Source: Bacteroidota bacterium
GTDB lineage: Bacteria > Bacteroidota > Ignavibacteria > Kapaibacteriales > UBA2268
Direction of reading: 5' to 3'
Length of the DNA stretch: 64,000 nucleotides
NCBI GenBank assembly: GCA_004322215.1
Contig: SCSM01000024.1
Coordinates: 42,729-106,728, forward strand
Below, piece by piece: positions 1-64,000 of the stretch; positions within the stretch are counted from its first letter, which is position 1, and every line of letters starts with the position of its first letter. The position numbers and the translations under genes are program-made. The notes under the pieces are model-generated. The model was not told the origin of the DNA. It searched no databases and saw only the letters and a program-made list of their open reading frames with translations.

Positions 1-1
1 A

Positions 2-895
2 AAATTATTTTTCTCGAATTCGGGAACAGAAGCTGTAGAGGGAGCAATCAAGCTTGCAAGACGCTGGGGAAATTCCTTAGGGAAAACAGAAATGTTCGGA
101 TTTTCAGGTGGTTTCCATGGTCGAACATACGGTTCATTATCATTAATGGACAAACCGCTTTATAAAGATGGAATGGGTCCATTTCTACCCGGTATGAATG
201 TCATTCCATACAATGATATTCCATCTATGGAAAAAAATTTAAATGAAAATACAATTGCCGTGATAATAGAATTTCTTCAGGGTGAAGGTGGTATCATTAG
301 TGCAAAAAAGGATTTTATTGATACTTTATTCGAATTGAAGAAAAGATATAATTTTCTCATAATAGCTGATGAAGTACAAACCGGTGTCGGACGAACAGGG
401 AAATTCTTATCTTATGAACATTATGGCGCCAAACCCGATATTGTTACAATGGCAAAAGGGCTTGGAGGCGGCTTGCCTCTTGGAGCCATTTTAGTATGTG
501 ATGAATTGAAAGATGTTTTTCAGAAAGGAATGCACGGCACAACTTATGGTGGCAATGCAGTTGCCTGTTCTGCGGGTTATGCTGTTTTACAATTACTCGA
601 AAACGGTTTACTCGAGCAGGTCGGGAATGTCGGCGATTATCTTAATTCTCAGTTAAATGAGGTGCAATGGGAATATCCCAATCATTTGCTTGAAATAAGG
701 GGTAAGGGTTTGATACAGGGAATTCTGCTGGATTTCGATGCATCAGAATTGGTCGATGCCATACTTAGAAGGCAGATTATTACTAATGCTGCATCGGGAA
801 AAGTATTACGACTCGTTCCTCCACTCATCGTTACTGATAATGAAGTAAGTTTGTTTGTCCATGAATTAAGAAACGCATTAGCAGAAATTGTATAA
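2..895 (+). CDS. argD: Class III PLP-dependent aminotransferase, probably acetylornithine/ornithine aminotransferase (5'-truncated by window edge)
   Basis: Frame stays open upstream of the listed ATG (KLFFSNSGTEAVEGAIKLARRWG...), followed by FHGRTYGSLS, IADEVQTGVGRTGKF and TMAKGLGGGLPLGA motifs typical of class III aminotransferases. Confidence 0.75.
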   Translation, partial: KLFFSNSGTEAVEGAIKLARRWGNSLGKTEMFGFSGGFHGRTYGSLSLMDKPLYKDGMGPFLPGMNVIPYNDIPSMEKNLNENTIAVIIEFLQGEGGIISAKKDFIDTLFELKKRYNFLIIADEVQTGVGRTGKFLSYEHYGAKPDIVTMAKGLGGGLPLGAILVCDELKDVFQKGMHGTTYGGNAVACSAGYAVLQLLENGLLEQVGNVGDYLNSQLNEVQWEYPNHLLEIRGKGLIQGILLDFDASELVDAILRRQIITNAASGKVLRLVPPLIVTDNEVSLFVHELRNALAEIV

Positions 896-1009
896 TTTTC
901 ATTCAATAAAACTTTTCTTCTAATGTTATTATTAAGTATTTTTAATAACAAACTAATTCAATTTGAAAAGCATTTATGTTTAAAATATACAACTTGATTA
1001 TAAAGAAAA

Positions 1010-1215
1010 ATGAGACAAATTATTTTTGTAAAAGATGGGGATGGATTTTGGGTTGCAGAATGTCCAAGTTACCCTGGGGCTTTTGTCAGGGTGATGCCAA
1101 AGCATAAGCAATAGAAAATATTAAAGAAGCAATCTAATTATATACAGAATGTTTGCTCGAGGATGGAATCGAGGTTCCTGAAGAAAAGTATAAAGTTATG
1201 TCACCTGTTGTATAA
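1010..1215 (+). pseudogene. HicB-like antitoxin remnant (one frameshift, two in-frame TAA stops)
   Basis: MRQIIFVKDGDGFWVAECPSYPGA then, after a frameshift, CQGDAKA*AIENIKEAI*LYTECLLEDGIEVPEEKYKVMSPVV*; matches the HicB_lf-type architecture by eye. Confidence 0.7.
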
Positions 1216-1231
1216 ATTAACAAATCTCAAA

Positions 1232-3529
1232 TTAAATATTATCTGTTATTCTTTTCTCTCTCGCTTGATTTAAACCTTTCATAACAATTTCTTCCGGTAT
1301 GACTATGTCAAAACCGGAGTGAGGCACACCTTTCTTGACATTCAATCTATTTAATACCTCAAGAAAAAGTTGTTCTGCTTCCTCGAACCTTCCCAGATAA
1401 AGCAAAGCATAAGCTTTGAGATGTAAGGCATAAACCTGACCGGGTGCTTTTTCTAAGGATTTTTCTGTCCAGTATAAACACTCGTCAAAATTCTTTTTAT
1501 TACCGACAAGTTGTGCGAGTGTCGAAGTTGCACTTGCATAAACAGAATCGGAAAGATTGCCAAGTTGAAGCGAAAACCTGATTGTTTTTTCTGCCTCATC
1601 AATCAATTTCATTTGAGCAAGCGTTTGTCCGAGTTGATACCATGCATAAGCATTCAATGGCTCTTCCTGGACATGCTGTATCAGCATTTTGTAATTCCTG
1701 TTCACCTTGGCTTCCATAACTTCTCTCGATTGATTATAACCGAGATGTTCTATTACTAAGTCTGAAAAAAGGATTGACTTGCCAAGAGCAAAAATCGAAG
1801 GAGTGATTTGCTCATGTACTCTGCCCTGGAAAGAAATTTTCGGAATTCCGTAATTCCTGAATATTCTCGGATATCCACCACGATGTCTTTCAGTCGAACC
1901 GTTCAACTGGTAATGGTCGCTCTCGATTGTACAAATGAATCCACCTATTTCATCAGATGCATTCATCAGTATATTTCGAATATTATTCTTTGAATTAATA
2001 TCCAGTCTTTCGTCAGCATCGAGATAAAGAATCCACTCACCCGTTGAATTTTTCAATGCTTCATTCCTTGCCGCGGCAAAATCATCAATCCATTCGAAAT
2101 CATATATTTTTGCTTTGTATTTTTTTGCAATTTCCTTTGTCCTGTCGGTTGAACCAGTATCAACAATAACAATTTCATCAACAACATCTCTTACACTTTC
2201 GAGGCATCCGGGCAATGTTCCTTCTTCATTTTTAACAATCATACTCAATGTTAGAAACGGTTTATAACCATTACCTCCGGTTTTCACTTCACTTGAAGTT
2301 TGGATACTCTTAATTTTGCTCAGAGCATTATCTACTTGTTCCAGGTAATTGGTAATTTCTCCCTTATTCGGAGCAAGCTTTTTCGCTTTCAATAAAAATC
2401 CTCTGGCTTCGTCGAATTTTTTCCAGAAAAACGCAACATTTGCCATACCGACAAGGATACCCACGTCATTATTATTGATTTTAAAACCCTTCTCAAATTC
2501 ACTAAATGCGGCATCGAATTGCTTCAAACCAATCAGGCATTTTCCTTTTCTGAAATATAATTGTTCCTTTGGCAGATGATAATCACCAACGATTTTTGTA
2601 GTCAAATCTTCTTTTGTTTCTGCTTCTTCCATGCGTTGATAAGATTCAAGTGCATCAGGATAATTTCCTGTCTGAGTGTGCGTATCACCAAGTATATAAT
2701 TAGCAAATGACTGATTCGGCAATATGCTTAATGATTCCTTCGCTCTTGCAATTGCTTTTTCATAATTTTTCATCTGAAAAGCAACAACAGCACCGAAATT
2801 CAATGCCTGTGGCTTTACAGCACTATTCGGATTAACGATTTCCAGCGTTTTTTGAATATCCTTTTCTGCTTCTTCAAGCGATTTCAAAGCAAGGAATGTT
2901 TTCGCTCTCTGGTAAAGCGAATAAGCATCCTCCGGATTTTTTTCCAGTGATTTATTTAATAGATACAAATTCCTTTCTTGTTTTTGTCTCATTTGTTCCG
3001 AAGAATGTCCATATCCGATATGCTTGAATAACAGGTTTGATTGCTGCAATCTGAAACCTTGCTGAAGCAATGGTTCCAGCACTTGTTCATGTATTATTCC
3101 ATGGAATCTGACAGAAGGATGATTTACAAATAATCTCAGCAAACCGGATGAATAAGTGTCAATGCTCCCGTCTTCCCTTCTCGCTTCAGACACTACGTTA
3201 ATAATCCAGCCACCAGTAGAGGGACCTTTATTTTCAATAGCTGATTTTAATTCTTCAGGATTCAGAAGTCTTTCGTCTGCATCAATAACGAGAATAAAAT
3301 TTTTTGTTGCCGAGTTTAATGCAATATTTCTTGAATAAGAAAAATCATCCTGCCATTCGGTTATTATTACTTTGCATCCTAACCTATCGGCAATTTCGAC
3401 TGTCTTGTCTGTTGAACCTGTATCAACGACAATGATTTCATCAGCACAGGATTCGATAGATTTCAGGCAATCCCGGAGATGCTTTTCTTCATTTTTAGTT
3501 ATAATGCACGCTGATACGCTAAGTTCCAA
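1232..3529 (-). CDS. Glycosyltransferase family 2 protein with two GT2 domains and TPR repeats
   Basis: Two GT2 N-terminal signatures (SACIITKNEEKHLRDCLKSIESCADEIIVVDTGSTD and LSMIVKNEEGTLPGCLESVRDVVDEIVIVDTGSTD), each followed by DADERL and TPR-like helices. Confidence 0.88.
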   Translation of the reverse strand: MELSVSACIITKNEEKHLRDCLKSIESCADEIIVVDTGSTDKTVEIADRLGCKVIITEWQDDFSYSRNIALNSATKNFILVIDADERLLNPEELKSAIENKGPSTGGWIINVVSEARREDGSIDTYSSGLLRLFVNHPSVRFHGIIHEQVLEPLLQQGFRLQQSNLLFKHIGYGHSSEQMRQKQERNLYLLNKSLEKNPEDAYSLYQRAKTFLALKSLEEAEKDIQKTLEIVNPNSAVKPQALNFGAVVAFQMKNYEKAIARAKESLSILPNQSFANYILGDTHTQTGNYPDALESYQRMEEAETKEDLTTKIVGDYHLPKEQLYFRKGKCLIGLKQFDAAFSEFEKGFKINNNDVGILVGMANVAFFWKKFDEARGFLLKAKKLAPNKGEITNYLEQVDNALSKIKSIQTSSEVKTGGNGYKPFLTLSMIVKNEEGTLPGCLESVRDVVDEIVIVDTGSTDRTKEIAKKYKAKIYDFEWIDDFAAARNEALKNSTGEWILYLDADERLDINSKNNIRNILMNASDEIGGFICTIESDHYQLNGSTERHRGGYPRIFRNYGIPKISFQGRVHEQITPSIFALGKSILFSDLVIEHLGYNQSREVMEAKVNRNYKMLIQHVQEEPLNAYAWYQLGQTLAQMKLIDEAEKTIRFSLQLGNLSDSVYASATSTLAQLVGNKKNFDECLYWTEKSLEKAPGQVYALHLKAYALLYLGRFEEAEQLFLEVLNRLNVKKGVPHSGFDIVIPEEIVMKGLNQAREKRITDNI

Positions 3530-3691
3530 TTTAATCCCTTAATTAATAAATAAATCGCATTAAATTAATCAAAAATTATGCTATAAATTAATATGTTTAA
3601 AATTTTTTGTAAATCAACGGATATTGTATAATTTGTAAGTTTGAAAAATATTTAGTATCAATGTTATTGGTATAAAATCGGAGACATAAAA

Positions 3692-6600
3692 ATGAATAAA
3701 TATTCGTTACTATTTACCGGCTTAATTTTAACCGGTGTATTCTTCTTAACATACACCGGCTCTTACTCTGAAGACATTCAAAAATCCTGGTATTCGGGAT
3801 TTGAAAACACTCAAAAAAATAATTTTTTTGAGTTACAGAAAAATTTCAATGAATATTGGAAAGATAAAACTCCTGCAAAAGGAAGCGGCTGGAAAGTATT
3901 TAAAAGATGGGAATATTTTTGGGAACAACGGCTCGACTCAACTGCTAAACCTCCTGATATGGTTAAAATTTACCAAAATTGGAATAATTACCTGGCTAAA
4001 AATAAGCATAAAGAAACTTTACAGGCATCAAATTTTAAATGGACATTTTTGGGACCTTCCTCGCCACCTTTTAAAAGTAATAACCAGGACCCGGCAGGTG
4101 TCGGAATCGGAAGAATGAATTGTATAACCTTCGACCCGGTAAATCCCAACATATTATGGGCAGGTGCTGCTTATGGCGGTGTGTGGAAATCTACTAACAG
4201 CGGTTCCTCCTGGCGTACATTCCCCTTCACGGAATTTATGTCAATCGGTATAACTGACATTGCCGTTTCTCCTGCTAATCCTAATATTGTGTATGTTGCT
4301 ACCGGTGATGCAGATGGTTCACTTAGTGGCAGTGCATGTTATAGTATAGGCGTTCTAAAGACGATTGATAGTGGTAATACCTGGACAACAACCGGATTGC
4401 AAAGCCAGATTCAAAATGGTGTAATCATCAATAGGTTGATTATTCACCCCACTCAACCGGATACCCTGTTTGCAGCAACAACCGGCGGACTATATGCAAG
4501 CTATGATGGAGGAACAAATTGGTTCCAAATGATTAATGCATATTTCAGGGATTTGGAATTCAAACCGGATAACCCGAATATCATCTTTGCAGCGGGAGTT
4601 GTCACAGGTCAAAACAATCAATTGCTTTACACAGTAGTAAAAATTGACCTGGTTGCAAGCCAATATAGTTATAATTTTTCATTCCCGGCAAATGAAGTAC
4701 TGAGAATGGCAATTGCTGTCTCTCCTGCCAATCCGAATTATATTTATGCATTAAGCACAGCGTCGGACCTCGGTTTTCATTCTGTTGTAAAATCTACTGA
4801 TGGAGGTACTACATGGAATATTGTTGCCCAAAGGAGCAATTCTCCGAATTACCTTCATGAAAACTGGGCTGGGACAGGAAACGGAGGACAGGGACATTAT
4901 GACCTTGCCATCGAAGTGTCAAAAACAAATGCAAATGAAGTTTATATTGGCGGTGTAAATATCTGGAAATCAACAGATGGAGGAGTTACCTGGTCGCTCA
5001 ATGCAGAATGGACAGGAATGCATTCTGTCCCATGGATTCATGCCGACCAGCACGACCTGGAATTCTCTCCTACAGGTGAACTTTTCTCAGCGAATGACGG
5101 TGGGATTACAAAATCAACAAATGGCGGTTTAACCTGGTCTGAATTAAATAACGGTTTGGCGGTAACTGAATTTTACAGGTTAAGTTCCGCCCCTTCAACG
5201 CAAGGAATTGTATATTGCGGGAGTCAGGATAACGGTACACACAGGTTATTAGCACGTGAATGGAAAAACGTTCTTGGCGGTGATGGCATGGAATGTCTCG
5301 TTGACCCTAATAACCCTGATTTTGTTTATACATCGCTTTATTACGGTGATTTTCATAGATCAACTAACGGTGGAAATTCTTTCGCACCAATGCTAAGTAT
5401 GACAACCACAAATGAGCAAGCCGGATGGGTAACTCCATTGGTAATGGACACTAAATTCCCGGCTGTTCTTTATGCAGGTTATCAAAACGTATGGAAAACC
5501 ACTAACAGGGGTTTATCATGGAACAGATTGGGCGCAATTGATTCGACCGGTATTATCAGGGCAATTGCAATTGCTCCATCAGATAATAATACTATTTATG
5601 TTTCTAAACAGGGTGGCATTTGGGTTTCAACTAATGCCGGGCAGACATGGGAAAGAATAATAACAGGTGGAATTATTACAGGAATTGCAGTTTCTCCGAC
5701 AAATCCGAAGAAATTCTGGTTTTCTAATTCCGGCTATGGCGACAGTTTAAAAGTATATGAAATGGATGTGAACAACTTAACGAATATATCCGGCTCTCTA
5801 CCTAATGTACCTGTCAATTGTATCATTTATCAAAATAATTCTCCAGATAGATTATATATTGGTACAGATGTCGGAGTTTTCTATCGTGATAATAGATTTA
5901 GTGACTGGCAATTATTCCAGAACGGCTTGCCAAATGTTGTTATTAGCGAACTGGACATTCATTATGCTTCCAAAAAAATCAGGGCTGCTACTTATGGCAG
6001 GGGGCTTTGGGAAAATGACCTGATTGAATGTAATGCTCCTCTTCCGAAGATTAATTCAGCAAAAAAAGATATATGTCGAGGTGATAGTGTTAAACTTGAA
6101 CTGACTGCTCCATACAAAACTTATGATTGGTCAACAGGTGAAACGACAAACTTTATTTGGATTAAAGATGAAGGAACTTATACTGTTACTGTAACAGATT
6201 CATCTGATTGCACATATACATCAGAACCGGTAAATATAATAGTTCATGAAATTCCCGGCATATCGGTTAAAGTAACAAATGGCACCACAACCTTCTGCGA
6301 TGGTGACAGCGTCACATTGCAGGGGAATCCCAATTTCACTTTTTCATCGTGGGTATGGTCAGACGGACAAACAGGAAGAAATATAGTTGCAAAAAAATCC
6401 GGCTCTTACACAGTTACCGGAACTACATCATATGGCTGCAAAAATACTTCAGCAGCAGTTGATGTTACTGTTAATCCTGCCCCGGACAAACCGACAATAA
6501 CCAAGGATGGAAATACTCTGATGTCATCATTAGCACACCGTTATCAATGGTACAGGAATGACACACTGATTGTATTAGCCACTAATCAGTACTATTTAGC

Positions 6601-6955
6601 AAAAAAAGATGGCAAATATTCTGTAAAAGTTTTTAATGAATTGGACTGTGGTACAATCTCAGACCAACTGGATGTCATACTCGGAATTGATGATGAATCC
6701 GAAAACAATATTGTATTGATTCAGCCAAATCCTACACAAGGATATCTTAACATTATCATTAACGATGAGCCGGTTTCTAATTGCTCGATTGAAATAACAA
6801 ATATTCAGGGAGAAAAATTATTTACGATTAATAATATTAAAATTAATGAAAATTACCTGCAGACAATAGATATTCATAAATTCCCGACAGGCGTCTATTT
6901 TGTTAAAGTGAATCTCGGGAACAAGGTTATTATTAGAAAATTAATTAAGGAATAA
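3692..6955 (+). CDS. Secreted VPS10/BNR-like beta-propeller protein with Ig-like modules and T9SS type A C-terminal sorting domain
   Basis: Signal peptide; repeated GGVWKSTNSG / KSTDGGTTW / TNGGLTW motifs; VWSDGQTG modules; C-terminus QPNPTQGYLNI...FPTGVYFVKVNLGNKVIIRKLIKE. Confidence 0.85.
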   Translation: MNKYSLLFTGLILTGVFFLTYTGSYSEDIQKSWYSGFENTQKNNFFELQKNFNEYWKDKTPAKGSGWKVFKRWEYFWEQRLDSTAKPPDMVKIYQNWNNYLAKNKHKETLQASNFKWTFLGPSSPPFKSNNQDPAGVGIGRMNCITFDPVNPNILWAGAAYGGVWKSTNSGSSWRTFPFTEFMSIGITDIAVSPANPNIVYVATGDADGSLSGSACYSIGVLKTIDSGNTWTTTGLQSQIQNGVIINRLIIHPTQPDTLFAATTGGLYASYDGGTNWFQMINAYFRDLEFKPDNPNIIFAAGVVTGQNNQLLYTVVKIDLVASQYSYNFSFPANEVLRMAIAVSPANPNYIYALSTASDLGFHSVVKSTDGGTTWNIVAQRSNSPNYLHENWAGTGNGGQGHYDLAIEVSKTNANEVYIGGVNIWKSTDGGVTWSLNAEWTGMHSVPWIHADQHDLEFSPTGELFSANDGGITKSTNGGLTWSELNNGLAVTEFYRLSSAPSTQGIVYCGSQDNGTHRLLAREWKNVLGGDGMECLVDPNNPDFVYTSLYYGDFHRSTNGGNSFAPMLSMTTTNEQAGWVTPLVMDTKFPAVLYAGYQNVWKTTNRGLSWNRLGAIDSTGIIRAIAIAPSDNNTIYVSKQGGIWVSTNAGQTWERIITGGIITGIAVSPTNPKKFWFSNSGYGDSLKVYEMDVNNLTNISGSLPNVPVNCIIYQNNSPDRLYIGTDVGVFYRDNRFSDWQLFQNGLPNVVISELDIHYASKKIRAATYGRGLWENDLIECNAPLPKINSAKKDICRGDSVKLELTAPYKTYDWSTGETTNFIWIKDEGTYTVTVTDSSDCTYTSEPVNIIVHEIPGISVKVTNGTTTFCDGDSVTLQGNPNFTFSSWVWSDGQTGRNIVAKKSGSYTVTGTTSYGCKNTSAAVDVTVNPAPDKPTITKDGNTLMSSLAHRYQWYRNDTLIVLATNQYYLAKKDGKYSVKVFNELDCGTISDQLDVILGIDDESENNIVLIQPNPTQGYLNIIINDEPVSNCSIEITNIQGEKLFTINNIKINENYLQTIDIHKFPTGVYFVKVNLGNKVIIRKLIKE

Positions 6956-7020
6956 AATAAATAGTTGATTTAATAAATCGTCATATTAATTTGGATTTTT
7001 TTATGTTTAGTGGACTTACA

Positions 7021-10000
7021 ATGAAAACCGAAAAAATTATTTTAAAAACGACTCTGATAATTATTTTAATAAGTTTAATATCAGGAATTTCTTTTGGACA
7101 ACAGAAATATTTACTTTCAGTTGAAAATTCATCACACCTGAATTTCTACGATATGCAGAAAGCATTTAATAATTACTGGGACCAAATCCCTGAATCCGAA
7201 AGAAAGGGATGGAAAAACTTTAAACGATGGGAATCTTTCTGGGAAAGAAGAGTTTATCCGACAGGAGAATTTCCGGATGGTGCCAAAATCCTTAAGGAAT
7301 GGCAGCAATTTAAGATGAAGAATGAACAAAATTCCACACAATCTGAAGCTCAATGGAATTTGCTTGGACCTGTATTAAATCCTCAATCAGCCGGTAACAC
7401 CCGTGACCAGGGATTAGGAAGAATCAACCGTCTCAGATTAGACCCTACAAATGAGAATGTTTTATGGGCTGGTGCTGCTTCGGGTGGTGTTTGGAAATCG
7501 GTTGACGGCGGAAGAAACTGGTTTACATTCCCATTCACACAATTTCTTTCAATCGGTGTTTCTGACATAGCTATAGCAGAGAGAAATCCCGACATAGTTT
7601 ATGTAGCTACCGGCGACTGCGAACCGTCATATTCAAATTATTATTCTATCGGTTTAATAAAAACAACAAACGGTGGAAAAGACTGGGAGGTTACAAATCT
7701 TAAATACTCGACTGACAACGGAAGAAATGTTAACCGTGTTATAGTTCATCCTGATAATCCCAATATTGTCATTGTAGGTACAAGCGAGGGAATATACAAA
7801 TCAACTGATGGAGGTAATACCTGGAGCCAGAAAGAAGGAGGCAAATTCTTTATTGATTTGGAATTCATGCCCGGCAATCCTGATGTTGTGTATGCTTCGA
7901 CAAAATCCTGGAGCGGAAATAACTATATTTATAAATCAACTAATAATGGAGATACCTGGAAAGAAATTCGAACTTACCAGGGTTCGGTACGTATTGCTTT
8001 AGCTGTAACTCCATTTGAGCCGCTATTCGTTTATGCAGTCGTCGCTTCAACAAACCGTGGATTTCAATCACTCTCGGTTTCTGTTGATGGAGGTGATAAT
8101 TGGGATATAGTATCCACACCATCAACTTCAAAAAACATACTTGGCTGGGGTGATGGAGGACCGAACGACCAAGTTGATGGCTCTTACGGACAGGGTGAAT
8201 ATGACCTGTGCATCGCAGTTTCTCCTTCTAACGGTTACGAAGTATATGTAGGTGGCATAAATGTTTGGAAATCAGCTGACGGAGGCAATTCATTTACATT
8301 AATGACCCATTGGTACGGCGGCTATCAAAAACCGTTCATTCATGCTGATATTCATGACCTTGTTTTTGCAAATACAACGAATACACTATATGCAACACAT
8401 GACGGTGGAATTGATAAAACAACCAATGGAGGATTTAACTGGACAAATATAACTGATGGTATGTCAATATCACAATTTTATCGTTTGGGGTGTTCCCAAA
8501 CAAATCCCGGATTAATAATCGGCGGATGCCAGGACAACGGAACAAGGAGATTGAAAAACGATACCTGGATGGGTGTTTATGCCGGGGACGGTATGGAAGC
8601 AGCCATTGACCCAACCAATGAAAACAGGATGTATGCTTCGACTCAATACGGAGAATTAGCTCGTTCCGGAAACGGCGGAAGTAATTTCTCATACATGATA
8701 GGTAGAAATGAGACAGGTGCAAGGGGTGACTGGATTACCCCATTTATTATCAATCCTGTTAATACTTCAAATTTATATGCTGGCTACAGGGATGTTTGGA
8801 AATTAAGCAATTACGGCACTATCAAATCAAAAATTTCAAATTTCGGAAGCAGTCAGAATATACTTTCACTGGCAATAGCTCCTTCAGACACTAACACTCT
8901 GTATGCTGCAACAATCAGCGACCTCCATGTTACCCGTGACGGAGCTCAAACATGGACCAAGAGGTTTTATTCGGGTGGTCCGATTTCATATATTGCTGTT
9001 CACCCTGAAAATGCAAACAGGTTATGGATTACTAAATCCAATTATTCTGCAGGTCAAAAAGTATTTGAATACGATGGTTCAAGTTGGAAAAATATTTCTG
9101 GAAATTTACCTAATGTTCCTGTAAACTGCATTGTTTACCAAAAAGGTTCGCCGGACCGGCTTTATGTAGGTACCGACATCGGAGTATTTTACACCGATTA
9201 TGGTTCAAGTTACTGGGAACCTTATGGCAGCGGTATGCCAAATGTAATAGTTTATGAACTAGAGATACAAGAATCATCTAAAAAATTAAGAGCTGCTACT
9301 TTCGGCAGGGGAATATGGGAAACAGATTTGATGGATTGCAATCTACCTCAACCACAGGTTAATGTTATTGGAGAAACAACTTTCTGCGAAGGCGACAGCG
9401 TTCTACTCGAAGCTCCCGATGGCTTGTCGGATTATGTATGGTCAACCGGTGAATCAACAAAAAGGATAAGCATTAAACAATCAGGTAATTATACTCTGCT
9501 TGTTAATGACCCTAACGGATGCAAGGCAAAATCAAAAGCTGTTGAAATTACAGTTAAAAAAGTTAATGAACTTAACATTTCACCTTTAGGTAAATACCCG
9601 ATTTGTGACGGTGATACTGTTCAATTAAGTGCTTCTCTCGGCTTTCAGACATATTTATGGTCAACGGGGGAAACCACAAAAAAAATTACGGCGAGAGATA
9701 CCGGTTTTTATTCTGTAAAAGGTACAACCTCAAGTGGGTGTACCGCTTTTGCTGAATTCAAAGTTGAATTGACACCCGCCAAGCCGATTATTACAAGAAA
9801 CAGGAACACTCTGACTTCGAGTGAAGCTGCGGCTTATCAATGGTATTATAACGGAAATCCGATACCTGATGCAACGCAGCAAAGTTATGAAATCACACAA
9901 GCAGGTATTTATAAAATAATAGTATTCGATAAGGATAGCTGTACGAATGTTTCTGATTCGATTGATGCAATTGTCGGTGTAGATGAAATTAAATATTATG

Positions 10001-10251
10001 ATAATTCTGTCATTGTACATCCGAATCCCGGCATGGGCTTGTACAATGTTAATATCTGGCTGCAACAACCAAATTCAATTGAAATGAGCTTGACAAACCT
10101 GATTGGTGTCGAGGTTTGGTCATATTCGACAGATTATCAGAGCGGAGAGATAATAAAAGAAATAAATATTCAGAATCTTCCTGATGGTGTATATTATCTG
10201 ACCGTGAAATTCGGAAGTCAGAGGATTATTCAAAAGATTGTAAAAGAATAA
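7021..10251 (+). CDS. Secreted VPS10/BNR-like beta-propeller protein, tandem paralogue, with T9SS type A C-terminal sorting domain
   Basis: Same architecture as the preceding gene (GGVWKSVDGGRNW, KTTNGGKDW, YVWSTGES modules, HPNPGMGLYNVN...LPDGVYYLTVKFGSQRIIQKIVKE). ORF opens at 6991 but MKTEKIILKTTLIIILISLISG at 7021 is the likelier start with a signal peptide. Confidence 0.85.
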   Translation: MKTEKIILKTTLIIILISLISGISFGQQKYLLSVENSSHLNFYDMQKAFNNYWDQIPESERKGWKNFKRWESFWERRVYPTGEFPDGAKILKEWQQFKMKNEQNSTQSEAQWNLLGPVLNPQSAGNTRDQGLGRINRLRLDPTNENVLWAGAASGGVWKSVDGGRNWFTFPFTQFLSIGVSDIAIAERNPDIVYVATGDCEPSYSNYYSIGLIKTTNGGKDWEVTNLKYSTDNGRNVNRVIVHPDNPNIVIVGTSEGIYKSTDGGNTWSQKEGGKFFIDLEFMPGNPDVVYASTKSWSGNNYIYKSTNNGDTWKEIRTYQGSVRIALAVTPFEPLFVYAVVASTNRGFQSLSVSVDGGDNWDIVSTPSTSKNILGWGDGGPNDQVDGSYGQGEYDLCIAVSPSNGYEVYVGGINVWKSADGGNSFTLMTHWYGGYQKPFIHADIHDLVFANTTNTLYATHDGGIDKTTNGGFNWTNITDGMSISQFYRLGCSQTNPGLIIGGCQDNGTRRLKNDTWMGVYAGDGMEAAIDPTNENRMYASTQYGELARSGNGGSNFSYMIGRNETGARGDWITPFIINPVNTSNLYAGYRDVWKLSNYGTIKSKISNFGSSQNILSLAIAPSDTNTLYAATISDLHVTRDGAQTWTKRFYSGGPISYIAVHPENANRLWITKSNYSAGQKVFEYDGSSWKNISGNLPNVPVNCIVYQKGSPDRLYVGTDIGVFYTDYGSSYWEPYGSGMPNVIVYELEIQESSKKLRAATFGRGIWETDLMDCNLPQPQVNVIGETTFCEGDSVLLEAPDGLSDYVWSTGESTKRISIKQSGNYTLLVNDPNGCKAKSKAVEITVKKVNELNISPLGKYPICDGDTVQLSASLGFQTYLWSTGETTKKITARDTGFYSVKGTTSSGCTAFAEFKVELTPAKPIITRNRNTLTSSEAAAYQWYYNGNPIPDATQQSYEITQAGIYKIIVFDKDSCTNVSDSIDAIVGVDEIKYYDNSVIVHPNPGMGLYNVNIWLQQPNSIEMSLTNLIGVEVWSYSTDYQSGEIIKEINIQNLPDGVYYLTVKFGSQRIIQKIVKE

Positions 10252-10303
10252 ATTTTAATTAATTGTCTTACTGAATTTAATTCAGTATCCATTGCTATTA
10301 TCA

Positions 10304-10332
10304 GTGTCAGGAGTTAATCCTGACACTTTATT
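10304..10332 (+). terminator. Probable intrinsic terminator downstream of the second VPS10-like gene
   Basis: GTGTCAGGA-gttaa-TCCTGACAC followed by TTTATT. Confidence 0.7.
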
Positions 10333-10380
10333 ATAAACTGAATTGATTCAGTAACAAGTTCTGAAAATAATCATTAAAAA

Positions 10381-10992
10381 TTGTATGAATTTATGATTGG
10401 GCAGCTTAACGGTACACTGATACATAAAACTTCAACTGAAATAATAATTGACTGCGGAGGAGTCGGCTACTCTGCTTTTGTATCCGTTAATACTTCCGAA
10501 TCGCTACCTGAAGTCGGTATCAATGTCAAAGTGGTTACAATTCTGATTCCGAAAGAAGATTCTCTCAATCTTTATGCTTTCGCAGATGAATCCGAAAGAG
10601 AAACATTCAAAATGCTTATTTCCATATCCGGCATAGGACCAAAAATTGCACTCGGCATATTATCATCTGTTACAGTAGATGATTTGCAGTCAATTATCAT
10701 TTCAGGGAATCTTCATTCATTGCAAAAGCTACCGGGCATAGGCAAAAAAACTGCGGAAAGATTACTCCTGGAACTTCGCGATAAAATAACAAAAATCGTC
10801 CCCGCAGGAGTTTCAGATGTTCAGGTCAAATACTCCCTCATAGTCCAGGAAGCTTTGTCTGCACTCGTTACATTGGGCTATTCACGGCTTATAGCCGACA
10901 AAGCAATCAAATCAGCTTTGAATGAACTCAGCACCGACAAGCTGACAGCAGAGCAATTAATTAAATCAGCTTTAAAACACGCTATGAGTTGA
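10381..10992 (+). CDS. ruvA: Holliday junction branch migration protein RuvA
   Basis: MIGQLNGTLIHKTSTEIIIDCGGVGYSAFVS start; HhH motifs ISGIGPKIALGILS and LPGIGKKTAERLLLELRDK; C-terminal UBA-like domain. True start is probably the ATG at MIGQLNG (about 10393). Confidence 0.93.
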   Translation: MYEFMIGQLNGTLIHKTSTEIIIDCGGVGYSAFVSVNTSESLPEVGINVKVVTILIPKEDSLNLYAFADESERETFKMLISISGIGPKIALGILSSVTVDDLQSIIISGNLHSLQKLPGIGKKTAERLLLELRDKITKIVPAGVSDVQVKYSLIVQEALSALVTLGYSRLIADKAIKSALNELSTDKLTAEQLIKSALKHAMS

Positions 10993-10995
10993 TTT

Positions 10996-11745
10996 ATGCT
11001 TCTCGTTATTCCTGCAATGGCACTTCATCAAGGCAAATGCACTTTTTTTGTCAAGGGTGAAATCGGCACCGAGGAAACATATTTCCGGTATTCGGACCAT
11101 CCGGATAAACTTTGCAAATTGTGGAGACGGGAAAATGCAAAAACAATTCATATTACCGATTTGGATGTGCTTTTCGGTGGGAAAAACGAAAGTAATCTCG
11201 AACAAATCATATCTATTGCAAAATCAGTTGACATTCCCATTCAATTACTTACCGAATTTAAAGGGTTTGACGAGTGCAGGGATATTCTCGACAGTGGAAT
11301 ATACAGAGTAATTCTCTTCGACCTGGCTTATCGCAATCCCGATGCTATCAGGGAACTTCTCTGGCTATATACACCTTCAAGAATCGCATTCTTAGTTAAC
11401 TGTCTCGACGGAAAAATCAGGTTCTGGAACAGCGAATTTATCATCAGCGACATTGATTATGTCAATTTCCTAAAAGAATTAGGAGCAACGCGAATCATTG
11501 TGCGTGACGAAGCCCGTTTCGACACATTGGAAGGGATTGATGTCGAACTTCTGAAAAGAATAAGCGACCCTGAACGGCTCAAAATAACTGCATTCGGCAT
11601 GGTCAAAACCCCCGAACAACTCTGGCAATTGCAGGAATACGAATCGCTCGGCATTGATTCTGTTATAATCGGCAAGCCGTTATACCAAAACGCATTCCCT
11701 TGCCAAAAAATCTGGCGTCTGGCAGAAGCTGAGTTGGAACAGTGA
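10996..11745 (+). CDS. HisA/HisF-like TIM-barrel protein with degenerate active site
   Basis: Overall HisA-like pattern (LLVIPAMALHQGKC..., HITDLDVLFGGKNESNLEQI, DIPIQ, DSVIIGKPLYQNAF) but the catalytic Asp and GGG/GG phosphate-binding positions look substituted. Confidence 0.7.
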   Translation: MLLVIPAMALHQGKCTFFVKGEIGTEETYFRYSDHPDKLCKLWRRENAKTIHITDLDVLFGGKNESNLEQIISIAKSVDIPIQLLTEFKGFDECRDILDSGIYRVILFDLAYRNPDAIRELLWLYTPSRIAFLVNCLDGKIRFWNSEFIISDIDYVNFLKELGATRIIVRDEARFDTLEGIDVELLKRISDPERLKITAFGMVKTPEQLWQLQEYESLGIDSVIIGKPLYQNAFPCQKIWRLAEAELEQ

Positions 11746-11753
11746 TTAAATGA

Positions 11754-13190
11754 TTATTTTACAAATGTTAGAATCTTCGATATACTATTTTCATCAATTT
11801 CAAAATTATCATCAATTATATATCCATTCTTATCAATAAGAAATGCTCTCGGGATGTAATTGATTTTATATTTAATAGTAAACTCAGTATAAGAACCATA
11901 AGTAATAAACGAGTTTTCAATATTATACTTATTCACAACACTTTTCCATTGATTGAGCTTAACATCAAGAGATAAATTTAATGTAAATAAATCATTATTT
12001 TTTAAAGAATCACCTATTTTTTTTACTAATGGTAATTTTTCAATGCAAGGTCCGCACCAGCTTGCCCACATATTCACGAGAACAATTTTATTTGATATTT
12101 TCTTACTGTCAATTTTATTACCCAGTGAATCGGTGAATAATGAATAATCAAATTTTGTTTTGGTGAATTTATTCTCTTTAATTGATTTTATCAGACAGTC
12201 GAAATTGTATGAATATTTTTTGTATAATGGATTAATTACCGAATCAATTAAAAGAATTTGTATCGAATCTAAATTTCCGATTTCATAAATCCTTTGATGC
12301 TCGTAATATCCAAAAATTATATTTTTAATTAAATATTCTCTATAAGAAATTGGTATTTCAGAACATAATTGAATCTTTAATTTTAGGAGTTTCAAATCAT
12401 CTACATTTTGTCCTTTGAGTTTACTCTGGGCTTTCGCTGAAATAATGTTAGAATAAATTCTCTCAAATGTAAAGAATTGATTATCATTATTCTCCTTTAA
12501 AAATACCTCGGAGTTATTAATAACTTCATTTACTGATGAGTCATTAATATCTGAATAATTTCGGTTTATAAAACTTAATAGATGTTCATAATAAACTGCT
12601 TCAAAAACTTTATTACTGATATAATTTTTATAAAATAAACTATCTTTATTTATTATCTGATGTATATTTACAGTATCCAGTAAAACACTGTCGCAATATT
12701 TTTTATAATTCTCAATATTCTTTTCTCTGTAAAACTTTTGTAACCCTAAAGAAAATTTCTGCATTAATTTTACAAAATTGTAATAGCCTATATTGACAGG
12801 GTCGTTTAAATCATATTCCGCCTTGATTTCTCCCGTTGAATCAATGTCAATAGTTATTTTCAGTGAATCAACAAATTCAGGATAAAATATTTTTGAAATA
12901 TTGTAAGGTTGAATTTTGAACATATAGAGAGAATCGGATATTAACTTCACATTAAAAGTTTTATTGATTTTATAATTATATGGTAGTTCACTGTATGATT
13001 CAGACTTACAAATATTAAATAAGTAATAGTCATCCTTAACAAATTTGAATAATTCGAACCTGAATTCTTTTACATTATCGCATTTGTTGATAATGGAAAT
13101 ATTGCAGGTCTTTACTTTTGATATGCAAATCGAATGTAAAGCAATCAGAATAAAAACTGTTATTATTAAGGTTTTAATAAGTATTTTCAT
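11754..13190 (-). CDS. TlpA/ResA-like thioredoxin-fold protein, exported
   Basis: N-terminal signal segment; C-terminal IVLVNMWASWCGPCIEKLPLVKKIG with CxxC; YIPRAFLIDKNG cis-Pro region. Confidence 0.83.
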   Translation of the reverse strand: MKILIKTLIITVFILIALHSICISKVKTCNISIINKCDNVKEFRFELFKFVKDDYYLFNICKSESYSELPYNYKINKTFNVKLISDSLYMFKIQPYNISKIFYPEFVDSLKITIDIDSTGEIKAEYDLNDPVNIGYYNFVKLMQKFSLGLQKFYREKNIENYKKYCDSVLLDTVNIHQIINKDSLFYKNYISNKVFEAVYYEHLLSFINRNYSDINDSSVNEVINNSEVFLKENNDNQFFTFERIYSNIISAKAQSKLKGQNVDDLKLLKLKIQLCSEIPISYREYLIKNIIFGYYEHQRIYEIGNLDSIQILLIDSVINPLYKKYSYNFDCLIKSIKENKFTKTKFDYSLFTDSLGNKIDSKKISNKIVLVNMWASWCGPCIEKLPLVKKIGDSLKNNDLFTLNLSLDVKLNQWKSVVNKYNIENSFITYGSYTEFTIKYKINYIPRAFLIDKNGYIIDDNFEIDENSISKILTFVK

Positions 13191-13403
13191 TTGACTAAAC
13201 CACCATTAGTTAATAATGTAGCTTATTATTTGTTATTAATTGAAGATAATTTAATAAATATTCCACCGCTTTCCACTTTCATTTTAAAACAAAAAATTTG
13301 TAATTTGGAAGATTGTATAAGAATATAATTTGATTTAATATTTATTTGTAGGGGAAGATACCAAATCTTCCCATGTTGAATTTTTAGAGGAGATTCGGAA
13401 TAA

Positions 13404-15176
13404 GTGCCAAATATAGTAATAGATGGTCAGAAAATTGAAACTGCCGCAGGCAAAACAGTAATCGAAGCGGCTTACGAAAACGGAATGCAAATAACACATT
13501 TTTGCTGGCATCCAGAACTTTCTATATCAGGAAATTGTAGAATGTGTCTCGTCGAAATAGGTATGCCAAAACGTATGCCAGACGGTTCAATCCAAAATGA
13601 TAATGAGGGAAATCCGGTTATATCATATTTCCCTAAACTGCAGATTGCCTGTGCTACAACGATAGCAGAAGGCATGCACATAAACACAAAAAAAGATAAT
13701 GTAGTCAAAGCACAAGAAGCCGTCATGGAATTTCTTCTCATTAATCACCCGCTCGATTGCCCGATTTGCGACGAAGCGGGACAATGCAAGCTACAGGAAT
13801 ACGGATATAAATACTCAAAAGGTGAAAGCCGATTCGAGGAGGAAAAAGTTCATGCACCAAAGCACCAATCCTGGGGACCTACAATTGTTTTCGATGCTGA
13901 AAGATGTATCAAATGTTCCCGTTGTATCAGGTTCGGGCAGGAAGTCGCAAAGCAGGATGTATTAACATTTGTCAACCGGGGCGACCATGTGAAAATCGAA
14001 TTATTCGAAGGGACACAATTCGATAATCCATATTCGATGAATGTTATTGATATTTGCCCTGTCGGTGCATTGACAAGCAAGGATTTCCGCTTCAAGTCGA
14101 GAGTATGGGACATGAGCTTCAATGATTCGATTTGCCCGGGATGTGCCAGGGGATGCAACATTAAGATTGGTGTAAGAAATAATGAAATCCTGAGAATAGA
14201 ACCGAGAACAAATCCTTATGTGAATAAATACTGGATGTGCGATTATGGCCGGCTTTCTCAATATAAATTCGTAAATGAAGACAGAGTAACCGAGCCGATG
14301 ATTCGCTGGAAGGATGAACTCATACCCTGCTCATGGGACGAAGCTTATGCAAAAGCAGAAGAATCGCTTAAGAAATTCATGCCGGAAGAAATCATGTTTA
14401 TCGGTTCAGGCAGAACGGCTAATGAGGGAAATTATATTCTGAGCAAATTCGCAATGGAGGTTATTAAATCTGAAAATATAGATTTATTCAGTGATATCGA
14501 TGAATCGTTCAAAGATGATTTTCTGAAGGTCAGCGATAAAAAGCCAAATTGCAGAGGAGCCGTCGAAGTCGGGATCATTCCCGAGAAAAATGGTGTGAAA
14601 GTTCAAAACCTGCACGATAAAATGAGATTTAAAAACATTAAAGCGATTTACATAATTACAGACCAGATTGTTCAATTCAGACCCATACTCGATGAAATTG
14701 ACGATTTGGAATTGCTCATTGTCCATGCATATAATCTTACTTCATTAACAAAAAAAGCAGATATTGTTTTTGCCGCTTCGACTTATGCCGAAATCGAAGG
14801 AACTTATGTTAATGTTGATAAAAGAGTCCAGCACCTGACCCCTGCTCTTGTTACCGCTGAAAACTTGAGATTTATGGGTATGAAAATGAGTCGTCTCGAT
14901 AAATTCGGTGCTTCTAATGACAGATGGACACAGCATAAGCTCAGAAACACACTTCCCCACTGGAAAATTCTTACAAAATTGGCAGAGCAATTTAACGTGA
15001 AATGGAATTATAAATCTGCAAAGGATGTTTTTAAGGAAATAACTGAAAAAATCCCTTCATTTGCAGGAATGACTTATGAAAAATTGGATGAATACCAGGG
15101 TTTGACTTTAGGTAAGGCAGAACAGCCGGACCCGAAGGTAATTAATTATGAATCGCACGTGATGAAACCGAATTAA
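13404..15176 (+). CDS. nuoG: NADH-quinone oxidoreductase subunit G (short form; GTG start)
   Basis: 2Fe-2S N-terminus (HFCWHPELSISGNCRMCLVEI), CPICDEAGQCKLQ, CIKCSRCIRFGQEV, CPGCARGCNIKIGVRNNEILRIEPR. Confidence 0.92.
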   Translation: MPNIVIDGQKIETAAGKTVIEAAYENGMQITHFCWHPELSISGNCRMCLVEIGMPKRMPDGSIQNDNEGNPVISYFPKLQIACATTIAEGMHINTKKDNVVKAQEAVMEFLLINHPLDCPICDEAGQCKLQEYGYKYSKGESRFEEEKVHAPKHQSWGPTIVFDAERCIKCSRCIRFGQEVAKQDVLTFVNRGDHVKIELFEGTQFDNPYSMNVIDICPVGALTSKDFRFKSRVWDMSFNDSICPGCARGCNIKIGVRNNEILRIEPRTNPYVNKYWMCDYGRLSQYKFVNEDRVTEPMIRWKDELIPCSWDEAYAKAEESLKKFMPEEIMFIGSGRTANEGNYILSKFAMEVIKSENIDLFSDIDESFKDDFLKVSDKKPNCRGAVEVGIIPEKNGVKVQNLHDKMRFKNIKAIYIITDQIVQFRPILDEIDDLELLIVHAYNLTSLTKKADIVFAASTYAEIEGTYVNVDKRVQHLTPALVTAENLRFMGMKMSRLDKFGASNDRWTQHKLRNTLPHWKILTKLAEQFNVKWNYKSAKDVFKEITEKIPSFAGMTYEKLDEYQGLTLGKAEQPDPKVINYESHVMKPN

Positions 15177-15209
15177 TTATGAATTTGTATAAGAAATAAT
15201 AAATATTTT

Positions 15210-16298
15210 ATGTCAGAACTTGTTTGGATATTGATTGAAGCACTTATAAAAGCAGTTGTAATACTGACTATGATATTATTAGCTGCCGCTACGCTTGTTT
15301 ACTTTGAAAGAAGAATATCTGCATTTATCCAGAACCGTTATGGACCTAACCGTGTGGGACCCTTCGGCTTATTGCAGCCATTTGCAGATGTATTTAAACT
15401 CTTTCTCAAAGAAGACCTTGTTCCAAAGGTTGCCGATAAGAGATTTCACCGGCTCGCACCAATTATATCTCTTGGTGTAACTTTAGCAGTTTATTCGGTT
15501 ATACCTTTATCGAATTATGTTAATATTGATACTGGAGATACAGTTAGGAAAGTATATTTCGGTATTGCTCCGAATGTGAACATCGGGTTCCTTTTTGTAC
15601 TTGCAATGACATCTGTAGGAGTATATGGAATAACACTCGCCGGCTGGTCCTCGAACAATAAATATTCTTTGCTCGGTGGCTTAAGGTCATCTGCACAAAT
15701 GATTTCTTATGAGCTTTCGATGGGTCTTTCTGTAATTGGAGTATTATTGGTTTCAAACTATTTCACGACTTCTCAGAATGGCAATTGGACAAATACATTG
15801 AGCTTGAATACAATTGTAATGAATCAATCAGGATGGAAATGGAACATATTACTCCAGCCACTCGGATTTATAATATTTTTAGTTTCAGCGTTTGCCGAAA
15901 CAAACAGGGCTCCATTTGATTTGCCAGAAGCAGAGCCGGAACTTGTCGGTGGCTTTAACACTGAATATTCGGGAATGAAATTCGGTATGTTTTTCCTCGC
16001 AGAATACGGGAATATGGCAACATCAGCAGCTTTAATTACTTTATTATTCCTTGGCGGCTGGCAACTTCCCTTTCCTTCACACTGGCTGGGATTGGCTGAA
16101 GGTTCTGTGTGGTTAGCTTTGGCACAGTTTGCTTCGTTCCTGCTTAAAATAATTTTACTTGCAATATTCTTTATCTGGGTGCGTTGGTCAATTCCGAGAT
16201 TCAGGTATGACCAGTTGATGAATCTCGGCTGGAAGATTATGTTACCTCTTTCATTATTGAATATAGTATTGACAGGAATTATATTATTGATAATATGA
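15210..16298 (+). CDS. nuoH: NADH-quinone oxidoreductase subunit H
   Basis: [68 protein letters not shown]. Confidence 0.96.
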
Positions 16299-16326
16299 TT
16301 ATTGGATTTGGAAATCGGAAAAAGAA

Positions 16327-16821
16327 ATGAATATAACTAAAAATACAGAAAATGACAGAATGAATTTTTGGGAGAAAATTTATCTCCCTGAAATCGCAAG
16401 GGGAATGGGATTAACTCTAAAGCAAGTATTTAAACCGAAGTTCACAAGACAATATCCCGAAGAAGTATGGAATCCCGAAGGTTCTTACAGAGGGAGACCT
16501 GTGCTGGTCAAAGAAGAAGGCGAAAGGTGCGTTGCCTGCGGATTATGCTCGAGGGTCTGCCCTGCACTCGCCATAGAAGTACAGGCAAGCGAGACCGAAA
16601 AAGATAAAGAACGCTATCCTGTCAAATTCGAAATCAATATGCTTCGTTGCATTTTCTGCGGTTTCTGCGAGGAAGTTTGTCCCGAAGAAGCAATCGTAAT
16701 GAGCAAGGATTATCATTTGGTGTTCCAATCGCAGGAAGAAGCAATTCTCGGCAAAGACAAATTGGAGGTCCCTATTGCTAAACTGCAGGACCGGCTGGAA
16801 TTTTTAAGGCAATATAGGTAA
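16327..16821 (+). CDS. nuoI: NADH-quinone oxidoreductase subunit I
   Basis: Two 4Fe-4S motifs [16 protein letters not shown] and [16 protein letters not shown]; position after nuoH. Confidence 0.94.
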
Positions 16822-16866
16822 AATACAATCAACAGAAATAAATCTATTGCTTATTATTCATTTTTC

Positions 16867-18594
16867 TTGAGGATGATTATGAAAAGAAGTATGTTACTTA
16901 TTTTTTCAATTTTTATTATTGTGGTATTAATATCTGGCTGTGGGAAACAGGGAGAAACTGCAAACATGGAGGAAGTAAAAAAGATGGAAGCCGAATATTC
17001 TAAATTCATTGATTCTTTGCTTAAAGTTGTCAAACCGACATATAAGAATATGTCTCTCGCTTACTTTGAAGCATCAGTTAGCGGAGAACCTGCTGACTGG
17101 GATAAAAGCGCAAAATACGAGATGGAGCTTAACTCCATACTTTCAAACAAAGAGAATTTTGCAAAAATCAAAAAATTCAAAGAATCCGGTTTGATTCAGG
17201 ATGAATTAAAAGCCAGAGAGTTACAGGTTACTTATAATACTTTGCTCGGTATGCAGATTGACACATCAAAGCTAAATGCCATGACAAAACTTCAAACCGA
17301 AATAGCACAGAAGTATAATAACTTCCGGGCTAAAGTCGGCAAAAAAGAAATGACTGACAATGATGTCGAAGATGCACTCAAAACTTCAAAAGATTCGAAA
17401 TTTCTCGAGCAGGTTTGGACTGAGCAAAAGAAGATTGGTCCAATAGTTGCGCAGGACATAATTCGTCTCGTAAAAATGAGGAATGATGCTGCAAAAGAGC
17501 TTGGATTCAAGAATTATCATGAAATGAGTTTGCGTCTCAGCGAACAAAATCCTGATGATATAAGTAAGCTGTTCGATGAACTCGATGTCCTTACAAAAGA
17601 TGCATTTAAACAAGAAAAGCAGAAAATGGATTTAATTCTTGCCGTGGGATGTAACATTAAACCGGAAGATTTAATGCCCTGGCATTATCAAAACCGTTTC
17701 TTCCAGGAAGCACCGAAAATATATGATGTTGACCTCGACACATATTATACGAATATTGACATTGCGAAAACCGGGCAGGAGTTTTACCAGGGATTGAATC
17801 TGCCAATTAATGATATGGCTGCAAAAAGTGATTTATACGAAAAGCCAAAGAAAAACCAGCATGCATATTGCATTGACATTGACAGGGATGCAAAAGACAT
17901 AAGAGTGTTATGCAATATCAAACCAAATTCGAGATGGATGGAGACGATGCTCCATGAATTCGGTCATGCACTTTATGAAAAATATCTCGATAATAATCTT
18001 CCGTGGATTATTAAGCAGCCGGCTCATACATTTACAACTGAAGCAATCGCAATGATGTTCGGACGGCTTGCCACTGACCCCCAATGGATGCAGGAAGTAA
18101 TCAAAATTAATCCCGAAGAGAAAACAAAAATTGCCGATGCCTGCTTCAAGACTTTACGACTGCAGCAGCTTGTTTTCAGCCGTTGGTCACAGGTTATGTA
18201 CAGATTTGAAAAAAGCATGTATGAGAATCCCGACCAGGATTTGAACAAACTTTGGTGGGACCTTGTCGAAAAATACCAAATGCTCAAAAAGCCGGCTGAC
18301 AGAAATCAACCGGATTGGGCATCAAAAATCCATATAGCAACTTCACCCTGTTATTATCATAATTATCATTTGGGTGAATTGCTTGCATCTCAATTGTATT
18401 ATACAATCGAAAATAAAGTATTGAAGGCAAAAGATAATGAAAAAATCAGTTTTGTCGGTAAACCTGATGTAGGAAAATTCCTGGTTGATAATGTTTTCAA
18501 GCCGGGATCCCGATATCCCTGGAATACAATGATTGAAAAAGCAACCGGTGAAAAACTTACCGCTAATTATTATGCAAAACAGTTTGTGAAGTAA
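16867..18594 (+). CDS. M2/M3-like zinc metallopeptidase lipoprotein (peptidyl-dipeptidase-like)
   Basis: Lipobox-like LISGCGKQ; zinc motif MLHEFGHALYEKY (HExxH); downstream TEAIAMMFG. Confidence 0.8.
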   Translation: MRMIMKRSMLLIFSIFIIVVLISGCGKQGETANMEEVKKMEAEYSKFIDSLLKVVKPTYKNMSLAYFEASVSGEPADWDKSAKYEMELNSILSNKENFAKIKKFKESGLIQDELKARELQVTYNTLLGMQIDTSKLNAMTKLQTEIAQKYNNFRAKVGKKEMTDNDVEDALKTSKDSKFLEQVWTEQKKIGPIVAQDIIRLVKMRNDAAKELGFKNYHEMSLRLSEQNPDDISKLFDELDVLTKDAFKQEKQKMDLILAVGCNIKPEDLMPWHYQNRFFQEAPKIYDVDLDTYYTNIDIAKTGQEFYQGLNLPINDMAAKSDLYEKPKKNQHAYCIDIDRDAKDIRVLCNIKPNSRWMETMLHEFGHALYEKYLDNNLPWIIKQPAHTFTTEAIAMMFGRLATDPQWMQEVIKINPEEKTKIADACFKTLRLQQLVFSRWSQVMYRFEKSMYENPDQDLNKLWWDLVEKYQMLKKPADRNQPDWASKIHIATSPCYYHNYHLGELLASQLYYTIENKVLKAKDNEKISFVGKPDVGKFLVDNVFKPGSRYPWNTMIEKATGEKLTANYYAKQFVK

Positions 18595-18614
18595 TTTATT
18601 GACTTATTTATAAG

Positions 18615-18653
18615 GCAGGTATGCGGATTAATCCAAATACCTGCTTTTTTTTT
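18615..18653 (+). terminator. Intrinsic terminator downstream of the metallopeptidase
   Basis: GCAGGTAT-gcggattaatccaa-ATACCTGC followed by 9 T. Confidence 0.85.
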
Positions 18654-18805
18654 CTAATACAAATAGAACTAAATCCATATCTTTGATATTGAGTTGAATT
18701 AAATTTTAAAATATTTAAAAATTATTTCTTTGCTATTCTGAATTATTATTTTAATTTTCTGAAATAGGAACTTTGAAAAACCAAATTTGAATTGAAAGGT
18801 TTGTA

Positions 18806-21346
18806 ATGGTCAAAAAATCATCCGTCTCTCAATTGAGACAAGGAAAAGGTGTAAATTCATTAAAGAATGGAGTAAAAAAGTTCGATGAGTTGAACTCTAC
18901 ACAGCTTCGCTGGACATGTCCCGAAACAATGTTTAAATTCAAAACGACTACCGAATTGAAACCGCTCGATAAAATTGTAGGTCAACCCAGGGCTGTAGAG
19001 GCAATAAGAATGGGTGCCGAACTGTTTTCAAAAGGTTATAATATATTCGTTACGGGTATTTCAGGTACGGGACGTTCCTATACAGTGAAAAAAATTCTCG
19101 AAGAAGTAACTTCACATAAACCGGAACTTTTCGATTATTGCTATGTCAATAATTTTGAAAATCCAGATGCTCCAAGGTTGATTAAATTACCGGCAGGGAA
19201 AGGAAAGGAATTTTCTAAATCCATGTCGGATGCTATTACATTTTTGCGTCAAAGATTACCTAAATTATTCGAAGAAGAAAGATACCAGCAGTCTCGAAAA
19301 AAAATCCTCGAGCATTTTCAGCGTAAGGAAAAGGATTTACTTCATCAATTTGATGAGAAAATTCAGAAGCATGATTTTGTCAGGGGACAGATTGAAAATG
19401 AACAAGGTGTCAGTCAGGTCGAAATTTTCCCTGTTGTCGAAGGCAATGCTGTACAAATAGATGAAGTAGATGCTAAAACCACCGAAGGCAAGATTACTAA
19501 AAAGCAGGCACAGGAATTCCGGAAATATTACAAATTATTTCATTCAGAACTATATGACCTTTCGCGTTCAGGAATGAAACTGGTACTCGATATGAGACAG
19601 GCATTAATTGATAACGATAAAGCGGCTGCAAAAATCGAAGTAGAAACTATTTTCAATACTATGAAGGATAGGTTTCCCAATGAAAAAGTAAGTATTTATA
19701 TAAATGAAGTAAAGAAATTTATCGAGGAGAATGTTCATTTCTTTGTACAAATTGATGCTCCTCCTCAGCAAAATCCTGATGATGAATCTTCCCAGGAATC
19801 AGATAAATTCAAATTATTTTCAGTAAATGTCATACTCGATAATTCATCATCGGATTGCGCCCCCGTAATAATTGAAAGGTCGCCGACTTACACAAACCTG
19901 TTCGGCACCATCGAACGTTCTTATGACGCAAGTGGTTATTGGAAAACCGATTTCACTAAAATCAAAGCCGGTTCGATTTTAAAAGCTGACGAGGGATATA
20001 TACTTATGAATGCTATGGATGCGTTCAATGAACCCGGTGTTTGGGTAGCACTCAGACGTGTTCTGATTGACGATACACTCGAGATTCAACCCTACGACTC
20101 ATTCTTCCAATTATCACAGCTCCATCTGAAACCTGAACCGATAGAAGTTAAAGTAAAAGTGATATTAATTGGAGGTTTATCGCTTTATTCTTATCTATAT
20201 GAATATGAAAAAGGATTCAAAAAAATCTTTAAGGTCAATGCACAATTCGATTATGAAACCGAGAGAACAGATGAGATGATAATGAACATTGCAAGATTTG
20301 TCAGTAAAATTTGCAATGAGGATAATCTCCCACATTGCACGCCTGATGGGGTTGCAGCAATTGTGGAATGGGCAGCAGAACATGCCGGTTCCCAGAAAAG
20401 AATTACACTAAAATTTTCCGATGTGGCTGATATACTCCGAGAAGCTGCATTTTATGACAGAAACAGTCGCCAAAAATTCATTAACAGGGAAGATGTCGAG
20501 AAAGCAATAGAATGGAGACGCAAAAGAAACGATTTGCTCGACGACAAACTCAAATTATATATTCTCGATGGCAGTACACTTATTGATTCCGATGGTGAAA
20601 GAGTAGGACAGATAAATGGATTAACCGTTATTGACACAGGAACGATGTCATTCGGGAAACCATCGAGAATCACTGCTTCAATCAGTGTCGGCAACCAGGG
20701 AATAGTAAATATCGAAAGGGAAGCTGACCTCAGCGGTTCGATTCATAATAAAGGGGTTTTGATTCTTTCAGGAATTTTCAGGGATAGGTTTGCTCAAAAC
20801 AAGCCATTGTATTTATCTGCATCCATTGCATTCGAGCAGAACTATGGAGGTATAGACGGAGACAGTGCCACAGCCGCTGAAATTTATGCCTTAATGTCTG
20901 CTATATGCAGAATACCGATTAAGCAGTCAATTGCAATTACCGGTTCGGTTAATCAAAAAGGAGACATACAGCCAATCGGCGGTGTGAATGAAAAAATCAG
21001 GGGATTTTTTGAAGTTTGTAAAGAACGGGGATTAACAGGAAAACAGGGTGTCATCATACCGTATCAGAACGTCAGCGATTTAATGCTTTGCCCGGATATA
21101 ATAAAAACTGTGAAAGAGGGTAAATTTCATATTTACCCGATTCAAAAAATCGAAGATGGAATAGAAATTCTTATGGGTTTGCCTGCCGGTGAAATGGATA
21201 AAGACGGCAAATACCCTCAAAACACAATATTCGGTTTGGTCGATGCACGTCTCGAAGAACTAAGACAAGCTGCAAAAGACCAGCCGGGTAAAAAGAAAAA
21301 GAAGAAATCGAAGAGTAAACCGATTTATAGAGTAAAAAACACTTAA
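18806..21346 (+). CDS. Lon-like AAA protease (S16 family, LonB/AAA_32 type)
   Basis: P-loop-like GISGTGRS; S16 domain GGIDGDSATAAEIYALMSAICRIPIKQSIAITGSVNQKGDIQPIGGVNEKIRGFFE with Ser/Lys dyad. Confidence 0.88.
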   Translation: MVKKSSVSQLRQGKGVNSLKNGVKKFDELNSTQLRWTCPETMFKFKTTTELKPLDKIVGQPRAVEAIRMGAELFSKGYNIFVTGISGTGRSYTVKKILEEVTSHKPELFDYCYVNNFENPDAPRLIKLPAGKGKEFSKSMSDAITFLRQRLPKLFEEERYQQSRKKILEHFQRKEKDLLHQFDEKIQKHDFVRGQIENEQGVSQVEIFPVVEGNAVQIDEVDAKTTEGKITKKQAQEFRKYYKLFHSELYDLSRSGMKLVLDMRQALIDNDKAAAKIEVETIFNTMKDRFPNEKVSIYINEVKKFIEENVHFFVQIDAPPQQNPDDESSQESDKFKLFSVNVILDNSSSDCAPVIIERSPTYTNLFGTIERSYDASGYWKTDFTKIKAGSILKADEGYILMNAMDAFNEPGVWVALRRVLIDDTLEIQPYDSFFQLSQLHLKPEPIEVKVKVILIGGLSLYSYLYEYEKGFKKIFKVNAQFDYETERTDEMIMNIARFVSKICNEDNLPHCTPDGVAAIVEWAAEHAGSQKRITLKFSDVADILREAAFYDRNSRQKFINREDVEKAIEWRRKRNDLLDDKLKLYILDGSTLIDSDGERVGQINGLTVIDTGTMSFGKPSRITASISVGNQGIVNIEREADLSGSIHNKGVLILSGIFRDRFAQNKPLYLSASIAFEQNYGGIDGDSATAAEIYALMSAICRIPIKQSIAITGSVNQKGDIQPIGGVNEKIRGFFEVCKERGLTGKQGVIIPYQNVSDLMLCPDIIKTVKEGKFHIYPIQKIEDGIEILMGLPAGEMDKDGKYPQNTIFGLVDARLEELRQAAKDQPGKKKKKKSKSKPIYRVKNT

Positions 21347-21373
21347 TATATTATTTCATTGTTGAAAAATTAT

Positions 21374-22045
21374 ATGGGAAAACAAATAAAAATTGCACCC
21401 TCTCTGCTTTCTGCCGATTTTGCACATCTGGCAGATGATGTCAGGAAATGTGAACAAGGTGGTGCAGACCTTTTACATTGCGATATAATGGACGGGCATT
21501 TTGTACCTAATATCACTGTAGGACCCCTCATAGTACGGGCAATTAAACCGCTTACAAAATTACCCTTGAATTGCCACCTGATGATTTCCGAACCTGAAAA
21601 ATACATTGAGGATTTTGTCAAGGCAGGTGCTGATTATATCTCCGTTCATGTCGAATGTCAGAATCATCTTCATAGAACTTTATCTTTGATAAAAAGCTTC
21701 AATATAAAAGCAGGCATAGCCATTAATCCTGTAACACCACTCAATTACGCTTTTGATGCTGCCGAATACTGCGATTTCATACTTCTTATGTCTGTCAATC
21801 CCGGATTCGGAGGGCAAAAATTCATTAAATCAGTTCTGAAAAAATGCGAAATCCTTTCAAATTTCCTTGAAACTAATAAACTCGATAATGTTGACATCGA
21901 AATTGACGGAGGAATCAAAATCGAGAATGTTGCAGATATTGTTTCTGCAGGCGCTAATATGCTCGTTAGCGGCTCCGGTATTTTCGATGGCGATGTGGTT
22001 TCGAATATCAAACAACTCAGAGCCAATGCTGAAAATGTGAAGTAA
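21374..22045 (+). CDS. rpe: Ribulose-phosphate 3-epimerase
   Basis: IKIAPSLLSADFAHLADDV, LLHCDIMDGHFVPNITVGP, CHLMISEPEKYI, MSVNPGFGGQKFI, DGGI motifs; likely ATG start at MGKQIKIAPS. Confidence 0.95.
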   Translation: MGKQIKIAPSLLSADFAHLADDVRKCEQGGADLLHCDIMDGHFVPNITVGPLIVRAIKPLTKLPLNCHLMISEPEKYIEDFVKAGADYISVHVECQNHLHRTLSLIKSFNIKAGIAINPVTPLNYAFDAAEYCDFILLMSVNPGFGGQKFIKSVLKKCEILSNFLETNKLDNVDIEIDGGIKIENVADIVSAGANMLVSGSGIFDGDVVSNIKQLRANAENVK

Positions 22046-22085
22046 AATCCTAATTTTATTCTCTTTAATAATCAATATAACTTTA

Positions 22086-23177
22086 TCAAACTTTATAATA
22101 GAAGTGCGGAGAATCTCCATACTCATCCTTAGCAACTGGTCTGCCGGTTGATTCGATTCTCTGCTGTACGCACTCGAAACAATCTGATGTAAATTCATCA
22201 ATGCAGGGTTTCCCATTATACAATTGGTAATCGTTTCTTACATGAGCCGGTGTAAGCATCGGCATAATCACGTTTGAACCAAACATCAGCCCTGCTTCCC
22301 TTCCGAGCGGATACATTGCCTGAAGTGCAGTCGTAGAAGCAATATTTACATCTTTCAATACTATCCTCGCCACAGCAATCATTTTCAAAGCAAGCTCATA
22401 AATTTCCCTTTTTCTCACAGAGTATTCATAATAATAGGAATTCATTGGTGTATCACTATGAACGATATAGGGACCCATCCCAAGCATATCTATGTCCATT
22501 TCTTTGAAGAATAAAATATCCTTGGCAAGGTCATCAATTGTCTGCCCGGGTATGCCCGTCATAACACCAGTACCAACCTGGAAACCTACTTCTTTCAATG
22601 CTTTCAATGCCTTCAATCTTCTCTCATATAATTGAAAGTCAGGGTGTATTTTCTTAAATAATTCAGGATTGCTTGTCTCGATTCTGAGAAGATACCGGTG
22701 AGCGCCCGCATCAAAAAATCTTTGATATGTTTTACTGCTTTGTTCACCAACACAAAGCGTTATTCCAAGCCCTTTCGGAAGCTTATCCGATTTTGTTTCT
22801 GATTTTATTTGTCTAACAATTGCTTCGACAAAATCTATAAATTGTTCGTCGTTTCTTTCACCGGATTGAAGTACGAGTGAGCCGAAACCCTGTTCAGCAC
22901 ACCACCTGGCAGAATCAATAATTTCATCCTTTTCTAACGTGTATCTTTTGATTTTATAATTGCATTTTCTTATACCGCAATAATAACAATCGTTTACACA
23001 TACATTTGAAAATTCAATCAATCCCCTCAGATAAACCTTCTCACCAACGTATTGTTTCATTACATCGTAAGCTCTTTGCTGCAATTTTTCTATACTTTGT
23101 TTATCATTGACCGAAAGAAGTAATTTTATTTCGTCAATGGAAAAAGAATCATTATTTAATAAATCATCGGGTTTCAT
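22086..23177 (-). CDS. hydE: [FeFe]-hydrogenase H-cluster radical SAM maturase HydE
   Basis: YLRGLIEFSNVCVNDCYYCGIRKCN (CX3CX2C), FGSLVLQSGERNDEQF, LLRIETSNPELFKKIHP, GVMTGIPGQT. Confidence 0.88.
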   Translation of the reverse strand: MKPDDLLNNDSFSIDEIKLLLSVNDKQSIEKLQQRAYDVMKQYVGEKVYLRGLIEFSNVCVNDCYYCGIRKCNYKIKRYTLEKDEIIDSARWCAEQGFGSLVLQSGERNDEQFIDFVEAIVRQIKSETKSDKLPKGLGITLCVGEQSSKTYQRFFDAGAHRYLLRIETSNPELFKKIHPDFQLYERRLKALKALKEVGFQVGTGVMTGIPGQTIDDLAKDILFFKEMDIDMLGMGPYIVHSDTPMNSYYYEYSVRKREIYELALKMIAVARIVLKDVNIASTTALQAMYPLGREAGLMFGSNVIMPMLTPAHVRNDYQLYNGKPCIDEFTSDCFECVQQRIESTGRPVAKDEYGDSPHFYYKV

Positions 23178-23301
23178 TTTTATTCTATATTTTTTTATTC
23201 AGTTACAAAACTACAAATCATTGTAATATCGCAATATAAAAACCTTTTTCCCGTTATAAATGAATTTGATGAACAGATTACACGTAAAAACCGGAAATTT
23301 T

Positions 23302-24975
23302 ATGAGATTAATAAAAAATTTAAGCATTTTCTTTATTACTTTTTTAATACCTAATTTAACTTATTCAGAAACACAACCATTAATTCTCGATGCCGCACAA
23401 AAAGAATTAAACCGTACGATGGATGACCTGAAAGGTAGAGATTTGCCGCCATATTATCTGTCATATTATATATATGATACCAATATATTAAATATTGAAG
23501 CAGTTGACGGAAAATTGGTAAAAAATACCGAAAATAAATCCCGGACTTTAGATATTGATTTGAGGGTTGGCAGTTACAAATTCGATAATACTCACATTGT
23601 TCGAGGCGAAGCATTCAATATGGGTTCTCAAAGGAATGGATACGAACTTCCTTTGGATGATAATGAACCGGCAATCAGGAATGCAATATGGTTTGCAACA
23701 GACCAGCATTACAAGAAAGCAATCGAGAGCTACGAAAGGGTTCTCACAAATACAACAATTAAAGTGCAGGAAGAAGATACTTCGGCAGATTTCACTAAGG
23801 AAAAGGGCTATACATATTACGAACAACCGAAATCTTTCAATCTAAACAAAAAAATTTGGGAAGAAAGAATCAGAAAAATATCCGAAATTCTTTCATCTGA
23901 AGAATGGCTTTATAAAAACAGGACTTATCTGACGATAGGTATTGTAACTAAGTATTTCATCAATTCCGAGGGGTCTTCCATTACTCAATCGGAAATACGT
24001 GCAAACGTTGTGTTGACGGCATCAACCAAAGCAGATGACGGTATGGCTCTGCCGCTTTATAAAGTCTATTTCGCTTTTAATCCTGATAGTTTACCCGACG
24101 AAAAAACCATGCTCTTCGATGCAAGGGAACTCGTAAAAACACTGGGTGAACTAAGGACCGCTCCGATTATGAATACATACTCCGGTCCCGCAATTCTATC
24201 AGGTGAAGCTGCAGGTGTATTTTTCCACGAAATATTCGGGCATCGCGTTGAAGGACATCGCTTGAAAGACCCTGATAATTCCCAGACATTCAAGAATTTC
24301 CTTAACTCAAAAATCCTTCCGGATTTTTTAAGCGTTACATTTGACCCGACAATTAACTACTTGTATAATTTTCCCGTATCGGGATACTATAAATTTGATG
24401 ACGAAGGAGTTCCTGCACAAAAAATCAATTGTGTGGTCAATGGAGTTTTCAAAAACTTTTTGATGTCACGCTCCCCTGTCGAAAATTTCCCGAAATCGAA
24501 CGGACATGGCAGAAAGCAAGCAGGGATGAGTGCTGTTTCGAGACAGTCAAATTTGATTGTAGAATCGAATAAAACCGTTTCTGTTGATTCATTAAAAGAT
24601 ATGTTAAGGGTGGAATGTAAAAAGCAGGGTCTGGAATTCGGATTATTGTTCAAAAAAGTAGAAGGCGGATTTACCTTTACATCGAGGTCAATCCCAAATT
24701 CATTCAATGTAAACCCCTTGATTGTGTACAAAATTTATGTTGACCGAAAACCCGATGAAATTGTCCGCGGGGTTGACCTTATCGGAACACCTTTGACAAC
24801 ATTTTCAAATATAATTGCTTCTGCAAATAATATGGAAACCTTCAACGGAATATGTGGAGCCGAATCCGGCTCTGTTCCAGTGTCGGCAAGCTCGCCGATG
24901 CTACTCGTGTCAAAAATCGAAGTCCAGAAAAAGGCAAAGTCACAGGCAAAGCCGCCGATATTAGCTGCTCCTTAA
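23302..24975 (+). CDS. Exported TldD/PmbA-family metalloprotease, HExxxH-containing (TldD-like)
   Basis: Signal peptide MRLIKNLSIFFITFLIPNLTYS; AAGVFFHEIFGHRVEGHRLKD motif; C-terminal GVDLIGTPLTTFSNIIASANN. Confidence 0.85.
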   Translation: MRLIKNLSIFFITFLIPNLTYSETQPLILDAAQKELNRTMDDLKGRDLPPYYLSYYIYDTNILNIEAVDGKLVKNTENKSRTLDIDLRVGSYKFDNTHIVRGEAFNMGSQRNGYELPLDDNEPAIRNAIWFATDQHYKKAIESYERVLTNTTIKVQEEDTSADFTKEKGYTYYEQPKSFNLNKKIWEERIRKISEILSSEEWLYKNRTYLTIGIVTKYFINSEGSSITQSEIRANVVLTASTKADDGMALPLYKVYFAFNPDSLPDEKTMLFDARELVKTLGELRTAPIMNTYSGPAILSGEAAGVFFHEIFGHRVEGHRLKDPDNSQTFKNFLNSKILPDFLSVTFDPTINYLYNFPVSGYYKFDDEGVPAQKINCVVNGVFKNFLMSRSPVENFPKSNGHGRKQAGMSAVSRQSNLIVESNKTVSVDSLKDMLRVECKKQGLEFGLLFKKVEGGFTFTSRSIPNSFNVNPLIVYKIYVDRKPDEIVRGVDLIGTPLTTFSNIIASANNMETFNGICGAESGSVPVSASSPMLLVSKIEVQKKAKSQAKPPILAAP

Positions 24976-25005
24976 TTTAATTTAGAATATAACCAGGAAT
25001 ATAAA

Positions 25006-26778
25006 ATGAAAAAAAATAAAATAATACTGCCATTGATATTAACTTTGTTTTTTGTCTCTCTCAGAGCGGCACAGACAGATGAAATAATGAATGCTATGAG
25101 AGATGAAATCAAAAGGTCTATGAAAGACCTGTATCTTGAATCTTTGCAGAAGCCATATTACATTGAATATACACTGAAAATTTATGATAATTATCACGTT
25201 ACATCAACACTTGGTTCAATAACAAGTTCATCAAAAGAGAAGAGAGCCGAACTTAATGTTAATGTAAGAGTCGGTGATTACAAATTTGACAATTCTAATT
25301 TCTTTGATATAAGTCTCGGACTTTTTGGCAGCACGGACGAAGAAGAAAATTTCAAAAACCGGACAATTCCTTATGAAATTGATTATAAGAGTTTAAGACG
25401 TGAATTATGGCTTGCAACAGATGCTGCATACAAACAGGTTGCAGAAATATTATCCAAAAAAATTGCAGTATTGAAAAATAAGACAAGGAAAGATTCAACC
25501 CCCGATTTCATACAATTAGCGCCTGAAAAAAATTATGATACTTTCCCTATTCCGCAGTTCAATACAAATAAATTCGAAGAATTATGTAAAAACGTATCTG
25601 CAAAATTCATAAAGTTTGATAATATTCAAATTTCTTATGCCGGATTGGAATATATACCCGAAACGGTTTATTATGCAAATAGTGAAGGGAGGGAATTTAT
25701 CAGGACCAACCTTTACAGTGGCTTCGAAATTATTGCTGCTACACAGGCAGACGACGGGATGCCTCTATATGATATGTATTCTGCTTATGCCAAATCACCT
25801 TACGATTTGCCGAGGGAAGATTCATTGAATAAAGGAGCGATTTCAATAGCAAATAATTTAACAAAATTGGAAAAAGCAGCTATATTGGAAGAATCTTATT
25901 CAGGACCAATTTTGTTTGAAGATAATGCGGCGGCTGAACTTTTTGCCCAGGTCTTTGCTCCTAACCTTGCTGTCCAGCGTTCCCCCATGACGGAATCCGG
26001 AATCCAGGAAAGTGACAGGTATATGGCATTCCAAAACAAAGTTGGTGGAAGAGTATTGCCTGAATATCTTTCGGTTATTGCTGAACCCAACAAAGAATAT
26101 TACGAAAAGCAGCCGTTAATCGGGTATTATAAAATTGACGATGAAGGAGTATTGGCTCAACCGGTTAATTTAGTGAAAGATGGTTATCTGAAATATCTGC
26201 TTTCGTCGAGAGTCCCCTCCAAAAGAGTGAATGTAAGCAACGGGCACAAACGTGGAGGTGCTGCTATGATTAGTATCATTGAATTATTATCGGATAAAAA
26301 GCATAGAAAAACAAGGAATGAATTAATTAAACAGTTGTTAAAACTATGCAAGGACAGGGAACTCCCTTATGGGATTATCGTCAAAAAAGCTGCAAATCAA
26401 AATATTTTTTATACGACTTTACAAAGGATTGCACCGACTCATCTGAGCCAGAATTATAATCCGCAGCAATTTAATTTATTGCAGATTTATAAAATTTATC
26501 CTGATGGAAGAGAAGAACTGGTGCGCGGCTGCGATGCGACTGGGTTTACTCCTCAGTCCTTTAAAGATATTTTAAATGTGGGAAATAAACCTTATGTTTT
26601 AAACTTGCTGGCACCCTCAATCACTTCGCCTTATGTTTCAGGAGGTGATTTATATGTCGGTGCATCAGTGATTTCTCCTTCATTAATTTTTGAGGATGGT
26701 GAAATTAAAGTCAGTGAAGATGATTTCCCGAATAAACCTTTTCTGCCAAATCCATTGACAGAAGTACAAAGTAAATAA
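25006..26778 (+). CDS. Exported TldD/PmbA-family protein lacking HExxxH (TldE/PmbA-like partner)
   Basis: Signal peptide MKKNKIILPLILTLFFVSLRA; collinear with the preceding gene (YSGPILFEDNAAAELFAQVFAPNLAVQR; GCDATGFTPQSFKDI) but no HExxxH. Confidence 0.82.
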   Translation: MKKNKIILPLILTLFFVSLRAAQTDEIMNAMRDEIKRSMKDLYLESLQKPYYIEYTLKIYDNYHVTSTLGSITSSSKEKRAELNVNVRVGDYKFDNSNFFDISLGLFGSTDEEENFKNRTIPYEIDYKSLRRELWLATDAAYKQVAEILSKKIAVLKNKTRKDSTPDFIQLAPEKNYDTFPIPQFNTNKFEELCKNVSAKFIKFDNIQISYAGLEYIPETVYYANSEGREFIRTNLYSGFEIIAATQADDGMPLYDMYSAYAKSPYDLPREDSLNKGAISIANNLTKLEKAAILEESYSGPILFEDNAAAELFAQVFAPNLAVQRSPMTESGIQESDRYMAFQNKVGGRVLPEYLSVIAEPNKEYYEKQPLIGYYKIDDEGVLAQPVNLVKDGYLKYLLSSRVPSKRVNVSNGHKRGGAAMISIIELLSDKKHRKTRNELIKQLLKLCKDRELPYGIIVKKAANQNIFYTTLQRIAPTHLSQNYNPQQFNLLQIYKIYPDGREELVRGCDATGFTPQSFKDILNVGNKPYVLNLLAPSITSPYVSGGDLYVGASVISPSLIFEDGEIKVSEDDFPNKPFLPNPLTEVQSK

Positions 26779-26857
26779 TGTTGTTTTAATTATTCTTATT
26801 AAATTGCATTTAAATAGTTAACCAATTGTAATTTTTATTAATTAATACATTTAAATA

Positions 26858-28033
26858 ATGGAATCGAACAATAATCAGACAGAAAAAAAGAATTTTGATG
26901 GTGTTTTCTACATTGCTCTTTTAATAAAACATAAAATTTTCATTCTTATCGTAACTGTATTATTTTGTGCAGCATCAGTAATAATAACATTACTAATGCC
27001 GAATTGGTACACAGCAACTATCAACGCTGTGCCTCCAAAAAAGGCAATCGGTTCATTATTTGAAAATGCAATGTCAAATATATCATCAACGCTGAGAGAA
27101 TTCGGTTTGACAAGATTAAAAGGTGGACAATCGGATGGATATAGTTACCTGGTTATACTGAATAGCCGGACTGTAAAAGATTCAATGATTAAAAAGTATG
27201 ATTTGGCAAAAGAGTACGACATACCCGATTCATTACACTCAGAAATTTTATTAGAATTTGAGGATAAACTCGAGATTGGTTATGAAACCGAAGGTAATTA
27301 TACAATTTCATTAACTGATAAGAACCGCAATAGAGTTGCTGAAATGGCAAATACATATTTCAGTATAGCTAATGGATTAGCAGATAAAATCATGCATTCG
27401 GAAGCGTTGAAAAGCAGGGAATATATTGAAAACAGGTTAAATTCAATTGATTCAACTTTAGGAATAATTACTGATTCATTGCAAAAATTTTCAAGTAAAA
27501 CTTTTGTATTTTCTCCATTGGAACAGGCATCTGCAGTAAGTTCTGCTTATGCAAACCTCAAAGCGGAATTAATTCAACAGGAAATTATGCAGGATTTATT
27601 AATTAGCAAATTCGGTGAAGATGACCCTTACACAAAGATTCAGCAGGAATTGATTAAGAAAATCAGGAATAAAGTAACCGATGCAGAGACAAAACCGGGT
27701 TTTGCAGGTAATTTCCCTTTAAAGAATGCCGCATCGGTAGGTATCGAGTACCTTCGGCTTTATGCAGAATACGAAACCTTTTCAAAAGTTAAAACCTTCC
27801 TGATGCCTTTACTCGAAGATGCTAAACTCGATGAATCAAGGCAGACAATGTCGCTTGTTGTTGTTGACCCGGCTGTTAAACCTGATAAAAAATCAAAGCC
27901 GAAAAGGTCATTAATAGTTTTAGGGGCTACATTCGGAGGTTTTACTATTTCTATCCTTCTTGTTCTTTTAGTCAATGGATATTATAACTTGAAGAATAAT
28001 TATAAAAATTTTATCGAAAAAGACAATAAATAA
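26858..28033 (+). CDS. Wzz/chain-length-determinant-like polysaccharide biosynthesis membrane protein
   Basis: Two terminal TM segments flanking a coiled-coil periplasmic domain; VVDPAVKPDKKSKPKRSLIVLGATFGG. Confidence 0.8.
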   Translation: MESNNNQTEKKNFDGVFYIALLIKHKIFILIVTVLFCAASVIITLLMPNWYTATINAVPPKKAIGSLFENAMSNISSTLREFGLTRLKGGQSDGYSYLVILNSRTVKDSMIKKYDLAKEYDIPDSLHSEILLEFEDKLEIGYETEGNYTISLTDKNRNRVAEMANTYFSIANGLADKIMHSEALKSREYIENRLNSIDSTLGIITDSLQKFSSKTFVFSPLEQASAVSSAYANLKAELIQQEIMQDLLISKFGEDDPYTKIQQELIKKIRNKVTDAETKPGFAGNFPLKNAASVGIEYLRLYAEYETFSKVKTFLMPLLEDAKLDESRQTMSLVVVDPAVKPDKKSKPKRSLIVLGATFGGFTISILLVLLVNGYYNLKNNYKNFIEKDNK

Positions 28034-28039
28034 AATAAA

Positions 28040-29485
28040 GTGGAGCAGATTAATACAGCGATTCCTGAATCAAACGGCAAACACCGTTTTCCATATTATG
28101 ATTACAAATTGCCAATCATAGCGGTCATATCACTTGCTATCATGTCATCATTGATGATATACTTCGGTATAGTTAAAGAAAATGGATATATTGTTCTCGG
28201 AATAATTATCGGACTAACATTATGTTACTTTTTCATAAAATATCCCAGGTTTTGGTTATATACTATAACATTCTCGCTTTTTATTTTTTTTAGGAAAGGT
28301 GAGGAAGGGGTATCAACATTCGATTTAATAACCGGGATATTATATATCGGAACATTATACCCGTGGTTATTCTGGCAAATAGCAGTAAAAAGAAAAAAAC
28401 TAATTGAAAATATTGGTGATTGGTTCATAATTGCATTTTTCATCCTGTTAATTGGAAACTCATTAATTGCTGTTGCTCACGGTGTAACCTTTCTTGATTG
28501 GTCAAGAGAATATTTAATGACTACGTTAATACTTTTTTATTTCCCTTTTAAATACTATTTCAACGATGAAAAACATCTGAAAAGATTATTAGTCTTGTTA
28601 GCTATTGTATGCATTTTAACAGACTTTCAACAGTTTTACGATTATTATACAATTGGTATGACTAATGTTGTGTATGCTTATGAAGTACTTGTTTCTGCAA
28701 GAATTGACCAAAATTTATATACAGCTTCAACAGCTTTTGGTATTTTATTTGCACTTTATGAAAAAAAGTTTTCATTACGGATTTTATATTTAATTTTCAC
28801 CGTCATTAATGGTTTTGCACTGATTTCCTCCTTTTCAAGAACTTTTTGGATTATTCTTTTAATTGAGATAGTGTTGTTTCTTTTTATAATTCCGATGAAA
28901 CAAAAAATAAAATTGATTTACTATTTATCCTTTTTTTCTTTGGCTTTAATAATTACTGTAATGATAGCATTCAAAGGGAACACATTAATAATTTTAAAAG
29001 CTTATGAATACAGGTTGACTTCATCAACACAAGGCAGAAAAGATCCTTCGATTCAGGCAAGATTGGCAGAGTACCAGGTAGTATTAAAAAGAATTTCAGA
29101 ATACCCATTGGGTGGAAATGGATTTTTCAAAGAATTCAGTTTTTTTAATCCGATAAAAAAATCAACATCGCATACAATTACAACTCATAACGGATTTTTC
29201 TATTTATTTTACAGAATTGGAATTCCATTATCTCTTTTCTTTATTTTCTTTTTACTTTTTTTTACAATAAAATCATTCCTGCTATTTTTTAAAATTAAAG
29301 AAAATTTTTATAAGGTATTGTCATTAGGTTCATTTTGTGGTTTGATTGTAATGATAGTTTCAGATTTCTCTAGTACTCAGTTCAATGTTCGTGATGGAGT
29401 ATTCGTTTTAGCATTTACCTTTGCTTTTACAACCATAGCCGAAAAAAAATTCTTTGAAAATAAAAAAAATTATAAATTGCAATAA
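28040..29485 (+). CDS. O-antigen ligase/polymerase-like multi-pass membrane protein (GTG start)
   Basis: About 12 predicted TM segments, periplasmic loop with HTITTHNGFFYLFYRIG; adjacent to the Wzz-like gene. Confidence 0.75.
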   Translation: MEQINTAIPESNGKHRFPYYDYKLPIIAVISLAIMSSLMIYFGIVKENGYIVLGIIIGLTLCYFFIKYPRFWLYTITFSLFIFFRKGEEGVSTFDLITGILYIGTLYPWLFWQIAVKRKKLIENIGDWFIIAFFILLIGNSLIAVAHGVTFLDWSREYLMTTLILFYFPFKYYFNDEKHLKRLLVLLAIVCILTDFQQFYDYYTIGMTNVVYAYEVLVSARIDQNLYTASTAFGILFALYEKKFSLRILYLIFTVINGFALISSFSRTFWIILLIEIVLFLFIIPMKQKIKLIYYLSFFSLALIITVMIAFKGNTLIILKAYEYRLTSSTQGRKDPSIQARLAEYQVVLKRISEYPLGGNGFFKEFSFFNPIKKSTSHTITTHNGFFYLFYRIGIPLSLFFIFFLLFFTIKSFLLFFKIKENFYKVLSLGSFCGLIVMIVSDFSSTQFNVRDGVFVLAFTFAFTTIAEKKFFENKKNYKLQ

Positions 29486-29502
29486 AAATAAAATGATTTT
29501 TT

Positions 29503-31374
29503 ATGGCATTTGAAACTTTAAGCGATACTAATCCTGACTTTGCGTCAAAGCAAAGAAGAAATATATTCAGAACGATAACAATTTTACTGGCTATTGTTTT
29601 TATCGGCAGATTGGGTTTTATGCAAATAATCCAGGGAAGTGCTTATAAGCTTGAAAGTGAATCACAGGCAGTCAAGCAAGTTGTCGTTGAGCCGTTCAGG
29701 GGTGACATTTATGACAGAAACGGGGATATTTTGGTCAATAATGAGCCGTCATTCACTCTCTCGATTACCCGAAATGACTTTACCAAAGAATCATTGATAC
29801 TGTTAGCATCAATTCTCCAAATGGATACAACCGAGATAAATAATGCTTTGCTGCCTTATAAAAATGTTTCAAAATTCACACCAATCAAATTATTCCGTGA
29901 CCTCGATTTCCAGAAAACTGCTTTAATTGAGGAATATAACGACCTTCTTCCCGGTGTTGAAATTGTTGTTGACTTTAAACGGCTATACAATTTCTATGGC
30001 AATATGGCTCACCTTCTCGGCTATTCCCGTGAAGTTTCAGAAGAACAATTAAAGCAATATCCTTATTATAAATCAGGAGATGTTTTAGGCCAAACAGGAT
30101 TAGAGAAAGAATATGAAGAGATACTTCGGGGAAATAAAGGAATTAAATTCGTAACGGTTAACAAACTCGGGAAGAAAGTAGCAAGTTTCGACAATGGCAG
30201 AAACGATATTCCCTCGAGAAACGGCTTCGATATGTTTTTAACAATCGACAAAAAACTGCAGGCACACGCTGAAACATTATTAAAAGGAAAAAGGGGTGCA
30301 CTTGTGGCAATTAATCCTAATAACGGGGAAATACTCTCAATAGTCAGCAAACCCGATTACAATCCGAGGGATTTTGCCGGAAAAATTCCTTCAGAATTAT
30401 ACAAAAAACTAATTAACGACCCTGCTTACCCAATGTACAATAGGTCTATCATGTCAGCTTATCCCCCGGGTTCTACCTGGAAAATGCTCGTTGCACTCGC
30501 GGCACTCCAGGAAGGAATTATTGATGAGCATTCAACTTTCACTTGCAGGGGTTCTATACAGCTTGGATTCAAAAATTTCAAATGCCACAGCGCTCACGGC
30601 ACAATAAATGTCCGTAATGCTATTAAAGTATCATGCAATGTTTTTTTCTATGAGACTGCAATGAAACTTGGATTTGAAAAGATGCTCAAATGGGCAAGAA
30701 TCTTTGGATTCGGCGAAAGGACATTTGTTGACATACCAAGTGAAAGTAAGGGCAAGTTTCCATCCGAAGAATGGTTCGTAAAAAACTTCGGGTCAATGGA
30801 TGAAATTCCTGCGGGTTACCTGGCAAATTACGGTATCGGTCAGGGTGAAATAGCCGCGACACCTCTTCAAATGGCTCTTTATGCTTCTTCAATTGCTACA
30901 AGGGGAATAATGTACCAGCCCCATGTTGTGCGTTATATTCACAATAATATTACAAACAGGATTGAACCAATTAGCTATGATAAGAAAATTATTCCTATTG
31001 ACAACAGGTATTTTGATATCGTGCAAAAAGGAATGTGGGATGTTGTTAATTCAGGTGCGGGAACTGCCAATTCGGCTTATATTCCGGGAATAGATATTTG
31101 CGGCAAAACAGGTACTGCTCAGAATCCGCATGGCAGAGACCACTCCTGGTTTATTTGTTTTGCACCTTTGAACAGCCCCCAAATCGCCTTATGCGTTTTT
31201 GTTGAAAATGCAGGTTTCGGAGGAGAGGTAGCTGCACCGATTGCAAGAAATTATCTAATGGCTTATTTCTATCCCGATTCATATAAAATCCTGAGCCCAC
31301 CGTCGTCAACTTATACTGACCCATTAGATTCGATTAGCAATCAGATTACTGAAAAAATTTATCCGGTTCATTAG
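29503..31374 (+). CDS. mrdA: Penicillin-binding protein 2 (transpeptidase)
   Basis: RGDIYDRNGDILVNN; YPPGSTWKM (SxxK), SCN, KTGTAQNP; dimerisation domain. Confidence 0.92.
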   Translation: MAFETLSDTNPDFASKQRRNIFRTITILLAIVFIGRLGFMQIIQGSAYKLESESQAVKQVVVEPFRGDIYDRNGDILVNNEPSFTLSITRNDFTKESLILLASILQMDTTEINNALLPYKNVSKFTPIKLFRDLDFQKTALIEEYNDLLPGVEIVVDFKRLYNFYGNMAHLLGYSREVSEEQLKQYPYYKSGDVLGQTGLEKEYEEILRGNKGIKFVTVNKLGKKVASFDNGRNDIPSRNGFDMFLTIDKKLQAHAETLLKGKRGALVAINPNNGEILSIVSKPDYNPRDFAGKIPSELYKKLINDPAYPMYNRSIMSAYPPGSTWKMLVALAALQEGIIDEHSTFTCRGSIQLGFKNFKCHSAHGTINVRNAIKVSCNVFFYETAMKLGFEKMLKWARIFGFGERTFVDIPSESKGKFPSEEWFVKNFGSMDEIPAGYLANYGIGQGEIAATPLQMALYASSIATRGIMYQPHVVRYIHNNITNRIEPISYDKKIIPIDNRYFDIVQKGMWDVVNSGAGTANSAYIPGIDICGKTGTAQNPHGRDHSWFICFAPLNSPQIALCVFVENAGFGGEVAAPIARNYLMAYFYPDSYKILSPPSSTYTDPLDSISNQITEKIYPVH

Positions 31375-31394
31375 TTATTAATTTAGGAAATATA

Positions 31395-32504
31395 ATGACA
31401 AAAAAAATTCTTGTGATTGACGATGCAGAGTATATTCTGGAGAGTACGTCAACACTCTTGCGCTTTGAGGGTTATGATGTTTACACTGCTGCTGACGGCT
31501 TGACCGGTATCGAAATCGCTTCTAATGTAGCTCCTGACTTAATCTTATGCGATATTTCTATGCCGGGATTGGATGGTTACGGAGTACTCGAAAAAGTAAG
31601 AAACCTCCCTAATACAACTACTACTCCCTTTATTTTTCTGACTGCTTTGACAGAGAAAAAGAATATGAGAACCGGAATGGAGAAGGGTGCCGATGATTAT
31701 ATAGTTAAACCATATACAAGAAACGAACTCATTGCAGCTATAGATGCACAATGGAAAAGACATTCGCTCATTGAAAAGCAGGTGCAGGACAAAGTTGATA
31801 AAGTAGGTAAAAGTGTAATTTACGCCCTGCCACATGAGTTCCGAACCGTGTTAAATGAAGTAATAAACTCAGCGAGATATATCAACAATTCTGCTGATGG
31901 TATCAAACCGAAAGAAGTAAAGGAATTAGCAGAAGATATTATCAGTTCGGCAATGCGGCTCATGAAAATTGCCGAGAACTTCCTTTTTTATGTCAGTTTG
32001 GAATCCATTATTTCAAATCCTCAAAAGAAAACTATGCTTCGTTCCTTTTCGACAGCAGAGCCAATAGCAATGGCTGAAGATATTGCTCAGCTTATTGCAG
32101 ATAAATATGGACGTAGGAATGATGTGAATTTCCTTAATAATGTAACAGGTATTAAGGCACAGATTGCTTCGGAAAGTTATCATAAAATTATTGATGAACT
32201 AATGGACAACGCACTTAGATTTTCGGAAAAAGAAACTAAAATTTACATAAATTCCTGGATTGAGGACTTTATGTTTTTTGTCTCGATTAAAGATAATGGT
32301 AGAGGTATGTCTCAGGAACAAATATCGAGCATAGCCGCTCTATCGCAATTTGACAGGAGTGTTTATGAACAGCAGGGTGTTGGATTAGGATTGGTTATTG
32401 CAAAAAAGCTGGTTGAACTCCACGACGGAACATTTAAAATTGATAGCCGGATTCAATTGGGGACTGAAGTCATTTTTAGCTTACATTTCGAAAAAGCTAA
32501 CTGA
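31395..32504 (+). CDS. Hybrid response regulator / histidine kinase (REC + HATPase)
   Basis: REC domain KILVIDDAEYIL...LILCDISMPGLDGYG...DYIVKP; H-box-like ALPHEFRTVL; ATPase DNGRGMSQEQ, GVGLGLVIAKKLVELHDG. Confidence 0.88.
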   Translation: MTKKILVIDDAEYILESTSTLLRFEGYDVYTAADGLTGIEIASNVAPDLILCDISMPGLDGYGVLEKVRNLPNTTTTPFIFLTALTEKKNMRTGMEKGADDYIVKPYTRNELIAAIDAQWKRHSLIEKQVQDKVDKVGKSVIYALPHEFRTVLNEVINSARYINNSADGIKPKEVKELAEDIISSAMRLMKIAENFLFYVSLESIISNPQKKTMLRSFSTAEPIAMAEDIAQLIADKYGRRNDVNFLNNVTGIKAQIASESYHKIIDELMDNALRFSEKETKIYINSWIEDFMFFVSIKDNGRGMSQEQISSIAALSQFDRSVYEQQGVGLGLVIAKKLVELHDGTFKIDSRIQLGTEVIFSLHFEKAN

Positions 32505-32526
32505 TAGTAATGCTGAATTTCATATT

Positions 32527-32940
32527 TTAAATGTCCAATGTTATGATTACCTCAAGTTCATTGTTGGAATTTCGTGTTATTTCTGCCTCGTGATATGTTA
32601 CTGCTTTTATATCTTCTGCAAATCCATCCACCGAAATACCCTGAAGTTCTGCATTAATTTGATGTTCCTCCAATTTTGATATTTTCAATTCAGAAAATAT
32701 AGCTTTCTTCTTATACATAAGCAAAAGTGCTTCTGAAAGGAAATCAATTATCAATGCCGTATCATCAACTGAAATCAATTCAATTTGTTCATTAATTTTT
32801 TTTGTACCTTCCGGGAATGATTGAACTGTCAACACTCCGCACAATCCCTTTAATGCAAAATCAAATAAATCGGGTAAATCCTTGCCAACAACTTTAATTC
32901 TGACATCTGCGGTATGAGGTAGATATTCGTAATAACCCAT
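32527..32940 (-). CDS. Archease
   Basis: MGYYEYLPHTADVRIKVVGKDLPDLFDFALKGLCGVLT; DDTALIIDFLSEALLLM; AVTYHEAEI; true ATG at 32940. Confidence 0.88.
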   Translation of the reverse strand: MGYYEYLPHTADVRIKVVGKDLPDLFDFALKGLCGVLTVQSFPEGTKKINEQIELISVDDTALIIDFLSEALLLMYKKKAIFSELKISKLEEHQINAELQGISVDGFAEDIKAVTYHEAEITRNSNNELEVIITLDI

Positions 32941-32983
32941 TGTACCAAATAAAAGTAAAAATAACAAGGGAACAAAAAATATT

Positions 32984-34627
32984 TCACATTACTATAGAAT
33001 TTTCATTCATGCTTTCGAGGTTTCTGATAATCGCCGCAAGAGTTTGTCCTGCTAACATCCCGTCAATCACCCTGTGGTCGTATGTTATAGAGATGTATGC
33101 CATATCCCTGATAGCAATTAACGGCTCACCGTTTATTTCCCTTACGACTGGCCTCTTCTGCACTGCACCTATTCCTATAATGGCAGTTTGCGGCTGATTG
33201 ATTATAGGTGTTCCGAACAATGTACCGAAAGTTCCAACATTAGTAATTGTAATCGTACCTCCCTGTATATCATCCGGATTCAGCTTCTTTGTCCTTGCCC
33301 TGCTTGATAAATCATAAATCCCCTGGGCAAGACCGAGTACACTCAGTGAATCCGCATTTCTAAGAACCGGGACAATCAGGTTACCATCAGGCAGAGCAGT
33401 TGCTATTCCCAGGTTAATTCTGTTGTGTTTAATAATGTTTTTACCATCCACACTCACATTAACCATAGGAAATTCTTTCAATCCCCTGATTGTAGCATCT
33501 GCAAAGAAGGGAGTATAAGTCAGCTTAAAACCTTCACGTCTTTGAAATTCTTCGAGATGACTTTTCCTGAATTTCACAATCTCAGTAACATCTGCTTCAC
33601 CGACGCTCGTAACATGAGGCGAAGTCTGCTTCGAATATACCATGTGTTCTGCAATTCGCTGGCGAACACGGTCCATCGGAATAATTTCATCCTCTGAACC
33701 AACGGCTGCCGGTTGCTGTTCGAATGACGGTTTAGCTTCTTTTAACGCCTGTTTTGAAACACCCTTAACACGGTTATCAATATAATTCAATATATCCTTT
33801 TTTGTAACTCTTTCATCGGCACCTGTCCCCTTTATTGTTTCCAATTCCTGCAATGTTACTCCCTCGGCTTCGGCAATAGCCCTTACGAGTGGAGAATAGA
33901 ACCTATTTCCCATTGTCCTTGGAATATCCTTCATACCTTCTTCCTTTTTCTCAGGTGTTTTAATTGCAGTACTCGTATATGATGGCTGTGGCTTTACTTC
34001 AGCTTTTATTTCAACAACTGATGCTTGTTTTGTTGCACCTGTTGATTTACCGGTAGAAATTTTTGCAATTACCTTTCCAACTTCTACTGTTTCATTTTCT
34101 TTTGCCAGTAACTCAACAATTTCTCCTGCAACCGGAGAAGGGACTTCAGTATCAACTTTATCGGTTGATATTTCGAGAAGCATTTCATCTCTCTCGATAG
34201 TATCCCCAACACTTTTCAGCCATTTAATCACAGTGCCTTCCTGAAGTGATTCACCCATCTTAGGCATTACAACATCAACTACTTCACCTGAAACGGTTGG
34301 TTTCTTTTTTGGAGCTTCGGGTACTTTAACGGTTTCTTTTATTTCTTGTTTCGCCGGTTTCTCCTGAGCTCTGGATTTGACAGCAGAAGCATCTGTTTCG
34401 ATATAAGCAATCACTTTGCCTACCTCAACCGTTTCATTTTCGGCAGTAAGTATTTCTACAATCGTACCGCTTACAGGAGAAGGTACTTCTGTATCAACCT
34501 TATCCGTCGATATTTCCAGAAGCATTTCATCTCTATCTATTTTATCGCCAACATTCTTCAACCATTTCAGGACTGTTCCCTCCTGCAATGATTCGCCCAT
34601 TTTTGGCATTACAACTTCAGTTTTCAT
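32984..34627 (-). CDS. 2-oxoacid dehydrogenase E2 (dihydrolipoamide acyltransferase) with two lipoyl domains
   Basis: Two near-identical lipoyl domains (EISTDKVDTEVPSP twice), peripheral subunit-binding domain, catalytic ISITYDHRVIDG. Confidence 0.92.
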   Translation of the reverse strand: MKTEVVMPKMGESLQEGTVLKWLKNVGDKIDRDEMLLEISTDKVDTEVPSPVSGTIVEILTAENETVEVGKVIAYIETDASAVKSRAQEKPAKQEIKETVKVPEAPKKKPTVSGEVVDVVMPKMGESLQEGTVIKWLKSVGDTIERDEMLLEISTDKVDTEVPSPVAGEIVELLAKENETVEVGKVIAKISTGKSTGATKQASVVEIKAEVKPQPSYTSTAIKTPEKKEEGMKDIPRTMGNRFYSPLVRAIAEAEGVTLQELETIKGTGADERVTKKDILNYIDNRVKGVSKQALKEAKPSFEQQPAAVGSEDEIIPMDRVRQRIAEHMVYSKQTSPHVTSVGEADVTEIVKFRKSHLEEFQRREGFKLTYTPFFADATIRGLKEFPMVNVSVDGKNIIKHNRINLGIATALPDGNLIVPVLRNADSLSVLGLAQGIYDLSSRARTKKLNPDDIQGGTITITNVGTFGTLFGTPIINQPQTAIIGIGAVQKRPVVREINGEPLIAIRDMAYISITYDHRVIDGMLAGQTLAAIIRNLESMNENSIVM

Positions 34628-34699
34628 ATATATTAACCCTTGAAGATTTCAAAATCAAATAATATTTTATTCAAATTTACTATACAAAAATAAAATTTT

Positions 34700-35467
34700 T
34701 TATTTTGGCATTTTAAATAAATTATCGTCAATTTTTGTGTCGGTTTCAACATTTTCAAGCTGCATTGCACTTGCTTTTTTCCCGTTAATATGGTTTTCAA
34801 CCGTAAACGGAATTAGTATTCCGTTTATATTTTTATGATTCTTAAGATAGGTATCCAATCTCGCTTTTTCTTTACCCTTTGAAACTTCTATTGTAGTTTT
34901 AAAAAATACATATTTATCAGCATCAATAAATACAGTCATGCTTTGCTTATCTTTCATAGTAAGTTTTAATTTATATGCATTTTTCCCATCTACCTTTGAT
35001 TTACCGAGAAGTTTTACGTTTATCCCCTTTTTCTTGTAATCATTAAACGGACTTTCCAAAAAGTTTGACTGAACCTTAAGTTTAGTCAGCATCTCATCGG
35101 GCATTTTTTCGGGTTTATTATCCTTACTCTGAGGACTAATGAACCATCCGGTTTTCCCGTCAAATGCCTGAATCATTTTTTTTCCCGATATATCAATTTC
35201 CGAACGAATGGATTTCGGCTGTTTAAAAAACATTTTAAAAGGTATTTCAGTTCCCATTCCAGAAATTTTACCTGAAATTTTCATTGATTTAATACTTTTA
35301 AGCTTTTCATTGCCCTGGTTCTGCAAAGTCTTGTTTATTATTTCGTCAACATTCTGTGAAAATAAATCAGCACTAATCAGAAATAAAACAGCTAAAATTA
35401 TTATTATTTTCTTAAACACAATTACTCCGTTTTTTTTAATTTGGATATTTAAATAAATCATTATCAA
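34700..35467 (-). CDS. LolA-like outer-membrane lipoprotein-sorting-type exported protein
   Basis: Signal peptide; SMKISGKISGMGTEIPFKMFFKQPKSIRSEIDISGKKMIQAFDGKTGWFISP pattern. Actual start is probably a GTG near 35421 (VFKKIIIILAVLFLISADLFSQ). Confidence 0.7.
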   Translation of the reverse strand: MIMIYLNIQIKKNGVIVFKKIIIILAVLFLISADLFSQNVDEIINKTLQNQGNEKLKSIKSMKISGKISGMGTEIPFKMFFKQPKSIRSEIDISGKKMIQAFDGKTGWFISPQSKDNKPEKMPDEMLTKLKVQSNFLESPFNDYKKKGINVKLLGKSKVDGKNAYKLKLTMKDKQSMTVFIDADKYVFFKTTIEVSKGKEKARLDTYLKNHKNINGILIPFTVENHINGKKASAMQLENVETDTKIDDNLFKMPK

Positions 35468-36173
35468 TGTCAGTATTCACTTCGACTTTTTCTATAAGCA
35501 TTTTTGATTCGGATTCTCCATTAGCTCTTGAATCCATAAAAAATGGTATTTTCAAACCGCCAATATCCCTGTAATCCTTGAAATACGATTCCAATACGTA
35601 ATCTTCAGACCCCTGCTGTTTGACCACTGTTTTTTGCAATATCTGAACATTATTTATTGAATCAATGTACATATCGGCTTCGCTCGAATCAGGCATTTGG
35701 GCAGTAATTAAATAACAATCAATACTGTCAAGTTTTGTTTTTCCTTTATAAATCAGTTTGATACCTCTTTCATTATAATTTGCAAGCGGATGAATCAGAT
35801 AATAATTCTGAGTCTTCACGCTTGTATATGTTTCAGGTGACATCTTTTGAGCTGTGTTCTGGTCGGCAATTTCATTAATATACCAACCCTCATTTTCACC
35901 GATTGTCTGAATTATTTTCTTGTCCATAACTTCGAGGTCCATCCTGTTCATAAAGGGTTTTTTATTATATATGACGAACTTTCCCGTTACACTGCGAAAA
36001 GTCATCCTTCCTGTGATTTTCAATGTTTGAATTGTATCCCCGGAACCCCTTTCCAGCAACACTTTATTGAAAATATCATCGGCTTCGGATTGAGCAGTCA
36101 ATTCGATTACCGAAAGCAACAGAATCAGCAAAAATAAATAAGGTGACTTATGCATAATTATAAATAAAATCAA
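35436..36173 (-). CDS. LolA-like exported protein, paralogue of the adjacent gene
   Basis: Signal peptide; TLKITGRMTFRSVTGKFVIYNKKPFMNRMDLEVMDKKIIQTIGENEGWYIN; same C-terminal ending NDLFKYPN versus DNLFKMPK. Confidence 0.68.
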   Translation of the reverse strand: MILFIIMHKSPYLFLLILLLSVIELTAQSEADDIFNKVLLERGSGDTIQTLKITGRMTFRSVTGKFVIYNKKPFMNRMDLEVMDKKIIQTIGENEGWYINEIADQNTAQKMSPETYTSVKTQNYYLIHPLANYNERGIKLIYKGKTKLDSIDCYLITAQMPDSSEADMYIDSINNVQILQKTVVKQQGSEDYVLESYFKDYRDIGGLKIPFFMDSRANGESESKMLIEKVEVNTDIDNDLFKYPN

Positions 36174-36231
36174 GAAAATACACTAAAAGATTATAATAAA
36201 ACGAATATCTGCAATTAAGATTTGATAATTC

Positions 36232-37077
36232 CTAACCTTCGGGAATAAGCTTTTTCATTTTTACTTTAAACTCAGTAGCTTCCAAACCTTTAATCTCATT
36301 TTGTGCAAGAAATTCATCATCAGGCATTTTCTTATTAATCAGCGTCTTTATGATGTTAATTTCCTTGCTTGAAAAAGTTTCCGAATTTATCATGTAATCC
36401 TCAAATGCTTCGTAAGTAGATGGAACAATAGGTTTGATTAGTTCCCCCATAGCAGCAGCATAAACCCTGATTTCGTATTGTGCATGGAAATCGAGCCGTA
36501 GTTTCAGAAAATGAAGCAGATTATGCAGGTCTATTTTCCAGTACCATTCGGTATACGTAGAAAGCGGAAGATTTATTCTTGCAAGCTCACGCGCAATATC
36601 CATATCGAGCATTGATTTGTATTCTTCGAATAATTTTTGTTGAGTCTTACTTAACATTTCATTAATTTCCTCTGCCTGGTATTGTGGTAATACAGAATCG
36701 CCCCTTCCCTGCCTGTTTACTGTGTCCTGCGTTCTGATTTGTTCGATATCAGGAATATAAAATTCATCCTTCATTTCCGAATACCTGCCGCTGTACTCGT
36801 TGACATTCGCTGTCCTGTGGCGAATCCATTGCCTTGCTACAAAAATAGGTAGTTTAACATGAAATTTGAATTCAACCATTTCAAACGGTGAAGTGTGGCG
36901 GTGTCTCATCAGATAGCGGATTAATTCCCTGTCAGCCCTGACAGATTTTGTGCCTTTTCCATAAGAGACTCTTGCTGCCTGAACGATGGAATCGTCGGTT
37001 CCCATAAAATCAACGAGCCGGACGAATCCTTTGTCTAAGCAATCTATTCTTTTCAGTAATTCTTCTTTATTTTCCAT
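36232..37077 (-). CDS. thyX: Flavin-dependent thymidylate synthase ThyX
   Basis: RHRX7S motif (RHRTANVNEYSGRYS), RHRHTSPFEMVEFKFHVKLPIFVARQW. Confidence 0.94.
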   Translation of the reverse strand: MENKEELLKRIDCLDKGFVRLVDFMGTDDSIVQAARVSYGKGTKSVRADRELIRYLMRHRHTSPFEMVEFKFHVKLPIFVARQWIRHRTANVNEYSGRYSEMKDEFYIPDIEQIRTQDTVNRQGRGDSVLPQYQAEEINEMLSKTQQKLFEEYKSMLDMDIARELARINLPLSTYTEWYWKIDLHNLLHFLKLRLDFHAQYEIRVYAAAMGELIKPIVPSTYEAFEDYMINSETFSSKEINIIKTLINKKMPDDEFLAQNEIKGLEATEFKVKMKKLIPEG

Positions 37078-37253
37078 TAATATTTATCCCCGGTTAGTAG
37101 AAATTCAATCGGCAAAATTAATGATGTTTTCCGATATAATTTCAATAATGTGTAAATATTATTTGCAATTTATTCTGTAATGATATATTTTAAATCAAAA
37201 TATTTAATGAAAATAAAATGAATATTAATAAATTTAGTTTTATAGGTCAATAA

Positions 37254-37511
37254 ATGCCAGAAATTAGTAGATTTCTTGGAATAATTATTTTTATGGTTTA
37301 CAATGACCATGAACCACCACATTTTCATGCGAGATATGGCAAGTATCATATAAAATTAGAAATTCAGAGTGGTGTAATAGAAGGCAAATTTCCAAGACGA
37401 GCATTAAATGCTATAATTTAATGGAACGAACTCAATAAGGAACAATTAATGTTAGATTGGGAACTAGCAAGGCAACATGGGCCATTAAATAAAATTCCAC
37501 CTTTGGAGTAA
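37254..37511 (+). pseudogene. DUF4160-like gene with one in-frame TAA stop (37419-37421)
   Basis: MPEISRFLGIIIFMVYNDHEPPHFHARYGKYHIKLEIQSGVIEGKFPRRALNAII*WNELNKEQLMLDWELARQHGPLNKIPPLE*. Confidence 0.8.
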
Positions 37512-37515
37512 AAGT

Positions 37516-37758
37516 ATGATTGAAATTAAAAATGCAAAATACATTGACAATTATAAAATTTGGTTGGAATTTAGTGACGGTACATCTGGAATCGCAGACC
37601 TAAGTGAAGACTTATGGGGTAAGATTTTTGAACCATTGAAAGATAAAAATTATTTTAAAAATTTTGCTGTTTCTGAAACAATGAGAACTATATCATGGGA
37701 TAATGGGGCTGATTTATCTCCTGAATATTTATATGATAAAGTGAAAAATAAAAATTAA
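37516..37758 (+). CDS. DUF2442-like protein
   Basis: IKNAKYIDNYKIWLEFSDGTSGIADLSEDLWGKIFEPLKDKNYFKNFAV...TISWDNGADLSPEYLYD; immediately downstream of a DUF4160-like gene. Confidence 0.82.
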   Translation: MIEIKNAKYIDNYKIWLEFSDGTSGIADLSEDLWGKIFEPLKDKNYFKNFAVSETMRTISWDNGADLSPEYLYDKVKNKN

Positions 37759-37897
37759 TGATGATATTATTTGAGGAAAGAGTCCATTGGTTATTATTAT
37801 TAATTTATAAAATGAACCTTATCAATTTAGAAACTTTTTAGTGATAAATCCGTATGCTTAATTGGAAATGAATGTTTAATATAAATGTAAATAGAAA

Positions 37898-38566
37898 ATG
37901 GGTTCAAGATATATTTTTGGAATATGCTTAGTCATACTCGGAATTCTGTTCTTTTTAGACCAGTTAGGCGTCTGGAGCTTCGGCTGGATTATTTCAACAT
38001 GGTGGCCCCTGATATTAATTATTATCGGTGTAAGCCATCTTGCATCATCCAATAAATCTTTTTTTACGGGAATAGTTATTATTGCCATTGGAATATTACT
38101 TCAGGCAGACCAGCTTGATTACCTTCCGGGTGGTTTCTGGAGTTCATTCTGGCCCATGATTTTGATTTTAATCGGTATTTGGATTTTAACTGTTAAGCAT
38201 CAGAGAAGCAAAAAACATCCTTCGATGGCAGAAGATATTAATATGCTGGCTTTATTCAGCGGAGTCAATCAAATCATTAGTTCAGAAAATTTCAAAGGTG
38301 GAACAATTGGGGCATACTTCGGTGGTGCTGAACTCGATTTAAGAAACGCAAAAATATCACCCGAAGGAGCATTCCTGGAGCTTACTGCTGCATTTGGTGG
38401 AATTGAGATACGCATTCCTTATGACTGGAAAGTTATGGTTACCGGTACTCCGATTTTTGGAGGGATGGAAAATAAATCCCGGCAGGAATTTCCCGATGGA
38501 GAGTTAAGACCAATTTTAAAGGTAAACTATCTTGCTGCATTCGGCGGCATTGAAATTAAAAATTAA
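37898..38566 (+). CDS. LiaF/LiaI-like transmembrane protein (DUF5668-type)
   Basis: Repeated hydrophobic WPLILIIIGV / WPMILILIGIW segments and C-terminal beta-rich GGIEIRIPYDWKVMVTGTPIFGGMENK. Confidence 0.75.
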   Translation: MGSRYIFGICLVILGILFFLDQLGVWSFGWIISTWWPLILIIIGVSHLASSNKSFFTGIVIIAIGILLQADQLDYLPGGFWSSFWPMILILIGIWILTVKHQRSKKHPSMAEDINMLALFSGVNQIISSENFKGGTIGAYFGGAELDLRNAKISPEGAFLELTAAFGGIEIRIPYDWKVMVTGTPIFGGMENKSRQEFPDGELRPILKVNYLAAFGGIEIKN

Positions 38567-38620
38567 TAGCTTATTTTTGAATTCAATAATTTTTGCGAGC
38601 TGTTAATTTTTATTTCTTTA

Positions 38621-39694
38621 ATGGAACAATCTAATCAAACTGAAAATATAAAAGCCGGAAAGCCGGTAATTCTTAGCGGCATACAGCCGACGGGAGGACT
38701 TCATATTGGTAATCTTTTCGGAGCCATCAAAAATTGGGTTGCTATGCAGGATGAATATCAGTGCTATTTCACTATTGTTGACTTACATTCAATTACAAAC
38801 AAACAAGTTCCTGCCGAACTGAGACGCAGCACTCTCGATATGGCAGCTATGCTAATTGCTTGCGGAATTGATACCGATAAATCAGTGCTTTTTGTGCAAT
38901 CCCACGTTCCCGAACACGCAGAGCTTGCCTGGGTTCTGATATGCTTAGCAGGTACGGGTGAACTTAGCCGTATGACACAATTCAAGGATAAAGCTGCTCA
39001 GCATCCCGAAAATGTCAATGCCGGCTTATTTGCTTATCCTGTCCTGATGGCCGCTGATATATTATTATATCAGGCAGACCTTGTACCCGTAGGTGAAGAC
39101 CAGAAACAGCATCTCGAACTTACGAGAGATATTGCTCAAAGATTCAATCATAACTATTCAGATACATTCAAGATTCCTGATGCTTATATCCCCAAAACAG
39201 GGGCAAGAATTATGAGTTTGCAGGAACCTACAAAAAAAATGTCAAAATCAGATGAAAACAAAAAAGCAACAATTTTTTTGTCTGAAAGCGATGAAGAAAT
39301 AAAAAATAAAATTAAAAGAGCAGTGACAGATTCTGGCGAACTTTTAAATGATGATTTTTTCAAAAATGCATCAATCAATCATGAATCCCTCATGGATTTC
39401 ATGAAAAATAGACCGGGTCTGGCAAATTTGTTGACATTATATCACGCATCAACAAATAAAGCATTTATTGAAATGGGAAAGGATTTAGCCGGCAAAGGAT
39501 TCGGTGATATTAAATCAATCGTAGCCGAAGCAATGGCTGATTATCTTAATCCAATCCGTACGAAGTATAATGAAATCAGGAAAGATGAAAATAAACTTAA
39601 AGAACTATTAGCTCAGGGAGCTGAAAAAGCACATTCTGTTGCATTAAAAACTTTGAGGAAAGTATATAAAAAAGTCGGTTTCTATTCACTTTGA
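38621..39694 (+). CDS. trpS: Tryptophanyl-tRNA synthetase
   Basis: SGIQPTGGLHIGNLFGAIKNW (HIGN), LVPVGEDQKQHLELTRDIAQRFN, KMSKSDENKKATIFL. Confidence 0.96.
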   Translation: MEQSNQTENIKAGKPVILSGIQPTGGLHIGNLFGAIKNWVAMQDEYQCYFTIVDLHSITNKQVPAELRRSTLDMAAMLIACGIDTDKSVLFVQSHVPEHAELAWVLICLAGTGELSRMTQFKDKAAQHPENVNAGLFAYPVLMAADILLYQADLVPVGEDQKQHLELTRDIAQRFNHNYSDTFKIPDAYIPKTGARIMSLQEPTKKMSKSDENKKATIFLSESDEEIKNKIKRAVTDSGELLNDDFFKNASINHESLMDFMKNRPGLANLLTLYHASTNKAFIEMGKDLAGKGFGDIKSIVAEAMADYLNPIRTKYNEIRKDENKLKELLAQGAEKAHSVALKTLRKVYKKVGFYSL

Positions 39695-39760
39695 ATTAAT
39701 AATCGAATATATTAATTTGGAAAAATGTTTGAATCAAATTGAATTATAAGTGAATCTGGT

Positions 39761-40864
39761 ATGAGTAAAATAAAATACATATTTTGTCTTATTCTGATTA
39801 TATCATTATTCCCACAATTTTTATCAGCACAGAAGTACTTCAATACGATAACACTTATTAATGATTCGGGTGAAAACGCTTTCGTCAAAGTTGTTGGACC
39901 TACTGAATTGCAGGTTGAAGTTCCCAAGAAAAAAAATACTATTGTGAATGTCTCCGCCGGCAACTATTATATTTTGGTTCGTTATGGCAACAACCCGAAG
40001 AACTACTTTTATACTAAGGGGGAACCATTCCAGATTACACAGACAGATAAAGAATACACTGCAATCTCCATTACGCTGAATAAAACAGTAAGCGGTAACT
40101 ATAATACAAACCCTTCGACAAGCGAGGAGTTCGGAAACGCAGACAAGACTCAACATGATTCATTATCCTTAGTTATTCCGATTAGCGAACAATATTCAAA
40201 TGACCCCGGATTGAAGGATAACGAGCTACTTGTTACGACAATACCCCTCGGTTTGAAAATATTCCTGGCGCCTGATAAAGATTCTTTGAAAACGACAATT
40301 ATTTCATCAAATCTGCAGATTCAGTCTTCAAATTACCTGATTGACAGCAATAATTTCAAAGGATACTCACCAATTATATTAAAAGATATTAAACCTGGCA
40401 AATATCTACTCGCTGTCGAGCCGGTGCAAATTATTGATGCTCAACTCAAACTGAGTGGCATTGATGAATCAATGAAACCTTCCGCTCTTGTATCGACTGA
40501 CATTTATCCAAGTATGAAACCAAGTGATAAAAAAGGGATGTACGGGGCTATTGTATATTCTTACGAAAAAAGTATTGTTAAAGGTGACAGAATCATAATT
40601 CTATCCTTCCCTCATGAATTACCAATTATCAAAATGGAACAGTATTACCCTTCTGCCGATAAATTTGTTTTCGATGATGTAGAATTAAAGAAAGAAATAA
40701 AGAAAAGCGGATTCAGTACAAAAGAAATCAACAAAGCAATCGAACTTCTGCATCGCGGAGGAAAAATCCGGCTCAATGGAAAAGATGTCTCTCTTTTCAT
40801 AGAAATTCAAAATAACGGAAGCTGGAGAATAGGAACACTTCAAAGAACAAAAAACACTGATTAA
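39761..40864 (+). CDS. Exported protein of unknown function
   Basis: Signal peptide MSKIKYIFCLILIISLFPQFLSA; long ORF with normal codon usage; no family recognised. Confidence 0.7.
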   Translation: MSKIKYIFCLILIISLFPQFLSAQKYFNTITLINDSGENAFVKVVGPTELQVEVPKKKNTIVNVSAGNYYILVRYGNNPKNYFYTKGEPFQITQTDKEYTAISITLNKTVSGNYNTNPSTSEEFGNADKTQHDSLSLVIPISEQYSNDPGLKDNELLVTTIPLGLKIFLAPDKDSLKTTIISSNLQIQSSNYLIDSNNFKGYSPIILKDIKPGKYLLAVEPVQIIDAQLKLSGIDESMKPSALVSTDIYPSMKPSDKKGMYGAIVYSYEKSIVKGDRIIILSFPHELPIIKMEQYYPSADKFVFDDVELKKEIKKSGFSTKEINKAIELLHRGGKIRLNGKDVSLFIEIQNNGSWRIGTLQRTKNTD

Positions 40865-40901
40865 AAAAAATCTTTTGTTATTATGAACGAATTTATTTAA
40901 T

Positions 40902-40949
40902 TTTACTCAACATATTGAGTAAATTATCTCAATATACTGAGTAAATTAT
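40902..40949. promoter_or_regulatory. Candidate operator: perfect palindrome plus 22-bp-spaced direct repeats
   Basis: TTTACTCAA-CATA-TTGAGTAAA (40902-40923); TGAGTAAATTAT at 40916-40927 and again at 40938-40949. Confidence 0.55.
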
Positions 40950-40968
40950 TACATTACGTGATTATTTT

Positions 40969-42156
40969 ATGAATTATCAAAGAGTTCAATTAAATAATTT
41001 GATTAAAAGAGTGAAGGAAACTCGCAGGTTCATACAAGTTATTTATGGTCCAAGGCAGGTTGGTAAAACAACATTAGTTAAACAATTGATAGAAAAGAAT
41101 TTAATTACCAGTCATTATGCTTCCGGTGATGCGATATTCAACAATGAAGTAACCTGGATTGCTGAGCAGTGGAATTTAGCTCGGATAAAATTAAGTCAAA
41201 ATGTGAAAAAGGAATTATTACTCATTTTCGATGAAATTCAAAAAATTAAAAACTGGGGTGAACTCGTTAAGAAAGAGTGGGATTATGATACTTTTAATAA
41301 TATTCAAATTAAGGTAATGCTATTAGGCTCTTCAAGAGTATTACTTCAGCAGGGATTAACCGAGTCATTGGCAGGAAGATATGAAACAATTTATATCGGA
41401 CATTGGACATTTTCGGAAATGAAAAGTGCTTTCGGATTTAACGAAGAAGAATACTCTTGGTTTGGAAGTTACCCCGGAAGTATAAGCTTGGTAGAAGATG
41501 AAATCAGATGGAAACAATACATTAGAGATACACTAATTGAAACCAGTATTACGAAAGATGTGCTTTTGATGACCCGGGTTGATAAACCTGCATTAATGAG
41601 AAGATTATTTGAACTGGGGTGCCTGTATTCAGGGCAAATAATTTCATTTAATAAAATAATTGGCCAATTGCAGGATGCCGGAAATACAACAACTCTATCA
41701 CATTATTTAACCTTGCTTGATAATGCAGGTTTGTTAGCAGGTATAGAAAGATATAGTAAAAACACACTTAGACAAAGAGCATCTATTCCTAAATTTCAGG
41801 TACACAATACAGCTTTAATTTCTGCTCAAAATATACTTTTATTTAATAAAATAAAATCTCAACCTGATAGATGGGGTAGAATTGTAGAGTCAGCTATTGG
41901 GGCACATTTGCTGAATTATTCTCTTACATATCAATTCAAACTGTTTTATTGGAGAAAGAGTAATGATGAAGTTGATTTTGTATTATTCAATGACAATAAG
42001 TTAATAGGTATTGATGTTACAATTAGTTCGTTACACAGAACATCAGGACTTACGGAATTTAAAAAGGAATTCAATCCTTATAAAATTTATTTGGTCGGAA
42101 AAGATGGAATCCCTTGGAAAGAATTTATTAATATCAATCCTGTTGAATTATTTTGA
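40969..42156 (+). CDS. AAA_14/DUF4143-type ATPase
   Basis: QVIYGPRQVGKTTLVKQL Walker A; LLLIFDEIQKIKNW Walker B; C-terminal FYWRKSNDEVDFVLF typical of DUF4143. Confidence 0.88.
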   Translation: MNYQRVQLNNLIKRVKETRRFIQVIYGPRQVGKTTLVKQLIEKNLITSHYASGDAIFNNEVTWIAEQWNLARIKLSQNVKKELLLIFDEIQKIKNWGELVKKEWDYDTFNNIQIKVMLLGSSRVLLQQGLTESLAGRYETIYIGHWTFSEMKSAFGFNEEEYSWFGSYPGSISLVEDEIRWKQYIRDTLIETSITKDVLLMTRVDKPALMRRLFELGCLYSGQIISFNKIIGQLQDAGNTTTLSHYLTLLDNAGLLAGIERYSKNTLRQRASIPKFQVHNTALISAQNILLFNKIKSQPDRWGRIVESAIGAHLLNYSLTYQFKLFYWRKSNDEVDFVLFNDNKLIGIDVTISSLHRTSGLTEFKKEFNPYKIYLVGKDGIPWKEFININPVELF

Positions 42157-42163
42157 TTCTATT

Positions 42164-43372
42164 CTAAAACAACTTCGGCTTAAAATTCTTCTTGTTGAAT
42201 ACAGATTTAAAAACCGCAAACAACTCCTTCCATCTTATGATAATGAAAATCCCGCCGATGACAAAATATATTATAGAAATATAGATTCTCATTTGCATCC
42301 CGGGAAAAAGGAATTGTATAAAGAATAGACTGAAAAGTAGAATTGCATCTCTTATATGAAACTTTAAATTCAATATAATTGCGAATCCCAATATTGTCTG
42401 AGCAACAGTCAATAAAAATTCTTCCCCCTGCCTTGCATCGAGCATTAATGAATGACCGCCGCCCCCGATAATATACGCAACAGGTAAACTTCCTATCAGT
42501 AAAGTCCACTGATTGATTTTGGACGAAAGAAGTGTCCCGATTGCCTGCTCTCCCTGCGCCCTCCATGCAAATATTACTGCAACCAACAATTCAGGTGCCT
42601 CAGTTGCTGTGGGAGCCACCCATTGCACGAGGAGAAACTTATCAATATGAAATTTTGTTCCGATTTCAATCATTGACTCTGCAAACGGCTGAGCACATAT
42701 ATATACAATAATTCCGGCAGTAATAAATAAACCGTTCACTGCAAAAAATCTTTGCAGTTTCGTAATAGAAAGAAATCCTTTGGTTGTTTCCCGTAAGTGC
42801 GGCTCTCTCTGCTCACCGCTCGAAACAACAATCATATAAACGAAAAATAGTGTTATTAGGACCAGTGAATCAATAATCGAAATCCTATGAAGAAAAATTA
42901 TAAAGAAACAATAAACGCTTGAAATACCGAGGAAAGCAAGTTCCAGCTTGGCTTTGGGTTCTAATTTCACCTCGACTTCTTTTTTCCCCTTTAATCTTTT
43001 CGACAAAACAAATGCAAAAACGACCGCTGTCCAACCAACTCCAATCAATAGACGGTTGCTCCCTGTCATATTAGCTGCAGCATAATGAATATAATCCGGA
43101 TGGCTCCCTGCCCTGAATGCAAGATATATATCAACAGCATATTCAGGCAATACCGCAATCAATGCAAGAATTGCTATCGCTAAGCTTGCCGATATATCAA
43201 TCTGAGCCGCTTCTGCCGCCCATGTCAACAGCACAGCAGCTACAACAATTCCAAATCCAAAAATGATAGAAGAAAGGATTGGGTCTGTGTGAATATTAAA
43301 AATTTTAAAGACTATACTTGGAACTGATAAAAGAACAACTGATGTAATTCTTACAAAAGTCTTTTTGAACAT
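42164..43372 (-). CDS. Sodium/calcium (cation) exchanger family membrane protein
   Basis: Two inverted alpha-repeat regions (ALIAVLPEYAVDIYLAFRAG; VQWVAPTATEAPELLVAVIFAW...LLSSKINQWTLLIGSLPVAY). Confidence 0.82.
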   Translation of the reverse strand: MFKKTFVRITSVVLLSVPSIVFKIFNIHTDPILSSIIFGFGIVVAAVLLTWAAEAAQIDISASLAIAILALIAVLPEYAVDIYLAFRAGSHPDYIHYAAANMTGSNRLLIGVGWTAVVFAFVLSKRLKGKKEVEVKLEPKAKLELAFLGISSVYCFFIIFLHRISIIDSLVLITLFFVYMIVVSSGEQREPHLRETTKGFLSITKLQRFFAVNGLFITAGIIVYICAQPFAESMIEIGTKFHIDKFLLVQWVAPTATEAPELLVAVIFAWRAQGEQAIGTLLSSKINQWTLLIGSLPVAYIIGGGGHSLMLDARQGEEFLLTVAQTILGFAIILNLKFHIRDAILLFSLFFIQFLFPGMQMRIYISIIYFVIGGIFIIIRWKELFAVFKSVFNKKNFKPKLF

Positions 43373-43525
43373 TATATACCTAAACTTCCTGTAAAATCAT
43401 CTGGAGAATGATTTATATAGCTACCAACATTTAATTTTCAATCATAAATATTTCAAAAAAACAAAACTATTGAAGTTATTGTTGGAAAAAAAATTTAATT
43501 TTTCAATTTATTTTAGTATACAATT

Positions 43526-44203
43526 TTAGATTCTAACATATAAATATTGAGTATTATTTGAACTTCCTATACTATATGTTTGTGTGTATTCCCATTTTAT
43601 TTCATCATAATAAATAACAACAGAAAAAGTAAAGTAAAGTGGCAAATTATTAAATGATACAAAACCTGAGCTATCAGTCATCTTAGATTCATGCTTATAA
43701 ATCAGTAAATCATTCAAAGTCATTTTCTTTAATTCCTGTGAATTAAATGATTTTGTTAATAAAGCCACATTAATATTAGCAATAGGTACAAACGGATTAT
43801 AATTTTTATAGCAAATAAAATTTAAATTTCCAATTTGTTCAAATGGCTTTAAAGGAACTGAAAGATTTTCTCCCCCTATAGCCATAAAATTGCGCTGGTC
43901 AGAAAAATATAAAGACCCCTCAGGAATCTGACAACTAATTGAATACAAACCCTCAATTAATGTGGTTTTAAACTCTCCTTCATTGTTAGTAGCATCTTCT
44001 ATTATTTTACTTGAATAATTACAATTCAATCCGTTATAAATTATTAGACTTGCTCCCGACATAGGAGTGCCGTCCCTTTTGAATATTTTGACTGTTATTT
44101 TTGCCTTGTTATCTATTGTATTATTATATGTTATTCCGTTATCACATCCGAAAATCATTAATAGGAAAGTTAAAAGTATATAAAATGTAAATTGCTTTTT
44201 CAT
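43526..44203 (-). CDS. Lipoprotein of unknown function with carboxypeptidase-regulatory-like beta domain
   Basis: Lipobox LMIFGCDNG; KITVKIFKRDGTPMSGASLIIYNG...TNNEGEFKTTLIEGLYSI. Confidence 0.65.
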   Translation of the reverse strand: MKKQFTFYILLTFLLMIFGCDNGITYNNTIDNKAKITVKIFKRDGTPMSGASLIIYNGLNCNYSSKIIEDATNNEGEFKTTLIEGLYSISCQIPEGSLYFSDQRNFMAIGGENLSVPLKPFEQIGNLNFICYKNYNPFVPIANINVALLTKSFNSQELKKMTLNDLLIYKHESKMTDSSGFVSFNNLPLYFTFSVVIYYDEIKWEYTQTYSIGSSNNTQYLYVRI

Positions 44204-44243
44204 ATTTCACCTCATACAATAATTGAAATAAAACAAAGTTTTT

Positions 44244-45644
44244 TTAATATTCTATACCAAGTCCGATATTAATTCCATAATTATATAAAAAACCAACCCT
44301 ATAATTAGTCCTGGTTTGCCCGAATACAATGAAAGAACCGTCAGTTCTAATTAAATTAAAATATCCCGAAATATATAAATAATGATGCATATTTAAATCA
44401 TATTGTATATTTGCTCCTGCACTCATACTGTACAGGTAATTATTCTCGATACTGATGTATTCGAATTCTTTACTTTGTCCGGAGAATTTTTTTGACATAT
44501 ATGTTTTATCGAATTTTACAATTCCGAGTTCGAGAAATGAATTTAATAAAAATTGACTATATTCAAAATAATAATCCTTACTTTTTATTATATTGATAAT
44601 GGTTTTTAAATTTAATTGATTGTAACTATATATATCATCATCATAATATCTCCATTCAATATGAACAGGTTTATCAGTTGATTTGAAATAAAGCTCACCC
44701 CAAACATAATTCAATGAAAAATAAAAATAATTCATTAGCCTATATCCTATTTCCAAATTGTAAGAGATTAAATTCTTTATATTTACATAGTCCTTTTGAA
44801 TCCCGCTATAATTCGAGTGGTAATGAATCGGAATTTCATTTAAACCGTTAAATAAGTAATTATAAGATCCCGATACAAAAAAACGGTTTTGATACAAGTC
44901 ATCAAATATCGGTTCATACATACTGTTCTGTATTATATTCTTTAATGTATCATTTGCAATCATTTCCAAAACCTCTGGTAATGGTTTCAATTTATCATCA
45001 TTATCTCTAAGAACAGATAAATCCGTCATACTTTTTCTATTTTCTGAATACAAAAAATGATTGCCTTTGATAACTGGATATTCTGCTTCTTTTACAGAAT
45101 ATACTTCATTGTACAGAATAATTCTTGTTTTTGCTTCTACATTTTTATAATACAACCCCTCTTCATACTGATAAACACACAATCTCTTATCGTCAAAAAA
45201 CAATAATTGACCGGTAATTGAATCTCCATTCATTAATTTTAAATTAACTTTATCTGCATCGGAATAATAAATTGTATTGACTTTCATCCAATCTCTAATC
45301 AAAGAAACATCAATATCTAATTTTGTAGGATTTTTTCTATTAATTATTTTTTCAAAATTTTCAATTACTTTTCTTAATTCCAGTATATTATTTTCTTCAA
45401 TTTTAATTTCATGTTGACCATTTTCGGTTTGTATTAAAAAATAGTTTCCGCTTATTTCATCATTTAATAATTGAGCACTGATAAAGCCGTTCGCGTTAGG
45501 AAACAACCCAAAATAATCCCTTTCAATTTGTGATATTTCGGTTCCAACACGTTGGCTCAGTTCGATTACTTTTGGCTCTTCTCCCAGCATTTCGGAAGTA
45601 ATCTCAAGCATAAAATATATGATTATGAGTAAATATGTTTTCAT
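44244..45644 (-). CDS. Exported protein of unknown function, putative outer-membrane beta-strand-rich C-terminus
   Basis: Signal-like N-terminus; alternating aromatic C-terminal strands ending YNYGINIGLGIEY. Confidence 0.6.
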   Translation of the reverse strand: MKTYLLIIIYFMLEITSEMLGEEPKVIELSQRVGTEISQIERDYFGLFPNANGFISAQLLNDEISGNYFLIQTENGQHEIKIEENNILELRKVIENFEKIINRKNPTKLDIDVSLIRDWMKVNTIYYSDADKVNLKLMNGDSITGQLLFFDDKRLCVYQYEEGLYYKNVEAKTRIILYNEVYSVKEAEYPVIKGNHFLYSENRKSMTDLSVLRDNDDKLKPLPEVLEMIANDTLKNIIQNSMYEPIFDDLYQNRFFVSGSYNYLFNGLNEIPIHYHSNYSGIQKDYVNIKNLISYNLEIGYRLMNYFYFSLNYVWGELYFKSTDKPVHIEWRYYDDDIYSYNQLNLKTIINIIKSKDYYFEYSQFLLNSFLELGIVKFDKTYMSKKFSGQSKEFEYISIENNYLYSMSAGANIQYDLNMHHYLYISGYFNLIRTDGSFIVFGQTRTNYRVGFLYNYGINIGLGIEY

Positions 45645-45793
45645 ACATCCAAATCAATATGTATTTTGGAATAGTGATTAGGATGTCAATTTTCATACCA
45701 TTCATAAGTGCTTGGTAATTAAAGATGAATATTTTTGAGGGTGTAAATTTTTCTTGTCAGTTTTTGTTCAAATGTAAAATAAATTTCACACTA

Positions 45794-45836
45794 AAATAAA
45801 AAAATTATCCCCTGCCAAGTGTTAATCCTGGCAGGG
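45794..45836 (-). terminator. Intrinsic terminator for the 45856-46260 gene
   Basis: CCCTGCCA (45810-45817) / TGGCAGGG (45829-45836) with a T-rich tract on the minus strand beyond it. Confidence 0.75.
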
Positions 45837-45855
45837 AAAAATAACAATCATTCAA

Positions 45856-46260
45856 TTAAGCCGCTTTCTCTTTCACAATAATTCCTGTGAGCCAGCCGAC
45901 TATTCCATAAATAACAATCGAACCGATGAACCAGCTAATTGCCAATTTGTAAGGAATAGGGAACATTGCATAAGTTGCATATCCCATCCCGACACCGGCT
46001 ACAAATCCATAAGTCAAGCCATACCATACGCCGTGAAAAGGCGATTTTGGGTTAATCAGTTTATAGTAAATATAAACGAACCCGATTGATTGCAGGAATG
46101 CAACAACGTACATCACCCACATCAGCTTATCCATATCAGGACGCCAAATCGAAGCAGTTTCTTTATAAACAGCTCCCAGAATTAATCCGTGCAATAGGAA
46201 GTCAAGGATTTCGATTGCAACAAACACAACTATTACTGCAAGTAAGTATTTTTTGAACAT
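45856..46260 (-). CDS. Small integral membrane protein of unknown function
   Basis: 134 aa with about 4 hydrophobic segments; good ORF and terminator context. Confidence 0.65.
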   Translation of the reverse strand: MFKKYLLAVIVVFVAIEILDFLLHGLILGAVYKETASIWRPDMDKLMWVMYVVAFLQSIGFVYIYYKLINPKSPFHGVWYGLTYGFVAGVGMGYATYAMFPIPYKLAISWFIGSIVIYGIVGWLTGIIVKEKAA

Positions 46261-46337
46261 AATACCTCCGAATATTTGTTAGAAAAAGATTAACTAATTA
46301 TTCTATAAAACAGAATACCATTTTCTGAATTTTTTTA

Positions 46338-46904
46338 TCACTCCTCTCCCTTTTCAAACATGCTTATTCCTGTCAGCAGCACTTTCGATTTTGGTAACGC
46401 TTTAACCAATACATACTCTGTGTTCGGTAAATCTGTCCAGCCGGTATAAACAGTGTCACAGTTAATCATAATATCATACCGCTTGCAATCATTTCGGAAA
46501 ACAATTCGAGTCGGTTCGTCAATTTTAGCTTTGTATTGAACTAAGTTTACAGGAGATTTACCCTTTTCCTGAACTAAAACGCCATTAGTGGAATATGTTA
46601 ATAAAATTCCGGGATGCTCTTCATTCTTATTCGATGCACACCGGATTGCAAACCATGCGCCTTCGCCTTCTTTTAAATCAACGGTAATATCGGAAACGAG
46701 GTCGGTTATTCCCGGTTTCTTCAAAGCAATAAATCCTCCGTCATAAAGCATTACAGAATTATCATTAATTACATCTACTGTACCGTAATCTGACATAATC
46801 AACCCGGAGATTAATTCCCTATTGCTGAGATTCAACGAGAACTGCTCATTTACACATGACGATAAAAGAATAAATATAATAAAAAATAATTTGTATATTT
46901 TCAT
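46338..46904 (-). CDS. Lipoprotein of unknown function
   Basis: Lipobox IILLSSCVNE; long ORF. Confidence 0.65.
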   Translation of the reverse strand: MKIYKLFFIIFILLSSCVNEQFSLNLSNRELISGLIMSDYGTVDVINDNSVMLYDGGFIALKKPGITDLVSDITVDLKEGEGAWFAIRCASNKNEEHPGILLTYSTNGVLVQEKGKSPVNLVQYKAKIDEPTRIVFRNDCKRYDIMINCDTVYTGWTDLPNTEYVLVKALPKSKVLLTGISMFEKGEE

Positions 46905-46916
46905 ATTAATCCTGTC

Positions 46917-48317
46917 TTATTTGTCCTTAAAATATCTCAGATGTTCAGGGAAAAAGATTCTGTCGAAAATACCGATACTGAGACCGATATAAGGTCTGGA
47001 AAAGCTCATTGGTTTACCGAGTTGTCTCATCATATCCGAGCCGAACCGCCTCACTGTCGAACCGCTTGCATATCCGACAGCTAAACCGAGGTTAATTCCT
47101 TCTGTAACTCTTAAATTCAAACGTCCGCCTAAATGAAAGATTTCCGACGGATAATAATTATATTCAATAAATGGCTCGACAGACAACTCATCCATTATTA
47201 CGGTTTGCCAAATACCCAATCGAAGCGGCAGAATTCCCATTCCCCATTCATCGTTGCCGAGAACTATGAAATTTATAAGTGAAGTCCCTGCATATAGTTT
47301 CCAGTCAAGTAAAGGCAAAGCAACGCTTGCGTTAGCAAGTCGAAGTATGTAACCTGTTAACAGAGTCGAAGAATTATTAGTATTATATATTGATGATGCT
47401 CCCGAATTTAATAATATCATTTGTGTCAATCCGATATCCCATGAAGAATGTTCATGGTCTTTCCATTCCCTGTAAGTCTCGGGGACACGGTTAAGGAAAT
47501 CAAGAACTGAAATTCCAATACCAAAATAAGGAAAGACCGATGTTACTGATTTAATAGTTGAAGAGTTAAATGCAGGGCTCATTTTCACCTGAGGACTGCC
47601 TTTGGGATTTTGCCCTGCAGCTAGTCCGAGATAAGCTCTGACATTTAATCCACCTATTGAACCCACATCAATTGAACCGGCTAAATTCAAATATTGAGAA
47701 GGATACCATCCTATACCGGTATGTGCTGTAATTGCAATATATGGTATTTGTTCTCTCAGGAACCATCTTTTTCTGATGTATAAAGGTGCAATACTTGCAA
47801 GCGCATATTCGGTACGTGCATCGGGCATAATGATTTCCAAGCCGCTCGTTCCGTAAGTCCAATCTTTAGCATCCCTGAACCAGCGTAGCCGCCACTCAAC
47901 AACTCCGAAGCGATACAATCCTCCGCTGAAGATTTTACCCGTACCTCCTGTATAAGATGTTTTCAGGTTTTCGAAATCCGGAAATACCCCAAACATTCCC
48001 ATTCCTGCGGCATAATTGGAACCACTTCCGATTAATCCGACACTTTCGAACAATCCGAGCCGTATGAAATTCGGGTATTCTCGAGTTACAGTACTGTCCC
48101 TTTGAATTAAGTCCCGTTTGGATTCCACGGTCCTCGATGAAGAATAAATAATGCCATTATCCCTGTTCCCCGGTGCATTCTTGTCAATATATGATGTAGT
48201 CGTATCCATTTCCGATATTGTATAAATATCAGTCTCTGTCCTCGAATATGAAATGCATCCCCAAAACTGAGAAGAAACCACTATTGTAAAAAGAAGAAAT
48301 AGTAAATACTTTTTCAT
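46917..48317 (-). CDS. Lipoprotein/outer-membrane protein of unknown function
   Basis: Lipobox-like SSQFWGCISYS; amphipathic beta-rich sequence throughout. Confidence 0.65.
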   Translation of the reverse strand: MKKYLLFLLFTIVVSSQFWGCISYSRTETDIYTISEMDTTTSYIDKNAPGNRDNGIIYSSSRTVESKRDLIQRDSTVTREYPNFIRLGLFESVGLIGSGSNYAAGMGMFGVFPDFENLKTSYTGGTGKIFSGGLYRFGVVEWRLRWFRDAKDWTYGTSGLEIIMPDARTEYALASIAPLYIRKRWFLREQIPYIAITAHTGIGWYPSQYLNLAGSIDVGSIGGLNVRAYLGLAAGQNPKGSPQVKMSPAFNSSTIKSVTSVFPYFGIGISVLDFLNRVPETYREWKDHEHSSWDIGLTQMILLNSGASSIYNTNNSSTLLTGYILRLANASVALPLLDWKLYAGTSLINFIVLGNDEWGMGILPLRLGIWQTVIMDELSVEPFIEYNYYPSEIFHLGGRLNLRVTEGINLGLAVGYASGSTVRRFGSDMMRQLGKPMSFSRPYIGLSIGIFDRIFFPEHLRYFKDK

Positions 48318-48373
48318 AATGCATCTTTATTATTATTTATAAAATCTTTTTCAAATCTAATTTCTATGCTAAT

Positions 48374-48386
48374 GTTTCACAGAGTA
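48374..48386 (+). repeat. Inverted repeat arm (left) flanking the GxxExxY gene
   Basis: GTTTCACAGAGTA, exact reverse complement of 48806-48818. Confidence 0.8.
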
Positions 48387-48388
48387 TA

Positions 48389-48760
48389 TTAGAGAATGAA
48401 ACGTCTTATGACATCTTTCAAACTTTTAACATTGAAATTTATCAATAATCCAATTTGGCACTTTGTCAACCTTAGATATGTTAACATTTGTGCCACATGA
48501 ATATCATTTATTGCATCAATAGATTTAATCTCAATAACAACTTTGTTATCCGCAACTAAATCTGCCCGATAGCCACGTTCAAGTTTAATCTCTTTATATA
48601 CTAATGGAATTTCTTTTTGTTTACTAACAGAAAAACCTTCTTTTGTTAATTCATAAAACAAGCACTCTTCATAAGCAGATTCAAGCAATCCAGGACCTAA
48701 TACTGAATGGACCTGAAAAGCGAATCCCAATATTTTCTCCGTTAACTTATTTATATCCAT
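48389..48760 (-). CDS. GxxExxY protein (PD-(D/E)XK_3-like)
   Basis: GFAFQVHSVLGPGLLESAYEECLFYELTKEGF (GxxExxY), YRADLVADNKVVIEIKSI; internal ATG at 48760 preferred over the 48850 start. Confidence 0.88.
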   Translation of the reverse strand: MDINKLTEKILGFAFQVHSVLGPGLLESAYEECLFYELTKEGFSVSKQKEIPLVYKEIKLERGYRADLVADNKVVIEIKSIDAINDIHVAQMLTYLRLTKCQIGLLINFNVKSLKDVIRRFIL

Positions 48761-48785
48761 TTTTAAAATTAAATTTGATTTTAAT

Positions 48786-48826
48786 CTCCGTGAAACTCTG
48801 TGATTTACTCTGTGAAACTCTGTGAT
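48786..48826 (+). repeat. Two 22-bp-spaced 19-bp repeats upstream of GxxExxY, containing the right inverted repeat arm
   Basis: CTCCGTGAAACTCTGTGAT (48786-48804) and CTCTGTGAAACTCTGTGAT (48808-48826). Confidence 0.85.
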
Positions 48827-48909
48827 ACAACAATAATTTTTATTGAACAAGGCTTATACTTATATTTCACAGAGTCCCTAAGAGTTTCCCATAGGGTCTC
48901 ACGAGATTA

Positions 48910-49569
48910 TTATTCTACACTTACATCTAATGAAACGAATCCCTTCAATTCAGCATGTAACTTATCCCCATTCTTGATTTCACCTACTCCTTCAGGTGTA
49001 CCTGTAAAAATACAATCTCCCTCGCGCAATCCGAAAATTCCGGATAAATAGGAAATCAATACGGCAACGCTTCTCTCCATCTCTCTTGTATTTGTTTGCT
49101 GTCTCAATTCACCGTTTATTTTCAATTCTACATCAAAAACCGGAATATTATTTTCAAATTGAGATGCTGGAACAATCTTTGATATAGGTGCTGATGTCCT
49201 GAATCCCTTTGCCACTGCCCAGGGATGACCGTTTGTCTTTGCCTTGTTTTGTATATCACGCAATGTTATATCCAAGCCGACTGCATAACCGGCAATATAA
49301 TTTATTGCATCACTGGCACTCACATTATCACAATCCTTCCCAATAATAACTACCAACTCAACTTCGTGATGAGGCAAATTAGAAATCTCAGGTAATATTA
49401 CTTTTCCACCGTCAGGTGTATATGCATTCGGTGGTTTAAGAAAAATAATCGGGTCTTTTGGTACTTCTGAACCCATTTCTTTAGCATGTTTTGAATAATT
49501 CTGTCCGACACAAAACATTGTGCCGACCTTCATTTTTCTTCCGTCTGAAAATTCGTAATCCATAATCAT
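48910..49569 (-). CDS. Fumarylacetoacetate hydrolase family protein
   Basis: FCVGQNYSKHAKEMG, PIIFLKPPNAYT, HHEVELVVIIGKDC, GDCIFTGTPEGVGEIKNGD. Confidence 0.92.
   Translation of the reverse strand: MIMDYEFSDGRKMKVGTMFCVGQNYSKHAKEMGSEVPKDPIIFLKPPNAYTPDGGKVILPEISNLPHHEVELVVIIGKDCDNVSASDAINYIAGYAVGLDITLRDIQNKAKTNGHPWAVAKGFRTSAPISKIVPASQFENNIPVFDVELKINGELRQQTNTREMERSVAVLISYLSGIFGLREGDCIFTGTPEGVGEIKNGDKLHAELKGFVSLDVSVE

Positions 49570-64000: not shown

Follow-up and report, generated by a model that had tools for sequence, protein, structure and literature searches.

The window, a 64,000-nt stretch of a Bacteroidota contig (SCSM01000024.1), carries on its minus strand a GxxExxY gene enclosed by short iterated repeats. 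Along the gene strand, the order is a hydrolase gene, a decayed CTCTGTG array, a four-unit CACAGAG array, GxxExxY, one CTCTGTG unit and a lipoprotein-like gene. The left neighbour (48910..49569, minus strand) belongs to the fumarylacetoacetate hydrolase family (PF01557) and lies beside the lipoprotein-like gene in G001–G003, G015 and G022. The right neighbour (46917..48317, minus strand), which has no Pfam or NCBIfam matches, is recognized by synteny, and both genes serve as syntenic anchors. The most plausible coding region is 48389..48760 (minus strand), with an ATG start at 48760 and a product of 123 aa; a longer ORF, starting with TTG and reaching 48850, incorporates translated repeats. 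Its 5' extension (48761–48850) renders the arrays as HRVNHRVSRR, and annotated GxxExxY proteins with such repeat-derived N-termini probably have starts called too far upstream. The only other GxxExxY copy in this genome (L002, G000:C2:116765–117103) contains two internal stop codons and has no array nearby.

A sequence-only reading of the locus had described a nuclease-like gene bracketed by a perfect 13-bp inverted repeat, with two 19-bp repeats 22 bp apart and a further unit upstream, all of which we recovered. The downstream array (48374..48386, minus strand) is a single unit, GTTTCACAGAGTA, inverted with respect to the upstream array and forming the exact reverse complement of TACTCTGTGAAAC at 48806–48818. 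The upstream array (48786..48826, minus strand) comprises four CACAGAG/CACGGAG units at steps of 10, 22 and 32 bp on the gene strand, and includes the two 19-bp repeats (48786–48804 and 48808–48826; 95% identical, 22 bp apart). The additional inverted unit at 48865–48875 lies in an outer upstream array of opposite orientation (48864..48904, no strand assigned), consisting of one intact CTCTGTG unit (gene strand) and decayed units of ~10 bp; together with 48789–48825, this array forms an imperfect hairpin (inverted pair I1, 70% over 37 nt), to be compared with the gene-less inverted pair of G002. The repeats exceed chance: with at most one mismatch, ACTCTGTGAAA occurs in 7 copies in the window versus 1.4 expected, a number reached in 0 of 100 shuffles. 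Three of its six exact occurrences in the whole 4.2-Mb genome fall within 500 bp at this locus, and the reversed control pattern is absent from that genome. The 13-bp identity reflects two array units, not a transposon terminus, and the inverted material extends to ~48904.

The hydrolase and lipoprotein-like genes are adjacent in relatives, too. In G003, a member of the same genus with about 80% identity, the gene is present and the arrays on either side of it are longer. Two sister species lack the gene, G001 carrying six units in one orientation and G002 two arrays in inverted orientation, and representatives of two other genera (G015 and G022) have a short clean gap with neither gene nor arrays. 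Accordingly, the gene and the arrays either were added later or have been lost, and arrays are able to exist on their own.

The GxxExxY protein

The window gene encodes an ordinary member of the GxxExxY family, matching TIGR04256 (E 3.5e-44, 149.9 bits versus a cut-off of 35, positions 2–115 of 116) and PF13366 (PDDEXK_3; E 2e-41, 141.5 bits versus a cut-off of 22). To our knowledge, this family has no known function; in the open-access PMC literature, it is named just in passing. Conserved positions among 54 relatives include H18, G22-x-G24…E27xxY30, G63YRxD67, E77xK79 and Q91xxxY95, of which H18, D67, E77, K79, Q91 and Y95 are invariant, and the eponymous motif corresponds to residues 24–30. 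The protein displays the D…(D/E)xK signature, the His, the QxxxY motif and the fold of Cas4/RecB-type PD-(D/E)XK nucleases, with fold matches at E > 1e-3, and the catalytic motifs are intact; we read the active site as a minimal version of the Cas4/RecB type. The AlphaFold (AF2) model has a pLDDT of 95.8, and its nearest folds are Cas4 SSO0001 (4ic1), the Hjc resolvase (2wiw) and lambda exonuclease, all weak matches (best E 2e-3, TM < 0.5); no convincing solved relative was found by sequence. Thus, GxxExxY resembles the Cas4/RecB-type nucleases and Hjc in the His, D, ExK and QxxxY residues and in its best structural matches (4ic1 and 2wiw), but differs from them in its length of only 123 residues, its own GxxExxY motif, the lack of conserved Fe-S cysteines and a marginal sequence similarity. 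Membership in a defence system was considered and rejected, given that known defence families yielded only a marginal match to the PADLOC Cas4 models (E about 1e-3).

The family is represented in 152 of the 297 genomes sampled from the window's phylum group, about half, often by several copies (1–12 per genome, decayed ones included). GxxExxY genes at the Flavobacterium hemW site described below have a dN/dS of about 0.08, indicating that they are maintained by purifying selection. A GxxExxY gene very similar to the Flavobacterium copies is present on a contig labelled Rhizobium (L114, CALPLL020000220.1), which is probably mis-binned.

Inverted arrays around GxxExxY genes

The expectation of the sequence-only reading that the motif would recur beside other GxxExxY genes was borne out in a set of 80 loci gathered by protein similarity alone, in which 7-mers were counted without any assumed motif. 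CACAGAG is found upstream in 26 of 80 loci (0.9 expected) and CTCTGTG downstream in 29 of 77 (0.7 expected). The most enriched upstream 7-mers are CACAGAG, CGCAGAG, CGCAAAG, CACAAAG and TAACCRC, and those downstream are their reverse complements along with GGTTAAA; array tips of the form TTTAACC…GGTTAAA recur in many loci. The same layout of inverted flanking arrays is seen in loci assigned to Planctomycetota, Acidobacteriota, Chloroflexota, Verrucomicrobiota and Gammaproteobacteria. At least two units lie within 200 bp on either side in 66 of 76 loci versus 20 of 659 distant windows, and 52 of the 76 have an inward-facing unit pair; units in the expected orientation outnumber the opposite ones both upstream (137 versus 21) and downstream (156 versus 45). 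Inverted flank matches of at least 30 within a locus characterize 67% of loci, compared to 12% across loci and 0 of 61 far controls. The median match between upstream and reverse-complemented downstream flanks is 33 for the same gene, 20 for other genes and 19 for distant DNA; hence, the two arms of a locus belong together. Some loci have drifted units, namely, CACGGAG (L086), TAGGAGT (L130) and GCAATGG (L128), but the inverted iterated plan is kept. When unit types are mapped onto a tree of 130 proteins, they change 22 times, as opposed to 57 with shuffled labels, which indicates that the arrays travel with the gene; gene and arrays together constitute a single unit. An alternative layout is exemplified by L288 (G510:C12), in which GxxExxY has a complete, similar hairpin on each side in direct orientation. 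We found no description of the flanking arrays or their repeat sequences in the open-access PMC literature, although an earlier description elsewhere is possible.

Spacings between units of the same orientation peak at 9–10, 21 and 31 bp, that is, about helical turns, which places the units on one face of the DNA, as a protein reading a single face would need. One subfamily in G270 is built from 9-bp CTYTGTGNT units; each arm has three of them, and two positions in every unit are free. The arms were picked by best match, so that the conservation of the unit is here partly by construction. Across 18 hairpins of G270, a small sample, the free positions show no covariation between the arms, which weakly points to protein sites rather than a conserved folded strand; on the same grounds, hairpin structure was rejected as the conserved feature. 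Helical phasing and conserved unit positions, with intervening ones varying independently between the arms as in protein sites, would also fit operators at which GxxExxY represses its own and some neighbouring genes, the dispersed copies being regulatory and non-mobile. This interpretation nevertheless appears improbable, because the arrays often lie just behind stop codons in short intergenic gaps and not just in promoters, inverted arrays are found on the 3' side of the gene as well, and a pure repressor would not need the conserved catalytic residues.

Gene-less arrays and their dependence on the gene

Solo copies, which the sequence-only reading had proposed to look for, do exist: gene-less arrays are present elsewhere in GxxExxY genomes, in intergenic DNA. 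Across the 297 genomes, at least two CACARAG pairs occur in 83 of 152 genomes with the gene versus 4 of 145 without it (p 8e-26), and at least two CGCARAG pairs in 80 of 152 versus 7 of 145 (p 2e-21). The mean number of CACARAG pairs is 6.1 in the presence of the gene and 0.3 in its absence, compared to 0.20 and 0.15, respectively, for the reversed pattern; reversed-pattern controls gave no comparable excess in gene-bearing genomes. These counts include gene-adjacent arrays, yet the per-genome numbers (up to 110) far exceed those of gene copies. At the genome level, gene-less arrays therefore depend on the gene. Arrays are found in 11 gene-less genomes, and 45 of the 152 gene-bearing genomes have fewer than two matches to either exact pattern; because the counts rely on exact patterns and miss drifted units, unit drift (CACGGAG, CACTAAG, TAGGAGT, GCAATGG) accounts for some of these 45. 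In G270, two array subfamilies coexist, each found both around GxxExxY genes and alone. The dominant unit type in the flanks is also the dominant type genome-wide in 16 of 22 informative genomes, a modest signal.

RAYT (Y1_Tnp) genes were considered as the true owners of the arrays and rejected. Arrays are present in only 2 of 79 genomes that carry RAYT without GxxExxY, and 20 RAYT genes, nearly all from array-bearing genomes, have 0–1 units each in 2 × 420 bp, being flanked instead by other repeats, such as GGGCTAAAGCCC. Among GxxExxY genomes, at least two pairs are found in 79 of 131 when RAYT is also present versus 4 of 21 when it is absent, and this higher frequency could reflect a general tolerance of repeats. 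Shared lineage or such tolerance could, in principle, explain the entire pattern, with genes and arrays accumulating without a functional link, considering that the co-occurrence is partly phylogenetic and that array counts rise with RAYT. We give this explanation hardly any credence, however, because the association of gene and arrays holds under shuffling within families (66 versus 52.4 ± 2.4; 0/10000) and among RAYT-bearing genomes (p 1e-19), and because the arrays abut GxxExxY rather than RAYT genes.

Occupied sites, mobility and known systems

Occupied and empty states can be compared at three sites, namely, the window site, the hemW/cyclase-family gap of Flavobacterium and the radA operon of Bacteroidales. 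Among 73 hemW loci, a few of them duplicates from the same genome, the gap is short (17–24 bp) in 3 and holds a gene-less stretch of 50–100 bp in 33 and a longer insert in 33, mostly GxxExxY between arrays; a GIY-YIG gene is present in 3, and one locus is masked. In the radA operon, B. finegoldii has an array–GxxExxY–array insert where Parabacteroides has a 13-bp gap; in Phocaeicola massiliensis (L419), this gap contains a different gene. At the window site, the gene is missing from two sister species and the whole element from two other genera, but at ~70–80% identity the sequences at all three sites are too divergent for the junctions to be read, and the collections, with one genome per species, offer no strain-level junctions.

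Many of the 33 gene-less hemW stretches are hairpins of the CACAGAG/CTCTGTG-type family, whereas others are unrelated, including hairpins of type ACGCTGATAAAACGGATGCAGGCAACGCTGATAAATCCGTAAAATCCGCG in L253, L271, L281, L291 and L296. In the three species with the small GIY-YIG nuclease gene (L248, L249 and L263), this gene is located between the short inverted repeats TTTCAGGATCT and AGATGCTGAAA, possibly a second nuclease–repeat pairing of like logic. Most gene-less stretches fold into hairpins (about -15 to -28 kcal/mol), and unrelated hairpins can fill the same gap, as would be expected if the arrays were ordinary intergenic hairpins, that is, terminators or mRNA stabilisers, beside or into which the gene was merely inserted. 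Terminators are needed by all bacteria, yet genomes lacking GxxExxY have hardly any of the arrays; furthermore, several arrays are one-armed, and the two arms show no covariation at variable positions. We consider this account very improbable.

The sequence-only reading had interpreted the locus as a MITE-like cassette with terminal inverted repeats. The inverted flanks, solo copies and empty sites stand: the arrays do provide terminal inverted repeats of the kind seen in MITEs and insertion sequences and, as with MITEs and their parent insertion sequences, short gene-less copies have the ends of the gene-bearing ones. A conventional minimal transposon, with GxxExxY as the transposase, the arrays as terminal inverted repeats containing internal binding sites and the gene-less copies as MITEs, would further account for the recurrent TTTAACC…GGTTAAA tips, for the 1–12 gene copies per genome, some of them decayed, and for presence and absence at fixed sites. 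The predicted target-site duplications were not found, neither 26 gene-less nor 58 gene-bearing copies having an excess of duplications of at least 5 bp (offsets 0–8, lengths 3–9), and a 4-bp TTAA at the copy ends is indistinguishable from the palindromic tip. No near-identical copies were seen within genomes and the loops of gene-less copies, as in G270, are non-homologous, so that any recent movement is hypothetical. Matches were found in only 8 of 72,556 plasmid records and none in the phage set, and the 13-bp repeat is no terminus. In addition, the system differs from MITEs and insertion sequences in having no DDE transposase and in its arms of iterated units, and no similarly small PD-(D/E)XK protein is known to us to transpose by itself. 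Collectively, the missing duplications, the lack of near-identical copies and the minimal carriage on plasmids and phages render a plain transposon the less likely reading. The term 'nonautonomous' probably has the relationship the wrong way round, since it is the copies with the gene that resemble a resident source, on which the arrays without it seem to depend.

The closest known parallel is the REPtron, in which TnpA-REP (RAYT) is associated with REP/REPIN sequences (PMC8266576). Both systems combine a single gene, short inverted repeats, dispersed gene-less copies in intergenic DNA and lineage-specific repeat variants. However, the enzyme here is a PD-(D/E)XK nuclease rather than an HUH tyrosine transposase, instead of GTAG-tagged palindromes there are inverted arms in which ~7-bp units form phased arrays, and the RAYT genes of GxxExxY-bearing genomes carry other repeats. 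Because the protein matches PF13366 only, the defining HUH Y1 enzyme is absent, and the GxxExxY system is REPtron-like without being a REPtron; processing as folded single strands, in the REPtron manner, receives no support from arm covariation in the 18 hairpins.

We therefore favour, with moderate confidence, a REPtron-like two-part system, in which a minimal Cas4/RecB-type nuclease would act on iterated sites at its own gene and at dispersed gene-less copies. Its two parts are GxxExxY, the PD-(D/E)XK nuclease, and an accompanying set of ~7-bp units (CRCARAG/CTYTGYG and relatives), repeated about one helical turn apart in inverted arrays. The protein would most likely bind several units along one DNA face, both next to its own gene (in cis) and at the dispersed arrays (in trans), and may there nick, cut or process ends. 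One step further from the data, this cutting could spread or maintain the arrays: nuclease action would keep them present, and DNA bounded by arrays, whether or not it contains the gene, might occasionally reach new intergenic sites via host repair or replication. More tentatively, a second class of repeat propagation, independent of HUH enzymes, could exist in several phyla, with GxxExxY proteins as its dedicated enzymes and recognition of phased sites driving both spread and upkeep; other solitary nucleases, such as those of the GIY-YIG family, may do likewise with repeats of their own.

The arrays provide a candidate DNA target for GxxExxY, which opens its function to direct testing by binding and cleavage assays. 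Should the partnership be real, RAYT/REP would not be the sole example of a bacterial nuclease with dispersed repeats of its own, and a set of common intergenic repeats, the CACAGAG, CACAAAG and CGCAAAG arrays, would be explained.
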